In this document: in pieces, positions 1 through 64,000 of the stretch
How positions within the stretch are numbered: position 1 is the first letter of the stretch
Layout: each line of letters starts with the position of its first letter
Assembly: GCF_014058685.1 (NCBI RefSeq)
Contig: NZ_CP059055.1
Span: 930,001 to 994,000 of the forward strand
Direction: 5' to 3'
Source of the DNA: Lactobacillus johnsonii
GTDB lineage: Bacteria > Bacillota > Bacilli > Lactobacillales > Lactobacillaceae
Length of the DNA: 64,000 nt
Made by a program: the position numbers and the translations under genes
Notes under the pieces: generated by a model
Databases searched by the model: none
What the model saw: the letters and a program-made list of their open reading frames with translations, nothing else
What the model was told of the DNA's origin: nothing

Positions 1-145
1 GGTTGAGAACGCCATAATAGAGAGCAACTAAAATATCAGTACATGATAGGTCTGAACCTGTGTGACCGTTATGATGACGATAGATTAGTTGCCATGTTCT
101 TTTCCTTAATTGAATGGCTTTTTTCTTTAAACTTAAACTATCCAT
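1..145 (-). CDS. Transketolase N-terminal subunit, partial (runs off the window)
   Basis: Reverse-strand reading from the ATG at 145 gives 48 residues, including GHTGSDLSCTDILVALYYG. This matches the start of the thiamine-diphosphate half of split transketolases (TktA N-terminal subunit). A GAGGTG ribosome site lies 6 bases upstream of the ATG. The rest lies outside the window. Transketolases move two-carbon ketol units between sugar phosphates in the cytoplasm. It is divergent from the LacI regulator at 279, so both may share the operator at 174-187. Split transketolases of this type often sit in sugar-specific operons, including the apulose-4-phosphate type; which substrate this one uses cannot be told from 48 residues. 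Confidence 0.8.
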   Translation of the reverse strand, partial: MDSLSLKKKAIQLRKRTWQLIYRHHNGHTGSDLSCTDILVALYYGVLN

Positions 146-173
146 TAGAAACACCTCAATTTGTTTATTATCT

Positions 174-187
174 TGTAAATGCTTACA
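174..187. promoter_or_regulatory. LacI/CcpA-type operator between divergent genes
   Basis: TGTAAATGCTTACA is an inverted repeat (TGTAA-N4-TTACA). It lies in the spacer of a plausible plus-strand promoter for the LacI gene (TTGTAA at 173, TATCAT at 197). It differs from the cre consensus at the central CG, so it may be the operator of the adjacent LacI protein rather than a CcpA site. Confidence 0.55.
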
Positions 188-278
188 AAATGAGGGTATC
201 ATGTTTATAGTTAACATAGATTAATTATTTAATTAGTTTAGTTTAGATTAGTAAATTTATTTAAGAAAGAAATAAAAA

Positions 279-1298
279 ATGAAATTAAAGATAAGTGATA
301 TTGCAGAAAAAGCAGGTGTATCAAAAGCGGCTGTCTCTTTTGCACTAAATGGAAAAGCAGGAGTAAGTGAAAAAACGAGGAAGCATATTTTTAAAGTAAT
401 AGAAGAAATGGGCTATGAACCACTAAGAAAGCATAAAAAGGGCGGTGTGAGAAAATTAACTAGCATTAGCTTAGTAATTATTAAGACTACTACAGGGTTA
501 ATGAATCGAAGTTATGCAAGTTTACCGTTTTTTGATTCATTAGTATCTAATCTTTCTCAAAATGTTGGTGGATCTGGTGGACAAGTTCAAATTGTTACTT
601 TAAATATTCGAAATTTGAAACAAGACATCGAAAATAGTACTGCTCTAAAGAAAAGTAAGGCGGCGATTGTTCTAGCAACAGATTTAAATAAAAAACAAAT
701 TCTATTCTTAGATTCTAAAATTAAGAATGCTATCTTTATTGATAATTATTTTGAAGATGTAGATGCAGACTTTGTTTCAATTGATAACTTTCAAGGAGGA
801 TATAATGCTGGAAAGTTTATTATAGAAAAAGGTTACACACAGATTGGTTATGTTGCATCAAATCGGATAATTACTAATTTTTTGAAGAGAAGAGAGGGTT
901 TTAGAACTGCTCTAAAAGAAAAAAATCTTGAAATTCCGCCAGACTTTGTCTTTAGTTTAAATCCAGTTGAATTGAGGGGAACATTACCTAAATTTTTCTA
1001 TTCGAATAAAAAGTATCCGCATGCAATTTTTTGTGAAGATGATTATATGGCTCTACGTTTAGTTAAAGAATTAACCAAAATTGGTATTAAAATCCCTGAC
1101 CAATTGGCAATCATGGGTTTTGATGATATTTTTGAGGATACAATGATTAATCCGGAATTAACAACAATTCACGTTCCGATTGAACAAATCGTTAGACAGG
1201 CAATTAATCAACTAGAAGAAAAAGTAAGTAATACGCATTGGCTTAGCCAGAAAAGCTTTATCTCGACAAAACTAATTGTAAGAGAATCATTAAAATAG
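279..1298 (+). CDS. LacI-family transcriptional regulator
   Basis: The 339-aa protein begins with a classic LacI helix-turn-helix (residues about 4-24, DIAEKAGVSKAAVSFALNG) and hinge region. The periplasmic-binding-protein-like sensor domain follows; its ending, with LAIMGFDDIFEDTMINPELTT, is typical of the family. It is a cytoplasmic repressor or activator that responds to a sugar or sugar phosphate. It sits between a divergent transketolase subunit and the downstream isomerase/apiosidase-like genes, so it probably controls both directions through sites at 174-187 and 1364-1377. The ribosome site is weak (AAGAAAG). The effector is unknown; a pentose or pentose-derived sugar is an inference from the neighbours. 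Confidence 0.9.
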   Translation: MKLKISDIAEKAGVSKAAVSFALNGKAGVSEKTRKHIFKVIEEMGYEPLRKHKKGGVRKLTSISLVIIKTTTGLMNRSYASLPFFDSLVSNLSQNVGGSGGQVQIVTLNIRNLKQDIENSTALKKSKAAIVLATDLNKKQILFLDSKIKNAIFIDNYFEDVDADFVSIDNFQGGYNAGKFIIEKGYTQIGYVASNRIITNFLKRREGFRTALKEKNLEIPPDFVFSLNPVELRGTLPKFFYSNKKYPHAIFCEDDYMALRLVKELTKIGIKIPDQLAIMGFDDIFEDTMINPELTTIHVPIEQIVRQAINQLEEKVSNTHWLSQKSFISTKLIVRESLK

Positions 1299-1363
1299 CT
1301 AGTTAAGTTTAATTAAGTAAATTAACTATTGATGTGTTAGGAAATACTAGCTATTGTAATTTG

Positions 1364-1377
1364 TGTAAGCGAATACA
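1364..1377. promoter_or_regulatory. cre-like/LacI operator upstream of the isomerase gene
   Basis: TGTAAGCGAATACA fits the cre pattern TGNAANCGNWNNCA. It lies just after a possible promoter (TTGATG at 1329, TATTGT at 1352), about where transcription would start. This suggests catabolite repression by CcpA or control by the neighbouring LacI protein. Confidence 0.6.
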
Positions 1378-1398
1378 TAAATTTGAGAGGTAATGAGT

Positions 1399-2859
1399 AT
1401 GACTAATTATGATAGTTTAAAACAAATTAAGATTGGCTTTGCACCAACAAGAAGAAACATTTTTTCTGCAACAGCAGCAATTGAATTTGCAAATAAAACA
1501 CGTGAAAAATTAGATGAACTAGGTGTCAATTATGTTGACATTAAAGAAGTAAATGATGACGGACTTCTGTACGACGATGATGGATTAGAAAAGATTACTG
1601 AGAAATTCAAGAAAGCAAAAATTGATGGGTTGTTCATTGCTAATGAGAATTTTGGTACTGAGTATGAAGTGGCAAGATTAGCTGCTAAACTTAATGTCCC
1701 GGTATTACTTTGGGGTCCAAAAGATGAAGCTCCAGCTCCCGACGGCTCACGTAGAAGGGATACACAGTGTGGATTATTTGCGATTGGAAAAGTTTTACGT
1801 CACTTTAATGTCCCGTTTACCTACATTAAAAATAGCGATATTGACGATCCTGCTTTTAGTAGAGGGATGATTGATTTTATCAAAGTATGTAATGTAGTTA
1901 AAACTTTTAAGAATACAAGAATTTTACAAATTGGTACTCGTCCCTTTGACTTTTGGTCAGTGATCGTTAATGAAGGAGAGTTATTAGAAAAGTTTGGTAT
2001 TCAACTTTCACCAATTCCTTTAGGAGAGTTAACTTCTTATATGTATGAGTTAATTGACAAAAAGGATTCTAGAATTGAGGAAACAAAAGAAACCTATCGT
2101 AATTGGGCTGATATTAAAATTAAAGATGAAGATTTCACCAAAGTAGCTGCTTTGAAACTTGCTATGCAAGATAAGATGAAGGAATATGGTTGCAATGCAG
2201 GTACAATTCAATGTTGGACTGAGTTGCAAAGGGAAATCGGTATTTTACCTTATGCTTCTGAAGCACTACTTCAAACCGAAGGCATGCCCGTAACTTGTGA
2301 GACAGATATTAATGGTGCTATTTCTGAATTATTAGCAGAAAGTGCTACTTTGGGTGATGAACGAGCCATATTTGCAGATGTTAACTGTCGCCATCCCGAA
2401 AATGAGAATGGTGAATTATTACAGCACTTAGGTACATTCGCCTTTCAAACAGCAAAAAATCGGCCAATTTTACCACCTTCACATTTTGTTTTTGACTATC
2501 CTGGCTCAGCTGCTTTTGAAGCTAAAGATGGAACCTATACCTTAGTGCGATTTGATGGTGATCACGGTAAGTATTCAATGTTAATTGGTAATGCTAAAAC
2601 TTGTGATGGACCATATGAACAAGGGACCTATGCCTGGTTCCAATTTAAGGATTTGAATAGATTTGAAGCAAAATATGTTTATGGACCATATATCCATCAT
2701 ATGGCTGGTGTACGAGCTGATGTTGTACCTATTTTAGCAGAAGCATGTAAGTACATTAATGTAAGTCCAGATTATTATGATCCAATTAAGGATAAGGTTG
2801 CAGCTTATTGGTACGGCGATTTAGATAGTATTTTGGATGATGAGCAGAAACACAAATAA
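1399..2859 (+). CDS. L-fucose/L-arabinose isomerase-like protein (COG2407 type)
   Basis: About 486 aa, cytoplasmic. The fold looks like that of the fucose/arabinose isomerases: a Rossmann-like N-terminal half, then the acidic metal-site region with TCETDINGA (Glu near residue 300) and a later histidine-containing stretch (GPYIHHMAG). Such enzymes interconvert aldose and ketose sugars with a divalent metal. I prefer the ATG at 1399 over the one at 1393 because GAGAGG at 1385-1390 is then 8 bases away. The next gene starts within 30 bases, so they form an operon. With split transketolase and apiosidase-like neighbours, apiose-to-apulose isomerisation is one possible role, but the sequence does not prove the substrate. 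Confidence 0.75.
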   Translation: MTNYDSLKQIKIGFAPTRRNIFSATAAIEFANKTREKLDELGVNYVDIKEVNDDGLLYDDDGLEKITEKFKKAKIDGLFIANENFGTEYEVARLAAKLNVPVLLWGPKDEAPAPDGSRRRDTQCGLFAIGKVLRHFNVPFTYIKNSDIDDPAFSRGMIDFIKVCNVVKTFKNTRILQIGTRPFDFWSVIVNEGELLEKFGIQLSPIPLGELTSYMYELIDKKDSRIEETKETYRNWADIKIKDEDFTKVAALKLAMQDKMKEYGCNAGTIQCWTELQREIGILPYASEALLQTEGMPVTCETDINGAISELLAESATLGDERAIFADVNCRHPENENGELLQHLGTFAFQTAKNRPILPPSHFVFDYPGSAAFEAKDGTYTLVRFDGDHGKYSMLIGNAKTCDGPYEQGTYAWFQFKDLNRFEAKYVYGPYIHHMAGVRADVVPILAEACKYINVSPDYYDPIKDKVAAYWYGDLDSILDDEQKHK

Positions 2860-2887
2860 GCTAAGTATTAAAGAGGAATGTAAAAGA

Positions 2888-4186
2888 ATGTTATCAACAA
2901 AAGGCAAATATTTGTATAAAAATGGAGAAAAACTATTTTATTTAGCTGATACTTGTTGGGGAGCCTTTACTAGTATTACAATGCCAGATTGGCGATATTA
3001 TCTTGATATGAGAAAATCTGAAGGATTTAATGCTATTCAAATTAATATATTACGCCAATGGGATTCTAGTAAACCATTAAAAGGACGAGAACCATTCACA
3101 GTCGTAGAGCACCCGGATGGATCATATGAATATGATTTTACTAAGATAAACGAGGAGTATTTTGATAATGCAGTTAAAATGCTGGAAGAGATGAAAAAGC
3201 GCAACATGGTTCCAGCACTGGTTTTACTCTGGAGCAATTTCATTCCAGATAATTGGATTGATAATCTTCACCTTGCTCAAAATAATTTAATGCCATTTGA
3301 TTGCATTAAACCTTATGTTACTTACGTAGTTAATAAATTTAAAAGATTTAATCCAATTTGGTTTGTAAGTGGGGATGTGGGATTCACTAATAATGAAAGA
3401 CAAAATCGCCAAACGGCAATTAAGTATTATCAAGAAGTGCTAGAGAGTGCCAAAAGTGTAGATCCAGCTGGCATATACACTTTTCACATTAATGGAGAGA
3501 GTCATGATTTGCCAGAAGAATTTGTTAAGCAAGTTAGTTTTTATAGTTATCAATCTGGTCATGGTTATAGCGGTCAAAAAACTGCCTATACTATTCCATT
3601 AGCTTTACGTGAAAAACAAAATTATCAGGGACCGATTATTGATACCGAACTTTGTTATGAAGGCTTGACCCAAATGCATTCGCCAGAACCTAAACGCTAT
3701 AATGCATTCGATGTACGAAAGGCTGCTTGGCGAGCAGTTTTATCGGGAGCTGATGCAGGCCTAGGTTATGGTAGTTTTGGAATATGGCCTTGGAAAGATA
3801 TTAGTCATCCTGAGCAGAAGTTAGAGAAAAATTTTAACGTTCAACTTGTACCATACGACTGGAGGACCTGTTTAACTTTTCGTGGTGCTAAGGATTTAGG
3901 ATTTCTGAAAGCCATTTTAACTAAATTTGCTCCTAATGGTTTAAAACCGCTTAATATTGATGTAAGTAAAGCAATTAGAGGCGCGGAAAGTGAGAATTAT
4001 ATCTTAATTTATTTACCAACAGCTGGAAATTTAGATTTTAATAAATTAGATTTACATATAAATAATTGTAAAGTTATTGATTTAAATAATAGAAGTATTT
4101 TAGAAGGTCAAGTAGAAAATAATGTCCTTAAAATGCTACCAGTGCTAGAAGATGAACTCATAATTATAGATAAGCAACTAAACTAA
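2888..4186 (+). CDS. Apiosidase-like (DUF4038) glycoside hydrolase, cytoplasmic
   Basis: About 432 aa from the ATG at 2888, which has AGAGGA 10 bases upstream. An alternative ATG at 2837 overlaps the isomerase and has no clear ribosome site. The protein is a TIM-barrel-like DUF4038 family member. The start (LYKNGEKLFYLADTCW), the acid/base region SGDVGFTNN (Asp163) and the likely nucleophile PIIDTELCYEG (Glu254) resemble GH140 apiosidases. There is no signal peptide, so it acts on imported sugar. It is probably co-transcribed with the isomerase. Its equivalent in the next locus (9819-11351) shares the ID(T/D)E-C-YEG block. Activity on apiosides is inference; related families have other specificities. 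Confidence 0.7.
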   Translation: MLSTKGKYLYKNGEKLFYLADTCWGAFTSITMPDWRYYLDMRKSEGFNAIQINILRQWDSSKPLKGREPFTVVEHPDGSYEYDFTKINEEYFDNAVKMLEEMKKRNMVPALVLLWSNFIPDNWIDNLHLAQNNLMPFDCIKPYVTYVVNKFKRFNPIWFVSGDVGFTNNERQNRQTAIKYYQEVLESAKSVDPAGIYTFHINGESHDLPEEFVKQVSFYSYQSGHGYSGQKTAYTIPLALREKQNYQGPIIDTELCYEGLTQMHSPEPKRYNAFDVRKAAWRAVLSGADAGLGYGSFGIWPWKDISHPEQKLEKNFNVQLVPYDWRTCLTFRGAKDLGFLKAILTKFAPNGLKPLNIDVSKAIRGAESENYILIYLPTAGNLDFNKLDLHINNCKVIDLNNRSILEGQVENNVLKMLPVLEDELIIIDKQLN

Positions 4187-4207
4187 GCTAAACTAATGTA
4201 GCACTTA

Positions 4208-4236
4208 TTGCAATCGTTTACATTAAATGCTATGCT
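4208..4236 (+). promoter_or_regulatory. Promoter of the antiterminator-PTS operon with overlapping cre
   Basis: TTGCAA (4208-4213) and TATGCT (4231-4236) are 17 bases apart. TGCAATCGTTTACA (4209-4222) fits the cre consensus and overlaps the -35 box. The operon should therefore be repressed by CcpA when preferred sugars are present. Confidence 0.6.
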
Positions 4237-4255
4237 TATAACTGAATAAGAAATC

Positions 4256-4332
4256 GGATTGTTACATTAAGTTGGCAAGACCAAATAAATCTAAATTATT
4301 TTAAGTTAGGTTTATTGAGTCTTGCCATTTTT
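4256..4332 (+). promoter_or_regulatory. RAT antiterminator overlapping an intrinsic terminator (LicT/BglG control)
   Basis: The stretch 4256-4282 begins GGATTGTTAC and ends GGCAAGACC, the two halves of a ribonucleic antiterminator of the BglG/SacY/LicT class. Its 3' half is also the left arm of a terminator: GGCAAGAC (4274-4281) pairs with GTCTTGCC (4319-4326), AATAAA/TTTATT extends the stem, and a T run follows. The two structures are mutually exclusive. The antiterminator encoded directly downstream would bind the RAT and let transcription pass when its sugar is present. Confidence 0.85.
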
Positions 4333-4350
4333 TATTGAAAGGTAAATTAT

Positions 4351-5193
4351 ATGTTTCTAATTAAAAGAGTTCTTAACAATAACGCTGTTGTTGCTACAGA
4401 TAAGCATAAGCAAACATTAGTAGCTTTAGGAAATGGAATTGCCTTTCATAAAAAGGCAGGTGAAGTTATTGGTGAAGAGAGAGTTGAAAAAGTATTTTAT
4501 CCAAAAAATGAAAAAGATACTAACTCAATGAGTGAAATGCTAGCTAGCATTGATCCAAAATATATTGAATTATCTGATCAAATTATTTCAGAAGCAATTG
4601 CAAGTTCAGGTAAAAAGTTAAGCGACGATATTTATTTATCATTGCCAGACCATTTGCAGTTTGCAGTTGAAAGGATAAAGAAGGGAATGCCGATTCAGAA
4701 TCGTTTAACAATTGAAACGATGCAAACATATCCGGATGAGTTTCAATTAGGAAAGCGGGTCCTTTATTATTTAGAAAAAAGTGAAAATTTAAAATTTCCA
4801 GAAGATGAGGCAACTAATATTGCAATGCATTTAATTACTGCTGAAGAAGGAAACTCACTTGAACATACAGCCGGAACAATTGAATTAATTAATAGGCTTT
4901 TAGATATTATTAGTGAAATGTTAAATATAGAAATTAGTTCAAAATCAGTTGCTTATTATCGGTTAGTAACTCATCTAAAATTTTTTGCTCAGAGAATTTC
5001 AAAAAAGCAAATCCAAGAATCTAGTGTTGATAAAGAACTTTATAGCATGGTTGTTCACCGCTATCATAAGGAATATTTAATTTCACAAAGAATCGCAGGA
5101 ATTGTGATGCAAAAGTTTGATTATAAAGTACCGCAAGATGAAATTATGTACTTAACGATCCATATTCATCATATTGCGGTTGCAGATAGGTAA
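4351..5193 (+). CDS. BglG/LicT-family transcription antiterminator
   Basis: This 280-aa protein has the expected three parts: an N-terminal RNA-binding domain (about 1-55, with VVATDKHKQTLVALGNGIAF) and two PTS regulation domains (about 65-170 and 175-280). The phosphorylatable PRD histidines are visible at 101, 160, 208 and 271. It should bind the RAT at 4256-4282 and stop the leader terminator from forming. PTS-dependent phosphorylation of the PRDs sets its activity. The permease gene starts 5 bases after its stop codon, so the pair is one self-regulated operon. Length and layout are normal for LicT-like proteins. Confidence 0.92.
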   Translation: MFLIKRVLNNNAVVATDKHKQTLVALGNGIAFHKKAGEVIGEERVEKVFYPKNEKDTNSMSEMLASIDPKYIELSDQIISEAIASSGKKLSDDIYLSLPDHLQFAVERIKKGMPIQNRLTIETMQTYPDEFQLGKRVLYYLEKSENLKFPEDEATNIAMHLITAEEGNSLEHTAGTIELINRLLDIISEMLNIEISSKSVAYYRLVTHLKFFAQRISKKQIQESSVDKELYSMVVHRYHKEYLISQRIAGIVMQKFDYKVPQDEIMYLTIHIHHIAVADR

Positions 5194-5198
5194 TGTAA

Positions 5199-7391
5199 AT
5201 GAATAACAGTTATAAAGAAGTAGCGGAAAAAATTTTGGTTGCAGTTGGTGGAGCAGAAAATATTAATGAAGTATTCAACTGTATTTCAAGGCTAAGGTTC
5301 TATTTAAAAGATTCAAAGAAAGTAAACTATCCAAAACTAAAGTTGATTCCAGCAATTTCAGAAAGTGAGTTTGAAGATGGACAGTTACAAATCCTTTTAG
5401 GTCAAGATGTAGAGCTTTATTATGATGCATTGGTTCACTTATTAAAGCAGAAAAATATAAGTGGAGGAGAAAAGAAAATGTCTAAAGTAGATGAAAAAGA
5501 TAAAAAACTAGCTGAAGAAATAGTCAAGCTAGTTGGTGGTAAAGATAATGTAATTAGTTTAGTTCATTGTGTGACTAGACTACGTTTTAAATTAAAAGAT
5601 GAAAGCAAAGCTGATGATAATGCAATTAAGCAATTAAAAGGAGTAATGGGCGTTGCTCATGCAGCTGGTCAATATCAAGTTATTATTGGAAACAACGTAG
5701 CAGATGTTTATGATCAAGTAATTCCACTTTTAGGATTGAGTCAGGATCATAAAGAAAATACAAATAAAGATAAAAATATAGTTAATCGCTTTATAAAATT
5801 ATTAACAACTATTTTTACACCATTTTTAGGAGTCTTAGCAGCTGCAGGTGTATTAAAAGGATTTTTAACGCTCTTGGTTGTTTTACATGTATTAAATACA
5901 AAGAGTGGCACATATTTAATTCTTTATGCTGCAGGGGATGCATTATTTTACTTTTTACCCGTGATGATAGGCTTTTCAACTGCTAGAACATTTAAAATAA
6001 ATGAATATGTTGGAGCAATTATAGGGGCAGCACTCTGCTATCCATCTTTAGTCCAGGCATATCAGATGAAGCAAAGCATTCAATTCTTTAATATTCCTGT
6101 TATTTTGATGAATTATACCCAAACGCTAATTCCAGCAATTATTGCGGTATGGCTAGCATCAATTCTGTATAAGTTTTTAAACAACTATCTACCTTCATCA
6201 TTAAAGCTTATCTTCACGCCTTTAATAACTTTAATGATTGCTGTTCCTTTAACTTTCTTAGTGGTAGGACCAGCAACTTCTTGGGCTAGTGAAGAATTGA
6301 CATATAGTATTCTTTGGATTTATGCTCATGCAAGAGTTGTAGCTGGGTTTATTTTAGCTGGTATTTGGCAAGCAGTAGTGTTACTAGGACTACATTGGGC
6401 CTTTATACCTATTTTTTTAAACAATATAGCAACTCGTGGTTTTGATCCTATTGATGCGATGTTATATTGTACAGTTTTTGGACAAACTGGGGCTGCATTG
6501 GCTTTAGTTCTAAAGGCTAAAGATTCTAAATTTAAGGAAATTGGTTGGCCAGCCGTTATTTCTGGTTTTTTGGGAGTAACAGAACCAATAATTTACGGAG
6601 TTACATTACCACATAAAAAATCCTTTATTCTTGGATCAATCGGATCAGCATTTGGTGGAGCAATCGCTGCTTTTTCAAATGCAAAAATGTTTGGAGGCTT
6701 TGCTAGTGGTGGTATTTTTGGAATTCCAATGTTTATTGATCAAAAAGCTGGAATTAATGGTAGCTTTATGGGATTTTGTCTATCTTTACTTGTCGCTTTT
6801 GGAATTGCTTTTATCAGTACTCTAATTTGGGGCGATAAAATTGTCTCTACTACTTCAAAGAAAGATTTTAAAGTTAAAAGAGTTGAATTCAAAGATCAAG
6901 GAATTGCATCCCCAGTTCAGGGTACTGCACTTGAATTAAAAAATGTCGATGACCCAGTTTTTTCGGCTGGTACTATTGGTAAAGGAATTGCTGTTCAACC
7001 AAATAATGATGAAATTCATGCGCCATTTGATGGTGAAGTAGTTTCTGTTTTTCCAACTAAACATGCTATTGGATTAAAGTCAGACAATGGAGTTGAATTG
7101 TTGATTCATTTAGGTATTAATACGGTAAATTTGAAAGGAAAATATTTCGAGGTAAAAGTTGAAGTAGGTCAAAAAGTTAAACAAGGTGACTTACTTGAGA
7201 CATTCGATGTAGATAAAATTAAGGCAGCTGGATATGACACAGTAGTTCCAATTATTGTAACGAATGCTAATAATTTTGATGATATTATTATTGAAAAGAA
7301 AAATGGAGATTCAGTAAGATTTGAAGATCAAATTTTAATGGCAACCGTTGATCAAGAAGTAGAAATTCCAGATAATGCTACTCAAGCATAA
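5199..7391 (+). CDS. PTS beta-glucoside-type permease with duplicated EIIB domain (B-B-C-A)
   Basis: A 730-aa membrane transporter that phosphorylates its sugar during import. The usual EIIB (from about residue 94, with active Cys124 in VHCVTRLRF), membrane EIIC (about 190-540) and EIIA (about 575-715, active His637 in LLIHLGIN) are all present. Ahead of them, residues 1-90 form a second EIIB-like domain with its own cysteine (Cys28 in FNCISRLRFYLKD). A strong ribosome site (GGAGGAG at 5463) sits 8 bases before an in-frame ATG at 5478, so a standard 637-aa EIIBCA could also be made from inside the gene. It is co-transcribed with the antiterminator. The substrate is unknown; a beta-glycoside is the family norm. 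Confidence 0.92.
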   Translation: MNNSYKEVAEKILVAVGGAENINEVFNCISRLRFYLKDSKKVNYPKLKLIPAISESEFEDGQLQILLGQDVELYYDALVHLLKQKNISGGEKKMSKVDEKDKKLAEEIVKLVGGKDNVISLVHCVTRLRFKLKDESKADDNAIKQLKGVMGVAHAAGQYQVIIGNNVADVYDQVIPLLGLSQDHKENTNKDKNIVNRFIKLLTTIFTPFLGVLAAAGVLKGFLTLLVVLHVLNTKSGTYLILYAAGDALFYFLPVMIGFSTARTFKINEYVGAIIGAALCYPSLVQAYQMKQSIQFFNIPVILMNYTQTLIPAIIAVWLASILYKFLNNYLPSSLKLIFTPLITLMIAVPLTFLVVGPATSWASEELTYSILWIYAHARVVAGFILAGIWQAVVLLGLHWAFIPIFLNNIATRGFDPIDAMLYCTVFGQTGAALALVLKAKDSKFKEIGWPAVISGFLGVTEPIIYGVTLPHKKSFILGSIGSAFGGAIAAFSNAKMFGGFASGGIFGIPMFIDQKAGINGSFMGFCLSLLVAFGIAFISTLIWGDKIVSTTSKKDFKVKRVEFKDQGIASPVQGTALELKNVDDPVFSAGTIGKGIAVQPNNDEIHAPFDGEVVSVFPTKHAIGLKSDNGVELLIHLGINTVNLKGKYFEVKVEVGQKVKQGDLLETFDVDKIKAAGYDTVVPIIVTNANNFDDIIIEKKNGDSVRFEDQILMATVDQEVEIPDNATQA

Positions 7392-7426
7392 GAGTTCACG
7401 AAAACTATTAAAACAATATCATCTGT

Positions 7427-7459
7427 AATAAGACTTGGCAGTTTGCCAAGTCTTATTTT
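7427..7459. terminator. Bidirectional terminator between the PTS gene and a LacI gene
   Basis: A perfect 14-bp stem, AATAAGACTTGGCA (7427-7440) with TGCCAAGTCTTATT (7444-7457), has a 3-base loop and T-rich flanks on both strands. The stop codon of the minus-strand LacI gene lies inside the right arm. It can end both convergent transcripts. Confidence 0.9.
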
Positions 7460-8409
7460 GTTGACTCTCTTTTTACAGTTTTAATATCTATCACACTATT
7501 TTCAGTAGAACTTTTACCATCAATCAATGCAAGCAATCTTTTAGCAGCAGTTTTGCCAATTAATTCAGGTTGTTGGTCAATCGTTGAAAGAGTAGGTGAA
7601 GTAAGCTCAGACATTTCAGTATTATCATAGCCAACTAATTGAAAGTCAGCTGGTACTCTTAGATTCATTTTTCTAGCTAATTTTAAAATATGGGCTGCAT
7701 AGATATCGTTAATTGTAATGATAGCATCGTAAGTCTGAATATTATGAAGAGCTTTTTCAGCGACTAATTTGTAAGTGTCGTGTTCACTAATTTCTTGTAA
7801 AGTATAGGTCAAGTGCCTCTTTTTTAATTCATTAATAATACTTGTGACTCTTTCTTTAACAGTTGGCAAGCTTAAAGGAAGATGTTGAATTAAGACAGCT
7901 CTTTTGGCAGTAGAGATTAACTTCACGCTTTCCTTCCCACCTTTAGCATTATCGGAAGCTATACGAATAATATCGTCAGAAATGTTTGCACTATCATACA
8001 TCACAAGCGGAATACGACAAATATTCTCATTCATTTCAAAGGCAGAAGAAATGATACCGTCAATATTATTTTGAAGGAAATTATTGATGGCCGCTTGATA
8101 CTTTTTATTGTTTGAACCTACGCTGAAAGATATCAAACATGTGTAGCCTGCTGGCTGCAAAACAGATTGAATTCCATTAATAATTCGACTGTAGAAGATG
8201 TTTTCAGCAAAAGGAATAATAATTCCAATCATTTTTGAACGCTTTTGATATAAAGTTCTAGCTACTTGATTAGGATGATAGTTTGTCTCTTCAATTATCT
8301 TGTTTACCTTTAATCGTGTCTTATCGCTTACTTTTCCTGAATTATTGATGATTCGAGATACGGTAGCGACAGATACGTTAGCTAATTTAGCAATATCTCT
8401 AATGGTCAT
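7453..8409 (-). CDS. LacI-family repressor of the adjacent MFS/hydrolase operon
   Basis: 318 aa. The N-terminus MTIRDIAKLANVSVATVSRI is a textbook LacI helix-turn-helix, followed by the hinge helix (YHPNQVARTL) and a sugar-binding-protein-like sensor domain (SDNAKGGKES, LVGYDNTEMSELTSPTLSTI). It is divergent from the MFS permease at 8578. The perfect palindrome at 8513-8526 lies between the two genes, within the core promoter of the permease, so direct repression relieved by a sugar ligand is the simplest model. The ligand is unknown. It is not closely similar to the regulator at 279. Confidence 0.92.
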   Translation of the reverse strand: MTIRDIAKLANVSVATVSRIINNSGKVSDKTRLKVNKIIEETNYHPNQVARTLYQKRSKMIGIIIPFAENIFYSRIINGIQSVLQPAGYTCLISFSVGSNNKKYQAAINNFLQNNIDGIISSAFEMNENICRIPLVMYDSANISDDIIRIASDNAKGGKESVKLISTAKRAVLIQHLPLSLPTVKERVTSIINELKKRHLTYTLQEISEHDTYKLVAEKALHNIQTYDAIITINDIYAAHILKLARKMNLRVPADFQLVGYDNTEMSELTSPTLSTIDQQPELIGKTAAKRLLALIDGKSSTENSVIDIKTVKRESTK

Positions 8410-8506
8410 ATTTTTAAATCCTTATTTTGAAAATACTGGGTTACAGCAGCTATTATAGCGCAAGTAATAATAAATATTAGTTTAGTGCTAGTTAAGTAAT
8501 TGCTTA

Positions 8507-8535
8507 TTGTAATGTAACCGGTTACATAATATTAT
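8507..8535 (+). promoter_or_regulatory. Promoter with perfect LacI-type palindromic operator in its spacer
   Basis: TTGTAA (8507-8512) and TATTAT (8530-8535) are 17 bases apart. The 16-base perfect palindrome ATGTAACCGGTTACAT (8512-8527) fills the spacer. A repressor bound there would block RNA polymerase. The central CG and the TGTAA/TTACA arms are typical of LacI/GalR operators and also resemble cre sites. Confidence 0.8.
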
Positions 8536-8577
8536 AGAGATGTGAGAAAAACAAGTAAAAAATAAGGAGGAAAAACA

Positions 8578-9804
8578 ATGAATGTTGAAAAAATAAAGCA
8601 AGATAATAAACATAATTGGAAATTAAAAGTCGGAATTCTTGGAATATCACTTTTCTTGCAGGTAGCTGGCTCCAATCTAGCAGCTATTCCTTTGATTGCT
8701 AAGTCCTTTCCGAATCAATCTTTAACTTCAGTACAAGCTCTCTTCACTTTACCATCTTTTACTATTATGCTTTTCATTTTATTTAGTAATGCAGTAATTA
8801 AATGGGTTGGTAAAAGAAATACAGTTATTATTGGGATGATTACGACAATAGTTGGTGGTTTAATACCGTTTTTTATTAGTAATTTTGCAATTATTGTTGC
8901 TAGTAGATTACTGGTTGGTGCTGGCATTGGTTTATTTACATCACTAGCGGTTTCGTTAATTGGAGACTGTTTTAGTGGAGAAGAACAAAAAACTTTAATT
9001 GGCATTCAAGGTGCTATGGGAACTTTAGGAAACAGTTCAATGACTTTTGTAGCTGGCCTTTTGTTGGGAATTAAGTGGCAAGCAACTTTTCTTTACTTCC
9101 TATTTATTATTCCATTTTTGATTTTATTCATGATGGGTTACACCCCAAAGATGGAAAAAGAAACTACTCTTGAAAAATCATCTACTAAAGAACAGAAACA
9201 GAGATCTAAGCATGCAAAAATTCCGGCAAGTATTTATGTTGCGTTCTTAATGCTATTTTTATACTTTTCGGCATTTATGGTTGAAGCAACAGCATCAGCT
9301 CTGGTTATTCAACAAAATCATTTGGCAAATCAGGGGATGTTGTCTACCGAAATTGCTATTGCGGGTCTGGTTGGAGCTCTAATTTCTATGGCATACGCTC
9401 GTATTTTCAAAGTACTAAAGAATTTTACTCCAGTAGTCGCAATTTCTTTAGGTACAGTTGGATTTATTGTGTGTTCACAAGCCCCTAATATGACTATTTT
9501 CTTTATTGGTTTATTGTTGATGATGATTTCAAGCTTAATTATTCCGTATGTTTACGACAGTATTTTAAGTGAAGTAGACAGTTCCATTAGTAACTTAATT
9601 ATTTCAATTGCTCAGATTTGTAACAATTTAGGTGCATTTGCATCACCATATGTAATAGCTTTATTGAGTGGAATGACTGGGTTGTCTACTGCGGTTGATC
9701 AAATGAGAATTAGCGCAGGTATTTTAGGAGTAATTGCCTTGGTATTTGTAGTACTTGCGGTTTCAAGAAACACTAAAAAAACTTCGGCAAAGGCTGTTAA
9801 ATAA
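8578..9804 (+). CDS. MFS permease, probably for the substrate of the downstream hydrolase
   Basis: The 408-aa protein has about 12 hydrophobic segments. A basic loop (VKWVGKRNT-like, here IKWVGKRNTVIIG) lies between helices 2 and 3, and a glycine-rich segment (LLVGAGIGLFTSLAVSLIGD) is characteristic of major facilitator transporters. A hydrophilic linker near residues 190-215 splits the two halves. AGGAGG precedes the ATG. The hydrolase gene starts 14 bases after its stop, so they form an operon under the 8513-8526 operator. The likely role is proton-driven uptake of a glycoside later cleaved inside the cell. It is related in sequence to the MFS protein at 21892-23073. Confidence 0.85.
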   Translation: MNVEKIKQDNKHNWKLKVGILGISLFLQVAGSNLAAIPLIAKSFPNQSLTSVQALFTLPSFTIMLFILFSNAVIKWVGKRNTVIIGMITTIVGGLIPFFISNFAIIVASRLLVGAGIGLFTSLAVSLIGDCFSGEEQKTLIGIQGAMGTLGNSSMTFVAGLLLGIKWQATFLYFLFIIPFLILFMMGYTPKMEKETTLEKSSTKEQKQRSKHAKIPASIYVAFLMLFLYFSAFMVEATASALVIQQNHLANQGMLSTEIAIAGLVGALISMAYARIFKVLKNFTPVVAISLGTVGFIVCSQAPNMTIFFIGLLLMMISSLIIPYVYDSILSEVDSSISNLIISIAQICNNLGAFASPYVIALLSGMTGLSTAVDQMRISAGILGVIALVFVVLAVSRNTKKTSAKAVK

Positions 9805-9818
9805 GAAGGAGAATAAAA

Positions 9819-11351
9819 ATGAAAGAAGTAGAAAAGTGGAAAAGATATGAATTAACATTGGATGGACCGACTGATGGAAATCCATTTCGAGATGTTGAAT
9901 TAAGTGCAACTTTTGATAGAAATAATCATTCGATTACAGTTGATGGATTCTACGATGGAGATGGAAAATATAAAATTCGCTACATGCCCGAAGTTGAGGG
10001 GGAATATACTGTTACGACACACTCGAACGTTCCAGAATTAGATGAAAAAAATGATAATTTTACAGTAACTAAGGCAAGCAAGGATAATCATGGACCGGTT
10101 AGGGTAGCAGGCAAAACTCATTTTGCTTATGCGGACGGTAGTAGTTATATTCCTTTTGGAACTACAGCTTATGCATGGACTGTACAACCAAAAGAGGTTC
10201 AAGAAGAAACACTAGAAACGTTAAAGAATAATAATTTCAATAAAATTAGAATGCTCGTATTTCCTAAGAGCTATTCATATAATGAAGAGGAACCAGAAAT
10301 ATATCCATTTGAAGGATTTTTAAGATATAAGCGTGGAGCAAATGATTGGGTTTTTGATGCTCATGAAACTGGTTTTGATTATACGAGACCAAATCCAAAG
10401 TATTTTCAAAATTTGGAAAATAACATTGATAAACTAGACAAACTTGGCATAGAGGCTGATTTAATTTTATTTAGTCCCTATGACCGTTGGGGCTTTGCTC
10501 GTATGGGATTAGAAAATAATCTTTGGTACTTAAAGTATGTTATTGCACGTCTTGCTTCATATAAAAATGTATGGTGGGCACTTGCAAATGAATATGATTT
10601 GATGAACTTAGTAGGACAAATTCCATTAAAAGATTGGGATCGAATAGGTGAATTCGTTCATGAAAAAGATCCATCACAACACCTAGAATCTATTCATAAT
10701 TTCTATGATCCACCTCAACATAAAGATACAACTAAGAATTGGTATGATCATACTAAGCCTTGGATTACACATTTAAGCATCCAAAGTGACAATGTTTTCA
10801 TAATTCCAAAATGGATTAAAGAATATCAAAAACCGGTTATCGATGATGAATGTCGCTATGAAGGTAATATTGAATTTGGCTGGGGTGACAATACTGCCAA
10901 AGGCATGATGGACAATTTCTGGCGTGTGGTTTTACGTGGAGGAGGATGTACTCATGGTGAAACTTACATTGATAAGCCTCATACAAAACGTCCAATTTGG
11001 TGGGCTCATGGAGGAAAATTATATGGTGAAAGTCAAAAGAAAATTAATTTCTTATATGACTTACTAAAAGATAATGGCTTTGATTGGGTAAATCCACAGG
11101 CCACAAGTGGACCAACATGGGAATTAGCAGTTGGTTCAACACCAGATGAAAAGAAATGGTTAGTTTATTTTGGCGAAAATCAGCCAGAGTTTGAAGTTTT
11201 AAGCTTTTTGCTAAAAGGAAAGAAATATCATGCCAAGCTTATTAATGCTTGGGATGAAACAGTGGAAGATTTTGATCAAGAAGTTGAAAATGATAAATAT
11301 ATTCATTTACCACGGAAAGATTATCAAGCTTTGTTATTAATAGCAGAATAG
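9819..11351 (+). CDS. DUF5060-DUF4038-type glycoside hydrolase, cytoplasmic
   Basis: 510 aa with no signal peptide. Residues about 1-85 form an N-terminal beta-sandwich (DUF5060-like: ELTLDGPTDGNPFRDVELSA). The central TIM-barrel-like DUF4038 domain (about 95-400) has candidate catalytic Glu258 in WWALANEYDLMN and Glu344 in PVIDDECRYEGN. The C-terminal part (about 420-510) looks like a beta domain of the DUF5605 kind. The family is retained by many gut bacteria and is thought to cleave glycosides; the exact bond is unknown. It follows an MFS permease in a LacI-controlled operon, so it should act on an imported, unphosphorylated sugar. It is distinct from the shorter DUF4038 protein at 2888-4186. 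Confidence 0.8.
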   Translation: MKEVEKWKRYELTLDGPTDGNPFRDVELSATFDRNNHSITVDGFYDGDGKYKIRYMPEVEGEYTVTTHSNVPELDEKNDNFTVTKASKDNHGPVRVAGKTHFAYADGSSYIPFGTTAYAWTVQPKEVQEETLETLKNNNFNKIRMLVFPKSYSYNEEEPEIYPFEGFLRYKRGANDWVFDAHETGFDYTRPNPKYFQNLENNIDKLDKLGIEADLILFSPYDRWGFARMGLENNLWYLKYVIARLASYKNVWWALANEYDLMNLVGQIPLKDWDRIGEFVHEKDPSQHLESIHNFYDPPQHKDTTKNWYDHTKPWITHLSIQSDNVFIIPKWIKEYQKPVIDDECRYEGNIEFGWGDNTAKGMMDNFWRVVLRGGGCTHGETYIDKPHTKRPIWWAHGGKLYGESQKKINFLYDLLKDNGFDWVNPQATSGPTWELAVGSTPDEKKWLVYFGENQPEFEVLSFLLKGKKYHAKLINAWDETVEDFDQEVENDKYIHLPRKDYQALLLIAE

Positions 11352-11362
11352 AAAAAGAAGAA

Positions 11363-11398
11363 GGATATACATTTTAAAAGATGTTGTATCCCTTTTTT
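11363..11398 (+). terminator. Intrinsic terminator after the hydrolase operon
   Basis: GGATATACA and TGTTGTATCC can pair with one bulge, followed by TTTTTT at 11393-11398. It ends the MFS-hydrolase transcript. Confidence 0.65.
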
Positions 11399-11416
11399 AT
11401 ATCATAAATTTTATAC

Positions 11417-11442
11417 TATAATACTCAATGTAAGCGCTAATA
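11417..11442 (+). promoter_or_regulatory. Promoter -10 box and cre-like site upstream of the nitroreductase
   Basis: TATAAT at 11417-11422 is a good -10 box; no convincing -35 box is visible. TGTAAGCGCTAATA at 11429-11442 resembles a cre site with one mismatch at the 3' end and would lie over the transcription start. Confidence 0.45.
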
Positions 11443-11462
11443 AACATAGGAGGATAAAATAT

Positions 11463-12107
11463 ATGGCACAATTTGAAAACAATAATTTCGGTGATGTATT
11501 ACTCAATCGTCATTCGGTTCGGCATTTTGATAAAAATGTGAAAATTTCTCGGTCTGAATTAAGAGAGATAGTTAAAGAAGCAACTACGGCACCTTCTGCA
11601 TGTAACTTACAAGCATGGCAATTTGTAGTAGTGGATACTGATAAAGGTAAGAAGAAACTACATGAATTTTACATGTCCTTTAATAATCCGCAAATTGATA
11701 CATCAAGTGCAGTTATTCAGATTTTTGGTAACACTTTAGCCTTTAAGAAGTACCGTGCATTATGGGATCAAATGTATGCAGAAAAGAGAATCTCAAAAGA
11801 AGAACTAGATAAAGTTTATAATACATTTTTACCATTATATGAGCATGCAGATAAAACAATGCTTACTGCGGATGCAATGGTTGATTCTTCACTTGCTGCA
11901 ATGCAGTTGATGCTAATTGCTAGAGCACATGGATATGAAACAAATGCAATGGCTGGTTATGATGCAAAGAAAGCTGCAAGTGTAATGGGACTTGATCCAG
12001 AGCAGTATGTTCCAGTAATGGGGATTGCTATTGGAAAACCAGATAAAAATGTAGAAGAACTTAAGTCAGTTAGATATCCAGTTGATGAAGTTTTGAAATT
12101 CGAATAA
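11463..12107 (+). CDS. Nitroreductase-family protein (FMN-dependent)
   Basis: 214 aa with the nitroreductase fold signature: RHSVRHFDKNVKIS near the N-terminus (FMN phosphate contact), the TTAPSACNLQAWQF block, and a C-terminal MGIAIGKPDKN stretch. These enzymes use FMN and NAD(P)H to reduce nitro groups, quinones or flavins in the cytoplasm. GGAGG precedes the ATG. It may be transcribed alone or with the oxidoreductase 92 bases downstream. The physiological substrate is unknown. A second, shorter family member lies at 23252-23734. Confidence 0.88.
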   Translation: MAQFENNNFGDVLLNRHSVRHFDKNVKISRSELREIVKEATTAPSACNLQAWQFVVVDTDKGKKKLHEFYMSFNNPQIDTSSAVIQIFGNTLAFKKYRALWDQMYAEKRISKEELDKVYNTFLPLYEHADKTMLTADAMVDSSLAAMQLMLIARAHGYETNAMAGYDAKKAASVMGLDPEQYVPVMGIAIGKPDKNVEELKSVRYPVDEVLKFE

Positions 12108-12199
12108 TTGGATAACTTACTTTACGTAAGAACAAATTAGCACTATACTATAATCATAAACTAATAAAAAGTAAGAAGATTATAGAAAGTGTCATTGTT

Positions 12200-13351
12200 A
12201 TGAAAAAATTATCCGACAAAGTAACTTTTAAACATGGTGCAGTTATTAATAATCGAATGGTGCAACCACCGATGCTTACCAACAGTGGGTTAAATGGCAT
12301 GGTTAGTGAAGATACAATTTCTTATTGGAAAGCACGTGCAAATTCTGCAGGTTTAGTAATTTCAGAATATAATTATGTGAGCCCAGCAGGTGGACCTGCA
12401 ATCACTTGGGCGGATAATAGAACACAATTAGCCGTTTATGATGATAAGTTTTTACCTGGTTTGACTAAGATGGCAAAAACGATGAAATCAGGAGGGAATA
12501 AGGCCCTACTTCAAATTGCCCATACAGGACGAGAAGCAAATTATCGTGCACATTTAGGGTTGCCAGTATATGCTCCAGATAGTGCCAATTATCCATTTTT
12601 ACCTTATGGAGTTCAGGCTTTCACTACTGAACAAGTAGAACAAGTTGTTAAAGATTTTGGTAGAGCGACTAAGCGAGCAATTGAAGCTGGTTTTGATGGA
12701 GTAGAGATTCACGGTGCCAATCATTATTTAATTCAACAGTTCTTTTCTCGCTTTTCAAATCATCGTCAAGATAAGTGGGGAGATTACGAAGCATTCCCAT
12801 TAACTGTGGCTAAAGAAGTTTTCAAAGTTGTGAGAAAGTATGCTCCACAGGACTTTATTATTGGTTATCGGATTAGTCCAGAAGAAATTAATCCAGGTAA
12901 TGTAGGTTATACCTGGCACGAATCAACAAAATTAATTAATGATTTAACAAATAATTTTGACTTTGACTATATTCATTTATCATTACCGGACTATAAGGCA
13001 AAACCGAAAGACTCTGATAAAACATTTGCAGCATTATTTAAACCGGTAATTGGAAAAGAGACAAAATTAATTATTGTGGGAGACGTAATGAGTCAAGAAA
13101 CAGCTGAAGATGCCTTAAAATACACTGATTTAGTAGCTGCTGGGAGGGCCCAAATAATTGATGCTAATTTTGCGGCAAAAGTGGTTGCAGGTAAAGGAGA
13201 TAAAGTAATTACTGAGTTGTCAGATGAAGAAGAAAAAGAGCAAGCTTTAACGCCAGGCTTACGTGAAGTAATGGATAAGCAGACTAAGCGTCCTAATTTT
13301 GCAAAGATGTTGCAGGGACTTGATTATAGTAAGGCGATTAAAGTTAAATAA
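12200..13351 (+). CDS. NADH-dependent flavin oxidoreductase (old yellow enzyme-like)
   Basis: 383 aa. The N-terminal region has FKHGAVINNRMVQPPMLTN (FMN-binding start of the barrel). HTGRE and the later GVEIHGANHYLIQQFFSRFSNHR block are hallmarks of the OYE/2,4-dienoyl-CoA reductase-like barrel. The C-terminal VAAGRAQIIDANFAAKV contributes to the FMN phosphate site. Such enzymes reduce activated C=C bonds using NAD(P)H. The additional Fe-S domain of long family members is absent, as usual for this short class. The gene follows the nitroreductase on the same strand after a gap with its own TATAAT-like box near 12152. Substrate unknown. Confidence 0.87.
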   Translation: MKKLSDKVTFKHGAVINNRMVQPPMLTNSGLNGMVSEDTISYWKARANSAGLVISEYNYVSPAGGPAITWADNRTQLAVYDDKFLPGLTKMAKTMKSGGNKALLQIAHTGREANYRAHLGLPVYAPDSANYPFLPYGVQAFTTEQVEQVVKDFGRATKRAIEAGFDGVEIHGANHYLIQQFFSRFSNHRQDKWGDYEAFPLTVAKEVFKVVRKYAPQDFIIGYRISPEEINPGNVGYTWHESTKLINDLTNNFDFDYIHLSLPDYKAKPKDSDKTFAALFKPVIGKETKLIIVGDVMSQETAEDALKYTDLVAAGRAQIIDANFAAKVVAGKGDKVITELSDEEEKEQALTPGLREVMDKQTKRPNFAKMLQGLDYSKAIKVK

Positions 13352-13365
13352 AGATAGGATGTTAA

Positions 13366-13391
13366 AGGTGGAAATTTATTTCTGCCTTTTT
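13366..13391 (+). terminator. Intrinsic terminator after the flavin oxidoreductase gene
   Basis: AGGTGGAAA (13366-13374) pairs with TTTCTGCCT (13379-13387) with two wobbles and a 4-base loop, then a T run to 13391. Confidence 0.7.
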
Positions 13392-13424
13392 CTATAATCC
13401 TTTGAAAAATAGAAGGGCATGACA

Positions 13425-13817
13425 ATGAAGAGTAAAGAGCAAATAATAAAAAGATATTTTAACTCGTGGATTGTTCCAAACTTTGAAGATTTTGAAGATA
13501 CTTTCAATAAAAATGCTAGTTATAGTGAATGTTATGGGCCAATCTATAGAAATAAAGCTGAAATTATAGCTTGGTATAAAGATTGGAATAAGAATGGGCA
13601 AGTATTGGAATGGCCAATTAAGAATATTTGGATTGATAAGGAGATAGCTTTTGTTGAGTGGTATTTTAAATGTAATTATAAGAGTAGAATTAGTGAGTTT
13701 GATGGTGTATCAATTATTAAATTTGATGAAGCAAATAAGATAATTTCTGTGAAAGAGTTTCAATCAGATTCTAGGCATGTTTATCCGTATGAAAATAAGA
13801 CTTCTGCTTTAGTCTAG
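13425..13817 (+). CDS. NTF2-like/SnoaL-fold protein of unknown function
   Basis: About 130 aa. I prefer the ATG at 13425 over the one at 13419 because AGAAGGG (13411-13417) is then 7 bases upstream. The sequence (RYFNSWIVPNFEDFEDTFNKNASYSECYGP, then IAWYKDWNKNG and a C-terminal beta-rich half ending in VKEFQSDSRHVYP) fits the small cone-shaped NTF2-like fold found in ketosteroid-isomerase and polyketide-cyclase relatives. No catalytic dyad can be assigned with confidence. It is a stand-alone gene after a terminator, and no partner gene suggests a role. Confidence 0.7.
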   Translation: MKSKEQIIKRYFNSWIVPNFEDFEDTFNKNASYSECYGPIYRNKAEIIAWYKDWNKNGQVLEWPIKNIWIDKEIAFVEWYFKCNYKSRISEFDGVSIIKFDEANKIISVKEFQSDSRHVYPYENKTSALV

Positions 13818-13827
13818 GGTAGAAGTA

Positions 13828-13974
13828 TTATTTACTATATTCACTTTTGATTTTTCTAAGTGTGTCAATTAATTCGTGATCTGTTCCATTTTTTACAATA
13901 AAATCAAAAACAGGATCATAATTAAGAACTGGAATAAGGAGTTCGGGATTTAGATCAGGAAGAAAAGAAATCAT
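13828..13974 (-). pseudogene. C-terminal fragment of the RpiB-like isomerase, split off by a frameshift
   Basis: A 48-residue ORF whose ATG overlaps the TGA of the upstream isomerase ORF (TCAT at 13971-13974 on the plus strand). Its sequence (LNPELLIPVLNYDPVFDFIV, then NGTDHELIDTL) reads like the conserved tail of RpiB/LacA/LacB-family proteins. Adding one A to the A6 run at 13977-13982 fuses it in frame to the upstream ORF. It could still be made separately through the ATGA overlap by translational coupling. Confidence 0.65.
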
Positions 13975-14468
13975 AGTTTTTTAGTTAGCTGGTTAAGCTC
14001 TTTCACTTCTTTAGTATTTTTTATTTTACGTTTTGCTTCCCCCGTAAGATATCCTTTACCCCAAGGTTTAGTAAAAAGAGCCTTCATAGTTTCTGAAAAA
14101 TTAATTTCACCGCTCCAGCCCCAGTTTAGGCCGAGAGGGAAAGAAACAACATTATCGTCATTAATATGGCTAAATAGATAGGCGTCTTGTGGGGTAGGGA
14201 TGTAGCCGCAGTGAATATTCGGGAACGTATTGCATGCAAGCATCATTCCTTGTCCTGAACTGCATCCAGTAACAACGAAATCAAGCGCTCTACTATTAAT
14301 CAATAAAGCAATTGCTAGTGAAATTTGTACATAAGATAAAGTAGTAGTCCTGTCTTGATAAATTCCGAAATTGATTAATTCATCGTCAGGTGAGATGGCT
14401 TGTTTGATGTAATGCTCCAATATCTTTTTTTCTTTTTGTGAGGTTCCTTGAATAAGTCCGATTTTCAT
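13971..14468 (-). CDS. RpiB/LacA/LacB-family sugar-phosphate isomerase, tail frameshifted
   Basis: 165 aa that begins MKIGLIQGTSQ and carries the family's reactive-cysteine loop in VTGCSSGQGMMLACNTFPNI, comparable to the GCGTGxG loop of ribose-5-phosphate isomerase B. These enzymes isomerise aldose/ketose phosphates. The ORF stops at 13971 just after an A6 run. The next frame continues with about 48 residues that look like the normal C-terminus, so the intact gene would be about 213 aa. It is divergent from the glycerate kinase. The core catalytic part is present, so activity may survive. The substrate is unknown. Confidence 0.78.
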   Translation of the reverse strand: MKIGLIQGTSQKEKKILEHYIKQAISPDDELINFGIYQDRTTTLSYVQISLAIALLINSRALDFVVTGCSSGQGMMLACNTFPNIHCGYIPTPQDAYLFSHINDDNVVSFPLGLNWGWSGEINFSETMKALFTKPWGKGYLTGEAKRKIKNTKEVKELNQLTKKL

Positions 14469-14571
14469 TTTTTTACGCTTATAGTTAAAACATAATGTAC
14501 TATTCTTTAAGTGTATTATACAGTGAAAAATAATAGAATAAACATAGAGAATAAAAATAGAGGACTTAATA

Positions 14572-15702
14572 ATGACAAAATATGTAGTAGCCCCTGATTC
14601 ATTTAAGGAAAGTATGACAGCAAAAGAAGTCTGTGATGCGATGGAAAAGGGAATAAAAAAAGCTGATTCAGCTGCTGAAGTGATTAAAGTACCTATGGCA
14701 GATGGTGGAGAAGGAACAGTTAATTCTTTAGTAGATGCGACACATGGTCAAAGAGTTATAGTTGAAGTTACAGGTCCGCTTGGAAATAAGATAAGTGCAT
14801 ATTATGGAATTCTAGGTAATGGGACAACTGCTGTAATTGAAATGGCTAAGGCAAGTGGCTTAGAGATAGTAGAAAAGAAGAAGCGTAATCCAATGATAAC
14901 CACTACTTTTGGTACTGGTGAATTGATTAGGGATGCCTTAGATCACAATGTTAAAGAAATTATTATTGGATTAGGCGGCAGCAGCACTAATGATGGCGGT
15001 AGCGGCATGGCTCAAGCTTTAGGAGCAAAACTACTTGATCAAAACAATCATCAAATTCCTTTTGGTGGCGGAAATTTAGATAAACTAGACAAAATTGATA
15101 TTTCTAACTTAGATTCAAGATTGCAAGATGTAAAAATCATTTTAGCAAGTGATGTTACTAATCCATTAATTGGTAAAGAGGGTGCATCAAGAGTTTTTGG
15201 ACTGCAAAAAGGTGCCACACCAGAAATGGTTGAAAAACTTGAAAATAATTTACAGCACTACGCTAAAATTGTTAAGCGTGATTTGAATAAAGATGTTGCC
15301 TCAGTGTCAGGCGCTGGAGCAGCGGGAGGTTTAGGAGCTGGTTTAATGGCTTTTACTACTTGTGAAATGAGGCAAGGAGTAGATCTTGCAATTGAAGTAA
15401 CCAAACTAGAAGAAAAAATTAGGGATACTGACTATGTCTTTACTGGAGAAGGTGGCACAGATTTTCAAACTAAATTTGGAAAAACACCATATGGAGTTGC
15501 TAAATTAGGTAAAAAGTATCATAAGCCAGTTATCTCATTAGCAGGCTATCTGGGGGAAGGAATTGATAGTTTATATAGTGAAGGCTTCACTGCAATTTTT
15601 GGAATTATTCCCGGAGCGTGTGATCTTTCAACTGCTTTGAAAAATGGACCAAGTAATGTGGCTAGAACTACAGAAAATATAGTTCGTTTACTTAAGTTTT
15701 AA
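14572..15702 (+). CDS. Glycerate kinase (GarK/GlxK family)
   Basis: 376 aa with every landmark of type-2 glycerate kinases: the N-terminal VVAPDSFKESMTAKEV, PMADGGEGTV, the phosphate-binding GLGGSSTNDGGSGMAQALG, SGAGAAGGLGAGL and FTGEGGTDFQT. It phosphorylates D-glycerate with ATP in the cytoplasm, feeding lower glycolysis. A weak ribosome site (AGAGGAC) precedes the ATG. The small antitoxin-like gene starts 63 bases after its stop with no terminator between, so they may be co-transcribed. The other neighbour, the RpiB-like isomerase, is divergent. Confidence 0.93.
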   Translation: MTKYVVAPDSFKESMTAKEVCDAMEKGIKKADSAAEVIKVPMADGGEGTVNSLVDATHGQRVIVEVTGPLGNKISAYYGILGNGTTAVIEMAKASGLEIVEKKKRNPMITTTFGTGELIRDALDHNVKEIIIGLGGSSTNDGGSGMAQALGAKLLDQNNHQIPFGGGNLDKLDKIDISNLDSRLQDVKIILASDVTNPLIGKEGASRVFGLQKGATPEMVEKLENNLQHYAKIVKRDLNKDVASVSGAGAAGGLGAGLMAFTTCEMRQGVDLAIEVTKLEEKIRDTDYVFTGEGGTDFQTKFGKTPYGVAKLGKKYHKPVISLAGYLGEGIDSLYSEGFTAIFGIIPGACDLSTALKNGPSNVARTTENIVRLLKF

Positions 15703-15764
15703 AGGGTATAGACCCGATATTGCTGATGAATTAGCTATATTATGCATATTAAAGAGGAAGATTT

Positions 15765-15914
15765 ATGCCGTTAGTATTAACTCAAAGTGATTTTAGAGCA
15801 AATCTAACGAAATACTTAGACCAAGTTAGTGATGATGAAGTAATTTATATTGTTAGATCTAATAGCCGTTTAGTAGCAGTTCTTTCACAAAAAATGGACA
15901 GCAATTTAGAATAG
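15765..15914 (+). CDS. Orphan Phd/YefM-like antitoxin (short)
   Basis: A 49-aa ORF with AAGAGGAAG just upstream. Its sequence (TQSDFRANLTKYLDQVSDD, then VIYIVRSNSRLVAVLS) matches the N-terminal DNA-binding fold of YefM/Phd antitoxins. Normal YefM proteins are about 80-90 aa, with a toxin-binding tail; here the ORF stops right after the DNA-binding part. No YoeB-like toxin follows; a terminator does. It may be a decayed toxin-antitoxin remnant or a stand-alone regulator. The reading frame was found by direct translation. Confidence 0.75.
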   Translation: MPLVLTQSDFRANLTKYLDQVSDDEVIYIVRSNSRLVAVLSQKMDSNLE

Positions 15915-15917
15915 AGC

Positions 15918-15953
15918 AAAAAAACTTCTACTTTTTAATGGTAGAAGTTTTTT
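15918..15953. terminator. Bidirectional terminator
   Basis: AAAAACTTCTAC and GTAGAAGTTTTTT (15941-15953) form a stem of about 12 bp between the plus-strand antitoxin ORF and the convergent SPFH gene, with T/A runs on both sides. Confidence 0.85.
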
Positions 15954-15963
15954 AGTGTTCGTA

Positions 15964-16832
15964 TTAATTTTCACTTTGATCCCAAATCTTTTTAGCAGCT
16001 GGGATTTTACCTAAATCAGTGATTTCATCTTTATCTAATACAACTAAATTGTTAGGTCCTTGTGCTAGTTGGTTAAAACTATCTAGGCTTTGATTTCTGA
16101 AATAACCATCGCCGGCTTTATCAAGAGCTTGTTGTAATTTATCAATTCGATAAGCATCTGCATCTGCTTGAGTTTTTACAGCTTCGGCATTTGCTTTAGC
16201 AGTGGCAACCAATGCATCATTCTTAGCTTTAGTAGTTAATTCAATATTTCTAGCTTCACCTTCCGCACGAGCAATAGCGGCAGTTTTTTCACGGTCAGCA
16301 GTTAACTGCTTATCCATGGCCTTTTGAATTTCTGGGCTAGGAAGCAATTCATCCACATTAACACGAACTATACTTGAATTCCATAAATATCAGTTAAATC
16401 GCCAATTGCTTTTGATAGTTGGGCATTGATTTCACTAGTTGAACCCAATGCTTCATTCAATTCCATTCGTCCGATAATATCACGTAAATGACCACGAATT
16501 AATTGCACCATCGATTCAACGGAGTCAGTATTGTTGTAAAAATACTTGTATGCATCAGTGACAAGATAGTTTAAGGTTAGGCTGGTTGTGATTTCAGCAT
16601 TATCCTTAGTGATAATACGATATTTAGAAATTTCTAAAGGCTGCAAAGCTAAGCTTACCTTTCTCAAGCTTTGAAAAATTGGCCAAATAAAAACTAAACC
16701 CGCTTTAACCGTCCTAGAGTATTTACCTAACGTTTCGACTAAACCGACATAATTTTGCGGTACGATTCGCAAACCACATAAAAAATAGATAAGAATTAAT
16801 AAAATAATTACTCCTATAAAAACATACGTCAT
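15964..16832 (-). pseudogene. SPFH/stomatin-like membrane protein, frameshifted
   Basis: Two ORFs together form one SPFH-domain protein of about 289 aa. The first (16832-16368) has one N-terminal membrane helix and the SPFH start (LRIVPQNYVGLVETLGKYSRTVKAGLVF is visible in parts). The second (from about 16367) has the heptad-rich coiled coil (TAAIARAEGEARNIELTTKA). They break at GTATAG: two extra bases near 16369-16372 place a TAG stop where GIQV-VRVNVDEL should continue. I prefer the ATG at 16832, which has GGAGG 9 bases upstream, over the one at 16847. SPFH proteins scaffold membrane microdomains or proteases. The truncated N-terminal part alone lacks the coiled coil. Confidence 0.8.
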
Positions 16833-17013
16833 CCCTATAGCCTCCATTAATTGAATTTAATGATATTATCTAATACTTTAAGTAAAAATGAAAGATTATT
16901 TAATCATTTTTGTTGTATCGATAGTAACTTTTAAGCAATAACTTTATGTAAGCATAAAAAATACTACTATAGTTTTTTCAGTGAAAATGCACGTACTTGG
17001 CGATCTATGCCAC

Positions 17014-17098
17014 TTAACTTGTATAATTTTGCATCTTAGTTTATCTTTTTGACCACTTAATAAAAATAGCTTGTAAATTAAAACCTGCGCAGTAATAT
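17014..17098 (+). promoter_or_regulatory. Direct-repeat-activated promoter of ABC pair 1 (LytTR-type site)
   Basis: GCATCTTAG and GACCACTTA repeat exactly 21 bases apart (TTA at 17036 and 17057), with a third CCACTTA copy 22 bases further up (TTA at 17014). They precede TTGTAA (17071-17076), a 16-base spacer and TAATAT (17093-17098). The distances match those at 46106-46189 to the base. Paired 9-bp repeats at 21-bp spacing are typical sites for LytTR response regulators, which often switch on peptide-export genes. No such regulator gene is in this window. The rest of the 303-base gap (16833-17135) shows no gene. Confidence 0.6.
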
Positions 17099-17135
17099 TA
17101 AAATATAAATAAAAGATTAAAAGGAGAGGTTAAGG

Positions 17136-18725
17136 ATGAAGCTAAGCGGAATATTTAGAATAAATAAAGGTCGCTTTATTCTAATTTTGTTAATGATAAT
17201 ACTTGCTGCTGTAATAGATACCCTTTCTCAGTATTTGATGACACCGGCATTTAATAATTTAAAGAATTTGAATTTTTTAGGCTTTGTAATCTTTATTGCT
17301 TTATCAAGGCTCTGTGATATTTGCCGGTTATTATTGGGTTCGGGTTCGGACTACTTGTACAGTAAACAGAGTCAAGGTTACTTACATCAAATAAGAAAAA
17401 AGATTAGCTTATATTTGTTTAAGAAGCAAATTGATGATACAGCATCAGTTCAAAATAATTTAGCTGCTAACTTGGATCAATTAACTAGAAACTATTTAAA
17501 GCCAATTAAAGCTGCCTTCTTAGATGGGTTAATGGTTATTTTTTCAATAGTAGTGTTATTTTCTTACAATTGGAGCTTAGTTTTATTAACGCTTATCCTA
17601 ACTTTAGTTTCACTTTTGTTGCCAAAGGCATTTGAAAATATGAGTTCAAATGCCACGATTGAAGTCACTAAAAGAAATGAAAAACTTTTAAAAGCGATTT
17701 CAAACTGGATTAATGGCTTAGATGAATTAAGAAGATATAGTAGTTTTAGAATTTATTCTGACTCCATGAATCAAACTGCTGATAATTATAAAAAGGCTGC
17801 TATTCACCAAGGTGCAACTATTGCTATTGCCGACTTAGCTACCTCTATTGTTAATATAGGTGGACAGATAATCTTGATGATTCTGGCTGCATATTTATAC
17901 TTTAATGGGCAAATAGTCTTTGGTGCCGTTATTACAACAATTCAATTTTGTTCAACAGTTATGAATGGGACTGCACAATTTGCTGCTCAGTGGAATCTAA
18001 TTAAATCATCAAAGAAATTAAATGAAAAAATAACCTCCTTAGAAGGCGCGAGCGCACCTTTACAAAATGAGCATCAAGATAAAAAAGTAGCTAAATTACA
18101 GATAAAGGGCCTACAGCATCAATTTAAGAATGGTGAACTTATTTCTTATCCAGATTTAACTATTAAAAGTGGTGAAAAAGTTTTAGTAATAGGCGATAGT
18201 GGTAGTGGAAAATCGACTTTATTTAAGCTGATCTTAGGTAAATTATCACCAACTAGGGGCCAAGTGATTTTTGAAGATAAGAATGGTAAAGAAATTAAAC
18301 TCAATCGGGATGAACTTGGATATGTAGCACAAGATAATACTCTTTTTCCTGATACTATTGAAAATAATATGACAATGTTCAATTCAAAGCTTGATGAGAA
18401 AGTAAAAAGAGTAGTTAAACAAGTTGAGTTTGAAAATGATCTTAAAAAAATCCCAGCTGGTTTAAAGCATGAAATTAATTTAGATGAAGGAAATCTATCA
18501 GGAGGACAAAAGCAAAAAATCGTTTTGGCAAGAGCAATTTTAGCCGGATCAAAATGGCTCTTTATTGATGAGGGAACAAGTGCAATTGACAGTAAGGCAA
18601 CAAAGAAAATTTTGGAAAATTTACTTGATCAGGAAACTACTATTGTCATGATTGCCCATAATTTTAATGATGAGCTAGAGAACCTGTTTGATCGAAAAAT
18701 CAGCTTGAAAAATGGAGGTGATTAG
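17136..18725 (+). CDS. ABC exporter half-transporter (ATPase + membrane domain), pair 1 first gene
   Basis: 529 aa. The N-terminal half has about six membrane helices. The C-terminal ATPase has Walker A GDSGSGKST (near 353), signature NLSGGQKQK, Walker B/D-loop WLFIDEGTSAID and the switch histidine in MIAHNF. It is a half-size exporter that most likely pairs with the product of the next gene, which starts 3 bases after this stop. The ribosome site AGGAGAGG is strong. Homologous to the pair at 46221-49384. The cargo is unknown; drugs, lipids or peptides are typical for this class, and the LytTR-type promoter hints at peptide signalling. Confidence 0.88.
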   Translation: MKLSGIFRINKGRFILILLMIILAAVIDTLSQYLMTPAFNNLKNLNFLGFVIFIALSRLCDICRLLLGSGSDYLYSKQSQGYLHQIRKKISLYLFKKQIDDTASVQNNLAANLDQLTRNYLKPIKAAFLDGLMVIFSIVVLFSYNWSLVLLTLILTLVSLLLPKAFENMSSNATIEVTKRNEKLLKAISNWINGLDELRRYSSFRIYSDSMNQTADNYKKAAIHQGATIAIADLATSIVNIGGQIILMILAAYLYFNGQIVFGAVITTIQFCSTVMNGTAQFAAQWNLIKSSKKLNEKITSLEGASAPLQNEHQDKKVAKLQIKGLQHQFKNGELISYPDLTIKSGEKVLVIGDSGSGKSTLFKLILGKLSPTRGQVIFEDKNGKEIKLNRDELGYVAQDNTLFPDTIENNMTMFNSKLDEKVKRVVKQVEFENDLKKIPAGLKHEINLDEGNLSGGQKQKIVLARAILAGSKWLFIDEGTSAIDSKATKKILENLLDQETTIVMIAHNFNDELENLFDRKISLKNGGD

Positions 18726-18727
18726 GG

Positions 18728-20311
18728 ATGAGCTTTAAGGGATTTATCAAGACAAACTACCTTAGATTTATTTATATCAATTTTTTATCCATTATTTCTG
18801 GATTGGGCGCAATTGGTGCAGGATATGTCCAAATGTATTGGTTAACTTTCATCAAGAATAAAAACTGGATGGGAGTGTTATGGACAAGTCTTGCTATCGG
18901 AGTCTTATATTTAGCAGCCCAAGGCTTAATTTATTACATTCAGTTTGTTACTCGCATTCAAGAAGAGGAATATAATAAAAAAATTCGTAATAATCTTGCT
19001 AGTCATTACTTTAAGGACAATAAGTATCACAAAATAGCTGCGGCTCAAAATCAAATGACTAACGACCTTGAGATGGTAAGAGAAAATTATTTTGATTGGT
19101 ACATTATCGTTCCTTTTTATGGAACAATGTTTGTTGGTGCTTTAGTTGCCTTACTCACAATTCATTGGCAAATTTTTGTTGTAAGTATTTTGATTGATAT
19201 TGCATCTTACTATATTCCTAAACTTGTTCAGAAAAAGATGGAAAAGGCGACAACCAATGTTTCTGTTCAAAATAAACATTATTTAGATGTGTTGGAAAAA
19301 TGGTTTTCTGGAGTTGAAGAATTACGTAGATATTTTGCTGGTGCCAAGCTATTTCAAGTTCAGAGCCAGGCAGCTAATAAGATTGAAAAAGCGCATGTTC
19401 ATCAAACGGGTACCCAGCAAGAACTAATTGTAATAAATGGATTATGTAACTCAATAGGACAATTAATCCTTCTTTCTCTGACTGGATACATGATCACTCA
19501 AGGACAAGTACTTTTTGGTGCAATCATGTCAGTACAAAATTTTGCAGCTAATATTTCCATTGGCTTGCAACAAATGATCCAAGCATTGAGCTTTATGAAA
19601 TCTTCTGAAGAACTAATGGACCAAATTAGTGGTGATTCTGCACCACTACAGAATAATTCAAATATTCAGAAGAAAAAGCCAGCTCTAATTTCTACTGAGA
19701 ATTTAGCTTTAGCTTTTCCAAATGGTGAGAAGTTAAGTTTTCCTGATATTCAAATAAAATCTGGAGAAAAAATTTTGTTAACTGGGGATTCCGGAGCTGG
19801 GAAATCTACCTTGTTTAAATTGATCTTAGGTTCAATAAAACCGACACAAGGATCAATTATTTTTAAAGATAAAGATGGAAAAGAAATTAATCCTGATATG
19901 TCGAAGATTGGCTATATTCCACAAGATCCAAATCTATTTCCTGGAACGATTGAAGAAAACATTACTATGTTTAATTCAAAATTAAATTCTCAAGTAGAGC
20001 CTATAATCAAAGAGGTTAATTTCGCTAATGATATTTCTAAATTCAAGGAAGGATTAGAGCATCAATTAAATCTAGATAAACTAAATATTTCGGGCGGTCA
20101 GAGACAAAAAATTGTTCTAGCCCGGGCTAAAGTACATGGAAGTGACATAATTTTGATTGATGAAGGAACTAGTGCGATAGATCAAAAGGCAACCATGAAT
20201 ATTTTAAAGAATTTAGTTAAGGGAAAAGAGACAATTATTTTTATAGCACATAATTTTAATCAAGAGATGCGTGCATTATTTGATCGTGAAATTCATTTAG
20301 TTAAAGATTGA
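18728..20311 (+). CDS. ABC exporter half-transporter, pair 1 second gene
   Basis: 527 aa with the same layout as its neighbour: about six N-terminal membrane helices, then Walker A GDSGAGKST, signature NISGGQRQK, Walker B/D-loop IILIDEGTSAID and IAHNF. Both partners keep the Walker B glutamate, so neither ATP site looks dead by that criterion. The start is 3 bases after the previous stop (GGAGGTGATTAGG ahead of the ATG), which favours coupled translation and a heterodimer. It closely resembles the protein from 47801-49384, suggesting duplication of a two-gene unit. Confidence 0.88.
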   Translation: MSFKGFIKTNYLRFIYINFLSIISGLGAIGAGYVQMYWLTFIKNKNWMGVLWTSLAIGVLYLAAQGLIYYIQFVTRIQEEEYNKKIRNNLASHYFKDNKYHKIAAAQNQMTNDLEMVRENYFDWYIIVPFYGTMFVGALVALLTIHWQIFVVSILIDIASYYIPKLVQKKMEKATTNVSVQNKHYLDVLEKWFSGVEELRRYFAGAKLFQVQSQAANKIEKAHVHQTGTQQELIVINGLCNSIGQLILLSLTGYMITQGQVLFGAIMSVQNFAANISIGLQQMIQALSFMKSSEELMDQISGDSAPLQNNSNIQKKKPALISTENLALAFPNGEKLSFPDIQIKSGEKILLTGDSGAGKSTLFKLILGSIKPTQGSIIFKDKDGKEINPDMSKIGYIPQDPNLFPGTIEENITMFNSKLNSQVEPIIKEVNFANDISKFKEGLEHQLNLDKLNISGGQRQKIVLARAKVHGSDIILIDEGTSAIDQKATMNILKNLVKGKETIIFIAHNFNQEMRALFDREIHLVKD

Positions 20312-20340
20312 CGATAAGTGGAATTATTTTGTATTATCTC

Positions 20341-20368
20341 TTGCATTTAAAAAGAATGCTGGTATGAT
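20341..20368 (+). promoter_or_regulatory. Promoter of the riboswitch-enolase transcript
   Basis: TTGCAT (20341-20346) and TATGAT (20363-20368) are 16 bases apart. The start point would fall shortly before the fluoride riboswitch. Confidence 0.55.
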
Positions 20369-20386
20369 GAAAGTGTAAATTGAATA

Positions 20387-20495
20387 GGTGATGACGTTCA
20401 CCAATTAAACTGAGCAAAATCTAACGACGTCTACTTCCTACAAACTCTTTTTGAGTAGCGGGTGGTAGGGGTCGTATTTATTTTGCTCTTTTTTG
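20387..20495 (+). ncRNA. Fluoride (crcB-type) riboswitch with terminator, upstream of enolase
   Basis: The aptamer starts with GGTGATGACGTTCACC (20387-20402), the P1 hairpin of fluoride riboswitches, followed by AATTAAAC and later ACGTCTACT (20427-20435). The P1 loop ACGT (20394-20397) can pair with ACGT at 20427-20430 to form the pseudoknot. The P2 stem looks weak. GAGCAAAAT (20412-20420) can instead pair with ATTTTGCTC (20480-20488), followed by T6, giving a terminator that competes with the aptamer. Fluoride binding should favour the open form and raise enolase expression. Enolase is the classic fluoride-inhibited enzyme. Confidence 0.88.
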
Positions 20496-20515
20496 TATAT
20501 CAGGAGGTATTTGAA

Positions 20516-21802
20516 ATGACTGTTTATGTAGAAAAAGTTAGAGCATTAGAGATTTTTGATTCAAGAGGCAATCCAACTGTAGAAGTTCATGCTTATTTAT
20601 CTGACGGGACAGTAGCTAAAGCTGAAGTTCCTTCGGGCGCTTCAACAGGTGAAAAAGAAGCCGTTGAATTAAGGGATGGCGGCAACCGTCTTCAAGGAAA
20701 GGGAGTAACTCAAGCTGTTACAAATGTAAATGGTCCAATCAATGATGCTCTTAAGGGCTTGAGTCCTTACAATCAGGCAGAGATTGACCGGACAATGATT
20801 AAACTAGATGGAACCCTAAATAAAGCTAAATTAGGAGCTAATGCAATCTTAGGTACTTCAATGGCAATTGCACGCGCAGCAGCTAGGTCAAAAGATGAAC
20901 CACTATATCGTTATCTTGGGGGATGTGAGTTAGAAATGCCACAAACTTTTCATAATGTAATTAATGGAGGGAAGCATGCTGATAATGGAATTGATATTCA
21001 AGAATTTATGATTACTCCTGTTGCTAAAAATTCATTCCGTGATGGTTTTGAAAAGATAGTTAACACATACCATGCATTAAAAGCTGTAATTGAAGAAGCT
21101 GGATTTGAAACTGGATTGGGAGATGAAGGTGGTTTTGCTCCAAACCTTAATAGTTCTGAAGAAGCCTTAAAGATGCTGCGAAAAGCTATTATTAAAGCAG
21201 GTTATAAACCTGGAAAAGACATTGCAATTGCTTTTGATGCTGCAGCAAGTTCTTTCTATAATACTGAAGATGGAAAATATCATTTCGAAGGTCATATCTG
21301 GAATGGGGAAGAAATGCTTCAATATTATGATAAATTATTAAAAGAATTCCCAGAGATTATTTCTTGCGAGGATCCTTTTGATGAAAACGATTGGGAGAAC
21401 TTTGAAAAATTTACTGCTAAATTTGGCTCTACTCATCAAGTCGTTGCGGATGATAATGTATGCACCAATCCTAAACTTGTTAGAAAAGCGATTAAGGATA
21501 AATTATGTAACTCTATTTTAATTAAACTTAATCAAATAGGTACTATTACAGAAACTCTTGAAACAATTCGTTTAGCTAGAAAGAACAATATGACAACGAT
21601 GGTATCTCACCGTTCCGGTGAAACAGGTGATACATTTATTGCTGACTTTACAGTTGCTACCAATGCAGGTCAACTGAAATCTGGGGCACCAGCAAGATCA
21701 GAAAGAGTAGAGAAATATAATCGATTACTTGAGATTGAAAATCAAATCGGTGTTGAAAATGAAAGATTGAATCATTTTCCAAATAATGTAGATTTTGATT
21801 AG
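20516..21802 (+). CDS. eno: Enolase (phosphopyruvate hydratase)
   Basis: 428 aa from the ATG at 20516, which has AGGAGG 8 bases upstream; the longer upstream frame runs through the riboswitch and is not used. It converts 2-phosphoglycerate to phosphoenolpyruvate with magnesium. Clear landmarks: EIFDSRGNPTVEV, the mobile loop SGASTGEKEAVELRDG, GDEGGFAPNL, metal ligands in AFDAAASSFY and EDPFDENDW, the base lysine in LIKLNQIGT, and SHRSGETGD. All key residues appear intact. Lactobacilli of this group can carry more than one enolase; control by a fluoride riboswitch suggests this copy helps the cell when fluoride inhibits glycolysis. It stands alone and ends at a terminator. Confidence 0.96.
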   Translation: MTVYVEKVRALEIFDSRGNPTVEVHAYLSDGTVAKAEVPSGASTGEKEAVELRDGGNRLQGKGVTQAVTNVNGPINDALKGLSPYNQAEIDRTMIKLDGTLNKAKLGANAILGTSMAIARAAARSKDEPLYRYLGGCELEMPQTFHNVINGGKHADNGIDIQEFMITPVAKNSFRDGFEKIVNTYHALKAVIEEAGFETGLGDEGGFAPNLNSSEEALKMLRKAIIKAGYKPGKDIAIAFDAAASSFYNTEDGKYHFEGHIWNGEEMLQYYDKLLKEFPEIISCEDPFDENDWENFEKFTAKFGSTHQVVADDNVCTNPKLVRKAIKDKLCNSILIKLNQIGTITETLETIRLARKNNMTTMVSHRSGETGDTFIADFTVATNAGQLKSGAPARSERVEKYNRLLEIENQIGVENERLNHFPNNVDFD

Positions 21803-21824
21803 TTAAAAGTTTGAGTGATAAAAA

Positions 21825-21876
21825 ATACTGCTAAATCAAGGCCTAATAACCTTTAGATTCAGCAGCATTTTTTAGA
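21825..21876. terminator. Terminator after enolase (bidirectional)
   Basis: ACTGCTAAATCAAGG pairs imperfectly with CCTTTAGATTCAGCAG and is followed by a T run. It lies between enolase and the convergent MFS gene. Confidence 0.7.
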
Positions 21877-21891
21877 TTAATATTAAAGTAT

Positions 21892-23073
21892 TTAATACTT
21901 ATGTTTTAGATTGGCGTACATATTTCTAGCAATTTCAATTAAGGTTACGATTCCAAAGAAGATAGCTGAGGAAAGTAGAGCTTTATCTGAATTCTTAGCG
22001 ATGATTGAAATAACAAATGGAGAAATTACAGCACCAATGTCCATCATAATTAAGCATAACGTAGTAGCAAGATTACTTAATTGGTCAGGAACACTTAAGG
22101 AGATAGCCTTAAAGATGTATGGCATCACAATTCCAAAACCTGCTCCAAGTACAATACATCCCACTACTAGCACATAGGTATTTCTTGCACTACTGATTAA
22201 GTAAAATCCAAGTGCATTTAAAAGCATACATAGAATCCATACCCACTTGTGTAGTTTAGTATAAAGCCAATTAAATGCGATGCCACATGGAATACCAGTA
22301 ATAGCAATTATTGCTAGCATTAATGAAGCCATACTTTCATTTCCTAAATGGAAATCTACTATGAAACTAGGAAGTTTGTAAGCAAGAGCCATGTAGAAAA
22401 TGTAAATTAGTAGGGTAAGAATACTAAGGTAAATAATGTTTGGATTAAAAGCTTGTTTTATATTAGAAAGAGAAAAATGTTTTCCAGAAGAATGCTTAGT
22501 TTTCTTAGGAACTTTAATAAAGTGTTCAAACATAAAAAATACGGGAATGGCAAGAATGTATACCCAGAAAACAGCGTGCCAAGATAATGTTACTAGATAA
22601 CAAATAATAAAGGCAGAAGCGATGTAGCCCACATCGTTCATAATGTTTTGGAACCCTAATAGGCGATTGAGTTCAGTTTTACTATTTTCATAAATCATCA
22701 TAATTAAACTTACGGCTAAGGAGTTATAAATCCCAATCCCTAAACCAAGTAAGATGCGGAGAATAAATATTAGCCAAAAACTATTAATAATTACTGGTAA
22801 TGTTCCACAAATTCCAACAAGAGCTAATCCAACTAAAATTACATTTTTTCTACCAATTTTTTTAACTAGAAAAGGATTTATTAAAAGACCAAATATTTCT
22901 CCAAAATTGGGAATAGTAGTAAGTAATTCAACAGTAACACGAGGAATATTAGGGAATGCCTTTTCGATTAGAGGAAGAGCCGGGGAAATAACAGAGGGCA
23001 TCATAATAAAGAGAGAAATTGCTAGTAAAGTGGCTTTAAATATTGGCTTAGATACCTCTTTTTCAATATCCAT
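21892..23073 (-). CDS. MFS transporter, paralogue of the 8578 permease
   Basis: 393 aa with about 12 membrane helices. The loop FLVKKIGRKNVILVG and the segment LLGLGIGIYNSLAVSLI match the MFS pattern and closely parallel the permease at 8578-9804. The N-terminal MDIEKEVSK is cytoplasmic. AAGGAC precedes the ATG. It is a single gene between enolase and a divergent nitroreductase, with no hydrolase or regulator beside it, so the substrate cannot be inferred. Export of a small compound or uptake of a sugar are both possible. Confidence 0.82.
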   Translation of the reverse strand: MDIEKEVSKPIFKATLLAISLFIMMPSVISPALPLIEKAFPNIPRVTVELLTTIPNFGEIFGLLINPFLVKKIGRKNVILVGLALVGICGTLPVIINSFWLIFILRILLGLGIGIYNSLAVSLIMMIYENSKTELNRLLGFQNIMNDVGYIASAFIICYLVTLSWHAVFWVYILAIPVFFMFEHFIKVPKKTKHSSGKHFSLSNIKQAFNPNIIYLSILTLLIYIFYMALAYKLPSFIVDFHLGNESMASLMLAIIAITGIPCGIAFNWLYTKLHKWVWILCMLLNALGFYLISSARNTYVLVVGCIVLGAGFGIVMPYIFKAISLSVPDQLSNLATTLCLIMMDIGAVISPFVISIIAKNSDKALLSSAIFFGIVTLIEIARNMYANLKHKY

Positions 23074-23251
23074 AATTATCGTCCTTTCTTTGACAATATT
23101 GCTTTCACCGTCATTCTAACAAAGATAGGTAGAAGAAGAAAAAATAACTATCAAAAGCTTCAATTAATGATCTTTTATTACAATTTCTCTATGAGAGAGT
23201 AAAATAAACTTATATAGATGGTAAATAGTTTCACCTTAAAAGGAGAAAATT

Positions 23252-23734
23252 ATGAACGCAATTTTTGAAAGAGAAGCAGTTAGAAAATATACTGATGAAA
23301 AAATAGATGAAGAAAAAATTCAAAAACTAATTAATGCGTTTCAAGCTTCACCTTGTGCCATGCATCAAACGGATGTCATGGAACTTAGTGTCATTACAAG
23401 CCCAGAACTACTTAAAAAGATAGAAGATAATACAAACAATTCTTGTTACAATGCGCCACTGATATTTATGATTAATACTAAAAAGGACAGTCAATTTGGT
23501 GAAAGGGATGCTTCTGTAGCAGCTGAGAATGTAATGGTAGAAGCGGCAGATTTAGGTTTAGGATCAGTTTATGTAATGGGTGGAGTATTTGCACTAAATA
23601 AGTTTCCTGAACTTCAAAAAGAATTGGGAATGGATGAGGGTTATGAACCTACTGTGCTTGTGCCAATTGGTTATCCAGCCGACAAAGAACAAGTAGAAGA
23701 TAGACGTAATCGTTATAAAGTGGTTAGAAAATAA
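23252..23734 (+). CDS. Short nitroreductase-family protein
   Basis: 160 aa, shorter than typical nitroreductases of about 200. It keeps the family start (EREAVRKYTDEKIDEEKIQ), SPCAMHQTDVMELSVIT, the AAENVMVEAADLGLGSVYVMG block and the C-terminal VPIGYPAD motif. It is therefore the compact FMN-binding class that works as a dimer with NAD(P)H. A strong AAGGAG site precedes the ATG. Transcription is divergent from the MFS gene, and a terminator follows directly. Substrate unknown. Confidence 0.87.
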   Translation: MNAIFEREAVRKYTDEKIDEEKIQKLINAFQASPCAMHQTDVMELSVITSPELLKKIEDNTNNSCYNAPLIFMINTKKDSQFGERDASVAAENVMVEAADLGLGSVYVMGGVFALNKFPELQKELGMDEGYEPTVLVPIGYPADKEQVEDRRNRYKVVRK

Positions 23735-23747
23735 GTGAAAATATAGT

Positions 23748-23791
23748 AAAAAGGTACAGTGACGCTATATATAGTGGCTGTACCTTTTTAA
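23748..23791. terminator. Bidirectional terminator
   Basis: AAAAAGGTACAG (23748-23759) and CTGTACCTTTTT (23778-23789) form a 12-bp stem between the nitroreductase and the convergent ABC pseudogene. Confidence 0.88.
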
Positions 23792-23798
23792 CTATATT

Positions 23799-25376
23799 TT
23801 ATTTACTTAAATCAATAATTTTATCGAAAAGTTTCTTTTCTTGATCAGAAATTTTATGGGCTACTTCAATTACTGCAAAGTTAGGATTAGTTAGAAGTGT
23901 TTTATGAATTTGCAATGAAAGTTTATTATCTAACGCACTGGTTGCTTCATCAGCAAGTAAAATTGGTCTTTTAGCTAAAATAGCTCGAGCAATTTCAATT
24001 CTCTGAATTTGTCCTCCAGAAAGATTATTACCATTTTGACCAACTCGATAGTCAAATCCTTTGCTGTCAATTAATTCTGTCAGTCCGGCTAATTGAATCG
24101 CATTCATTAATTCATCTTTTGAATATTTTTAACCTAAAGTTAAGTTAAAAAGTAAACTCCGATCAAATATAAATGGCTTTTGGTTGATATAACCGAAATA
24201 TTCATGTGCTTTGTTCCAGTTATCTTCTATATGTTGATCATCGATAATGATTGAACCAGAAGTTGGAGTAAGCTGTCCTACTAACAAGCGTAAGAGAGTA
24301 GTTTTACCAAAACCACTTGGAGCCATTAGTAATATTTTTTCGTTCTTTTCAAGCGTAAAGGATACATCGTTTAAAATTGATTTATCATTCACAATATATG
24401 TTAAATTTTCAATCTTTAATTGATTGAAGGATAAAAAAGATGAGGTAGGGGATGTATTTTTTGAGTGTAGTGCCTTTTCGATTTTGTCCCAGATTGGTTT
24501 AGTAGAACGTATTTGGTTAATCTGATCAAAAATCATTGTAATTGGATTAATAAAGTCATTAGATAATTGAACAATCATGACTAATGTACCAGCGCCAATT
24601 TGGCCATTGAACATTAGAATGGCCCCAACTAAAAATGGAACGATAAAGCTGAAGATATCTGCTATTGTAATAATTAAAGTAGAAATAGCTCCCTGGGTAT
24701 AGTTCAAAGAACGCAATGCATTCTCCATTTGTTTTGCTTGTTTGATTACATAAGAAACAAGCGGCATTTCAACATCATAGAGCATCGCTGTTTTCGAACC
24801 ATTAATAGCATCGGTAACGGCTTGAGTGTATTCGGCATTTTTTTCTTCCCAAATGCTAGCTTTATTTTGAATATCTTTTACAAATAATTTCTGAATAAGT
24901 CCTGGAATAATTGTAGTAATTACAAAAATTATCGTTAATAGCCAAGAATTTAATAATCCAACAACAATTGAAATAATAAAAGCTGTAGCTTCTGAGATAA
25001 TCATTAATTCGTTTGTGGTTTTAAGTAACTCAATTTGCTTTAGGTCATTAGTCATTAAATTAAGACCCTCTTTTTGTGAATCAGCTTGTTGATTTACTAA
25101 GTAGTTGATAGTTTTATCCTTGAGCTTAATATTAGTATCCCGTGTAATATCGAAACGTAAATAACGATATCCAAAATTTAAGAACATAATGATAATTAAG
25201 GTAAGAGCTCCAAAAAGAGCAATAAAAATTAATTGATTTAATGTACCACGATGATATTGCGCACTGTTCAGCATTATCTTCGTGACATAAGCGATGACGA
25301 CATTACCACAAGCACTTATGCAGGCTAAAAGGGCATAAAGTGCTAGCTTCTTTTTATTAGCAAACTTTAAGGACAT
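23799..25376 (-). pseudogene. ABC transporter (membrane + ATPase), broken by one in-frame stop
   Basis: Reading from the ATG at 25376 gives about six membrane helices and an ATPase with Walker A APSGFGKTTLL and Q-loop region YFGYINQKPFIFD. It stops at TAA (24129-24131), right after LLFNLTLG. The same frame continues without a break into KYSKDEL and 102 more residues: signature NLSGGQIQR, Walker B ILLADEATSALD and EVAHKIS. A single substitution (a CAA or GAA codon to TAA) explains the loss. The protein as read lacks signature and Walker B, so it cannot work unless the stop is read through. It belongs to the cyclic-peptide/lantibiotic-exporter-like half-transporters; no partner gene is adjacent. 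Confidence 0.88.
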
Positions 25377-25549
25377 AATATACCTTTCTAGACCCCATCA
25401 AAGTGACTTATTTAGTCGTCTCTTCTTTGATAAGAATAATATTAGCACACTTTATTAAATTATGAAAATAAAATTATAAAAAGTATTGCAAAAAATGTTA
25501 TAAATTATTAATATAATCAAAAAGTTTGTTAATAGAAATAGGTGAAAAG

Positions 25550-25885
25550 ATGAATACTTGGATAGATATGCATACCTTTATTCCATATTTATTTGCTTTT
25601 TTGTTTTGGGGCTTTCAAGACTTATTTAAGAAAATATCATGGAAATGGTACGTGGGTGCGATAATATTTACAGTAAGCTTAGCTTTGATTTTTCCTTTAG
25701 TTGGATTGAAATCATATGTTAATGAAATTGTAATTATTTCGGAATCATTGATGATTGTTTTTAGTTATAGATTAATGATCAAGAGATTAAGTGGACCAGT
25801 AACTTTCTTTTTAGGTTTGCTTGTTGGGTTATTTTGGGGAGTGGCATTATTTAGTTTAGTAGGAGTTATTTATAATATTAATTAA
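25550..25885 (+). CDS. Small multi-pass membrane protein, family A
   Basis: 111 aa from the ATG at 25550, which has AGGTGA 5 bases upstream. It is very hydrophobic, with about four membrane helices. It shares a motif with the protein at 29484-29777: the order H-x3-PYL-x-A, then FQD-x-F-x2-I-x2-KWY. I recognise no known family. The gene stands alone; the disrupted ABC gene is divergent on its left. A role in immunity or membrane stress is possible but nothing in the sequence decides it. Confidence 0.7.
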   Translation: MNTWIDMHTFIPYLFAFLFWGFQDLFKKISWKWYVGAIIFTVSLALIFPLVGLKSYVNEIVIISESLMIVFSYRLMIKRLSGPVTFFLGLLVGLFWGVALFSLVGVIYNIN

Positions 25886-26024
25886 TAATACGAAGTAGAA
25901 TTGGGCTATGGAATATAGAAGAAGTAAACCTAAAATCAACAGATGATCATATACCAATAAAGAAGTTGACTAGTAATGAAATAAGTAGAAATACGGTTTT
26001 AATTGTTAATTCTTTAGAAGACAA

Positions 26025-26071
26025 AAAAACTGATGCATCAAAGTTTATTTAACAATGATGTATCAGTTTTT
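26025..26071. terminator. Terminator hairpin, bidirectional
   Basis: AAAAACTGATGCATCA (26025-26040) pairs with TGATGTATCAGTTTTT (26056-26071). It could end the small membrane protein transcript and the convergent antitoxin transcript. The stretch 25886-26024 has an open frame without a start codon and no recognisable function. Confidence 0.8.
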
Positions 26072-26290
26072 ATTTAGAGTATTTTTCGGTCGTGTTAAGT
26101 TCTATGTTAGATTTCATTGTTGGAGAAATATCTGAATATCTTGATAAATTAACTGATATAGCGTTTTCGCTTACTACTCGCGTCAAAATCATTCTCATTG
26201 CTGAGGACCAATCAAGACCATATTCGTTAAAAACATCAGTTGCTTGTTTTTTAGATCTTCCGGTAATCTCAAACTTACGGTCGTTGTCAT
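26070..26290 (-). pseudogene. RelB/DinJ-type antitoxin, frameshifted, no toxin partner
   Basis: The true start is the ATG at 26290, with GGAGGAAAATT upstream. It reads MTTTVSLRLPEDLK and then goes out of frame at the A6 run (26247-26252). One extra A joins it to KKQATDVFNEYGLDWSSAM and MILTRVVSENAISV, giving a 73-aa protein with the ribbon-helix-helix pattern of RelB/DinJ antitoxins. As it stands, the start codon leads into a wrong frame. No YafQ/RelE-like toxin is found on either side, so it is an orphan or a remnant of a toxin-antitoxin pair. Confidence 0.8.
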
Positions 26291-26424
26291 AATTTTCCTC
26301 CAAAAAATGTATTACAGTATAAACAGAGTAAAACAATTTTGATGAATATAAGAGACAATTATGTATGATTTGGAGAGAAGTTAGGGCATTTCAAAATGAA
26401 TTAAAGGAAGATAAAGTTAATAAT

Positions 26425-26886
26425 TTATTTTTCTGTGTCATCTAATTTTCTCCCGTATTTAACAATATAAAAAAGTTGAGTTACTAAGGTAATTAACCAA
26501 ATTATTGTTAAAGTGCCTGAAATAGCAAAAAGTATATACGAAAATTGAGGGTCATCTTTTAATTGATGTGAGGCATAAATCATTAATATCAGACCGCACC
26601 AGAAGCTTAGATTGCTTATAAAGTCTAGTGATTTTGCTTTTGAATTTGTTTCAATTATTTTTAACTTAGAATCTTCTTCATTATGTTTATCATCACTGGT
26701 ATTTTTAATTGCACTTCTGAAGTAATAAACAGCAGCACTGAGCAAAATGAGAATTTCGATTAGGGACCAGATAATAGATCTAGTAGAAGCGTGATCTTGT
26801 ATCTGTAAATATAAGGCAAAAATTAATAGGCCAATACCGACTATTGAAACAATGGCTGCAAGGATGTACTTTATTTTATTTTTCAT
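26425..26886 (-). CDS. Four-helix membrane protein of unknown function
   Basis: 153 aa with four hydrophobic segments (near 5-27, 38-56, 90-106 and 118-140) and a charged cytoplasmic loop between helices 2 and 3 (NTSDDKHNEEDSKLKIIETN). It resembles unclassified DUF3169-like membrane proteins of Firmicutes, but I do not recognise it firmly. There is no clear ribosome site close to the ATG and no operon partner. It lies between the antitoxin pseudogene (same strand) and a divergent acetyltransferase. Confidence 0.65.
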   Translation of the reverse strand: MKNKIKYILAAIVSIVGIGLLIFALYLQIQDHASTRSIIWSLIEILILLSAAVYYFRSAIKNTSDDKHNEEDSKLKIIETNSKAKSLDFISNLSFWCGLILMIYASHQLKDDPQFSYILFAISGTLTIIWLITLVTQLFYIVKYGRKLDDTEK

Positions 26887-26981
26887 TTACTCGTCTCCAG
26901 TTTGTTATTGTAAAAATATAAAATTATGGTAGATTAATAATAAATAAAAAAACGATTAATGTAAATAGAATTAGGTTAAAA

Positions 26982-27434
26982 ATGAGGCTAGAAATCAAAT
27001 CTTATGAACGAAAATATTTTAATGAGTTGTGTTTAGTAATGGATAGAGCAAGAAAACAAGAACTTCAGAGTGAAGATTTGGAGGAGGTTTTTCTACCATT
27101 ACGAGATGCACCATATTTAGGTTATTTTTTGTCTTGTAAAATTTATGTAGCGTTTGAGGATGGGGAATTAGCTGGATTTGTTGGTTTTCAGCCGAGAGAG
27201 TTAAGTTTTATTTATGTTGATCCAATTTATCAAAGTAAGGGGATTGCGACTGAGTTAATTAAAAAAGCCTTAACTGAGTTAGAGAGACCCGTTAGATTAG
27301 AAGTATTTACTGATAATGAACGAGCAAAAGCTTTATACAGGAAATTTGGTTTTGAGAGAGTAAATACACTTACTGAAAAGTGGTCCGATGAATTTCCTAT
27401 CGCTTTTTCACAGGACACGATGGAATTGAGATAA
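26982..27434 (+). CDS. GNAT-family N-acetyltransferase
   Basis: 150 aa. The acetyl-CoA-binding motif A is VDPIYQSKGIATELIKKAL, preceded by the usual beta strand (LAGFVGFQPRELSFIYV) and followed by VFTDNERAKALYRKFGF, as in small-molecule or peptide GNATs. It transfers an acetyl group from acetyl-CoA to an amine; the substrate is not predictable. It heads a run of closely spaced genes (GNAT, HIT, MazG-like, DUF6176, phosphatase) with gaps of only 3-20 bases, so they are probably one operon reaching 29382. Confidence 0.87.
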   Translation: MRLEIKSYERKYFNELCLVMDRARKQELQSEDLEEVFLPLRDAPYLGYFLSCKIYVAFEDGELAGFVGFQPRELSFIYVDPIYQSKGIATELIKKALTELERPVRLEVFTDNERAKALYRKFGFERVNTLTEKWSDEFPIAFSQDTMELR

Positions 27435-27454
27435 ACAAGAAATGGGGAAAATCT

Positions 27455-27916
27455 ATGTGTCTAATTTGTGAACGAATTGAAATGATTAAAGATAATGAAA
27501 ATAAATTCTTTGTGAAAGAGTTAAAAACAGGTTATGTGGTATTGGGTGATAATCAACATTTTAGAGGCTACACGCTTTTTCTTTATAAAAAACATAAAAA
27601 TGAACTATATGAGTTAGATTCGACTGAAAGGCAAGCTTTCTTAGAAGAAATGTCGTTAGTCGGTGAAGCAGTCTCAAAAGCTTTTGAATGTGAAAAAATG
27701 AATTATGAATTGCTGGGAAACGGTGATTCTCATTTGCATTGGCATTTGTTTCCAAGAGTGAGCGGAGATTTAGGAGAATATGGCTACCATGGCAAAGGGC
27801 CAGTATGGTGGTATCCACGAGAAAAAATGTATAGTGCAGAGAATGTATTGAATGATAAAGAGCTTGAAGAACTAAAGCAAAAGTTAAAGACTGAATTAGA
27901 TAAGATGTATAAATGA
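27455..27916 (+). CDS. HIT-family hydrolase/transferase
   Basis: 153 aa with the diagnostic histidine-triad HLHWHLFPR near residue 93, preceded by an N-terminal CLICERI segment and the strand YVVLGDNQHFRGYTLFLYK. HIT enzymes hydrolyse or transfer nucleotides from adenylylated or dinucleoside-polyphosphate substrates through the central histidine. It is the second gene of the putative operon starting at 26982; the MazG-like gene begins 15 bases downstream. The C-terminal part (from 105) is helical and charged. The exact substrate cannot be told. Confidence 0.88.
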   Translation: MCLICERIEMIKDNENKFFVKELKTGYVVLGDNQHFRGYTLFLYKKHKNELYELDSTERQAFLEEMSLVGEAVSKAFECEKMNYELLGNGDSHLHWHLFPRVSGDLGEYGYHGKGPVWWYPREKMYSAENVLNDKELEELKQKLKTELDKMYK

Positions 27917-27931
27917 AGGATTAAAAAATAT

Positions 27932-28228
27932 ATGCTTATTGACACTAAAAAATTACAAAAAGCTGTCCTTGAAAATAAGAAAAACCATAATTTTAATACT
28001 ACTGATATTAAGTTTGAACTTCTTTCATTATACGGAGAAGTAAATGAACTTTTTCAGGCGTGGCTAAAGGATGATCCAGAGAACATCAATGAGGAATTGG
28101 CAGATGTTGCAATTTTTCTTTTAGGAATTTCCGAAATGGTAGGAAGCGATCTTGGCGAAGATATTCTTAAAAAGATGGAAATTAATAAAAGTCGAAAATA
28201 CATTGATGGAAAAAAGGTTGAAGGATAG
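27932..28228 (+). CDS. MazG-like nucleotide pyrophosphohydrolase
   Basis: 98 aa, the compact all-alpha NTP-PPase fold. The metal-binding glutamates appear as LYGEVNELFQAW and later EELADVAIFLLGI, the E-x2-E ... E-x2-D arrangement of the MazG/dUTPase superfamily. The terminal KSRKYIDGKKVEG is typical. It would hydrolyse a non-canonical or excess nucleoside triphosphate to monophosphate and pyrophosphate. It lies between the HIT and DUF6176 genes with gaps of 15 and 3 bases, consistent with a nucleotide-sanitation cluster. Confidence 0.85.
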   Translation: MLIDTKKLQKAVLENKKNHNFNTTDIKFELLSLYGEVNELFQAWLKDDPENINEELADVAIFLLGISEMVGSDLGEDILKKMEINKSRKYIDGKKVEG

Positions 28229-28231
28229 AAA

Positions 28232-28594
28232 ATGACACAAATTGAATTAACTCGCTTTCGAATTAAGAAAGGTAAAGAGGAAAAAGCACAGGAGTGGATG
28301 AATTTTTTAAATGAGCATCACGTAGATACAGTTAAAACAATGGCTGCTGAAAAAATGTATGTTGAGACTGTCTTTAGTGAAAAGAATGAAGATGGATATA
28401 CATATTTTTACTGGTATTCTGTCCAAGGCGAGAATGGTCAGAATGTTGAAGAATCAGAAAGCTATATAGATAAGAAACATATTGAGTATTGGGATGAATG
28501 TATTGATTCAACCTATCATCCAGTAGATATGAAAGTTCAGCAAAGTTTAATTACGCCAGAAATAGAGAAGATAATTAATGAGGATAATTCATGA
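28232..28594 (+). CDS. DUF6176-like protein of unknown function
   Basis: 120 aa, soluble. The N-terminal IELTRFRIKKGKEEKAQEWM, then YVETVFSEKNEDGYTYFYWY and KKHIEYWDECID, suggest a small alpha+beta (ferredoxin-like) fold of the DUF6176 type. No catalytic motif is obvious. It starts 3 bases after the MazG-like gene, and its end overlaps the phosphatase start by 4 bases (ATGA), so it is translationally coupled inside the operon. The function is not known. Confidence 0.7.
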   Translation: MTQIELTRFRIKKGKEEKAQEWMNFLNEHHVDTVKTMAAEKMYVETVFSEKNEDGYTYFYWYSVQGENGQNVEESESYIDKKHIEYWDECIDSTYHPVDMKVQQSLITPEIEKIINEDNS

Positions 28595-29382
28595 CAACAA
28601 ATTTATTGCCAGTTAATAGTATCCTTAATCCCAGAGATTTGGGTGGAATAGTAGGATTAGATGGAAGAAAGATAAAAACACACCGGCTGATTAGAACGGG
28701 AACCCTTATCCGCATGTCCGATGAGGATATCCAATTTTTAAAAAATTACGGTTTAACAACAATCATTGATTTGCGATCAAAGAGTGAAAGAAAAGATCAT
28801 CCCGATCCGCAAATTGAAGGTGTTAAAAATATTTCCTTGCCTCTTTCTGAAGAAGAAGGGACTTTAGGTGGGATTCAAGATTTATCACGAGAAGATGATT
28901 TATATCATCATGATCCTCATTCTGCCTTTAAAATGATGTGTGACCACTATAGGGATCATGTAGTAAAAGCTCATGATCAAAATACAGTTCGTCAGGTTTT
29001 AAGTATTTTAGCTGAAAAAGAAAAGGGAGCAACTATTTTTCATTGTACCGAAGGAAAAGATCGTACGGGTTTTGTAGTTTTATTCGTTTTATATATTTTA
29101 GGTGTTGATTTAGAAGTAATTCGTCAAGATTACTTAGCATCTAATTCCATTCTTTCCCATTATCGAGCAGAACGTGATAAAAAGTTTGAAAATACAGGTG
29201 AAAACCTTACCTTTAGGAGTAATATGCGAATCTTAAGTTCTGCTTCTGATTCCTTTTTTGATACGGTATTACTTACAATCGAAGAGCAATATCAAACCAT
29301 GGATGCATATTTGAAAAAGGTGTTGGATGTGACACCTGAATTAAGAGATCGTTTACGTGAGCTTTATTTAGAAAAAAAGTGA
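28591..29382 (+). CDS. Tyrosine-protein phosphatase (Wzb-unrelated, PTP-fold)
   Basis: 263 aa. The active-site loop is FHCTEGKDRTGF (C-x5-R with the catalytic cysteine), and the N-terminal NPRDLGGIVGLDGRKIKTHRLI is the signature of the Y_phosphatase3 family found in lactobacilli and listeriae (LipA/MptpB-like). It removes phosphate from phosphotyrosine or phosphoinositides. No signal peptide is visible, so it is probably cytoplasmic. Its ATG overlaps the previous stop. It ends the small-enzyme operon that begins at 26982. Confidence 0.9.
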   Translation: MTTNLLPVNSILNPRDLGGIVGLDGRKIKTHRLIRTGTLIRMSDEDIQFLKNYGLTTIIDLRSKSERKDHPDPQIEGVKNISLPLSEEEGTLGGIQDLSREDDLYHHDPHSAFKMMCDHYRDHVVKAHDQNTVRQVLSILAEKEKGATIFHCTEGKDRTGFVVLFVLYILGVDLEVIRQDYLASNSILSHYRAERDKKFENTGENLTFRSNMRILSSASDSFFDTVLLTIEEQYQTMDAYLKKVLDVTPELRDRLRELYLEKK

Positions 29383-29483
29383 GTTTTAGAAAAACATTTT
29401 TATGAAGTAATACATAATTTCAGATCATAGTTTTAACTTAAGAGTCATTAGACAGAACGGAGTTTACAAAAGGAGTAAGATAA

Positions 29484-29777
29484 ATGGAATTAGAAGTACA
29501 TATGCTTGTCCCTTATTTATTAGCCAGCGTATATTTTATTTTTCAAGATTGGTTTCAAAATATCGCTTTAAAATGGTATGGTATCGCAATAATTGCGATC
29601 GTGACTATTTGTTGGATATTTAGTATACGAATCCATCTTAATATAATTCAGATTGGTGCAGAGCTGATTCAAATAATATTAGCTTACCTTTTATTAACAA
29701 GAAAATTCAGTAAATTAACTACTTTTGGATTAATTATGATAATCGGTATTGTAACTACAGTTGCTATTTTTTGTTAA
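29484..29777 (+). CDS. Small multi-pass membrane protein, paralogue of 25550
   Basis: 97 aa with about three or four membrane helices. It has the same pattern as the protein at 25550-25885: MLVPYLLASVYFIFQDWFQ then IALKWYGIAIIAIV, so the two are distant paralogues 3.6 kb apart. AAAGGAG precedes the ATG. It is a single gene between the phosphatase and the PLD-ATPase gene. The family is unknown to me. Possible roles (immunity protein, small membrane regulator) are guesses only. Confidence 0.68.
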   Translation: MELEVHMLVPYLLASVYFIFQDWFQNIALKWYGIAIIAIVTICWIFSIRIHLNIIQIGAELIQIILAYLLLTRKFSKLTTFGLIMIIGIVTTVAIFC

Positions 29778-29800
29778 TTCGTGGAAAAATAATTAAAGAT

Positions 29801-29840
29801 AAAAATAAACTAAGAAAAGGTATTCTTAGTTTATTTTTTC
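29801..29840 (+). terminator. Terminator after the small membrane protein
   Basis: AAAAATAAACTAAGAA (29801-29816) pairs with TTCTTAGTTTATTTTT (29823-29838), giving a strong U-tailed hairpin. A TATAAT box at 29857-29862 follows and is the likely promoter element for the PLD-ATPase gene. Confidence 0.85.
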
Positions 29841-29916
29841 GTTTTAAAAACTATGATATAATTTCTATGTAAGCGATACGAACATATGTGCGAAAATAAA
29901 AAGAAAGGGGATAAAT

Positions 29917-32124
29917 ATGCTAACAATTTATGATTTAAAGAATAATGTAATGCTTAAACAACCAGATTTCTTTAAGTTGGTCGAAGGATATGACTCTTTT
30001 AAGGGAGTTAGTTTTGTTGGAAGTTTTAAAATAATAGAGAAAGAGCTTTTGCCACGCTTTAAACAGATTGATCTAATTTTAGGGATGGAAGATCAGAAAA
30101 CTGGTAAGAATTTAGATCAATTATTAAATGTCTCTAATAAAGTAAAGCAGCTATTGTCTTTAAGTCGGGATTCGGACTTTTTAGATCGAATTGAAAATCA
30201 AACTTTAAATTTAAGATTCACTAAGGATGAACTTTTTCATAGTAAATATTTTATTATTGAAAATGATACTGATTTCATTATTTTCAATGGTTCAATGAAT
30301 CTTACTAAAAAAGCTTTAAAGCAAAATCATGAAATGCTTTGGATGTATGAAGGTAAGAAGAATGATTTACAGGATTTAAAAATCTATGAAGAGCATCAAA
30401 AGCTTTTTAAGAAGAATTTCGAAGAAGATAGTGTTGAATACTTAGATAGAAAAATTATCAATAATCTATATGGTAAAACTAAAAAGCAAATTACTGCAAT
30501 TATTGCAGATGAAGTAGTAGATAAAGTTCAACAAAATATTGTTGAAGTAAATCCGGAGGATATTGTAAAGATTACTAAGGATGCTGCTAGAAAAGAAGAA
30601 ACTTATGAGCTCCATCCTGAGACTGTTCAAAAAGTAGCTAAGCAACTTTTTACGGAAAAGGGTAATAAACGAAGAAATGAAGAAAAGGTCCGTGAAGAAG
30701 TTAAGAAAATTGTCTATCAAGACTTTAGTGATGCATCTCAAAACCGTGTAATAAAAGCTAGCACTCTATATCCTAAACCAGTTTGGGCTTATCAAGATAA
30801 TAATATTATTGTTGAAGATACAAACACTAATTTATTTCATTCGCTTGAAGTTAATTCGGACATAGTTAGTGAGGATGATGTTCGTACTTTTGTTAGAATT
30901 ATTGAAAGCTTTAAATTGAATAAGGTAAAAGATGAAAGTCACCAGGCACTTTCTGCATTTATTTATCTGATGACTGCTCCAATGATTTGGAAAATTCGTG
31001 AAATTTATCGTAAATCTAATTTTTCAAAAAGTGCTGATCAGATTCCTCTTTCGATGGTGTTAATTGGACGAGGCACTACTGGGAAAACGTTGTTAGTGCG
31101 AGATTATTTTAAGAAATTTACTGGAGATAAGTCCCATAGTTTGCAATACACTGAAATTAATGATGGTAATGGTGCTAGAACCGATAAAGCAGTTAGATTT
31201 TTAGATAATTATTTGCATTCTCAGCGTTTTATTTCTCCGATGATTGTCGATGAATTGAATAGTAATTTTTTACATAGTAAAGTGGCCCTTAATGCAATTA
31301 AGCAATGGTCTAATACTATTAAAGGAATTCATAATGTTAATATCTTTGCGATGAACCATAATGCAGGTAGTAAAGAAATTAACAATCTTGAAGAAATTAC
31401 CAAGCGTGTATATTACTTATCCTTTGAAGCTCCATGGCTTCCATCAAATCAACAAGAAATTAACTATAATATGTTAATTAATGATAATAATGACCATATT
31501 TATCGCTATGTAGTTTCTGAACTCAATAAGCGTTTAGTACATCTTACAGGTGAAGAAGAGGCAAATCTAATTGAAGATTATTTGAGCTTAACTAAAGAAA
31601 TCTTAGGAAACCTTTTGAAGAAATATGGCTATTATAATCGCTTAAAGAATATTTTAGGAGCTAACTACGATTATAAAATTGATCGCAATCGTATTACGTG
31701 GAAAATGTTAATTCTTGATGATCATTATGAACATATTGCGTTTACTGATGGAGATGATAAGTATTTCCATGTTTCAAAAGCAATTTTTAATGATTTTAAA
31801 GCCAATGGATATGAGAATATTAATCAAACTCTAGATAATTACTTTAATATGTTCCCACGAGAAGGCGGTATTGCAATTGAGCAATACGGTAATGGAATGC
31901 GTCTTGATATTGACAAGTTTGATAAGTTCATTGGTGAGCCATTAATTAGAAAGCACTATGAACGAATACATAAAGATGAAAAGCAGCAAGATAATGTGGC
32001 TGCTTTACTTAAAGCTCAAGTTGAGCAGAATAAGATGATGCAAGAAGCAGTTGAAAAGTTAACTGAACAAAAAGAGCAAGAAAATAAGAAAAAAGGTTTT
32101 ATTTCTCGTCTATTTAATCGTTAG
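29917..32124 (+). CDS. PLD-nuclease/P-loop ATPase fusion protein, possible defence or DNA-processing enzyme
   Basis: 735 aa. Residues about 1-170 form a phospholipase-D-type domain with one HxK...GSxN motif (His108, Lys110, Gly125-Ser126, Asn128), as in nucleases that dimerise to make one active site. A helical charged linker follows. Residues about 375-520 hold an ATPase with Walker A GRGTTGKT (384-391), Walker B PMIVDE (Asp445, Glu446), a sensor asparagine (NIFAMNHN) and ITKRVYYLSF, resembling the arginine-finger region of SF3-like helicases. The C-terminus is a coiled coil ending in a basic amphipathic tail (KKKGFISRLFNR). It is a single gene with its own promoter. I know no named system with this exact layout; the DNA-processing role is inferred. 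Confidence 0.75.
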   Translation: MLTIYDLKNNVMLKQPDFFKLVEGYDSFKGVSFVGSFKIIEKELLPRFKQIDLILGMEDQKTGKNLDQLLNVSNKVKQLLSLSRDSDFLDRIENQTLNLRFTKDELFHSKYFIIENDTDFIIFNGSMNLTKKALKQNHEMLWMYEGKKNDLQDLKIYEEHQKLFKKNFEEDSVEYLDRKIINNLYGKTKKQITAIIADEVVDKVQQNIVEVNPEDIVKITKDAARKEETYELHPETVQKVAKQLFTEKGNKRRNEEKVREEVKKIVYQDFSDASQNRVIKASTLYPKPVWAYQDNNIIVEDTNTNLFHSLEVNSDIVSEDDVRTFVRIIESFKLNKVKDESHQALSAFIYLMTAPMIWKIREIYRKSNFSKSADQIPLSMVLIGRGTTGKTLLVRDYFKKFTGDKSHSLQYTEINDGNGARTDKAVRFLDNYLHSQRFISPMIVDELNSNFLHSKVALNAIKQWSNTIKGIHNVNIFAMNHNAGSKEINNLEEITKRVYYLSFEAPWLPSNQQEINYNMLINDNNDHIYRYVVSELNKRLVHLTGEEEANLIEDYLSLTKEILGNLLKKYGYYNRLKNILGANYDYKIDRNRITWKMLILDDHYEHIAFTDGDDKYFHVSKAIFNDFKANGYENINQTLDNYFNMFPREGGIAIEQYGNGMRLDIDKFDKFIGEPLIRKHYERIHKDEKQQDNVAALLKAQVEQNKMMQEAVEKLTEQKEQENKKKGFISRLFNR

Positions 32125-32175
32125 CAATTACGCTGAACCTAAGTTATAAACTATAATTAACTTGAGGTGAAGAAA

Positions 32176-32922
32176 ATGGAGACTACAATTAAACGTGATG
32201 GTCTAAACTTACATGGTTTACTTGAAGGAACCGATAAGATTGAAAATGATACGATTGCTATTTTAATGCATGGTTTTAAAGGTGATTTGGGTTATGATGA
32301 CAGCAAGATTTTGTATGCTCTCTCTCACTACTTAAATGATCAAGGCCTCCCAACAATTCGTTTTGACTTTGATGGATGCGGAAAAAGTGATGGTAAATTT
32401 GAAGATATGACTGTCTATAGCGAAATCCTAGATGGGATAAAAATATTAGATTATGTTCGTAATACTGTTAAGGCAAAACATATCTATTTAGTGGGACACT
32501 CCCAAGGTGGAGTAGTAGCGTCAATGCTGGCTGGATATTATCGAGATGTTATTGAAAAATTGGCTTTACTCGCTCCTGCAGCAACTCTTAAGTCTGATGC
32601 TTTAGATGGAGTTTGTCAGGGTAGTACTTATGATCCAACGCATATCCCTGAAACTGTCAATGTTAGTGGCTTTGAAGTAGGAGGAGCTTACTTTAGAACG
32701 GCTCAATTATTGCCTATTTATCAAACAGCGGAACATTATAATAGGGAAACTTTATTGATTCATGGCTTAGCAGATAAAGTCGTGTCACCTAATGCTTCAA
32801 GAAAATTTCATACACTTTTGCCTAAAAGTGAGCTCCATTTAATTCCAGATGAGGGTCACATGTTTAACGGAAAAAATAGACCTGAAGTATTAAAATTAGT
32901 TGGTGAGTTTTTAATAAAATAA
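32176..32922 (+). CDS. Alpha/beta hydrolase, cinnamoyl (feruloyl) esterase-like
   Basis: 248 aa from the ATG at 32176, which has GAGGTGA upstream; a GTG at 32167 overlaps that ribosome site and is unlikely. The serine hydrolase core is clear: oxyanion region MHGFKGD, nucleophile elbow YLVGHSQGGVVASMLAG, then LLAPAATLK, an Asp in HGLADKVVSPNAS and the His in DEGHMF. The stretch around the nucleophile is nearly the same as in the characterised L. johnsonii cinnamoyl esterases as I remember them. It would release hydroxycinnamic acids from plant esters. It is a single cytoplasmic enzyme and ends at a terminator. Confidence 0.87.
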   Translation: METTIKRDGLNLHGLLEGTDKIENDTIAILMHGFKGDLGYDDSKILYALSHYLNDQGLPTIRFDFDGCGKSDGKFEDMTVYSEILDGIKILDYVRNTVKAKHIYLVGHSQGGVVASMLAGYYRDVIEKLALLAPAATLKSDALDGVCQGSTYDPTHIPETVNVSGFEVGGAYFRTAQLLPIYQTAEHYNRETLLIHGLADKVVSPNASRKFHTLLPKSELHLIPDEGHMFNGKNRPEVLKLVGEFLIK

Positions 32923-32939
32923 AAGTATATTATTATGAT

Positions 32940-32976
32940 AAGCAGAGATTAGTTAGTGGATCTCTGCTTATTTTTT
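32940..32976 (+). terminator. Terminator after the esterase
   Basis: AAGCAGAGAT (32940-32949) pairs with ATCTCTGCTT (32960-32969), followed by ATTTTTT. Confidence 0.88.
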
Positions 32977-33070
32977 ATGAATAATTATTATGATTTTACT
33001 CTTGAAATATTAAATGTACTTAAGTAAAATTTAATGTAATTTAACCGTTAAGAGAAGAGGAGCTGCGTAT

Positions 33071-33592
33071 ATGAAACATATCGCATTTGTTTTACATAAT
33101 TTTTCAACTGGAAATAAGAAGATTGAATTAGTTTTACCAGAAGTCTGGCAAGCCGCTTCTCTGTTTGATCAACTTCAAAAGAATTTTGTCGAATTTTCTA
33201 AATACTTAGAGTGGGTTGAAAAAATCGGTTCTGCCCGAGATGAAGCTGCATCAATTAAAATGTTTCAAGAAAAGATGGTTGCTGGGGAGGCATTCAATTT
33301 AGTTATCTTAGTTGAGGGTGTCCCTAGTGGAATGATTGATTTGCACGAATTGAATCAAAGATCAGGTGAAGTAGGTTATTGGCTTTCTGGGGATGCTCAG
33401 CATTTAGGAATTATGACTAAATCGGTTGAGTTTTTAGTAGAGTATGCTTTTAAACAGCTGAATTTAGAATTTTTAATTTTACGAACAGCTCAAGATAACT
33501 TAGCTAGTCAACATGTGGCTCAGCGTGCAGGATTTGAATATATGAAAGATGATGAAAATGATCATAAAGTCTTTGTATTGAAGAACGAGTAA
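33071..33592 (+). CDS. RimL-type GNAT acetyltransferase
   Basis: 173 aa. The layout matches ribosomal-protein-type acetyltransferases: LPEVWQAASLFDQLQKNFVEFSKYLEWV at the start, GEVGYWLSGDAQHLGIMTKSVEFLVEYAF as the acetyl-CoA site, and LRTAQDNLASQHVAQRAGFEY near the end. It acetylates an amino group on a protein N-terminus or small molecule. AGAGGAG precedes the ATG. It is the first of a run of same-strand genes with short gaps to 34711; the next acetyltransferase begins 18 bases after its stop. Confidence 0.88.
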   Translation: MKHIAFVLHNFSTGNKKIELVLPEVWQAASLFDQLQKNFVEFSKYLEWVEKIGSARDEAASIKMFQEKMVAGEAFNLVILVEGVPSGMIDLHELNQRSGEVGYWLSGDAQHLGIMTKSVEFLVEYAFKQLNLEFLILRTAQDNLASQHVAQRAGFEYMKDDENDHKVFVLKNE

Positions 33593-33609
33593 AATCAGGA
33601 GGAACAGGT

Positions 33610-34107
33610 ATGGAATTTAAGAAGATAACAAACAAAAATTTATGGGATGTTGTCAATCTTCAAGTTAAAGCAAATCAAAAGACATATGTTGCGACTAATA
33701 CAGTTAGTTTATTAGAAGCTTATGCTACTCAGAATGAAAATGAACGAGTTGAAACTTTTGCTGTGTATGAAAAAGATATATTAGTTGGTTTTATCATGAT
33801 TAACTTTAATGTATTCAATTGGGACGGAGCACCAAAAGTAGCTCGTAATAATTATTGTATCTGGCGATTTATGATTGACCAAAGATACCAAGGAAAAGGA
33901 TTGGGCAAAAAAGCACTAAATAAACTTATTGATTATATAAGAGCAAAGCCTCTAGGCGAAGGTAAAAAAATATATTTGTCCTATGTACCTGGAAACGAAT
34001 GGGCGGAAAAATTATACAAAGAAGCTGGGTTTGTTCCGAATGGAGAAAAAGATGGGGAAGAAATTGTGTTAGTACTCGATTTAGGTGGTGAAAATAATGA
34101 CAGATAA
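33610..34107 (+). CDS. GNAT acetyltransferase (spermidine/peptide type)
   Basis: 165 aa. Motif A is MIDQRYQGKGLGKKALNKLIDYI, preceded by FIMINFNVFNWDG and followed by SYVPGNEWAEKLYKEAGFVP, the pattern of small GNATs that act on polyamines or amines. AGGAGG lies upstream of the ATG. It overlaps the following NUDIX gene by 11 bases, which indicates translational coupling. It is different in sequence from the GNAT at 33071, so the two are not recent duplicates. Confidence 0.87.
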   Translation: MEFKKITNKNLWDVVNLQVKANQKTYVATNTVSLLEAYATQNENERVETFAVYEKDILVGFIMINFNVFNWDGAPKVARNNYCIWRFMIDQRYQGKGLGKKALNKLIDYIRAKPLGEGKKIYLSYVPGNEWAEKLYKEAGFVPNGEKDGEEIVLVLDLGGENNDR

Positions 34108-34711
34108 ACTTGTTGATTGGGCTATGCGTCTTCAAAGCTTAGCGCAAGCTGGATTAACATATGGAAAAGATAGTTTTGATCTTGAGAGGTATCAAGAAAT
34201 TCGAGATATTTCAGCTGAAATGATGGTTGAGAAGTCAGATTTACCAATTGAGAAGGTAAAAAATCTATTTTGTAATGAAGTAGGCTATCAAACTCCTAAG
34301 ATAGGAACTCGGGCAGCTATTTTTAAAGATAATAAAATGTTGCTGGTCCAAGAAAGCGATGGCTTATGGTCGATTCCTGGTGGCTGGTGTGAGATAAATT
34401 TATCAGTTAAAGAGAATGTGATTAAAGAAATCAAAGAAGAGGCTGGCATTGATATTACGGTTGAAAAGCTAATTGCAATTCATGATAGTAATAAGCACTA
34501 TAAAGGGATGTATCCTTATGGAATTAGTACAGTATTTTTCTTATGTAAGCCAGCTGGTGGAGGTTTTAAAGAAAACGACGAAACTATTGCAAGTGGTTAT
34601 TTTGCGTTAGAGGATTTACCCGAGTTGAGTGAAGATAAGGGATCACGTGAGCAGGTAGAAATGTGCTTTAAGGCATATCGTGATTCACATTGGCAAGCGG
34701 AGTTTGAATAG
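34097..34711 (+). CDS. NUDIX hydrolase with N-terminal extension
   Basis: 204 aa from the ATG at 34097, placed 6-7 bases after AGGTGGTG; a GTG at 34085 lies before that site and is unlikely. Residues about 1-65 are a helical N-terminal domain common in one NUDIX subgroup. The NUDIX box starts at GGWCEINLSVKENVIKEIKE and ends EEAG; the usual Arg-Glu is Lys-Glu here. The enzyme hydrolyses a nucleoside diphosphate linked to another group, possibly an ADP-sugar. It overlaps the GNAT gene upstream and is followed by a hydrolase 14 bases later. Confidence 0.88.
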   Translation: MTDKLVDWAMRLQSLAQAGLTYGKDSFDLERYQEIRDISAEMMVEKSDLPIEKVKNLFCNEVGYQTPKIGTRAAIFKDNKMLLVQESDGLWSIPGGWCEINLSVKENVIKEIKEEAGIDITVEKLIAIHDSNKHYKGMYPYGISTVFFLCKPAGGGFKENDETIASGYFALEDLPELSEDKGSREQVEMCFKAYRDSHWQAEFE

Positions 34712-34725
34712 AAAGGGATAATTTT

Positions 34726-35499
34726 ATGCAACGAAAAGATGTTGAAACTGAATTAGGTAAAATTAATTTTGTGTATCGAAAGGGTGAGCCATTAATTGTT
34801 TGTTTGAATAGCTTTGGCAGCTTTGATACAGCACAATCTTTTTTAAAGATAATAGATTCTTTACCAGAAAACTACGGGATATTTGCTCCAGATTATTTGA
34901 ATAGTGGTTTCAGTGGTAAATCGCTAAAAGGCTATACCATCGCTGATGAAGCTAATGAATTAGCAAGTATTATTAATACCTTTAAAGCAAAAAGAGTTAT
35001 TATTTTAGCTCATAGCATCGGTGGTGTTTATATGATGCCGATGAAAGATAAAATAAATAATTTGAAGGCTTTTGTTGGAATTGAACCAACTACTAGAGAA
35101 ATAATTTTGAATCCGCCTAAAGAAGCTGCTTATATTGAAAAAAGCAAGGATATGGAAAAGTTAGAAGATCAAATTAGAGCTGATTTATCAAATATTCTTA
35201 CTCCGGAAGAAAATAAAGACTTTTGGGATACTACGGAGCAAAATGTGCAGAAGTTCGATGAAAAAGATAATCAAAATGCCCAAGCTGCTCTTGAAAATGA
35301 TTCCTATTGGAAAAACGATCTAAAATTAGATGACGATATTACTAGTGTGTTGATTACTGAAGAGTATCGTCAAAAAGAATATAAACGTTCTGAATATGCT
35401 TCAAAAAATTCTAAAGTTGTTTCATTAGGGACATATCACTATATTCATTTTGAATACCCACGAGAGATTGCAAATATAGTGAAAGATGTTGCTGAATAA
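34726..35499 (+). CDS. Alpha/beta-fold hydrolase
   Basis: 257 aa. The pattern LIVCLNSFGSFDTAQSF, DYLNSGFSGKS, then nucleophile elbow ILAHSIGGVYMMP and a late HYIHFEYP histidine fits an alpha/beta hydrolase. A long acidic, helical cap (about 120-190, rich in EEDQN) separates the two halves. The substrate is unknown. The ribosome site (AAAGGGA) is good and the gene follows the NUDIX gene closely. The next gene, a transporter pseudogene, starts 28 bases downstream. Confidence 0.82.
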   Translation: MQRKDVETELGKINFVYRKGEPLIVCLNSFGSFDTAQSFLKIIDSLPENYGIFAPDYLNSGFSGKSLKGYTIADEANELASIINTFKAKRVIILAHSIGGVYMMPMKDKINNLKAFVGIEPTTREIILNPPKEAAYIEKSKDMEKLEDQIRADLSNILTPEENKDFWDTTEQNVQKFDEKDNQNAQAALENDSYWKNDLKLDDDITSVLITEEYRQKEYKRSEYASKNSKVVSLGTYHYIHFEYPREIANIVKDVAE

Positions 35500-35527
35500 G
35501 GATAGAGAAACTGAAAGGTTGATGATT

Positions 35528-36705
35528 ATGAAATCAAAAAGTGTAAGCTTTAAAATTGCAGTTTTATTTTTAACTTTTACGGCAGTGTTTACACTATTCC
35601 GATCATCAATGTCAGGAATATTTTCATTATTCTATGCTAAAAATGGTATCCCGAATGCTAATATTAGTTCAATAAAATCCTTTCAAAATATTGGTATCAT
35701 GCTAGGGTTGCTACCAGCAGGATATTTAGCAGATAGAATTGGAAGGCTAAAAGTTCTATCTTTATCTTCAATAGTTATTGCGAGTAGTTTTTTAATCCTA
35801 ATTCTATTTAGAAACTTTTTGTTCTTTTCTTTAGCGGAACTCTTATATGGACTTGGACTTGCACTTAATTCTGGGACACTCATTGCCTATATGACTGACT
35901 TGCAAGAGCAAAATCATCTTTCTCCGAATAGCAAATTAATGGGGATGCAAGTTATCATCCTAAATTTAACCACCTTAATAGGTGGAAATATTGGCACTGG
36001 GCTCTTTGCAATTACAGATACTGCACCAGTTTGGTTTGCATTGATTGGCTTAGGATTATATCCTGCGTTTATTTTTTTCATGATACAGTTTTTATCTTTT
36101 TCGGATAATAAGGCATCACATAAGCGGAAAAATAATATTAAAAATATTGCTAGTTTCTTTAAAAAAGAAATTTCTGGATATTGTTGTTGCTGAATGTTGG
36201 ATATGATTGTGGAACGCAATTTATTCTAATATATTGGTCGATTATCTACGTTGAAAAATTAGGCTTTAACTTATCTCTTGTCTATACCTTGTTTATGTGT
36301 GCACTTATTTTAGGCTCACTCATATTTAATAGGATATCAACATTTGCTAGTTCAAGAAGTATCACGATATTAAATGCAGTGTGCATGATTTTGGTGTTTG
36401 TTTTGAGTGGAATTATAGAAAATAAATATTTGTTGTTGACCCTTTTTCTATTAATTGAATTATTAATGGGGATGATGTCAGGACAGATTTCTGCTACTAG
36501 TAATGAAGCAATTTATGGAGAAAGCAACAAATCCACTATGCTTTCGACAGTTTCATTTATTGCTGAAATTTTAGTCAGTCTTTCTTTATTTGTAAGTAAC
36601 GCAATTATGAAGTGGGCTGGAAATTTAAAAGTAATGTTTTTTGTATCAGCAGCTTACTTCAGCATTGTTTTATTAATAATTCCGTTGATAAAGCAGAAGG
36701 AATAA
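35528..36705 (+). pseudogene. MFS transporter, frameshifted at an A6 run
   Basis: Starting at the ATG at 35528 (AAAGG 9 bases upstream), the first half has about six membrane helices and the MFS loop YLADRIGRLKVLS. It ends in a spurious ISGYCCC followed by TGA near 36190. The other frame carries the remaining helices from LLLNVGYDCGTQF to LIIPLIKQKE. One extra A in the A6 run at 36161-36166 gives FFKKRNFWILLLLNVGYD and joins the halves into about 393 aa. As written, the protein stops after six helices and would not transport. The original substrate is unknown. Confidence 0.85.
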
Positions 36706-36732
36706 CTTAGCAAATTTACGTTTAAGAAAGAA

Positions 36733-37245
36733 GTGATTGTTTTGCCTAAATTAATTATCATCAGAGGTAATTCTGGTAGTGGAAAAACTACTCTTGCCAG
36801 GGAAATCCATAATCGCTTGCCACGAAATACCTTACTTATTTCGCAAGATACAGTTAGACGAGATATGCTGCGAGTTAAGGATGGAAAAAACACTTTAGGG
36901 TTGCCATTATTTAAAGACCTCCTTCAATATGGCTATCAATATTGTAATTACGTAATTTTAGAAGGAATTCTGAATGCGGAATGGTATGAACCCTTGTTTA
37001 AGTTAGCTCAACAACTTTTTGGTGATGAAATTTTTGCCTACTATTTTAATATTCCTTTTGAAGAAACAATATTGCGGCATCAACAAAGGCACATTAGTTC
37101 TTTTAGAGAAAAACAAATGCGTTTGTGGTGGAAAGAAAAAGATTATATAAATTTTATTTCTGAAACTAGGTTTTCTAGTCAAACAACTTTAAGGCAAGAA
37201 ATTGAAAAGATTATGAAGGATATTGGCTATGTCAACAATCATTGA
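36733..37245 (+). CDS. P-loop kinase (zeta-toxin/AAA-like small kinase)
   Basis: 170 aa with Walker A RGNSGSGKTTLAREI right at the N-terminus, LISQDTVRRDMLR, and a hydrophobic strand ending in the acidic YVILEGIL, as in zeta-toxin-like and shikimate-kinase-like folds. The predicted start is GTG at 36733; TTG at 36742 is an alternative that begins PKLIIIRGN. It overlaps the APH gene downstream by 17 bases. It may phosphorylate an antibiotic, sugar or nucleoside. No antitoxin accompanies it, so a toxin role is unlikely. Confidence 0.8.
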   Translation: MIVLPKLIIIRGNSGSGKTTLAREIHNRLPRNTLLISQDTVRRDMLRVKDGKNTLGLPLFKDLLQYGYQYCNYVILEGILNAEWYEPLFKLAQQLFGDEIFAYYFNIPFEETILRHQQRHISSFREKQMRLWWKEKDYINFISETRFSSQTTLRQEIEKIMKDIGYVNNH

Positions 37246-38050
37246 TCAATTAAATAAGCGGTTGAAATCTAACTTACACGCAATTAATCATGAATCACTT
37301 AACAGCACTTTTGTTGGCTATAGTAATTTATATCGGCAATCGATTTTTGTAAAACAATTTGCAAAAGAGCAAGGTTATTACACTGAAAAGATGGTTACAA
37401 ATCAGTTAAATGATCGAGTTTTAGACGGTTTTTCTCTTAATAATACGTTTATTTTAGTGTTAAAAGATTGCTCACCAAAAGATATAGGAGAAAAGATTGA
37501 TTCGAATCTGGCTTTTGAGATGGGACAAGTATTAGGAGAGTATCATTTAAAGGTGAAACCATTTATAAGAATTAAACTTGTTAACGGACAGTTTGATGAT
37601 TATCTGGCTGAAATAGATTCTTTTAAAGAAAGTTCATACAAAAGAAGATTGAAGAAACTTACTAGTAAATTTCTACCTTATGAAAATGAAATTAAGTTAG
37701 AATTATCTCAACATTCAAAATTTGTCTTGCATGGTGATGTGGGCCTTAGAAACTATAAATATGTTGATAGTAAGCTAGCACTTATTGACTTTGAAAAAGC
37801 ACGTTTAGGGCCAGTATATCAAGATTTTATAAAACTGTTTTACCAAGACTTTGGTTTAAATGAAGGATTGATTCAATCATTTCTGGCGGGGTATTCAAGT
37901 GAGAATCCTAATTATCACTTATCTGACTTAACAAAACAATATTTGATTTTTACTACTGCAGTGGGCATTTTTAACTATACTGAAAAAATTGAGGATCTGG
38001 CTTTCAGACATATTGGAGAGACAATGTTAGACACGATTGAGAAGAAATAG
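37229..38050 (+). CDS. Aminoglycoside phosphotransferase (APH)/choline kinase-like protein
   Basis: 273 aa from the ATG at 37229, which has GAAGGA 8 bases upstream; a TTG two codons earlier is less likely. The catalytic loop FVLHGDVGLRNYKY and the metal loop ALIDFEKARLGPVYQDF are the APH/ChoK brackets (HGDxxxxN ... IDFE). It transfers phosphate from ATP to a hydroxyl on a small molecule. Whether it gives antibiotic resistance is not clear; many such genes in lactobacilli have metabolic roles. It overlaps the kinase upstream and its stop codon abuts the NUDIX ATG, so the three form a coupled unit. Confidence 0.85.
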   Translation: MSTIIDQLNKRLKSNLHAINHESLNSTFVGYSNLYRQSIFVKQFAKEQGYYTEKMVTNQLNDRVLDGFSLNNTFILVLKDCSPKDIGEKIDSNLAFEMGQVLGEYHLKVKPFIRIKLVNGQFDDYLAEIDSFKESSYKRRLKKLTSKFLPYENEIKLELSQHSKFVLHGDVGLRNYKYVDSKLALIDFEKARLGPVYQDFIKLFYQDFGLNEGLIQSFLAGYSSENPNYHLSDLTKQYLIFTTAVGIFNYTEKIEDLAFRHIGETMLDTIEKK

Positions 38051-38515
38051 ATGGAACAAGATTACATTAAAAACTTGCGTAAAAAGGTAGGCCATGAACC
38101 ACTAATTTTAAATTTTGCTGGTGGAGTTTTAGTTAACGATCAAGATGAAATTTTGTTGCAGAAAAGGTCAGATTTTAAGTCATGGGGTCTGCCAGGTGGA
38201 GCAATGGAATTTGGAGAATCTGCTCAAGAGACATGTATGCGTGAATTTTTAGAAGAAACAGGATTGAAAGTGAAAGTTAAATCTTTGCTAGGAATTTCGA
38301 CAGATTTTATCCAGCATTATCTTAATGGGGATGTAGCCCAAGCTGTCGTAATTGAATTCTTGGTAGAGCTAGTAGGCAAAACGAATAAGAAACCAGATTC
38401 AGAAACATTGGAGTTAAAATATTTTCCTAAAGATAATTTACCGGATATTTTTAATAAGCAGCATTTAAAGTTTATTGAGCATTACTATCAAGGTGATTAT
38501 CCATTTTTTGAATAG
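38051..38515 (+). CDS. NUDIX hydrolase
   Basis: 154 aa. The full NUDIX box GGAMEFGESAQETCMREF...EETGL is intact, with Glu and Arg-Glu at the catalytic places. The preceding LQKRSDFKSWGLPGG is typical. It starts directly after the APH gene's stop codon with no spacer and probably shares its mRNA. It would hydrolyse a nucleoside diphosphate derivative. It is a different subtype from the NUDIX protein at 34097. Confidence 0.9.
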   Translation: MEQDYIKNLRKKVGHEPLILNFAGGVLVNDQDEILLQKRSDFKSWGLPGGAMEFGESAQETCMREFLEETGLKVKVKSLLGISTDFIQHYLNGDVAQAVVIEFLVELVGKTNKKPDSETLELKYFPKDNLPDIFNKQHLKFIEHYYQGDYPFFE

Positions 38516-38523
38516 GAGTATGT

Positions 38524-38660
38524 ATGAAAGAAGAGCGATGTATTTTACAAATAGATAAAGATCCCAAAGCTGTTATTGAACCCGATTATGAAAAACAACC
38601 GTTTAAATTTCATTTCGGCGTGGATTAGAAATTTGCTTTGAGATATTACAAAAATTGTAG
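38524..38660 (+). pseudogene. Deleted third copy of the nucleoside phosphorylase family
   Basis: The first 30 residues (DKDPKAVIEPDYEKQPFKFHF and neighbours) match the N-terminus of the two phosphorylases that follow. The frame then stops, but the next frame at 38622-38660 reads GLEICFEILQKL and stop, matching their C-terminal GLEIGSKVL-KL. The middle of about 600-700 bases is missing. It is an internally deleted paralogue at the head of a tandem array, not a separate small gene. Confidence 0.75.
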
Positions 38661-38671
38661 AAGGAGTAGGT

Positions 38672-39451
38672 ATGAAAGAAGAGACAGGACAACCATTTAT
38701 TTTAGATTTTGATGGGAATCATCATGCCGTGCTTGAACCAGATTTTGAAGACTTACCGTTCCACTTTCATCCCAAATTACTTTACGCCTTTGTTCCTAAA
38801 GAAGAAATTGATTCTTTTTTAGATCAATATCCTCATCGCACGCTAGGAAGTTTCCGCACTATTTCGTTTAGACCTAAAATTTATGAGGTCAAAATTGAAA
38901 ATAAATATTTTACATTATGCCAAGCACCATTAGGCGCCCCAGCAGCTACAAAATTGCTTGATTGGTTAATTAATTATGGAGTTAAACAAGTTTTAGCGAT
39001 TGGTAATGCTGGTGCATTAAATGATTTACCAGAAAATACAATGCTCATTCCTACAAAAGCAATTCGAGGAGAGGGAACTTCATTTTATTACTTAAAACCT
39101 AGTCAGTTTGTAGAACTAGAGCATGCATACTTGTCTCAAGTTGAAAGAGTAATTTCAGAATTAGGCTATAAATACGATGAAATTACGACTTGGACGACTG
39201 ATGGTTTTTTCAGAGAAACACCAAAAAAAGTTGCACACTTTCGTCAATTAGGAGCCGATACGGTTGAAATGGAATGTGCAGCTTTAGCAGCCTGCGCACA
39301 ATTTAGAAAAGTAGATTTTGCTCAACTTTTATTTACCGGAGACTCATTAGCACAAATGGAAAACTACAATCGCCGAGGTTGGGGACGTAAATCATATGGA
39401 ATTGGATTAGAAATTGGATCTAAAGTTCTAAGTAAATTAAGTCCAAAATAG
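38672..39451 (+). CDS. Nucleoside phosphorylase-family protein (PNP/UDP type), copy 1
   Basis: 259 aa. The PNP/UDP phosphorylase core shows in VLAIGNAGALNDLPENTMLIPTKA (phosphate-site glycine loop), TWTTDGFFRETPKK, and the substrate site VEMECAALAACAQFRKVDFAQLLFTGDSL, where Met-Glu-Cys binds the ribose. It would phosphorolyse a purine or pyrimidine nucleoside, or act as a nucleosidase. GAAGGAG precedes the ATG. The next gene is a close paralogue 12 bases downstream, and a deleted copy lies just upstream, so this is a tandem duplication. Confidence 0.85.
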   Translation: MKEETGQPFILDFDGNHHAVLEPDFEDLPFHFHPKLLYAFVPKEEIDSFLDQYPHRTLGSFRTISFRPKIYEVKIENKYFTLCQAPLGAPAATKLLDWLINYGVKQVLAIGNAGALNDLPENTMLIPTKAIRGEGTSFYYLKPSQFVELEHAYLSQVERVISELGYKYDEITTWTTDGFFRETPKKVAHFRQLGADTVEMECAALAACAQFRKVDFAQLLFTGDSLAQMENYNRRGWGRKSYGIGLEIGSKVLSKLSPK

Positions 39452-39463
39452 GGAGAAATAATT

Positions 39464-40246
39464 ATGACAGAAAAAACAGAACAACCGTTTATTTTAAACT
39501 TTGACTCAAATCATCATGCAGTAATTGAACCAGATCATGATCAGGCACCATTTCGTTTTCACTCACGCTTGCTTTACGCATTTGTTCCTAAAAATGAAAT
39601 TGATGCTTTTTTAGATCAACATCTTCACCGCACTATAGGTGAATTTGAGTCAGTATCTTTTAGTCCTAAGATTTATGAAGTTGAATTAAACGGTGAATAT
39701 TTTACTTTATGTCAAGCACCGCTTGGAGGACCGGCTTCGGTCCAATTACTTGATTGGTTGATTAGTTATGGCGTGAAACAAGTTTTAACTGTTGGTAATG
39801 CGGGGGCGTTAACTGATTTACCAGAAAATGAGATGTTACTAGTCAAATGGGCAATTCGCGATGAAGGAACGTCTTTTCATTATATGGAGCCAGGTCAATT
39901 TATCGATTTGAATCAGAATTTCTTAAAACAGGTAGAAGATGTATTAGCTACTTTAAATCTTAAATATGATGAAATTACAACTTGGACAACTGATGGCTTC
40001 TTTAGAGAAACGCCAAAAAAAGTTGCACACTTTCGTCAATTAGGAGCTGCTACTGTTGAAATGGAATGTGCATCTTTGGCGGCTTGTGCGCAATTCAGAA
40101 AAGTGGATTTCGCTCAAATTTTATTTACTGCTGATACATTGGCTGATATAGAAAACTATGATGAACGCGACTGGGGGTATGAATCTCACAGTGCGGGGCT
40201 AGAGATTGGATCGAAAGTTTTAACAAAATTAGGTAAAAATGAATAA
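39464..40246 (+). CDS. Nucleoside phosphorylase-family protein (PNP/UDP type), copy 2
   Basis: 260 aa and clearly paralogous to the previous gene across its length (TWTTDGFFRETPKKVAHFRQ is shared exactly). The same family sites are present: VGNAGALTDLPENEMLLVKWA, VEMECASLAACAQFRKVDFAQILFTADTL. Differences in the second half of the substrate pocket (AATVEMECAS against ADTVEMECAA, and ADTLADIENYD against GDSLAQMENYN) leave room for different base preference. AGGGAGA lies upstream. Its stop overlaps the start of the ASCH gene by 8 bases. Confidence 0.85.
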   Translation: MTEKTEQPFILNFDSNHHAVIEPDHDQAPFRFHSRLLYAFVPKNEIDAFLDQHLHRTIGEFESVSFSPKIYEVELNGEYFTLCQAPLGGPASVQLLDWLISYGVKQVLTVGNAGALTDLPENEMLLVKWAIRDEGTSFHYMEPGQFIDLNQNFLKQVEDVLATLNLKYDEITTWTTDGFFRETPKKVAHFRQLGAATVEMECASLAACAQFRKVDFAQILFTADTLADIENYDERDWGYESHSAGLEIGSKVLTKLGKNE

Positions 40247-40688
40247 ACAATTGAAACAATTTTGGGAAGATTTTTGTCAAAAACATAACTTAGAATGTGA
40301 TACTCCGGTAGAAGCATGGGCTTTTGGAGCAACTGCTGAAGATGCAGACGAATTGGCTGACTTGGTAAACCGAAGGATAAAAACAGCTACCACATCTGCC
40401 TATGAATTTTATGATAAAAATGAAAAACTACCCCAAGTAGGTGAGTGGAGTATTGTTTTGAATAGTAAAGAAGAACCTGTTTGTGTTATTCAAGATAAGG
40501 TAGTGGAAATTATACCTTATGATTTAATTTCTAAAGAACACGCCTACCATGAAGGTGAGGGTGATCGAAGTTATGAATATTGGCGTCGAACCCATGATGA
40601 TTTTTTTGATTGGGAATATCAAGAGGTGGGTAAAGAATTTTATCCTCAAGCACCAATGGTATGTGAAGTTTTTGAAAAGGTAGAGTAA
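40239..40688 (+). CDS. ASCH-domain protein
   Basis: 149 aa. It has the ASCH beta-barrel pattern: EAWAFGATAEDADELADLV, RRIKTATTSAYEFY (the lysine-bearing cleft), LPQVGEWSIVLNSKEEPVCVIQ, and a terminal FYPQAPMVCEVFEKV. ASCH domains bind RNA or modified nucleosides; some hydrolyse acetylated nucleosides. Its ATG overlaps the end of the phosphorylase gene, so it is co-translated with nucleoside-handling enzymes, consistent with a nucleoside substrate. The substrate itself is not shown. Confidence 0.85.
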   Translation: MNKQLKQFWEDFCQKHNLECDTPVEAWAFGATAEDADELADLVNRRIKTATTSAYEFYDKNEKLPQVGEWSIVLNSKEEPVCVIQDKVVEIIPYDLISKEHAYHEGEGDRSYEYWRRTHDDFFDWEYQEVGKEFYPQAPMVCEVFEKVE

Positions 40689-40785
40689 AAATCTTGGTCA
40701 ATCTTTTGACTACCATGATTCACAGACCATTAAACAAATCTTTGGCTCTAGCTTGAATCAATTGAGATAGAGAAAGTAATAGAAG

Positions 40786-40830
40786 AGAAAAAGACGTTAA
40801 GCAATGTAATACTGTTTAACGTCTTTTTCT
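40786..40830. terminator. Bidirectional terminator between ASCH gene and folD
   Basis: AGAAAAAGACGTTAA (40786-40800) pairs perfectly with TTAACGTCTTTTTCT (40816-40830). The segment between the ASCH stop and this hairpin (40689-40785) has no gene I can support. Confidence 0.9.
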
Positions 40831-41680
40831 ATTTATTCCATTCAGCCAAATCGACCGTTTGTTGCATTAAAGTTGCGATAGTCATTGGACCTACTCCACC
40901 AGGAACTGGGGTGATATTTTTAGCAACTTCTTTGACATCATCAAAATCGACATCCCCAACTAAATAATGATTTGCCATTCGATTAATCCCCACATCAATC
41001 ACGGTTGCGCCAGGTTTAACCTGATCTTTCTTAATCAAATTAGGTTTGCCAGCAGCCACAACTAAAATATCAGCATGTTTAGTGTAATAATCGATATTAT
41101 CAGTGTGTAAACTTACCATAGTGACGGTCGCATTTTCATTAATGAGGAGCGATTGAAGAGGGCGACTTACTAAGATACTGCGGCCGACAATTGTGACATT
41201 TAAGCCTTCAATTTTATCTAAGTAAGTATGAAGCAAAGTCATAATTCCGCGGGAAGTACAAGAAACGGGGTAGTGCCCTTCTTCATTGTTATAGAGTTTT
41301 CCAACGTTTTTTGAATTAAAACCATCCACATCTTTTTCAGGAGCAATTGCTTCAATTAGTTCAGTTTGATTAAGATGCTTAGGCAAAGGAAGCTGAATTA
41401 AAATCGCGTGAATAGTTGGATCATCATTGTAGTGATGAATTGCTTGTAAAACTTCAGCTTGACTGACATCTTTTGGAAATTTTCTCAAGATAGATTTCAT
41501 GCCTAACTTTTCAGCATTTTTCTGTTTATTACGTGTATAAATTACACTAGCCGGATCATCTCCTACAAGAATAACTACAATTCCTGGAATTATCCCTTCT
41601 TCTTTTAATTTATCAACTCTGGTTTTGGTTTCTTGATTAAGTTGTTTGGCAATTTGACGGCCGTTAATAATATTTGTCAC
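40829..41680 (-). CDS. folD: Bifunctional methylenetetrahydrofolate dehydrogenase/cyclohydrolase FolD
   Basis: 283 aa from the GTG at 41680, with AAAGGAGCG upstream; the ATG at 41701 lies ahead of that site. It has the FolD landmarks: [20 protein letters not shown] (catalytic Lys), [44 protein letters not shown] (NADP site) and [18 protein letters not shown]. It oxidises 5,10-methylene-THF and hydrolyses the product to 10-formyl-THF for purine and formyl-Met synthesis. It is a stand-alone housekeeping gene. Confidence 0.96.
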
Positions 41681-41909
41681 TAATGAAAACGCTCCTTTCA
41701 AAAAATACTACTTTAGAGCAGAAAATTTGTATTCAAAGTTCCTTTAATAAATCTATAGAATATCTATTAAGTCATCAAGTAAAAGTTTGTAGACAACTCC
41801 AGATATTTTCCAATTGAAAATATATTCTTTTCTTGACTCTCTAGTTGCTATAGACTTTATCATACAATTAAAAGGAGTGAATTTCTAATGATGCGTAGTA
41901 ATCTTCTTT

Positions 41910-42074
41910 ACAGAAAGACAAAAAGGTATTCTTAAGTATAAGATTGAAAAAGGAAATGTCCTAAATTTTGAAAGGGCTAAGGAATGGATTAAAGAAAATA
42001 ATTTTGATTATATTTATATTCACTTAGATGTCGATGTGATGAGTCCAGAACCCAATAATCCAGAAAATGTATAA
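41910..42074 (+). pseudogene. Arginase/agmatinase-family remnant
   Basis: An open stretch of about 54 codons without a start codon reads FDYIYIHLDVDVMSPEPNNP. The HxDxD-x4-P element is the binuclear manganese motif of the ureohydrolase (arginase) superfamily. Full-length members are about 300 aa, so this is a short leftover from the C-terminal half. A ribosome site and ATG at 41888 open a different frame that soon stops. No urea-cycle or agmatine genes are adjacent. Confidence 0.7.
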
Positions 42075-42130
42075 TCTGATGGGAAATACAAAAATCTTTT
42101 TTGACGAGTAGAATAATTTAATAAGCATAG

Positions 42131-42159
42131 AACCACCTAGGAACTCTTAGGTGGTTTTT
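42131..42159 (+). terminator. Terminator hairpin
   Basis: AACCACCTA (42131-42139) pairs with TAGGTGGTT (42148-42156), followed by a T-rich tail. It lies between the arginase remnant and rbsD. Confidence 0.8.
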
Positions 42160-42291
42160 ATACAAGATTAAGGAGGTAGGGGAGAGAAGCGAGTAAAATA
42201 AATTCGGTACATAAACTGCTTTAAAAGTGTTAATATTAAAAAGAGATATTAGAATATTAGTAAATACGTTTTAAGAAGAGGATTAATAACT

Positions 42292-42687
42292 ATGAAAAAA
42301 ACTGGCGTAATGAATTCTAATATTTCAAGAGTAATTGCGGACATGGGCCACATGGATTGGCTAGGAGTTGGAGATGCTGGTACTCCAGTTCCAGCTGAGA
42401 CTGAAAAGATTGATTTATCTGTACGTCCAGGCTTGCCATCATTTATTGATGTTCTAGAAGAAGTCTTGAAAGAATTAGAAGTTCAAAAAATGTATATTGC
42501 AGAGGAAATTAAAACTGAAAATCCAAAGCAATTAGAAGCTATTAAGAGGACAGTTCCGAATGTTGAGATTGAATTTATTCCTCATTCAGAACTAAAGAAG
42601 GATTTAAAGTCTTCTAAAGCATTTATTAGAACTGGTGAAGAAACTCCATATTCTAATGTAATTTTGGAAAGTGGAGTAGTTTTTTAA
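42292..42687 (+). CDS. rbsD: D-ribose pyranase RbsD
   Basis: 131 aa, normal length. It begins [25 protein letters not shown], with the catalytic histidine in GHMD, followed by GDAGTPVP and a C-terminal [20 protein letters not shown]. RbsD flips beta-pyranose ribose to the furanose form used by ribokinase. The ribose transporter gene begins 75 bases downstream, so it is an rbsDU-type operon. The ribokinase gene (rbsK) is not in this window. Confidence 0.95.
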
Positions 42688-42762
42688 AGTAGATATTTAG
42701 CTATAAAAGTAATTGCGTATGTAAACTACAATTACTTTTATATTTTAAGGAAAGTTTAGTGT

Positions 42763-43653
42763 ATGAATGGAATAGCTTTATTAATTGGTTTAGGGCCATT
42801 ACTTGGATGGGGCTTGTTTCCGACAATTGCCTCAAAAATTGGCGGTAAACCAGTAAATCAAATTATTGGTACTACATTTGGTACTTTTATCTTTGCTTTA
42901 GTCTATAACTTAGTTCAAGGAATAGCGTTGCCTAGCGGTGCTGCTTTGATCTGGTCAATTATCTCCGGAATAGGCTGGGCTAGTGCGCAGATTCTTACTT
43001 TTCATTCTTTTACTTTGGTTGGATCATCACGCGCAATGCCAATTACAACTGCCTTTCAGTTGTTAGGTACTTCTTTATGGGGAGTATTTGCTTTAGGAGA
43101 TTGGCCAAGTACGAGTGATAAGTTAGTAGGTTTTCTTGCATTAGCGCTGATCATTTTAGGTGCTTGGATGACAACCTGGAGTGAACATAAAACTGATGAA
43201 AACAGTGCTAAGTTAAGAAAAGCCGTAATCATTTTATTAGTTGGTGAAATTGGATATTGGGCATATTCTGCAGCCCCTCAAGCTGCTAAAATTGATGGAT
43301 CCAAAGCATTTTTACCACAAGCTATTGGAATGTGCTTAGTTGCTATTTGTTATGCAGTTTACTTAAAAGTTAAAGAACCAAGTCAAAGAAGCGCTTTAGC
43401 TCAAGGGGTTTCTTACAAACAAATTATCTCTGGATTTTTCTTTGCATTTGCTGCATTGACATATTTAATTTCGGCTCAACCAAATATGAATGGTTTAGCA
43501 ACTGGTTTTATTTTGTCACAGACATCTGTAGTATTAGCAACTTTAACAGGAATCTGGTTTTTGCATGAAAAGAAGACTAAGAAAGAAATGGTAGTTACTT
43601 TAATTGGTTTAGCCATCATTATCGGAGCTGCTACGATGACAGTGATCGTATAA
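42763..43653 (+). CDS. rbsU: Ribose uptake protein RbsU (GRP transporter family)
   Basis: 296 aa with about ten membrane helices, the length and look of glucose/ribose porters: N-terminal MNGIALLIGLGPLLGWGLFP, helical pair around FTLVGSSRAMPITTAFQLLGTSLWG, and a C-terminal LIGLAIIIGAATMTVIV. It brings ribose in without phosphorylation, matching the RbsD partner. AAGGAA precedes the ATG. It ends at a strong terminator shared with the convergent acetyltransferase gene. Confidence 0.9.
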   Translation: MNGIALLIGLGPLLGWGLFPTIASKIGGKPVNQIIGTTFGTFIFALVYNLVQGIALPSGAALIWSIISGIGWASAQILTFHSFTLVGSSRAMPITTAFQLLGTSLWGVFALGDWPSTSDKLVGFLALALIILGAWMTTWSEHKTDENSAKLRKAVIILLVGEIGYWAYSAAPQAAKIDGSKAFLPQAIGMCLVAICYAVYLKVKEPSQRSALAQGVSYKQIISGFFFAFAALTYLISAQPNMNGLATGFILSQTSVVLATLTGIWFLHEKKTKKEMVVTLIGLAIIIGAATMTVIV

Positions 43654-43687
43654 CGTATAGAGTTTTTGTAAAAAAAGAAACTTATAG

Positions 43688-43718
43688 AAAAAAGTAGGAT
43701 TTAAATCCTACTTTTTTT
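43688..43718. terminator. Bidirectional terminator
   Basis: The perfect palindrome GTAGGATTTAAATCCTAC (43694-43711) has an A run before it and a T run after it, serving rbsU and the convergent AAC(3)-like gene. Confidence 0.9.
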
Positions 43719-43722
43719 GTTA

Positions 43723-44529
43723 TCAATTATTATCTTTCTTTTTAAACCAGTCTCTAGCAAAGTCAATTAAAGGTCTCATTTCGATTACCTTGATAAAACT
43801 ATTGTTCAAGCTCACCTGGTTAAAGCACTCGGGATATTGTTTCTCAAAAGCTAATCCGAGCTCATTAAAATCATCATAAGAGTCTAGGTCAACATTTTGA
43901 TATTTAGTCCAGGTAGTTTTACCTTGATCATCAAGACCAGTAGCAGCTGACCATGTTTCGGTTGGCCGATTAATTGTTGATTCGGCATAGTGAAGGGCAG
44001 TACAAGTTTCATAGTCTGTCCCTAGAAAAACTATTTTACCATTATTTTTGTAGAGATAATCTAAAGGACTATTAATGCCGTATGGAAGATTTAATGGTTG
44101 TTCTTTGGCTATTTGAATTTTATTTTTACCCCAAATTGCGATTGGTAGATAGGGATGGTTACTTCTAACTACATCAGGCAGAGTTCTGAAACATTCAGGT
44201 GTTCTTCCGAGTCCCTCAGTAGCTGAGGTTATTGGATCATAGGGTGGCATATTATCTCTAATTGTTTGAATTAGATCAGAACGAACTGGAGGATACTCCC
44301 AACTTGCTGGATCACAATTTGTCGAAACTTCTGAAGGCATCATAATGGTTCCTTTACTTATTGTCTCCTTAAGTGCCAGGATGACCGTTTCAGGACCACC
44401 GGGAATATAGTAGAACTTGCTTAATGATGTATGGACAATAGCTGTGTCGGAGGCATTAAGATGAGCACTGTTAAATGCCTGTTTGAAATCATTTTTTGTT
44501 GTAACTGTAGTAATCAAATCTTTCGCCAT
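43723..44529 (-). CDS. Aminoglycoside N(3)-acetyltransferase-like protein
   Basis: 268 aa. It matches the AAC(3) family: VHTSLSKFYYIPGGPETVILALKE at the start, MMPSEVSTNCDPASWEYPPV, GRTPECFRTLPDVVRSNHP, then LLGTDYETCTALHYAE (here FLGTDYETCTALHYAE). These enzymes use acetyl-CoA on the 3-amino group of aminoglycosides, but several family members act elsewhere. A short peptide ORF and an MFS exporter lie directly upstream on the same strand. Whether it confers resistance cannot be told from sequence. Confidence 0.87.
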   Translation of the reverse strand: MAKDLITTVTTKNDFKQAFNSAHLNASDTAIVHTSLSKFYYIPGGPETVILALKETISKGTIMMPSEVSTNCDPASWEYPPVRSDLIQTIRDNMPPYDPITSATEGLGRTPECFRTLPDVVRSNHPYLPIAIWGKNKIQIAKEQPLNLPYGINSPLDYLYKNNGKIVFLGTDYETCTALHYAESTINRPTETWSAATGLDDQGKTTWTKYQNVDLDSYDDFNELGLAFEKQYPECFNQVSLNNSFIKVIEMRPLIDFARDWFKKKDNN

Positions 44530-44557
44530 AAAAATCTCTTTTCTAAATTAAAATTAA

Positions 44558-44632
44558 TCATTGACTTGGACGATAGAAAACTACTCTTGTTTTTATTTCA
44601 GCATTATTAATTTTTACTTTTTTATTACTCAT
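44558..44632 (-). CDS. Very small ORF (24 aa) between the MFS and AAC(3)-like genes
   Basis: ATG at 44632 preceded by AAGGAG with a 6-base gap, a better ribosome site than that of the gene after it. The peptide (begins MSNKKVKIN, ends VVFYRPSQ) is basic and not hydrophobic. It lies 24 bases after the MFS stop and 28 before the AAC(3)-like start, on the same strand. No known family is recognised. It could be a leader/coupling peptide or a real small protein. Confidence 0.45.
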   Translation of the reverse strand: MSNKKVKINNAEIKTRVVFYRPSQ

Positions 44633-44656
44633 TAGAAAACTCCTTAGTTAGAGCAT

Positions 44657-45871
44657 TTATGCTCTTTTTCTTTTTAAAAATATTATTAGATAGAAGACAG
44701 CTGTTACTAGCTGAGCCAGCCCTTCAAGAATAATGGCTGGACGAGCACCGTAGTTTTTAACAATAAATCCTCCTAAAAATGATCCAATCGGAATCATGCA
44801 ATTAACAATGCTGCTGTTAATCGTGATAATTCGTCCTAATAAATTAGAAGAAAAACTTTCTTGAACTAGAACCTTAAAATTGATGTTCATGATGCTAATC
44901 CAGAAAGTACTACATAGAGCAAATATTAGAATTAAAATAGGCCAAATTGGGGCACTTATTACTTCTAAAACAATTGCTAATCCAGATAGCATTAAGCAAG
45001 TAACAATTAATAGTCTTAGTTGGCTGTCTTTCACGTAAAGTCGCTGTACGATAAGGCTGCCTAGTAATCCTCCAATTGAAGAGGCAAGTTCTAAACTTCC
45101 ATAGCTAAGTGCACTATTGTTTAAGTATTTGGTGGCAAAGTAAGGTAAACCAACAGATGATATTCCATAAAATAAGTTAGTTAGAGCAAAAGGCAAGATT
45201 AAAATTAAAATATTTTTATTAGTGCGTAATGCTTGCCAACCACTTACTAAATATTTGAAATAGCTAGTATTACCTTCAGGTGATGAGGCAGCTGGAAGTT
45301 TAAAGTGTAAACGCGTGTAGAACAAAAGTGCAAATGCAAATACTAATGCTGAAATAATAATTGTATTTTTTATAGATAAAAAGGTAATTAAAATTGTTGC
45401 TCCAGCATTGAGGAATAAGTCTAAAGTTTGATAAGACATCTGAAAAATCCCATTAACTTTAGGTAATTCTTTCTTTTCTACTATATTGGGCAGTATCTTG
45501 TCTTCAGCAGGATAGATTAATGTTGAGCCGATAGTTGACAAAACATAGACTACTATCAAAAATGTAATTCCTAAAAAGTGTAATTTTTGATTATTAAATA
45601 GCGGAATAATGATTACGCTCAGCATTGTTTGAGTAATTGTCACTAATTTTAATGCTTTTTTGATATCTATACGATCAATTATAGGTCCTAAAGTAAACGA
45701 AAACATATCAATGCTAGATTCAGCTATGAATATTACGGAAAGAAGCATTGGTGAATTAAAATGGGTTTTAAAGTACCACAATATCGCCATATAGAAAAGA
45801 GAGTCAGCAACATTTGTTCCGATCCGGCCGATTAAGAGGTTTATAATGTTATAGTTATTTTTGTTAGTCAT
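44657..45871 (-). CDS. MFS drug-efflux-type transporter
   Basis: 404 aa with about 12 membrane helices of the MFS_3 class (macrolide/multidrug exporters): NLLIGRIGTNVADSLFYMAILWYF at the start, GPIIDRIDIKKALKLVTITQ as the helix 2-3 loop, PAEDKILPNIV, and SIGGLLGSLIVQRLYV. It likely exports a toxic compound. It is followed on the same strand by the tiny ORF and the AAC(3)-like gene. The upstream region carries a possible leader ORF and hairpin (45940-46056), which suggests regulation by attenuation. Confidence 0.86.
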   Translation of the reverse strand: MTNKNNYNIINLLIGRIGTNVADSLFYMAILWYFKTHFNSPMLLSVIFIAESSIDMFSFTLGPIIDRIDIKKALKLVTITQTMLSVIIIPLFNNQKLHFLGITFLIVVYVLSTIGSTLIYPAEDKILPNIVEKKELPKVNGIFQMSYQTLDLFLNAGATILITFLSIKNTIIISALVFAFALLFYTRLHFKLPAASSPEGNTSYFKYLVSGWQALRTNKNILILILPFALTNLFYGISSVGLPYFATKYLNNSALSYGSLELASSIGGLLGSLIVQRLYVKDSQLRLLIVTCLMLSGLAIVLEVISAPIWPILILIFALCSTFWISIMNINFKVLVQESFSSNLLGRIITINSSIVNCMIPIGSFLGGFIVKNYGARPAIILEGLAQLVTAVFYLIIFLKRKRA

Positions 45872-45939
45872 TTTCCCGTTCCTTTTTAATACTTAAATTT
45901 ATTGAGTACATGAAAGTTTAGGGAAAAGATAGCTAGATT

Positions 45940-46056
45940 TTAGTTAACAAACCCCAAACTTTCATCAAATTTGGGGATATTTATTAAATATAGCTTAATA
46001 ACTGAAAGAAAATAATTCAGTTTTAAGCTTAATCCTAAGTTATTTAGAATAAACAC
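45940..46056 (-). promoter_or_regulatory. Possible leader ORF with hairpin upstream of the MFS efflux gene
   Basis: A GTG at 46056 with GAGGTGA 7 bases upstream opens a 38-codon frame that ends before the MFS gene. Its 3' part contains CCCCAAATTT...AAAGTTTGGGG, a strong stem with a loose T tail. This is what leader-peptide attenuators of antibiotic-efflux genes look like, but a chance ORF is possible. The 349-base gap 45872-46220 otherwise holds only the repeat-type promoter of ABC pair 2. Confidence 0.35.
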
Positions 46057-46100
46057 TTAGTAATCACCTCGATTTATCATAGATAAAATAAGTATAGCAT

Positions 46101-46189
46101 ACTCGTTAAGTCCGAAAATATACCACTTAGGTCATAAATTTGTCCGCTTATAAAAATATGATTGTAAATTAAAAAAAAATTAGTATAAT
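46101..46189 (+). promoter_or_regulatory. Direct-repeat promoter of ABC pair 2 (LytTR-type site)
   Basis: Three related 9-10 base repeats (ACTCGTTAAG, TACCACTTAG, GTCCGCTTAT) have their TTA at 46106, 46127 and 46148: exactly 21 bases apart twice. Then come TTGTAA (46162-46167), a 16-base spacer and TATAAT (46184-46189). The spacing from last repeat to promoter boxes equals that of pair 1 to the base. A helical-turn-spaced repeat set is typical of LytTR response regulators. Confidence 0.65.
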
Positions 46190-46220
46190 TAATAACAAAT
46201 AAAAATAGGAGGGGCAAATA

Positions 46221-47801
46221 ATGACGTTTAAAGAGTTGGTTAAAATTAATGTTCCCCGTTCAATACTGATTTTTTGTTTGTATATTTTATATGCAGTTGC
46301 GGGTTCAATGGGAGAATATCTTTTTAAAGATTCATTAAACAATATTCTTAAAGGTAACTTAAATGGATATCTTTTTTGGACTTTTATTCAGGCTGGGATG
46401 GAAATAGGGACGGCAGTTTTATTACCAATTGCAACAATTGCTTTCACAAGACAAACCCAAGACTATGTTCATAAGATTAGAGAAGAAATTATTGAGCATT
46501 ACTATGCTTCTTCAGAAGATGAAAAAACTTCCAAAATGCAAAATCAATTAACAGCAAATCTTAAGCTATTAACTACCAACTTTGCTATGCCATGGGTATC
46601 AATTTTGAGTGGAACTCTTGAAATTTTAATCGCAGTTGTTTTGTTATTTACTATGAACTGGAGCTTAATTTTAGTTAGTGCGATATTACTAGCGATTAAT
46701 TTTCTTCTACCTAAAATTATAGAAAAGAAAACAGCTCAGGCAACTAAGAACGTAAATGATAAAAATGAAAAGTTGCTAAATACGATTGAACATTGGTTTG
46801 GTGGACTGCAAGAGTTAAGACGCTTTAGTGCATATGAGAGATTGAGAAGACAGCTACATAAGGCAAGTGACGATTACACGAAGGCAAATAAGAAAAACTA
46901 TCGGTACCAAACTACTTCTTACTTATTCAATGGTTTCGGAAATGCCTTAGCACAAATAGGAATATCATTTTTTGCAGGAATTTTATTCTTAAATCATGTG
47001 ATTTCTTTTGGAGAATTCGCTGTAGCGGGTGCATTTGGATCAGCTATCTTTTCAGCAGTTTGGGAAATTACCCATTCAATTACTTTAGTTAAATCAACTA
47101 AAACATTAAGAGAGGAAATTTTAACTTTACGTAAAAAAGAAAAGCAGCCTGTAAAGACAGCTGCTTATGGTGTATCGGTTGAAAATTTGAAAGTCACATA
47201 CGATGAAGGTGAGACTCTCACTTATCCAAATTTCACTATTAAACCTGGTGAAAAAGTACTTTTAACTGGAGATTCGGGAACAGGGAAGTCCACCTTATTT
47301 AAAGCATTGTTGGGGAAAATTGAGACTAAATGTGGTAAGATTACTTATTTTGATAAAGAAAGTCGACCAATAACCAATGCTAACCTTGGTTATTTACCGC
47401 AAGATCCAATAGTTTTTCCGATTTCAATTAAAGATAATATAACGATGTTTGTTAAAAGAACAGAAAAACAATTAATGAATATTATTAATAATGTCGAACT
47501 AAAAAATGATTTAGATAAATTGCCTTCTGGAATTGATACAGAAGTTAATTTAAAGAAAAATAATCTATCCGGAGGCCAACGACAAAAGATCGTATTAGCT
47601 AGAAGTGAAATTTATCATCAACCATTTGTATTAATGGATGAGGTAACTAGTGCAATTGATCAAAAAGCTACTGAAGAGATTATTACTGCGTTGCTAAAAA
47701 CTGATCAGACAATTTTAATGATTGCCCATAATTTTACACCAGAGTTAAGAGCTAAGTTTGATCAAGAAATAAAGTTAGCTAAGAAAGGGGAAGAGGAATA
47801 A
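46221..47801 (+). CDS. ABC exporter half-transporter, pair 2 first gene
   Basis: 526 aa, same build as the protein at 17136: six membrane helices, then Walker A GDSGTGKST, signature NLSGGQRQK and FVLMDEVTSAID with MIAHNF. The D-loop has Val where the other three have Gly (DEVTS against DEGTS). GGAGGGG precedes the ATG. Its stop TAA overlaps the A of the next ATG (TAATG), so the two are translationally coupled and likely heterodimerise. The cargo is unknown. The shared promoter plan suggests co-regulation with pair 1. Confidence 0.88.
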   Translation: MTFKELVKINVPRSILIFCLYILYAVAGSMGEYLFKDSLNNILKGNLNGYLFWTFIQAGMEIGTAVLLPIATIAFTRQTQDYVHKIREEIIEHYYASSEDEKTSKMQNQLTANLKLLTTNFAMPWVSILSGTLEILIAVVLLFTMNWSLILVSAILLAINFLLPKIIEKKTAQATKNVNDKNEKLLNTIEHWFGGLQELRRFSAYERLRRQLHKASDDYTKANKKNYRYQTTSYLFNGFGNALAQIGISFFAGILFLNHVISFGEFAVAGAFGSAIFSAVWEITHSITLVKSTKTLREEILTLRKKEKQPVKTAAYGVSVENLKVTYDEGETLTYPNFTIKPGEKVLLTGDSGTGKSTLFKALLGKIETKCGKITYFDKESRPITNANLGYLPQDPIVFPISIKDNITMFVKRTEKQLMNIINNVELKNDLDKLPSGIDTEVNLKKNNLSGGQRQKIVLARSEIYHQPFVLMDEVTSAIDQKATEEIITALLKTDQTILMIAHNFTPELRAKFDQEIKLAKKGEEE

Positions 47802-49384
47802 TGAATTTAAGAAATTTTATTCGAATTAATAGGACACGTTTTTTTCTGTTTTCAATTTTAGCTATTCTTTCTCCTCTTTTAACAATTGCGATGACGGCCT
47901 TAGTTCAAATAGAGACGAGTATTATTCTTTCAAGAAATTTACCAAATTTTTTGATAATTTCAGCTATTAGTTTAACTGTATGTATAATGTTTTATGCATT
48001 ATTTAGTTTGACCCAATATCTACTTCTTGCTCAAACGCAAGATTTAAATAATAGTGTAAGAGAAAAGATAGTAGATTATTATTTCCATGATGATAGAGAT
48101 CATCCGGTTTCAAAAATTCAAAGTAGACTAACTAATGATTTAGAATTAATTAATGATAATTACTACGGCTCTCTTCTAAATCTAATTTTTGGAGTTGTTC
48201 AACTTATTGCAATTATCATATATTTAATTATGTTAAGTTGGGCTCTCTTAATTACAATTTGTATAATTGTAGCCATTTCTCTAGCTTTGCCAAAATTGAT
48301 TGAAAAACCACTCCAAAAAGCTAATAAACTTATTTCGACTAGCAATGAAATATATTTAGATACTTTAAACGACTGGCTACGCGGTTTAGATCAATTAAGA
48401 CAATTTGCAGCTGGTGCAAAGCTATTTTCTGTCACTCAAAATGCTAGTAAAAAACTTGAAGACGCAACTGTTAAGCAAACTACTTATACTAAATTACTTA
48501 ATGCGATTAACGGGATAGCTTCTGCATTGTTTGGGTTGATCATATTTGTTTTGACTGGATTTTTAGTCAAAAATGGCTTAGTACAAATGAGTACTCTATT
48601 AATAGTGGGAAATTTCAGATTTTATTTAAATCAAGCAATTAATGAAATCTCTCAGGCTAGGGGAGAAATGAAGGGAGTAAAGAGTCTAATTGAAGAAGTA
48701 AATGAAGCAGCGGAAAAAGTTCAAGTTTCAGATAAGCAAAAAACAAATATGCCTACTGTAATTAAAACAGAATCATTAAGACTAAATTTTCCAAATGGCG
48801 AAAAACTAAGTTATCCGGATATTCAGATTAATCAGGGTGAAAAGATTCTCTTAACAGGAGATTCTGGTACTGGTAAATCAACTCTATTTAAATTAATATT
48901 GGGAGAATTAGCACCTAGTGCTGGGAAGATTATTTTTGAAGATAAGGATGGAGATGAAATTAATCCAGATTTGAAAACAATTGGATACTTACCGCAAGAT
49001 CCGGTTATATTCCCAGCTTCAATTAAAGAAAACATTACTATGTTTAACAACAAGCTAGATAATAAGGTTGAAAAGTCAGTAGAAGAAGTAAATTTATCTG
49101 CTGATCTGCAAAAATTTGAGGAGGGAATTAATAAACAATTGGATCTTGATAAACTAAACATCTCTGGAGGACAGAGGCAGAAAATTGTTTTAGCAAGGGC
49201 TCAAGTTCATGAGAGTGATATTATTTTAATTGATGAAGGGACAAGTGCGATTGATCAAAATTCAACCATTGATATTTTAGACAAATTGTTAAAAAGTAAA
49301 GCAACAATTGTATTTATTGCCCATAATTTTACTGAAGAAATGCATGAATTATTTGACCGGGAAATTCATTTGATAAAAGAATAA
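47801..49384 (+). CDS. ABC exporter half-transporter, pair 2 second gene
   Basis: 527 aa, the closest relative of the protein at 18728 (shared LFPNGEKLS-like core, GKSTLFKLILG and DIILIDEGTSAID). The N-terminal half has about six membrane helices; the ATPase has GDSGTGKST, NISGGQRQK and IAHNF. Its start overlaps the preceding stop by one base. The C-terminal LFDREIHLIKE is also like pair 1. It is most likely the product of duplication of a two-gene exporter. A terminator follows at 49421-49476. Confidence 0.88.
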   Translation: MNLRNFIRINRTRFFLFSILAILSPLLTIAMTALVQIETSIILSRNLPNFLIISAISLTVCIMFYALFSLTQYLLLAQTQDLNNSVREKIVDYYFHDDRDHPVSKIQSRLTNDLELINDNYYGSLLNLIFGVVQLIAIIIYLIMLSWALLITICIIVAISLALPKLIEKPLQKANKLISTSNEIYLDTLNDWLRGLDQLRQFAAGAKLFSVTQNASKKLEDATVKQTTYTKLLNAINGIASALFGLIIFVLTGFLVKNGLVQMSTLLIVGNFRFYLNQAINEISQARGEMKGVKSLIEEVNEAAEKVQVSDKQKTNMPTVIKTESLRLNFPNGEKLSYPDIQINQGEKILLTGDSGTGKSTLFKLILGELAPSAGKIIFEDKDGDEINPDLKTIGYLPQDPVIFPASIKENITMFNNKLDNKVEKSVEEVNLSADLQKFEEGINKQLDLDKLNISGGQRQKIVLARAQVHESDIILIDEGTSAIDQNSTIDILDKLLKSKATIVFIAHNFTEEMHELFDREIHLIKE

Positions 49385-49420
49385 AAACATTATTAATTAG
49401 CTTTTGTTATTTAGTAGAAC

Positions 49421-49476
49421 GAAGTTCATTAAATTAACTTTTGGTATTGATCCAAATTTAATTTAATGAACTTTTT
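49421..49476 (+). terminator. Terminator after ABC pair 2
   Basis: AAGTTCATTAAATTAA pairs imperfectly with TTTAATTTAATGAACTT, followed by a T run to 49476. Confidence 0.8.
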
Positions 49477-49540
49477 TACTTTTTATATTTAAATTAATAA
49501 AATTGTTACTTTAACATTTAAAAAACAAATAAAACAAAAA

Positions 49541-49566
49541 GGATGGCTGCTTATAGCAGCCATCCA
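49541..49566 (-). terminator. Terminator of the mevalonate operon
   Basis: GGATGGCTGC (49541-49550) pairs with GCAGCCATCC (49556-49565); on the minus strand a T-rich stretch follows the stem. It ends the fni transcript. Confidence 0.88.
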
Positions 49567-49577
49567 ACGAAATAGCA

Positions 49578-50603
49578 CTAATTATAGAGTTGTCGAGTGA
49601 AATTGTAAAGATCAGTATCCAAATAATATCTAACTTCATCGGCTTTAGAAATATGATCTAAACCAAATAGAGCAGTTAAAAGTTTCAATTCATATTTTAA
49701 GTTTTGAATAGCAGCAATCAAAGTCTCGGAATCTTGGCTAGCATACTGCAAGAAATAGTTTGCAATACCAACATACTGTGCACCTAAAACTAAAGACTTA
49801 AAAATGTCCAGTGCATTTGTAATGCCACCAGCTGCAATAATAGTTTTATTAACAGGGATAGTGCGTGCTGCAAGCAGCGTTTTAACAGTAGAAAGACCAA
49901 TATCTTCTAAAAAGTTTAATTTTTGAGTCTTTCGTCTTTCATTTTCAATTTGCGCAAAATTAGTTCCGCCACTTCCACCTAAATCGATAATTGAAAAGTC
50001 ATTGATTAAAAGGGTACGAAGAGATTCAGGATCAATTCCCATTCCAACTTCTTTAATAATAATTGGCACATCAACTGTATCTCTAATTTCTTTTAGATTA
50101 TCTATCCAATGAAAATCTCGATCGCCTTCAGGCATTACAGCTTCTTGAACACTATTAAGATGAATCTGTAATGCATTTGCATCTAAAGCGTCAACAATCT
50201 TTTGAGCTACTTTTGGATCAGTAGTTGGATTAACATTTGCAAAAATTAGTCCATCAGGATTTTCTTGACGTGCAACTTCAAAGCTCTCTATTTGATCAAT
50301 TTCTTTTTCAAGAATGCTAGCGGATCCTAAAGCCATCGGAATATTTTCTGCGGCAGCCGCTTTAGCTAAACGTTGATTGATGGTATAGGAAGTATCAGAG
50401 CCGCCAGTCATTGCATTAATAAAGAAGGGAGCACTGATAGTATGACCAAACATTTCAGTTGAAATACTATCTCTACTTATTGCACTTTCTGGAAGAGCAG
50501 GGCGGATTAAATGAACATGATTAAAATCATTATCTTTATTACTATTAAAAAACATCTTAGCTAATGCTAGATGTTCTTCTTTTCTTTGAGATCTTTGTGA
50601 CAT
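49578..50603 (-). CDS. fni: Type 2 isopentenyl-diphosphate delta-isomerase
   Basis: About 341 aa from the ATG at 50603; a GTG at 50615 overlaps the previous gene and is less likely. It has the FMN-dependent IDI-2 features: RKEEHLALAKMF, FFINAMTGGSDTSY, MALGSASILEKE, HLNSVQEAVMPEGDRDF, IIKEVGMGID, LGGSGGTNFAQIENERR and AAGGITNALD. It interconverts isopentenyl and dimethylallyl diphosphate, the last step of this operon. It is the last gene of the mvaK1-mvaD-mvaK2-fni transcript. Confidence 0.95.
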   Translation of the reverse strand: MSQRSQRKEEHLALAKMFFNSNKDNDFNHVHLIRPALPESAISRDSISTEMFGHTISAPFFINAMTGGSDTSYTINQRLAKAAAAENIPMALGSASILEKEIDQIESFEVARQENPDGLIFANVNPTTDPKVAQKIVDALDANALQIHLNSVQEAVMPEGDRDFHWIDNLKEIRDTVDVPIIIKEVGMGIDPESLRTLLINDFSIIDLGGSGGTNFAQIENERRKTQKLNFLEDIGLSTVKTLLAARTIPVNKTIIAAGGITNALDIFKSLVLGAQYVGIANYFLQYASQDSETLIAAIQNLKYELKLLTALFGLDHISKADEVRYYLDTDLYNFTRQLYN

Positions 50604-50614
50604 AATTTTTCCCA

Positions 50615-51688
50615 CTAAGCAATTGAGTGAACTAGAAAGTTCAATGGCATAATTCCATTTTTACGCCAATTATTTTTCATTTCTTCGATATCAGTTTTTT
50701 CATCTGCAATCACAATACCACAATCGCCATTTCCTGCACCAGAAGTCTTAGCAGCGCCATTAAATTGTTCGGCAATATTAATTAATTTAGTTAAACGTGG
50801 GATTTCGATAGCAATATGGTTAAGAGAAGCAAAGTCTTTTAATAACTGACGATTTAAACGAATTTGTTTTTGAATTAAAGAAATATTTTTTTCATTAAAG
50901 CCCTTAATCATATCAAGAACACATTTCCGTGATTCATCTAAAAAAGTGTCATATTGAGTCTTAATAAACTTTTTCTTTGCATTAGTTTTATCAACTAATT
51001 GAGAAGTTGAAGCAGGCTTTTGACTCCAACCAATTACCAAGTTTAGTCCTTCTGGAGGAGTTAATAATTGAATCTTAAGACCAGGCCAAGCTTCATTTAA
51101 AACTTCGCTAAGAGATTTAGTAGCTAATTCTTTCTTAAGCCATGCTTTATCAAAAGTTTGATAAGCAAGCCAACCACCGTAAACACTTGCTGCAATATCA
51201 CCAGCAGAACCATTACCTTGAACGCTATAGTGAGAAATAGCAGAAAGTTTAAAAATAAGATCTTTTGTACAGTGTAATCCATAGAAATTAAGAATAGCCT
51301 TCACCGTAGCAACTGTTACAGCCGCTGAAGAGCCAAGACCGTATTTTTTACCGTCGGCTGAATCAAGATCTGAATTAACATGTAGGTCATATAAAGACAT
51401 TGAAACTTTTTGTTCAAGACAAAAACGTTCTGTAAAGTTAATAGCAGATAAAATGTATTCAAACGGATTATCACGATTATCAATAACCATTTGGTTACCT
51501 TTACGGATCCAGTGAATTGAATCTTGAGAATACTGTTTAGAATGAATTAACCCACTTGTACCTGTACTCTTTGCAATTGAAACACGTACAAATTCATTTA
51601 CTGCAACTAAAATGGCAGGGCAGTTTTGCTCAAGAACTGCATACTCTCCCGCAATATACAACTTTCCTGGTGCTTGTTCTGTAATCAA
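50615..51688 (-). CDS. mvaK2: Phosphomevalonate kinase
   Basis: About 357 aa if it starts at the TTG at 51688, which has AGAGGA upstream and begins ITEQAPGKLYIAGEYAVLE, the normal start of this enzyme. The frame is open back to 51757 but overlaps mvaD. GHMP-kinase motifs are present: GLGSSAAVTVATV, QGNGSAGDIAASVYGGWLAY and the C-terminal KTSGAGNGDCGIV. It makes mevalonate diphosphate from phosphomevalonate. It lies 34 bases downstream of mvaD and ends where fni begins. Confidence 0.93.
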   Translation of the reverse strand: MITEQAPGKLYIAGEYAVLEQNCPAILVAVNEFVRVSIAKSTGTSGLIHSKQYSQDSIHWIRKGNQMVIDNRDNPFEYILSAINFTERFCLEQKVSMSLYDLHVNSDLDSADGKKYGLGSSAAVTVATVKAILNFYGLHCTKDLIFKLSAISHYSVQGNGSAGDIAASVYGGWLAYQTFDKAWLKKELATKSLSEVLNEAWPGLKIQLLTPPEGLNLVIGWSQKPASTSQLVDKTNAKKKFIKTQYDTFLDESRKCVLDMIKGFNEKNISLIQKQIRLNRQLLKDFASLNHIAIEIPRLTKLINIAEQFNGAAKTSGAGNGDCGIVIADEKTDIEEMKNNWRKNGIMPLNFLVHSIA

Positions 51689-51722
51689 CGAATATTCCTC
51701 TAATCTTTTTATTTTCAAATTA

Positions 51723-52688
51723 CTAAAGCAGAGTAACGCCTGGGCCGAAACTCGCAACGACTATTTTAACATTAGTCAAGGTTTTCTGAACAGCTGAAAT
51801 AATATCTTTTCTATTTCTTAAGGTGCAGAGAATTTTTACGTTTGGACCAGCATCAATTGTATAGTAACATTCGATGCCATTTTTTCTTAAATCTTCAACT
51901 AATTTAATAATTTTAATTGTTTCCGGTTCAAAATAAGTAAAGGGTTCTTTAGCAGTTAAATTGCAAGCGTGCATCTCGTTGGCACTTAGTTCACTAAGTT
52001 CACCAATTCTAGTAAAGTCATTATTTTGGATAGCTTGTTTAATTTCAGCAATTTCTTCTTCGTTTCTAGCTAACCAAGGTTGATAAAAAGGAGAGGTTTG
52101 GGCTAACTGCATTCCTTTTGTTGAAGAAATTTTTTTCTGCTTTGTATTAACTTCGATTGCTAGTAGAGAAAGATCAAGATCAGGATTTTCATCAATTGGA
52201 GCTGCATAGGAGCTCTCATCATCAAATCCTTTTTTCCATTCAACAAAGCCGCCATAAACTGATCTAGTCGCTGACCCAGACCCAAGGCGTGCAAGTCTTG
52301 AAAGCTCCTTTTTAGAAAGATCTAATCCATAGCTTGCAACAAAGCTTGTTGCAAGAGCCGCAAAAGCTGATGCTGAGGAAGCAAGGCCAGCAGAAGTAGG
52401 AACATGGTTTGTAGACCGAATTGTAAAGTGGTCATTAACGCCAAACTTTTCTTGTAATAAATGAATATAATTAAAAACTCGCTTGCTGTCTTCTACTGAT
52501 TGTTTTTGATCATTTAAAATAAAGGTATCTTCAGTTAATGAGGAATCATGTTCAAATGTAGTATCAGTATAAAAGGCATCTAATGTCATTGAAAGACTAG
52601 ACATTAACGGTGTCTTTAAAGCTTGGTCAGCTTTTCCCCAATATTTAATTAAGGCGATATTAGTGTGGGCACGAGCAGTTTTCTTCAT
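51723..52688 (-). CDS. mvaD: Diphosphomevalonate decarboxylase
   Basis: 321 aa. The start ARAHTNIALIKYWGKAD is diagnostic, followed by the ATP-site PTSAGLASSASAFAALA, then GSGSATRSVYGGFVEW and the C-terminal CYYTIDAGPNVKILC. It converts mevalonate diphosphate to isopentenyl diphosphate with ATP. Its ATG overlaps the stop codon of mvaK1 by one base (52688), so translation is coupled. Landmarks and length are normal. Confidence 0.97.
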   Translation of the reverse strand: MKKTARAHTNIALIKYWGKADQALKTPLMSSLSMTLDAFYTDTTFEHDSSLTEDTFILNDQKQSVEDSKRVFNYIHLLQEKFGVNDHFTIRSTNHVPTSAGLASSASAFAALATSFVASYGLDLSKKELSRLARLGSGSATRSVYGGFVEWKKGFDDESSYAAPIDENPDLDLSLLAIEVNTKQKKISSTKGMQLAQTSPFYQPWLARNEEEIAEIKQAIQNNDFTRIGELSELSANEMHACNLTAKEPFTYFEPETIKIIKLVEDLRKNGIECYYTIDAGPNVKILCTLRNRKDIISAVQKTLTNVKIVVASFGPGVTLL

Positions 52689-53605
52689 TAAATTTCCTCA
52701 ATCCAGTCATTATCAAAATTAGCTTTAGCTTTTTCGGCAATTTTTTTAGCAACTTCTTGATTAGGACATAGTGCAATTACAATGCCACCTAAGCCACCAC
52801 CAGATAATTTAGCTCCTAAAGCGCCATTTTCATTGGCAATTTTACAAATATTATCGATTCTTTCAGTTGAAAGCTTAAAGGAGGCAAGGATGTCTTCGGC
52901 TTCATTAAAAATCTTCCCGATCTCTTCTGCATTTTGGTTAAACCAATTTTGTCGTGTTGCGGTAGCTAATTCTCCAAGCCGTGCAATTTGTTTCTTTTTA
53001 AGATCACTTTCATCCATTTGCTTTTTAACTGATTGAACTGCGACTTTGGTATTTCCAAGTTCACCCGTATCCATAATTAATAAGGTAGCACCTAATTTTT
53101 GAGAAAGCTGTTTTGGTCCGTCTTGTTTATTGAAGAAAACTAAGTAATCGGAATTTACGGTAGCAGCGTCAAGGCCGGAAGCTTTTCCATGATTAATCAT
53201 TTCTGCATGATTAGTGATTTCCATGATCTCAGCTTCAGAAAGAGTTAATCCTAAAAATTGTGAAACAGCCTTGGTAGTTCCTAAAGCTACAACAGCACTT
53301 GATCCAAAACCCCGTTCCATAGGAATTTCACCAGTATAAGTAATTTTAAGATTAGGAGCGTTTTCTACTCTTTCAAGTAAAGTTTTCACAATATATTTAA
53401 TACCATCGTATTCATCCGGCGCATCAAAAAAAGCACCATGATAATGAGTTGTATCCATCCAAGTAGGACCATCAGTTTCTTCAACAGTTGTGGTGATATT
53501 TAAGGCCTGGATTGGAAGAGCGAGGGCATCATAGCCATAAACTACAGAATGCTCACCAATAAGAATCACTTTTCCATGTGCTTTGACTTCTATTTTTTTA
53601 TTCAC
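52688..53605 (-). CDS. mvaK1: Mevalonate kinase
   Basis: 305 aa, first gene of the isoprenoid operon. The GHMP-kinase motifs are KAHGKVILIGEHSVVYGYDA, the ATP loop PMERGFGSSAVVALGTTKA, HGKASGLDAATVNSD and the C-terminal GALGAKLSGGGLGGIVIAL. It phosphorylates mevalonate. The mevalonate pathway, rather than the MEP pathway, is usual for lactobacilli. It is divergent from rexB; the 86-base gap between them should hold both promoters. Confidence 0.97.
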   Translation of the reverse strand: MNKKIEVKAHGKVILIGEHSVVYGYDALALPIQALNITTTVEETDGPTWMDTTHYHGAFFDAPDEYDGIKYIVKTLLERVENAPNLKITYTGEIPMERGFGSSAVVALGTTKAVSQFLGLTLSEAEIMEITNHAEMINHGKASGLDAATVNSDYLVFFNKQDGPKQLSQKLGATLLIMDTGELGNTKVAVQSVKKQMDESDLKKKQIARLGELATATRQNWFNQNAEEIGKIFNEAEDILASFKLSTERIDNICKIANENGALGAKLSGGGLGGIVIALCPNQEVAKKIAEKAKANFDNDWIEEI

Positions 53606-53691
53606 AATTATCTTTCCTATATTATAAATTTCATTAAGTCTAATTGCCTTGTCTCATATGCTAAAATATTTGCTAAGGAGACTAGAGACTT

Positions 53692-56600
53692 ATGATTAAT
53701 GTAATTACTGGTAGACAAGTAGACAACTTGCAAAATGAAATAATTGATCAAGCTGTTAAGTCATACTACCAAGATAAAAGACACGATGTTTTTATTATCG
53801 TGCCAAACCATATTAAGTTTACCACAGAAGTACGCGCACTTAGCAAGCTCTCTGTTTTAACAAATAAAAAACAAGTTGCAGTAAATAAATTGCACATCCT
53901 TTCTTTTTCACGGCTAGCTTGGTATTTCTTGAGAGATGAGGCAATTAAACTACCACAAATTCTAGATGATGCCGCTAGTGTCATGCTACTAGAGCAAATT
54001 GTTAAAGATCATCAAGATGAATTAAAACTATTTCAGAATCAAACTCAAGTTACATCCGGTGCCTTAAGACAAATGTATGAGGCTATTTTATCTGTACGAG
54101 CCGGTAATATTGAACTAGACAATATTGATGAAAAGAAATTAAATGAAGAGACCAGCTATAAAATTCATGACTTAAGAATTATTTATGATGAGTTTATTGA
54201 ACGTTTATCAGAAAAATTTGCTACCAAAGATGAAATGCAATTATTGCTTAATGAGTTCTTAGCAAAAAGCAATAACTTGAGTACAATGGAATTTTATTTT
54301 TCTGATTTTTCACATTTTTCTTTACAAGAGTTAACCTCGGTTCGTTTAATTTCAAAAAAAGCAAAAAATACAACTTTAGCTTTTAAGACAAAAATTGGCA
54401 AAATTGATAATAACGCTGAACCAGGTGACTATGACTACGTAGTGCAACGTACAATCGGCCAATTAGAGCATTTTTGGCAAAATCAGCAATTAGATTATCA
54501 AACTCAAGAGTATCCACTTACTCAAACAAGTCCTAGCTCTTTACTAAATGGGGTTTGGACAAAAACGAGTGGGTTTGATGAACGTTTAAGTAAGTTTTTG
54601 CAGCCAGTCAAAGCAGACTCGCGGTATGCAGAAGCCTATTTTGTTGCGCGGACAATTTACCAACAGGTAGCCTTAAATAACTATCGCTATCAGGATTTTC
54701 TAGTTTTAGCACCTAATTTAAGTGAATATGAAACATATTTAACTCCGATTTTAAGGCAAAACCAAATTCCTTTCTTTAATGATTTGCAAAGAGAAATGAA
54801 ATACCATCCCCTAGTAGTTGCTGTTGAAAATCTACAGCAAATTTTTAAGCGTGGTTTTCAAACGGATAATGTAATTGCTTTAATGAAGACGCAGTTATTC
54901 ATCCCTGACTGGTACAAAAATTCTGCTCGCTATCAAAATGATGTTGACCTACTTGAAAATTTTGTCTTAGCCCACGGTATAAAAGGGAAGCTATGGACGA
55001 AATCACTAAAGAGTTTTGTAGATGCAGATGTAATTGCCTTAGATAAATCTGAGAAAGAAGTAGAGGATCTTGATCGACTACGAGATTACTTTATTGATGC
55101 TTTAACTAAGTTTTTTGAGCAACTTGATAAAGAAGAGGATCCCCAAGCTGGAGTAACAGTTTTCTGGAATTTTCTAATTAAAAATCGTGTTGCGAAACGT
55201 CTAGAAAGTTGGCGCAAAGAAGCTAATGATACTGGTGATTTACAATTAGCCCAGCAACCAGAGCAAGTTTGGTCAACTTTAACTGACTTATTAAAGGACT
55301 ACTTACTGGTAGCAAATAAGTTTTCTGTAGATCAATTTTTTGATCTGTTAATCAGCGGCTTTAGTGAAGCTAATTTTTCACAAATTCCGTCTACTCTTGA
55401 TGCAGTTAACATTTCTGAATTAGGTATGGTTCAAGGCCAAGGATATAAACAGGTTTTCATTATTGGTGCAACTAGTACTAACTTGCCTCAAATTGAAAAA
55501 ATACCAGGTTTCTTTAGCTCTGAAAATTTAGAACAGCTAAATGAAGGAAATGAAGCTAATGGATACTTAGAAGATCAGCAAAAAATCAATAACTTAGACC
55601 AAAATTACCAATTTGGAAATGCTTTGAGCTTGGCTAGTGATAAGATTTATATTTCTTATCCAGTAATTAATACTGCAAATGAACAATTAGAACCTTCAAT
55701 TTTTTATAAGCAGTTATTAAAGTTAACTCGCGCTGATGAATTTGCTCAACATGATTTACCTCAGAATAATGGAGAGGTTTTAACTTTTATAACTAATCCA
55801 GAAGCAAGTTTAGGTTACTTAACCTATTTAAAAAATAAAGCAGCTACTGATGTAGACTCTTTATTGAAAATGACTGAAGAAAAAATTGGTGAAGTAGCGA
55901 AAAATGTGCTTGAAGGGAGCAGTTTTAAGAATATACCTCAAGATCTTTCGCCTGAGCTAGCACAGCAGCTATACGGTGATCGTATTGAAACTTCCGTTTC
56001 ACAACTAGAAACGTATTATCAAAATTCTTTTGAATACTTCCTAAATTATGGCTTACATTTGAAGAAACGCTTTGAAAATGAACTCGATGTAATTCAAGCG
56101 GGAAACTACTACCATGAAACTTTTGATTATCTTGTTAAAAGAATTAAAGAAAAGAAGTTAAACTTTGCTGATCTAACGGAGGAGAAGTTAGGCGAGCTTT
56201 TAATTGAAGTAAGAGAAGAACTAAAAGAAAAGGGCAGATATCGTCAGCTTTTAAATGATCCATTTAATAAGTATCTATTTCATAAGTTAGACCAAACTAC
56301 AGCTAATGTAGCTCATTACTGGCATAGTAATGTAAATAAGACGACTTTTAGACCACAATATTCCGAATTAAGTTTTGGTAAAAATCAAAAGGTAAGTGGT
56401 CTTTCATATAGCTGGAAAGATGATAATAATAAAAAGAAGATTGTAGATCTTCGCGGAAAGATGGACCGAGTTGATTTGGCTCAAGTAAATGATCGAGTTT
56501 TAGGTGAGGTGATCGATTATAAGTCATCCACAAAAAAATTTGACCTAGGTTTATTTGCAAACGGAATTTCAATGCAGATGATTTCCTACTTAGAAGTTTT

Positions 56601-57168
56601 AAAAAATAATAATAAGTTTTTTGCTCAAGGTAAGGATTTAGATGTTTTAGGCGCATTTTACCAAAATATTACTAGTAGTCTTGAACGTTTGAGCAGTGAA
56701 AAAATGATCTTAAGCAATTATCAAATTAAAGATTTGGCTAAAGAAAGTACTAAGAAGTTAATGTATAACGGAATCTTAATTGCAGATGAAGAAATGCTTG
56801 ATCTAATAGAACCTGGAATGGAAAAAGATCGTGCTGTCTCTGATCTATATACCAGTGTTAAACGAAAAGTAAACGGCTATATTAGCTGGCCACAAAACCA
56901 GAGTTTTACTCCGGATCAACTAGATTTGCTATTAGCTTATAACTCCTACTTAATAAAAAATGCTGGTAATGAGATTTTGTCAGGAAAGATTGAGCTAGAT
57001 CCTTATTCTTATGGGCAACAAACATCCCTTACTTATTCTGACTTTAAAGACATATTCTTCTTTGATGCAATGCTTAAAGAAAATAACTATCATAAGATTA
57101 AATCTATTGATAAAAAGACACTTTTGACCCTAATAAGAGAAAAATTAGACTTGGATGGTGAAGAATAG
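53692..57168 (+). CDS. rexB: ATP-dependent helicase/nuclease subunit RexB (AddB-like)
   Basis: 1158 aa. The C-terminal nuclease has the GKMDRVDLA...VIDYKSSTKKFDLG metal site (Asp-Tyr-Lys), as in RecB-type nucleases. The start NVITGRQVDNLQNE has lost the helicase Walker A. I see no cysteine in the whole protein: the four cysteines that bind the iron-sulfur cluster in Bacillus AddB are replaced (YQNSFEYF; YSYGQQTSLTYSDFKDIFFFD). This is the known RexB state in streptococci and lactococci. With RexA it processes double-strand breaks. It overlaps or abuts rexA, whose TTG follows directly. Confidence 0.93.
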   Translation: MINVITGRQVDNLQNEIIDQAVKSYYQDKRHDVFIIVPNHIKFTTEVRALSKLSVLTNKKQVAVNKLHILSFSRLAWYFLRDEAIKLPQILDDAASVMLLEQIVKDHQDELKLFQNQTQVTSGALRQMYEAILSVRAGNIELDNIDEKKLNEETSYKIHDLRIIYDEFIERLSEKFATKDEMQLLLNEFLAKSNNLSTMEFYFSDFSHFSLQELTSVRLISKKAKNTTLAFKTKIGKIDNNAEPGDYDYVVQRTIGQLEHFWQNQQLDYQTQEYPLTQTSPSSLLNGVWTKTSGFDERLSKFLQPVKADSRYAEAYFVARTIYQQVALNNYRYQDFLVLAPNLSEYETYLTPILRQNQIPFFNDLQREMKYHPLVVAVENLQQIFKRGFQTDNVIALMKTQLFIPDWYKNSARYQNDVDLLENFVLAHGIKGKLWTKSLKSFVDADVIALDKSEKEVEDLDRLRDYFIDALTKFFEQLDKEEDPQAGVTVFWNFLIKNRVAKRLESWRKEANDTGDLQLAQQPEQVWSTLTDLLKDYLLVANKFSVDQFFDLLISGFSEANFSQIPSTLDAVNISELGMVQGQGYKQVFIIGATSTNLPQIEKIPGFFSSENLEQLNEGNEANGYLEDQQKINNLDQNYQFGNALSLASDKIYISYPVINTANEQLEPSIFYKQLLKLTRADEFAQHDLPQNNGEVLTFITNPEASLGYLTYLKNKAATDVDSLLKMTEEKIGEVAKNVLEGSSFKNIPQDLSPELAQQLYGDRIETSVSQLETYYQNSFEYFLNYGLHLKKRFENELDVIQAGNYYHETFDYLVKRIKEKKLNFADLTEEKLGELLIEVREELKEKGRYRQLLNDPFNKYLFHKLDQTTANVAHYWHSNVNKTTFRPQYSELSFGKNQKVSGLSYSWKDDNNKKKIVDLRGKMDRVDLAQVNDRVLGEVIDYKSSTKKFDLGLFANGISMQMISYLEVLKNNNKFFAQGKDLDVLGAFYQNITSSLERLSSEKMILSNYQIKDLAKESTKKLMYNGILIADEEMLDLIEPGMEKDRAVSDLYTSVKRKVNGYISWPQNQSFTPDQLDLLLAYNSYLIKNAGNEILSGKIELDPYSYGQQTSLTYSDFKDIFFFDAMLKENNYHKIKSIDKKTLLTLIREKLDLDGEE

Positions 57169-60100
57169 TTGACGAAATTTACTAAGGAACAAAATCAAGC
57201 AATTAACGATTATGGGAAAGATATCCTAGTTTCAGCATCCGCTGGTTCAGGAAAGACCACAGTATTAGTTGAACGTGTTTTGAAACGCATTTTATCTGGT
57301 ACACCAGTTTCGTCGCTTTTGATCATCACTTTTACTAAAGCTGCTGCTCGTGAAATGAAGGAACGAATCAAGCAAAAAATAAGTGATCAAATTGAAAAAG
57401 AGCCTAATAATCAATTTCTTCGTAGCCAATTACTTGATGTGGATACTGCTAATATATCTACAATTGATTCTTTTTGTTTAGATGTAATTAGACGTTTTTA
57501 TTATGTAATTGATCTTGACCCACAATTTAGTGTTTTAACTGATGAAACCCAAGCTGAGCTTTTAAAAGAGCGTGCCCTCCATGAAATAGAAATTGAGTAC
57601 CTTGAAAAAAATGATCAAGATTTTCAGGATTTCTATGATAATTTTTCTGGTGATAGGGATGCAGAAGGAGCTCGAAATCTTTTATTGCAGTTGTACAATA
57701 CTGTAGTTACTGAGCCTAATTATGAAAAATTTCTCAATAATTTACCTAATTTTTATCAAGTTCAAGATGATTTAATTGAATCTGACCTGTGGCAGACTCA
57801 AATTAAACCGCTTTTAATAAAAGAGATAAAGGATCTACAAACTGAAATAAGACAGTTCTTTGAAAATCCTCAAATGGAAAATCCAGATTTAGTGAAGGTT
57901 AAGGAAAACTACGATATCTTTACCAGTCGTTTAGAGCAATTCTTAAATGCTTTGGAAGATGATCATTCTTATAATGAAATTCGAGCTAGTCTAATGAATT
58001 GTAAGTTTGAAAAGAATATTCGCAAGTCTAAAAAGTGGTCAGAGGAAAGTCTTGAAACTTACCAAGAAAGTCAAAAGCTAAAATCTGATTTAAATGATCA
58101 ACTTAAGAAGATCTTTGCTAACTTTTTTGTAGTAGAAGAAAAAGAACAGGTAAATATTCTCAAAAAATCAGAAAAATTAGTTAAAACCATTGTTGATGCT
58201 GAAAAAAAATTAATTAAGAGATTTGGTCAATTAAAACGAGAACAGAATTTAATTGACTATAGTGACATGGAGCAATTTGCTTTCAGCATTCTTACTACCG
58301 ATACTTCAAATGCTCATATTGCCCAAGAGTATTACCAAGAAAAATTCAATGAAATATTAATTGATGAGTATCAAGATGTTAACGCTTTGCAGGAAAATAT
58401 CATTGCAGCTATCAAAAAGAAGGGACAAAACAACCTATTTATGGTTGGAGATATAAAACAATCTATTTACGGTTTTAGACAAGCACGTCCTGACTTGTTT
58501 TTAAGCAAATATCATGCTTATGGACAGAATGATGATAGTGAAAAAATTGTCTTATCAGATAATTTTAGGTCAACAAAAAGAGTTACTAAGACAGTTAACT
58601 CTTTGTTCAATCCAATTCTAACTGCAAATTTTGGCGGAATTGATTACAAAAAAGAAGGACAATTACAATTTGGCGCGACTTATTATCCTACTGACTTGCC
58701 TACTACAAGTGAATATATTTTCACGGATAAAAAACAAACGCAAGCTTCATTTGAAGAAAATTTCGGAGACGAAATGGACTTCAGTGAAATTCAAATGGTT
58801 ATTGCCAGAATTAAGCAACTTAAGGAAGAGAATTTCCAAGTCTGGGATCGAAAAACACAGCTTAAACGCCCGCTGGAATATTCTGATATTGCCATTATTA
58901 CGCGTACTAGAAGTGACAATTTACAGGTAATGCAAGAATTTGCAAAGGCAGATCTACCTTTATTTGTAACTGATGCTCAGAACTATTTTCAAACATTTGA
59001 ATTAGTGATGATCATGAATTACTTGAGATTGATTGATAATCCACAACAGGACATCCCTCTAGTGGCAGTCTTACGTTCACCGCTTTTTAACTTTAAAGAG
59101 CCTGAATTAGCGCAAATCAGGGTCAAAACTAGATCCGGAAATTTTTATAATGCTTTAACCAGCTTTGCATCAGTCAATTCGGATCTTGGTCAAAAATGTA
59201 AAAACTTCCTTCAGCAATTAGAATCTCTGCGTTCATTTGCGGCAACCCATCGAATTTCTGAATTGATTTGGAGTATTTACGAAAGAACCCATCTGTTAGA
59301 AATTGTAACTGGCTTGCCTAATGGACAACAGCGTAGAGTAAACCTAGAATCTCTATATGAGAGAGCCACTTCTTACGAAAGTGCCGGTTTTAAAGGATTA
59401 TATCAATTCATTAGTTTTATCGAGCGCATGCGGAAAAATCAAAAGGATTTAGCACAACCACTTTTAAGTGATAAGGCTGATAAGGCTGTAAAACTAATGA
59501 CTATCCATGCTTCTAAAGGTCTCGAATTTCCGGTAGTGTTTGTCATGGGACTAGGTCACAAGTATCAGACACGTGACTTAAGTGGCAATTTTACGATTAG
59601 TAAAGATGGACTAGGGTTAACAATTAAAGAAAAAGATTATCGAATTGATTCCCTAGTTAAATCTTTAGCCGATGTCGAAAAAAGACAACAAATGCTTGAA
59701 GAAGAAGCTAGAATCTTATACGTTGGTTTAACACGTGCTCAACAAAAGCTCATCTTAGTTGCTAGTGTAAGTGAGATGGAAGCTAAGCAGAAAAAGTGGG
59801 AAAGTGAAATTGATCAAAAAACGAACATCCTTCCATTAATAAGAAAAATCAATGCCCAGTCTCCACTAGATTTTCTAGGACCTAAGCTAGAACAAAAGCA
59901 TGAATTTGATCAAACGATTGAAGACATGACCTTAGCTTTAGAAGAGCAAGATAAGATATATTACTTAAAGTTTGCTGTGCAGTCAGATATAGAAGAAAAG
60001 GATGAGCAAAAAGACGATACTCAAAAATTAAGTTCTAAAATGAATGATGTAGTCAAAACCCTTTATAATTTTGAATATCCATTTGCGGATGCCACTAAGA

Positions 60101-60783
60101 CTACAGCCTATCAGTCTGTTTCTGAGATAAAAAAAGTATTTAATGATCCTATGGATACTGAACTTGAGAATTCACGTCTTATTTCTTCAAGTAATCGATA
60201 TTTACAACCAATTGATGAGACTCCCGTATTTTTAGAAAAACAAAAATTTACTGGAGCAGAGATCGGAACAGCGATGCACCTAGTTTTACAGTATTATGAT
60301 TATCAGGGTGATAAAACTGAGATAAATTTAGAACAAGAAATTGAAGAGCTTGTAGAATTAGGTAAATTAAACCCATTGATGGTGCCACATTTATCAAAAG
60401 AAGCTTTAAATTGGTTTGTAATGAGTGAATTTGCGGCAGAATTTTGGCAAAAACCAGAAAAATTACATAGAGAAAGCCAATTCTCAAGCTTAGTGAATGC
60501 TAGTGAACTGTTTAATGATTTTTCTGACTCAGCAGCTAAAATTCTAGTTCACGGAACAATTGATGGATATTTTGAAACAGACGAAGGTTTAATTTTATTT
60601 GACTATAAAACTGATTTTGTTGATAAAACTCATGAAGAACAAGCTATAGACAAAATTAAGAAAAAATATACTGGGCAACTACGTTTATATGAACAAGCAT
60701 TAAATGAAATATCGGAAAATAAAAAGGTAATTGGAAAATATTTAATTTTGCTTGACGCAAGGAAAGTGGTCCCAGTAGACTAG
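57169..60783 (+). CDS. rexA: ATP-dependent helicase/nuclease subunit RexA (AddA)
   Basis: 1204 aa, starting with TTG right after the rexB stop, with GGTGAAG upstream. UvrD-type helicase motifs in order: SASAGSGKTTVLVERVL (Walker A), LIITFTKAAAREMKERI, TIDSFCLDVIRRF, ILIDEYQDVNALQ (Walker B), MVGDIKQSIYGFRQARP, ASKGLEFPVVFVMG and EEARILYVGLTRAQQKL. The C-terminal nuclease has LILFDYKTDFVD. It is the active motor of RexAB, which resects double-strand breaks up to Chi sites and degrades foreign DNA. It forms a tight pair with rexB. Confidence 0.96.
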   Translation: MTKFTKEQNQAINDYGKDILVSASAGSGKTTVLVERVLKRILSGTPVSSLLIITFTKAAAREMKERIKQKISDQIEKEPNNQFLRSQLLDVDTANISTIDSFCLDVIRRFYYVIDLDPQFSVLTDETQAELLKERALHEIEIEYLEKNDQDFQDFYDNFSGDRDAEGARNLLLQLYNTVVTEPNYEKFLNNLPNFYQVQDDLIESDLWQTQIKPLLIKEIKDLQTEIRQFFENPQMENPDLVKVKENYDIFTSRLEQFLNALEDDHSYNEIRASLMNCKFEKNIRKSKKWSEESLETYQESQKLKSDLNDQLKKIFANFFVVEEKEQVNILKKSEKLVKTIVDAEKKLIKRFGQLKREQNLIDYSDMEQFAFSILTTDTSNAHIAQEYYQEKFNEILIDEYQDVNALQENIIAAIKKKGQNNLFMVGDIKQSIYGFRQARPDLFLSKYHAYGQNDDSEKIVLSDNFRSTKRVTKTVNSLFNPILTANFGGIDYKKEGQLQFGATYYPTDLPTTSEYIFTDKKQTQASFEENFGDEMDFSEIQMVIARIKQLKEENFQVWDRKTQLKRPLEYSDIAIITRTRSDNLQVMQEFAKADLPLFVTDAQNYFQTFELVMIMNYLRLIDNPQQDIPLVAVLRSPLFNFKEPELAQIRVKTRSGNFYNALTSFASVNSDLGQKCKNFLQQLESLRSFAATHRISELIWSIYERTHLLEIVTGLPNGQQRRVNLESLYERATSYESAGFKGLYQFISFIERMRKNQKDLAQPLLSDKADKAVKLMTIHASKGLEFPVVFVMGLGHKYQTRDLSGNFTISKDGLGLTIKEKDYRIDSLVKSLADVEKRQQMLEEEARILYVGLTRAQQKLILVASVSEMEAKQKKWESEIDQKTNILPLIRKINAQSPLDFLGPKLEQKHEFDQTIEDMTLALEEQDKIYYLKFAVQSDIEEKDEQKDDTQKLSSKMNDVVKTLYNFEYPFADATKTTAYQSVSEIKKVFNDPMDTELENSRLISSSNRYLQPIDETPVFLEKQKFTGAEIGTAMHLVLQYYDYQGDKTEINLEQEIEELVELGKLNPLMVPHLSKEALNWFVMSEFAAEFWQKPEKLHRESQFSSLVNASELFNDFSDSAAKILVHGTIDGYFETDEGLILFDYKTDFVDKTHEEQAIDKIKKKYTGQLRLYEQALNEISENKKVIGKYLILLDARKVVPVD

Positions 60784-60807
60784 AAACAGAATAGAAGGGA
60801 GATTATT

Positions 60808-63624
60808 ATGAAAAAAGCCTTTACAGATGATGTTTTTGCCGTCGTCGATCTTGAAACTACGGGCACCCAGCGCAATCAAGGCGATCATATTATTCAATTT
60901 GGTTGTGCAATCATCAAAAAGCGTAAGGTAGTAAAAACATATTCATTCTTAATCAATCCTCATCGTGAAATCCCTCAAGCTGTTGAAAACTTAACTCATA
61001 TTAGTAATGAAGACGTGGCGCAGGCTCATGATTTTAGCTACTATGCACCAAAGATACGAAAAATCTTAGAAAATACGATTTTTGTTGCACATAATGTAAA
61101 CTTTGATCTTCCGTTTTTAAACTATGAGCTTGTAAATGCGGGCTTAGAGCCACTAACTGGAAAAGCAGTTGATACGGTGGAGTTAGCACAAATTGCTTTT
61201 CCAACTTTTCCATCTTATAAATTACGAGATTTAACAGCTCGCTTGAGAATTAAACACTTAAACCCGCACCGAGCTGATTCAGATGCACTAGTAACGGCAA
61301 AGTTACTACTAAAAGCAATTAAGAAACTGGAAAATCTTCCTCAGGCAACTCTCAATACTTTGACTTCCTTATCAAAAGGACTGCTACGAGATACTGATTA
61401 TATTTTTTATGAAATTGGTCAAGTTGCTCGGCAGACTAAGAGACCGTTGCCTAAAGATTTGGTTCAGGTAAAACATTTAATATTGAAAAAGCAAAATATA
61501 GCTCCACGTCGTAATGATGTAGCAAGTCCTGGATCATTTCCTCAAAGCGATGATGAAAAGAAAGAATTATTTAAAAAGAATCTCCGCTTTAGACGGGGAC
61601 AAGTTAGTCTAATTAATAGACTCCACGACTTTGTTTACAGTGACTCAGATAACTCACTAGTTGTTGAAGCACCAAATGGTAGCGGAAAAACGTTTAGTTA
61701 CTTAATGGCTTATGCGTATGAGCTATATTCTGGGAGAAAATTAGTCGTAGCAACGCCCACTAAGGTTTTACAGGAACAAATTCTAAAGCAGGAAATTCCG
61801 CAACTTTTACGGGTTACTCATTTAGACTTAGATGCCCAAATTGTTAAATCAAGCAGTCATTATTTAGATTTAGATGGATTTTACAATTCTCTTTATCAGA
61901 CTGATAATCCGATTCAGCAAACTTTAATTTTACAAATGGGGATTTTGATCTGGCTTACTGAAACAGAAACTGGTGATTTAGATGAACTCCAGTTAACTAA
62001 CTATGAGGCACCTCTCTTTGCAGCAATTGAACATCCTGGAGATGCGAGAATTGGAACAGCCTTTGCAGAATATGATTTCTGGAATTTAGCACGTAGTAGA
62101 CAAGAACAAGCTGATATTTTAATTACTAATCATGCCTATTTAGCTAATCACTATATGGACTCAATTTGGGGCCAGAATCCGTTCCTAGTTGTTGATGAGG
62201 CGCATCGTTTTGTTGAAAATGTAGCAAGTTCAAGAAATGATTCACTTCAATTTGAAAGCTTCTGGGGGATGTGTAGTCACTTACGTAACTTACTTTTTTA
62301 TGCAGAAGATAGTGCTAAGGCACGTTTTGGTAATAATTTAGAATTCAAATTGATCTTAGATAAACTTGAAAAAGATACAAATGATTTAATTCATTCTATT
62401 AACAAGATCCAGCAAGCCCTTTATGATAATCGAAAATTTGCTACCAGTTGGGAAGAGAAGAGACAAAATGCTATTAGTCTCGGATTTCAGGGACAGGATT
62501 TGTTCAACAATATTGGGCACTTCAAGCATTTGTTAAATCTTATGCAAGATAATATTGAAATTGTGCGCCAAGAGACTAATCAACTCCTATTTTTGCTATA
62601 TCATCAACAAAAGAATCTTTTAACGAGCGATGATGTTTTAATAAGAGATCTTCAGGAAGAAATAGATCAGTTAGATTATTACTCAGAGCAAAACTATCTT
62701 TTACTTGATCAATTAAGTGACCCTAAAAAGTTAGACCATGAAGGATTTGTTTTAGAAATAAGTAATGAAGATGACCCACTATCTACTAATTTAACTTGGT
62801 TAACACTTGATCCTGAAGAAGAAGTTAAACAGTTATATCATTACTTTGATAAAAAATTATTTATTTCTGCTACTTTAGCAGAACAAGACGACTTCTCATA
62901 CACTATCAAAAACCTATATTTAGATCCTAAAAAAACACTTACTTATCGAGCAAAGCCTTCTTTCAAAGTTGAAAAGCATTTAAAAGTATATGCACTTTCC
63001 GATAATAATGCTCCGGAGGATCCAAACAGTCCTGAATATGAAACATTTATTAGTAATTTACTTACTCAAATTAAAGACTATAAGCATGTGTTAGTTTTAT
63101 TTACTAATTTAGATGTTATCCGGGATGTTTTTAGCAGATTAAGTGAAAACAGTAATGCTTTAAAGGACTATGAAATTTTGGCTCAAGGCTTAACTGGTTC
63201 TAATGAAAAAATTGCTAAACGTTTCGGAATTGCTGAAAAAGCCATTTTACTTGGAGCAAATAGTTTCTGGGAAGGAATTGATTTTAAACATAATGGGGTA
63301 GATCTTGCAATTGTTACGCGTTTACCTTTTGAGTCACCCGATCAACCCGAGGTAAAATTACGAACAGAATGTTTAAAAAAGCAAGTTGGAGCTGATAAAA
63401 TTTTTGAAGTGGATACACTTCCACGAGCAATTTTAAGATTTAGGCAGGGATGCGGTCGTTTGATCAGAAATGAGCGTGATCATGGAGTCTTTGTAGTTTT
63501 AGATCAACGAGTTTGGAATAAATCTTATGGCGAACAGTTTTTATCAGGACTACCTGTGAGTGCTAAAAAGGTTAGCAAGCAACAACTACTAAATGTTTTA
63601 AGGAATAGTAAACAGAATGAATAG
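60808..63624 (+). CDS. dinG: DinG-type helicase with N-terminal DnaQ-like exonuclease
   Basis: 938 aa. Residues about 8-170 are a DEDD 3'-5' exonuclease domain: AVVDLETTGTQ, VAHNVNFDLPFLNYEL and HRADSDALVTAKLL. The rest is an XPD-like superfamily 2 helicase: VVEAPNGSGKTFSY, VVDEAHRF, then ISATLAEQD, NSFWEGIDFKHNGVDLAIVTRLPF and RFRQGCGRLIRNERD. The fusion is standard for Firmicutes DinG. It lies 25 bases after rexA with AAGGGAG upstream and is probably part of the same repair operon. The four-cysteine Fe-S cluster of E. coli DinG is not evident. Confidence 0.92.
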   Translation: MKKAFTDDVFAVVDLETTGTQRNQGDHIIQFGCAIIKKRKVVKTYSFLINPHREIPQAVENLTHISNEDVAQAHDFSYYAPKIRKILENTIFVAHNVNFDLPFLNYELVNAGLEPLTGKAVDTVELAQIAFPTFPSYKLRDLTARLRIKHLNPHRADSDALVTAKLLLKAIKKLENLPQATLNTLTSLSKGLLRDTDYIFYEIGQVARQTKRPLPKDLVQVKHLILKKQNIAPRRNDVASPGSFPQSDDEKKELFKKNLRFRRGQVSLINRLHDFVYSDSDNSLVVEAPNGSGKTFSYLMAYAYELYSGRKLVVATPTKVLQEQILKQEIPQLLRVTHLDLDAQIVKSSSHYLDLDGFYNSLYQTDNPIQQTLILQMGILIWLTETETGDLDELQLTNYEAPLFAAIEHPGDARIGTAFAEYDFWNLARSRQEQADILITNHAYLANHYMDSIWGQNPFLVVDEAHRFVENVASSRNDSLQFESFWGMCSHLRNLLFYAEDSAKARFGNNLEFKLILDKLEKDTNDLIHSINKIQQALYDNRKFATSWEEKRQNAISLGFQGQDLFNNIGHFKHLLNLMQDNIEIVRQETNQLLFLLYHQQKNLLTSDDVLIRDLQEEIDQLDYYSEQNYLLLDQLSDPKKLDHEGFVLEISNEDDPLSTNLTWLTLDPEEEVKQLYHYFDKKLFISATLAEQDDFSYTIKNLYLDPKKTLTYRAKPSFKVEKHLKVYALSDNNAPEDPNSPEYETFISNLLTQIKDYKHVLVLFTNLDVIRDVFSRLSENSNALKDYEILAQGLTGSNEKIAKRFGIAEKAILLGANSFWEGIDFKHNGVDLAIVTRLPFESPDQPEVKLRTECLKKQVGADKIFEVDTLPRAILRFRQGCGRLIRNERDHGVFVVLDQRVWNKSYGEQFLSGLPVSAKKVSKQQLLNVLRNSKQNE

Positions 63625-64000
63625 ATATGTAAAAAAAGGACTTAAAATCACTGGAATTGTGGTTGGAGTTTTGGCAGCAATTTATTTATGTCTTTGTATT
63701 GTGTTTTATATTGCAACTAAGCCAGCAAGTGACACAGTTAAAGAAACTAATAAGATTGCCCTTGAAAAGACCCCAATTACTACAGTTACCAAGAACTACC
63801 ATTTAAGTCGTAGCGTTGAGAGCAATAGTTTAGAAGGAATGAGTAAGAAGGGGAAAAAGTATTACTTCATTTATCTTCCAAAAAGCAAAAAAGCTTACCT
63901 TTATCAAGCAAATAAAGGTAAAAGTGAAGAACAGATTTTAAATACTTTTAATGATGAGCATCCTGGACACAATAACCCTAAATGCCAGCTAGGTTGGTAT
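63617..64000 (+). CDS. DUF5590/PepSY-like membrane-anchored protein, partial (runs off the window)
   Basis: The ATG at 63617 overlaps the dinG stop codon. The first 128 residues show a basic N-terminus, one membrane helix (about 9-35, IVVGVLAAIYLCLCIVFYI) and an extracytoplasmic beta-rich domain (SLEGMSKKGKKYYFIYLP, then KKAYLYQANKGKSEEQIL), the pattern of DUF5590 proteins that are usually found after dinG in lactobacilli. The protein continues past the window. The function is unknown; the fold suggests a regulatory cell-envelope domain. Confidence 0.75.
   Translation, partial: MNRYVKKGLKITGIVVGVLAAIYLCLCIVFYIATKPASDTVKETNKIALEKTPITTVTKNYHLSRSVESNSLEGMSKKGKKYYFIYLPKSKKAYLYQANKGKSEEQILNTFNDEHPGHNNPKCQLGWY

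Follow-up and report, generated by a model that had tools for sequence, protein, structure and literature searches.

The open reading frame at 5199-7391 of the window (the 64,000-nucleotide stretch of Lactobacillus johnsonii DNA analysed here) encodes a 730-residue PTS permease of the glucose/beta-glucoside class, in which two EIIB domains stand in front of EIIC and EIIA (B1-B2-C-A, hereafter BBCA; Table 1). There is hardly any doubt that this two-EIIB architecture is real. Comparison of six Lactobacillus lineages suggests that the gene also gives rise to an ordinary B2-C-A permease, and we tentatively propose that B1 is a phosphorylatable EIIB used mainly for the adjacent antiterminator LicT, with B2 used for transport.

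Table 1. Features of the BBCA permease gene and its operon, in positions of the window
Feature	Position	Strand	Evidence
Isomerase, probable D-apiose isomerase, SftI/fucose-isomerase-like	1393..2859	+	profile scores below cut-offs; adjoins transketolase halves and FGGY kinase
Apiosidase-like glycoside hydrolase	2837..4186	+	PF13204 264.6 bits
Predicted LicT binding site (RAT) upstream of licT; overlaps a terminator stem, terminator end near 4334	4256..4282	+	GGATTGTTACATTAAGTTGGCAAGACC then GTCTTGCC-TTTTTT
licT, BglG/LicT-family antiterminator, CAT_RBD and two PRDs	4351..5193	+	PF03123 65.6 bits, PF00874 139 bits
B1-B2-C-A permease, long form, 730 aa	5199..7391	+	TIGR01995 813 bits (cut-off 615; B2-C-A part)
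B1, extra EIIB domain, aa 1-86	5199..5456	+	PF00367 55.3 bits (residues 1-93 scanned alone; cut-off 27); AlphaFold2; Foldseek; conserved Cys28/Arg31/Arg33
Internal Shine-Dalgarno GGAGGAG	5463..5469	+	8 nt before ATG 5478
In-frame ATG (M94) at which the probable short form B2-C-A would begin (637 aa, 5478-7391)	5478..5480	+	invariant in six lineages
B2, canonical EIIB, aa 102-178	5502..5732	+	PF00367 62.7 bits
EIIC membrane domain, aa 205-545	5811..6833	+	PF02378 114 bits, Pfam match aa 205-478
EIIA domain, aa 569-692	6903..7274	+	PF00358 170 bits

In a Pfam scan, PTS_EIIB (PF00367) matched the frame twice, at residues 10-43 and 106-139, and a separate scan scored the two domains at 56.6 and 62.7 bits, the latter being B2. 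As expected of an EIIBCA permease, PF00367, PF02378, PF00358 and TIGR01995 all exceeded their curated cut-offs. The class motif C-x-T-R-x-R is present and invariant in B2 as CVTRLR and takes the form C-x-[SA]-R-x-R in B1; the chain departs from the class in carrying two EIIBs rather than one. Cys28 (codon 5280-5282) lies in the motif FNCISRLRF of B1 and Cys124 (codon 5568-5570) in VHCVTRLRF of B2. An AlphaFold2 model of B1 (pLDDT 95.3) resembled the solved EIIB-Glc structures 3bp3, 1o2f, 3bp8 and 3ipj with rmsd values of 1.0-1.3 Å in Foldseek, so that B1 is confidently modelled as an EIIB fold. In the full-length model B1 and B2 are alike in the order of their elements, and the linker at residues 88-97 is disordered. 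An earlier note on this DNA had proposed an extra N-terminal EIIB-like domain with its own cysteine ahead of the normal EIIB; the Pfam score, the modelled fold and the presence of Cys28 bear this out, and the coordinates it gave for the gene, the cysteines, GGAGGAG and ATG 5478 are all correct.

A search for other B-B-C-A permeases found them in Lactobacillus only. Full-length B1-B2 matches occurred in 8 of 75 Lactobacillus genomes, sampled at one genome per species, and represent six distinct lineages: that of the window (shared at 99% identity by two further genomes), G021 (82%), and G003, G065, G008 and G067 (61-66%). The G065 lineage is presumably Lactobacillus melliventris, a honeybee species. 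Outside Lactobacillus, no full-length B1-B2 match was present in 397 genomes of the family, 395 of the order or 398 of the phylum. The best plasmid matches were rejected as B-B proteins, one single EIIB stretch covering both query domains. A scan of contigs revealed further B-B arrangements only in Lactobacillus and, with a distinct first domain (B*-B), in Faecalibacterium/Gemmiger. Another rearrangement of the same domains was seen in some Lactobacillaceae PTS permeases (L018, L120), which have EIIA at the N-terminus in A-B-C order.

Within B1 the catalytic core has stayed fixed. C28, R31, R33, G17, G18, N21 and G68 are invariant in all six lineages; the near-invariant Thr of C-x-T-R is replaced by Ala or Ser in every one, and in the window the residue preceding Cys28 is Asn in place of His. 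The chemistry of B1 may be altered, given the loss of this Thr and the His to Asn change in the window. Identity among the lineages is 38-74% for B1 and 77-94% for B2. Synonymous change in B1 is saturated across the six lineages (dS ~1 or more) and dN is low; in the closest pair dN is 0.13 and dS 2.7 (dN/dS ~0.05). The pN/pS ratio is 0.17 for B1 in the closest pair, 0.06 for B2, 0.10 for A and ~0.17 for EIICs of the same type, and dN of B2 is ~4-5 times lower than that of B1. These rates indicate purifying selection on B1, weaker than that on B2. Low dN relative to dS, together with the fixed catalytic residues, shows that B1 is a maintained protein domain under less constraint than B2. The idea that B1 is a recent tandem copy of B2 was not supported, as the two fall into separate clades (support 76 for that of B1), although trees of 80 residues resolve little.

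The Faecalibacterium/Gemmiger proteins (L041, L063, L067 and L072; about 3950-4240) show that a comparable arrangement exists elsewhere. There, licT is followed by a B*-B-C gene and then by a GH1-like gene. Their likeness to BBCA lies in an extra EIIB-like domain before a glucose-family EIIB, in licT upstream and in a strong Shine-Dalgarno sequence before an internal Met, here at the end of B*. They differ in that the cysteine of B* is replaced by Arg (TRRG/SRRG) and EIIA is not in the chain. B* also falls outside the B1 group in the tree, and on that ground we rejected B1 and B* as one ancestral domain. With a Faecalibacterium query, no B*-B protein was found in 249 genomes of the phylum search. 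According to the earlier note, an extra domain that is common and catalytically dead in homologues would speak against its reading. This does not hold for the orthologues, in which Cys28, Arg31 and Arg33 are invariant, but the separate Faecalibacterium/Gemmiger group does have an extra domain that lacks the Cys. Escherichia coli FruA (IIB'-IIB-IIC) likewise has two successive IIB domains ahead of IIC in a single protein, but it belongs to the fructose family, has no LicT and does not carry EIIA in the same chain. The N-terminal IIB' of FruA lacks the active cysteine, unlike B1 with its invariant Cys28, and all domains of BBCA are of the glucose family. Taken together, B* and the duplicated IIB of FruA show that an extra EIIB arose more than once and that its cysteine was not always kept. 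In the literature searched, which left most subscription journals outside, we found no description of tandem EIIBs in a glucose-family permease; matches to 'duplicated IIB' were only papers citing the fructose permease or dealing with bird MHC genes.

The GGAGGAG sequence preceding the in-frame ATG at 5478 had been singled out in the earlier note as a second start that could yield the usual EIIBCA. It was found as described and stands out from chance: among 679 internal ATGs it ranks in the top ~1%, and of 93 presumed true starts it exceeds 69% in strength. All six BBCA lineages retain both this Shine-Dalgarno sequence and the ATG, with duplex energies of −9.2 to −10.3 kcal/mol that likewise fall in the top ~1% of internal ATGs and beat 67-86% of the 93 presumed starts; in each the corresponding sequence at the upstream (B1) start is weaker (−4.8 kcal/mol at 5199). 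Besides the start, four Met columns are conserved in all six lineages, and the three other than M94 average −2.7 to +0.9 kcal/mol and have no Shine-Dalgarno sequence. G90 and M94 are the only invariant residues of the linker before the next helix (residues 87-101). The position of M94 matches the native start of the nearest single-B relatives, which also has a strong Shine-Dalgarno sequence, and M94 thus probably represents the original start of BCA, retained when B1 was joined on. With the amino acids taken as fixed, a synonymous-codon test of the linker favoured the Shine-Dalgarno sequence weakly (Fisher P = 0.03 combined; P = 0.57 for the window alone). Since codon choice alone is weak, it is the joint conservation of the Shine-Dalgarno sequence and the Met that argues for an internal start. 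On these comparative grounds the second start appears well supported, and we consider it likely that one gene gives two products, the licT-coupled BBCA and BCA.

The context of the gene is that of a LicT/BglG-controlled operon. A licT gene precedes every BBCA and encodes a CAT-PRD1-PRD2 antiterminator; in the window its score with NF046042 (LicT) is 284 bits, slightly below the cut-off of 300. In each of the six BBCA loci licT follows a near-identical RAT fused to a terminator, and the PRD motif histidines are intact in all six LicTs. The start codon at 5199 stands 5 nt past the licT stop, and across the six loci the distance from licT stop to B1 start ranges from −14 to +15 nt. The BBCA-linked LicTs form one clade (65% or more), as against 36% or less with all other LicTs of the genus. 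Nothing indicated that LicT had brought B1 along as its original EIIB partner, LicT similarity and EIIB similarity to B1 being uncorrelated over 21 licT-EIIB pairs (Spearman 0.02).

Comparison of the window with G021 revealed an exchange within the permease. Identity is 91% for LicT, 74% for B1, 94% for B2 and 88% for A, but 56% for EIIC. The EIIC of the window has its affinities with G065/G008 (79-82%) and that of G021 with G003/G067 (82%), and the break points of this mosaic lie near residues 177 and 550. Two EIIC types, ~56-59% alike, are thus exchanged among BBCA chains with otherwise close LicT, EIIB and EIIA (window 5732-6880; L136, L137, L138, L139, L140). The pattern indicates that the membrane domain has been swapped wholesale between family members, licT-B1-B2 and A having stayed. 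Replacement of the substrate domain left licT-B1-B2 joined, which speaks against a B1 specific to one EIIC. The persistence of this unit could also be due to linkage alone, and the adjacency of licT and B1 accounts in part for their being inherited together. The earlier note had further suggested that the extra domain might signal to the neighbouring antiterminator. Its interpretation stands in part: comparison of the six lineages supports the second start, and signalling by B1 to LicT is plausible from the context, because upstream of every BBCA there is a licT that has its RAT-terminator and whose PRD histidines are intact, and the licT-B1 pairing outlived the EIIC swaps.

The substrate is probably a glycoside of D-apiose. 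Two transketolase halves and an FGGY kinase lie divergent to the operon, just outside the window (G000 C1 926900-930300), and with the isomerase and apiosidase they complete the set of the transketolase route, in which aptA/aptB are the transketolase halves; aptA/aptB and aplK are markers of D-apiose catabolism (PMC13001218). Window 279-11351 together with this neighbouring region is therefore a probable D-apiose-glycoside utilisation locus, including two apiosidase-like hydrolases, and the PTS probably imports an apiosyl-glucoside. The transporter module at the apiose locus varies among Lactobacillus species, being LicT-PTS, ribose-type ABC or neither; the licT-BBCA module is absent from the same locus in other Lactobacillus, three of which have the ABC-transporter module there (L164, L166, L168). 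Sister loci contain an alpha-L-rhamnosidase-like gene and an lp_1002-like arylesterase (L136 10569-13355, L140 10292-13054, L136 9609-10517), both below NCBIfam cut-offs, which point to rhamnosyl/apiosyl plant glycosides. An MFS transporter and a DUF5060/apiosidase-like gene lie at window 7453-11351, with a second LacI-family regulator pointing away from them; uptake at this locus thus appears to run by two routes under separate control.

With a cysteine in both EIIBs, and with the first of them coupled to licT but bound to no single EIIC, the simplest interpretation is that B1 serves mainly LicT and B2 the sugar. The long permease would come from ribosomes that end licT and re-initiate at 5199, and ordinary B2-C-A from those that load at the strong internal site and start at 5478. 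B2 would be the transport phosphocarrier, passing phosphate from EIIA-His via Cys124 to the glycoside in EIIC, and B1 would take phosphate on Cys28 for use mainly in regulation. In the absence of substrate, phosphate on B1 would pass to a PRD of the adjacent LicT and keep it off. With transport on, phosphate would drain to the sugar via B2, B1 would be dephosphorylated and LicT freed to bind the RAT, switching on licT-BBCA. We infer that both proteins are made, that Cys28 is phosphorylated with LicT as its target, and the direction of control. The fuller proposal, that a glucose-family permease divides its phosphate outlets between B2 for sugar and B1 for the antiterminator, with the BBCA:BCA ratio set by licT-coupled versus internal initiation, is more speculative. 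To our knowledge a single EIIB suffices in every ordinary LicT/BglG system, so that a second is unneeded in principle. BBCA resembles the beta-glucoside permeases (BglF/BglP-type EIIBCA, TIGR01995) that work with LicT/BglG in its B2-C-A part, with EIIA, EIIB and EIIC, and in having licT with a RAT-terminator upstream; it differs in the added N-terminal EIIB with its own Cys, the internal start that would yield the normal form and the apiose-type operon. PRD antiterminators are switched off when their cognate permeases phosphorylate PRD1, and the main role of Bacillus subtilis SacX is to sense for SacY (PMC6148471). SacX offers a parallel as a permease mainly controlling a PRD antiterminator, but there a whole separate permease senses, rather than a second EIIB in the same chain.

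Nearly as good as the reading of divided outlets is one in which B1 acts as a FruA-like helper that docks or oligomerises, speeding EIIA-to-B2 transfer or holding the complex, with no LicT role of its own; we regard it as possible rather than probable. Both IIB copies of FruA are needed for full activity (Charbit 1996, as cited in PMC2405797). The Faecalibacterium/Gemmiger domain, with Arg for Cys before B-C, indicates that a Cys-less extra domain can persist and makes a non-catalytic helper role possible for B1, which evolves faster than B2 and has lost the Thr. However, a helper would have no need to keep Cys28, Arg31 and Arg33, as all six lineages do, and, being absent from the short form, it would serve only part of the molecules. 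The retained Cys and both Arg would suit a second transport phosphocarrier, which raises the local phosphate supply or delivers to the sugar as a dose effect without regulatory function, and the flexible linker at residues 88-97 would let both B domains reach A and C. We think this unlikely, as B1 is far less constrained than B2 and has lost a near-invariant residue, and as its pairing with licT, rather than with one EIIC type, is left unexplained.

LicT might instead be held by binding and not by phosphorylation, with B1 as a membrane anchor sequestering LicT in the manner of E. coli dephospho-EIIB-Glc with Mlc. The EIIB-Mlc complex 3bp8, among the Foldseek matches of B1, is a precedent for an EIIB binding a regulator directly, and stop-start coupling would favour equal amounts of LicT and long form; sequestration by itself does not require the two Arg, and we give this reading a small chance. 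Smaller still is the chance that B1 is an accident, a leftover fused EIIB tolerated since translation really begins downstream of it. In favour are the strength of the internal start, its match to the probable ancestral BCA start and the weak Shine-Dalgarno sequence at 5199, but B1 has stayed open and Cys-bearing in six lineages despite saturated synonymous change and with low dN.

In BglF/LicT-type systems one EIIB cysteine serves both sugar and antiterminator, and mutations that affect only one of these functions are therefore hard to obtain. Where a permease naturally has two EIIBs with a cysteine each, either phosphate outlet could be removed separately, and separate tests of how an importer feeds the sugar and how it feeds the gene switch could become possible. 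Furthermore, the conserved internal start would make this a natural case of one gene supplying a transporter both with and without a sensing function.

Follow-up and report, generated by a model that had tools for sequence, protein, structure and literature searches.

A single-domain PLD nuclease fused to an SF3-like ATPase with a MinD-like C-terminal tail in Lactobacillus johnsonii: a candidate stand-alone defence protein

The window analysed here, a stretch of 64,000 nucleotides of Lactobacillus johnsonii DNA (contig NZ_CP059055.1, positions 930,001 to 994,000), carries a gene for a protein in which a PLD-type nuclease domain precedes a P-loop ATPase (Table 1), hereafter the PLD-SF3 protein. 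The gene lies among small GNAT, NUDIX, phosphatase and hydrolase genes, in agreement with an earlier note, made from the sequence alone, that had called the region accessory-looking. No integrase or known defence gene adjoins it in the window genome, and neither the window ORFs nor the corresponding annotated region of L. intestinalis revealed candidate partner genes near it. The record of L. intestinalis DSM 6629 contains a copy 98.4% identical, in a gene order much alike, annotated as 'phospholipase D family protein'. The own promoter that the earlier note had assigned to the gene is plausible from a by-eye reading of an extended -10 element and of a hairpin with a T-run standing between the PLD-SF3 gene and the upstream gene, but a consensus scanner listed neither of them upstream of the gene and found fewer promoter-like sites than the shuffled mean. 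Further along the window, an MFS transporter is split into two overlapping ORFs (35486-36193 and 36181-36705), probably by a frameshift, since in relatives (L107, L086) a single unbroken frame of about 400 aa encodes it.

Table 1. Features of the PLD-SF3 gene and its upstream region, in window coordinates
Feature	Position	Strand	Basis
AT-rich hairpin and T-run, probable terminator of upstream gene	29803..29837 (about)	+	By-eye reading; absent from scanner list
Putative extended -10 promoter element TGATATAAT	29854..29862	+	By-eye reading; inference; absent from consensus scanner list
Ribosome-binding site GAAAGGGG	29903..29910	+	6 nt before ATG
Whole gene, PLD-SF3 protein, 735 aa	29917..32124	+	ORF intact, ATG start, no internal stop; homologues
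N-terminal single PLD nuclease domain, residues 1-175	29917..30441	+	Pfam PLDc_2; RE_NgoFVII in homologues; structure matches SauUSI, NgoAVII
HxK catalytic motif H108-S-K110	30238..30246	+	Nearly invariant in 20 homologues
GSxN motif G125-N128 (G125SMN128), then E139	30289..30300	+	G125, E139 invariant; S126, N128 nearly
Helical linker, residues 176-310 (AlphaFold2 helices 178-284)	30442..30846	+	AlphaFold2 secondary structure
P-loop ATPase core, SF3 (D5/P4-like) / AAA+, residues 311-520	30847..31476	+	Foldseek; hhalign to D5 proteins
Walker A GRGTTGKT (384-391)	31066..31089	+	G384, G389, K390 invariant
Walker B MIVDE (442-446)	31240..31254	+	D445 invariant
Motif C / sensor 1 IFAMN (476-480)	31342..31356	+	N480 invariant; aligns with IWMATN of D5 helicase
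R497, putative arginine finger	31405..31407	+	Invariant; aligns with RR of D5 helicases
C-terminal domain, residues 521-684	31477..31968	+	AlphaFold2; D554, L556, W595 conserved
Long helix / coiled coil, hypervariable, residues 686-725	31972..32091	+	AlphaFold2; sequence comparison
Basic amphipathic C-terminus KKKGFISRLFNR, putative MinD-like membrane-targeting sequence	32086..32121	+	Family tails, ORF counts, E. coli MinD tail

The N-terminal domain matches Pfam PLDc_2 (E=6.6e-10, residues 77-165), the only PLD model matched by the window protein itself; the restriction-PLD model RE_NgoFVII matches six of the homologues tested (E 1.5e-6 to 6.5e-9). PADLOC gave weak, partial matches confined to the PLD stretch, to ZacB (1.4e-7), DrmC (5.6e-6) and DpdK (3.5e-5), NCBIfam gave a sub-threshold DpdK match only, and a search of PDB sequences with the window protein returned no match; none of PADLOC, NCBIfam and PDB holds a full-length family for it. 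No recognition domain was found in the protein with Pfam, and no methylase or sensor is fused to it. The single HxK-GSxN nuclease domain named in the earlier note is borne out, in that both motifs were located and H108, K110, G125, S126 and N128 are invariant or nearly so. Each chain holds one HxK motif. A single HxK-GSxN motif makes up half an active site, and BfiI, NgoAVII and SauUSI dimerise; an active PLD-SF3 enzyme, having one motif only, would thus need a dimer.

Homologues about 20% identical, with catalytic and P-loop residues kept, occur in Lactobacillaceae, Clostridia, Arcobacter and Athalassotoga. In an alignment of 20 homologues, with identity down to about 20%, no variation is seen at G125, E139, W358, P377, G384, G389, K390, G403, P441, D445, K462, N480, R497, L556 and W595, and hardly any at H108, K110, S126 and N128, a degree of invariance in the PLD and ATPase residues that we judge to be far beyond chance. 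The helical linker, the GRGTTGKT ATPase, the IVDE Walker B and the putative RVYYLSF finger of the earlier note are likewise all present, G384, G389, K390, D445 and R497 being invariant and the linker helical in the AlphaFold2 model. That model (24-row alignment, mean pLDDT 79.9, pTM 0.57) shows an alpha/beta N-terminal domain, the helical linker, an alpha/beta ATPase, a C-terminal helical/beta part, the long helix 686-725 and a low-confidence tail.

The class of the ATPase was approached by structure and by profile alignment. The best PDB match of the full model in Foldseek is SauUSI (7.2e-6), followed by NgoAVII R (4RCT, 5.5e-4), AsfvPrimPol, MPXV E5, AAV Rep40, ORC and proteasomal AAA+ subunits, and in the viral structure library the named matches of the full model are largely D5/P4 primase-helicases; modelled alone (pTM 0.76), the ATPase part matches AAA+ proteins and MPXV E5/vaccinia D5. 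Alignment with hhalign to Lactobacillus D5 proteins extends over about 120 columns, from Walker A through Walker B and motif C to the arginine finger, and pairs IFAMNHN...EEITKRVYYLSFE with IWMATNHKP...MGIWRRLALIPFD of D5, at a probability of 53-68% and weakly against single D5 sequences; alignment to FtsH covers 29-49 columns only, around the P-loop. A profile search of PDB sequences was set aside, as it gave P-loop noise only, and Pfam yielded no SF3 match in the window protein. The Walker A, Walker B, motif C asparagine and arginine finger of SF3 are present in order. The ATPase is therefore best read as SF3 (D5/P4-like), a moderately supported assignment; the 'SF3-like' of the earlier note gains from Foldseek and the profile alignment, but the class is supported rather than proven because the low TM-scores from Foldseek do not exceed 0.3 of the query and the hhalign probabilities stay at 53-68%.

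Comparison with known systems places the protein beside, and not within, several of them. SauUSI is a type IV ATP-dependent restriction endonuclease (PDB 7CLG; PMC7913695). Similarly to SauUSI, its best PDB structure match, the PLD-SF3 protein would join an N-terminal dimerising PLD nuclease and an NTPase motor in one polypeptide. Differently from SauUSI, whose ATPase is SF2 helicase-like and which carries a modified-cytosine recognition domain, the PLD-SF3 protein has an SF3/AAA+-like ATPase and no such domain was found in it with Pfam, and membership in SauUSI-type type IV restriction was rejected on these two differences. NgoAVII, NgoFVII and BfiI share the PLD fold and the HxK-GSxN motif (RE_NgoFVII in homologues; 4RCT), but the PLD-SF3 protein lacks their B3-like DNA-recognition domain and has a motor in the same chain. 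Azaca ZacB, DISARM DrmC and Dpd DpdK resemble it in the PLD domain; those systems are multi-gene, whereas the PLD-SF3 gene stands solo, without full-length match or partner genes, and its assignment to any of the three was dismissed as only PLD stretches match. With SF3 primase-helicases of the D5/P4 type (MPXV E5, phage P4 alpha) the protein shares co-linear Walker A and B, the motif C asparagine and the arginine finger, as well as Foldseek matches, but it has no primase and no D5_N match, carries a PLD nuclease in front, and is encoded outside any phage or plasmid replication operon. We found no paper in the open-access literature that describes a PLD-SF3 fusion.

The coiled-coil tail ending in a basic amphipathic stretch, as the earlier note had it, is present in both its parts, but the conservation of the stretch and its likeness to MinD had been missed. 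A GFFxRLFK-like tail recurs across the family, behind a coil that differs freely between homologues: GFISRLFNR in the window, GFFGKIFGGK in Ligilactobacillus salivarius, GFFKKIFY in Arcobacter and NSFMKFFNR in a distant Bacillota homologue. A strict tail pattern, chosen after sight of the sequences, is found in 20 of the 39 family members versus 2 of 745 non-family ORFs at their loci, and several members outside it have related tails such as GIFGWLKKK. The E. coli MinD C-terminus reads KKGFLKRLFGG and the extreme C-terminus of the window protein KKGFISRLFNR, while the rest of the PLD-SF3 protein is unrelated to MinD. The MinD tail is an amphipathic membrane-targeting sequence that binds weakly as a single copy and with higher affinity on dimerisation (PMC8155659). 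Since the tail recurs in the family and resembles this sequence, it suggests that the PLD-SF3 protein is a membrane-tethered enzyme, an oligomer of which would carry several tail copies. A beta-clamp-binding reading of the tail was thought less likely, the tail being basic and without glutamine.

The distribution of the family is patchy. Matches occur in 10 of 61 relatives and 26 of 401 family genomes, counts that take in remnants as well as a small number of weak matches to PLD alone, and full-length homologues in about 10 of 399 Bacillota genomes. The tree shows two deep lactobacillus lineages, each across several genera; the window lineage groups with Limosilactobacillus, and the other comprises Lactobacillus, Limosilactobacillus, Ligilactobacillus and Companilactobacillus. 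Within the window lineage, several Lactobacillus genomes have the PLD-SF3 gene upstream of the same GNAT gene, near which others hold an N-terminal stub only (G011) or C-terminal stubs only (G016, G425), and one has a frameshifted copy at this site (G034). In other genera, two copies have internal deletions (L104, L101). Frameshifts interrupt the gene at L132 and L099, which were considered as two-gene forms and rejected, the frameshifts lying inside one gene. Intact copies gave dN/dS values of 0.08, 0.05 and 0.09, indicating purifying selection, with synonymous sites near saturation in the last two. Constraint alternating with loss is common for defence genes. Homologues in fixed housekeeping contexts in all strains, which the earlier note had held against its own proposal, were looked for as well; the gene is patchy, in many unrelated contexts, and no fixed context was found.

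A housekeeping role in DNA repair or competence, or genuine phospholipase activity at the membrane, would suit the PLD fold with its possible membrane tail and the annotation in the L. intestinalis record. We regard it as most improbable: the gene is absent from most relatives and repeatedly lost, homologues match the restriction-PLD model RE_NgoFVII, and the genome has separate two-domain PLDc_2 proteins, which are probably cardiolipin synthases.

SF3 motors are replication helicases of phages and plasmids, and the SF3 fold matches of the protein are replication proteins. The PLD-SF3 protein might accordingly serve the replication or maintenance of a mobile element, with a PLD origin nuclease in the place of HUH, and plasmids do carry copies in Ligilactobacillus salivarius and Arcobacter, where rep and par genes lie close by, and in Athalassotoga. 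Those plasmids, however, have their own Rep genes, chromosomal copies show no shared cargo, integrase or repeated flank, no PLD-SF3 relatives were found in phage records or IMG/VR viral contigs, and the PLD domain resembles restriction nucleases, so that a replicative role appears improbable.

Distant homologues have restriction and defence genes around them. Beside or near them lie McrBC (L075, L080), a TOTE primase-helicase (L078), GmrSD (L081), an N6-methylase (N6-MTase) with a specificity (S) domain (L083), a DNA methylase with a UvrD-PD-(D/E)XK protein (L016) and a PD-Lambda-4_A-like protein (L076), and in two lactobacilli (L126, L095) the type I RM protein HsdR. Most Lactobacillaceae copies, the window's included, are found among ordinary genes. 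A first PADLOC tally of neighbours versus random stretches was discarded as confounded, since one of the 8 control stretches, drawn from eight of the same genomes, was a BREX locus; a stricter comparison without that locus left the control with mostly generic families, in a sample too small to carry statistics. Directly downstream of the most distant homologues stands a protein of roughly 200 aa (L079:11083-11703, L082:11538-12116, L083:7598-8200), which by eye has a C-terminal HTH resembling that of resolvases and has no Pfam or PADLOC match; it is a possible partner of those homologues.

Taken as a whole, the protein is best explained as a stand-alone, ATP-driven, restriction-like PLD defence protein, to which we give a probability of about 0.55. 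The defence role in the 'candidate new defence or DNA-processing protein' of the earlier note is indirectly favoured by patchiness, plasmid copies, repeated decay and distant homologues near restriction or defence genes, but is weakened by the ordinary surroundings of most Lactobacillaceae copies. Subunits would come together through the SF3/AAA+ ATPase in a ring or smaller oligomer. With its one HxK-GSxN motif each PLD domain supplies half an active site, so two of them would join to make a metal-independent nuclease like those of the NgoFVII/SauUSI type. Foreign DNA would be engaged by the ATPase, most plausibly, as with other SF3 motors, at ends, forks or single strands, and the ATPase would then travel along it while PLD pairs nick or shred it. 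The amphipathic tails, singly weak and strong in an oligomer, could keep the oligomer on the inner face of the membrane, the place of entry of phage or conjugating DNA, with an anti-phage or anti-plasmid outcome. Against this reading stand one sub-lineage without PLD motifs (L105, L134) and the lack of a fused recognition domain, methylase or sensor, which leaves the choice between self and non-self unexplained.

The absence of a modification partner would be natural for an abortive-infection effector, whose ATPase would sense infection and set free a PLD nuclease without specificity, to break down all DNA or RNA and so kill the cell; the single-gene layout fits as well, and frequent decay suggests a costly gene. 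Such an effector, triggered for example by phage replication forks or by a phage helicase co-assembling with the ATPase, by itself leaves the conserved membrane-like tail unexplained, and we consider this reading unlikely.

The restriction-like defence reading may be taken further, to a new class of single-protein immunity in which a membrane-tethered SF3 motor, as a mimic of phage or plasmid replicative helicases, would seize foreign DNA at the membrane while it enters or replicates and would bring paired PLD nucleases to it, oligomerisation on DNA being coupled to membrane avidity through several MinD-like tails; this we put forward as possible, if doubtful. Restriction and anti-phage systems repeatedly contain PLD nucleases, whose usual companions are SF1/SF2 helicases and recognition subunits. 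One gene joining PLD, an SF3 motor of viral type and a conserved tail for membrane binding would, if the idea is true, be a distinct solution. It would raise the question whether self is told from non-self by place or by DNA structure, and would bear on how well gut and dairy lactobacilli resist phages and can be transformed.

The two homologues of the sub-lineage without PLD motifs (L105:7183-9621 and L134:9884-12340, 68% identical) have lost HxK and GSxN and keep the P-loop, the arginine and the tail. Outside the N-terminal region they differ by pN 0.147 and pS 0.636, so ATPase and tail are under purifying selection, and because PLD motifs are lost and the ATPase kept, the family ATPase can be maintained without a nuclease in cis. 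The L134 record is titled Faecalicatena absiana, and since the genes around its copy correspond to those at the Lactobacillaceae locus L105, the assembly may be misnamed or the contig a contaminant from a lactobacillus. A 1151-aa homologue (L092) was rejected as a domain swap, its middle being a run of N (assembly gap). Note also that two family members occur within one genome about 9 kb apart (L119:4-1299 and L119:9986-12220) and, in another case, in G362 (L089, L091). The window genome itself encodes a second single-PLD protein (G000:C1:53698-53994, L150) in a 953-aa open frame, which matches PLDc_2 and, weakly, RE_NgoFVII, and is possibly a PLD-helicase restriction-like protein.
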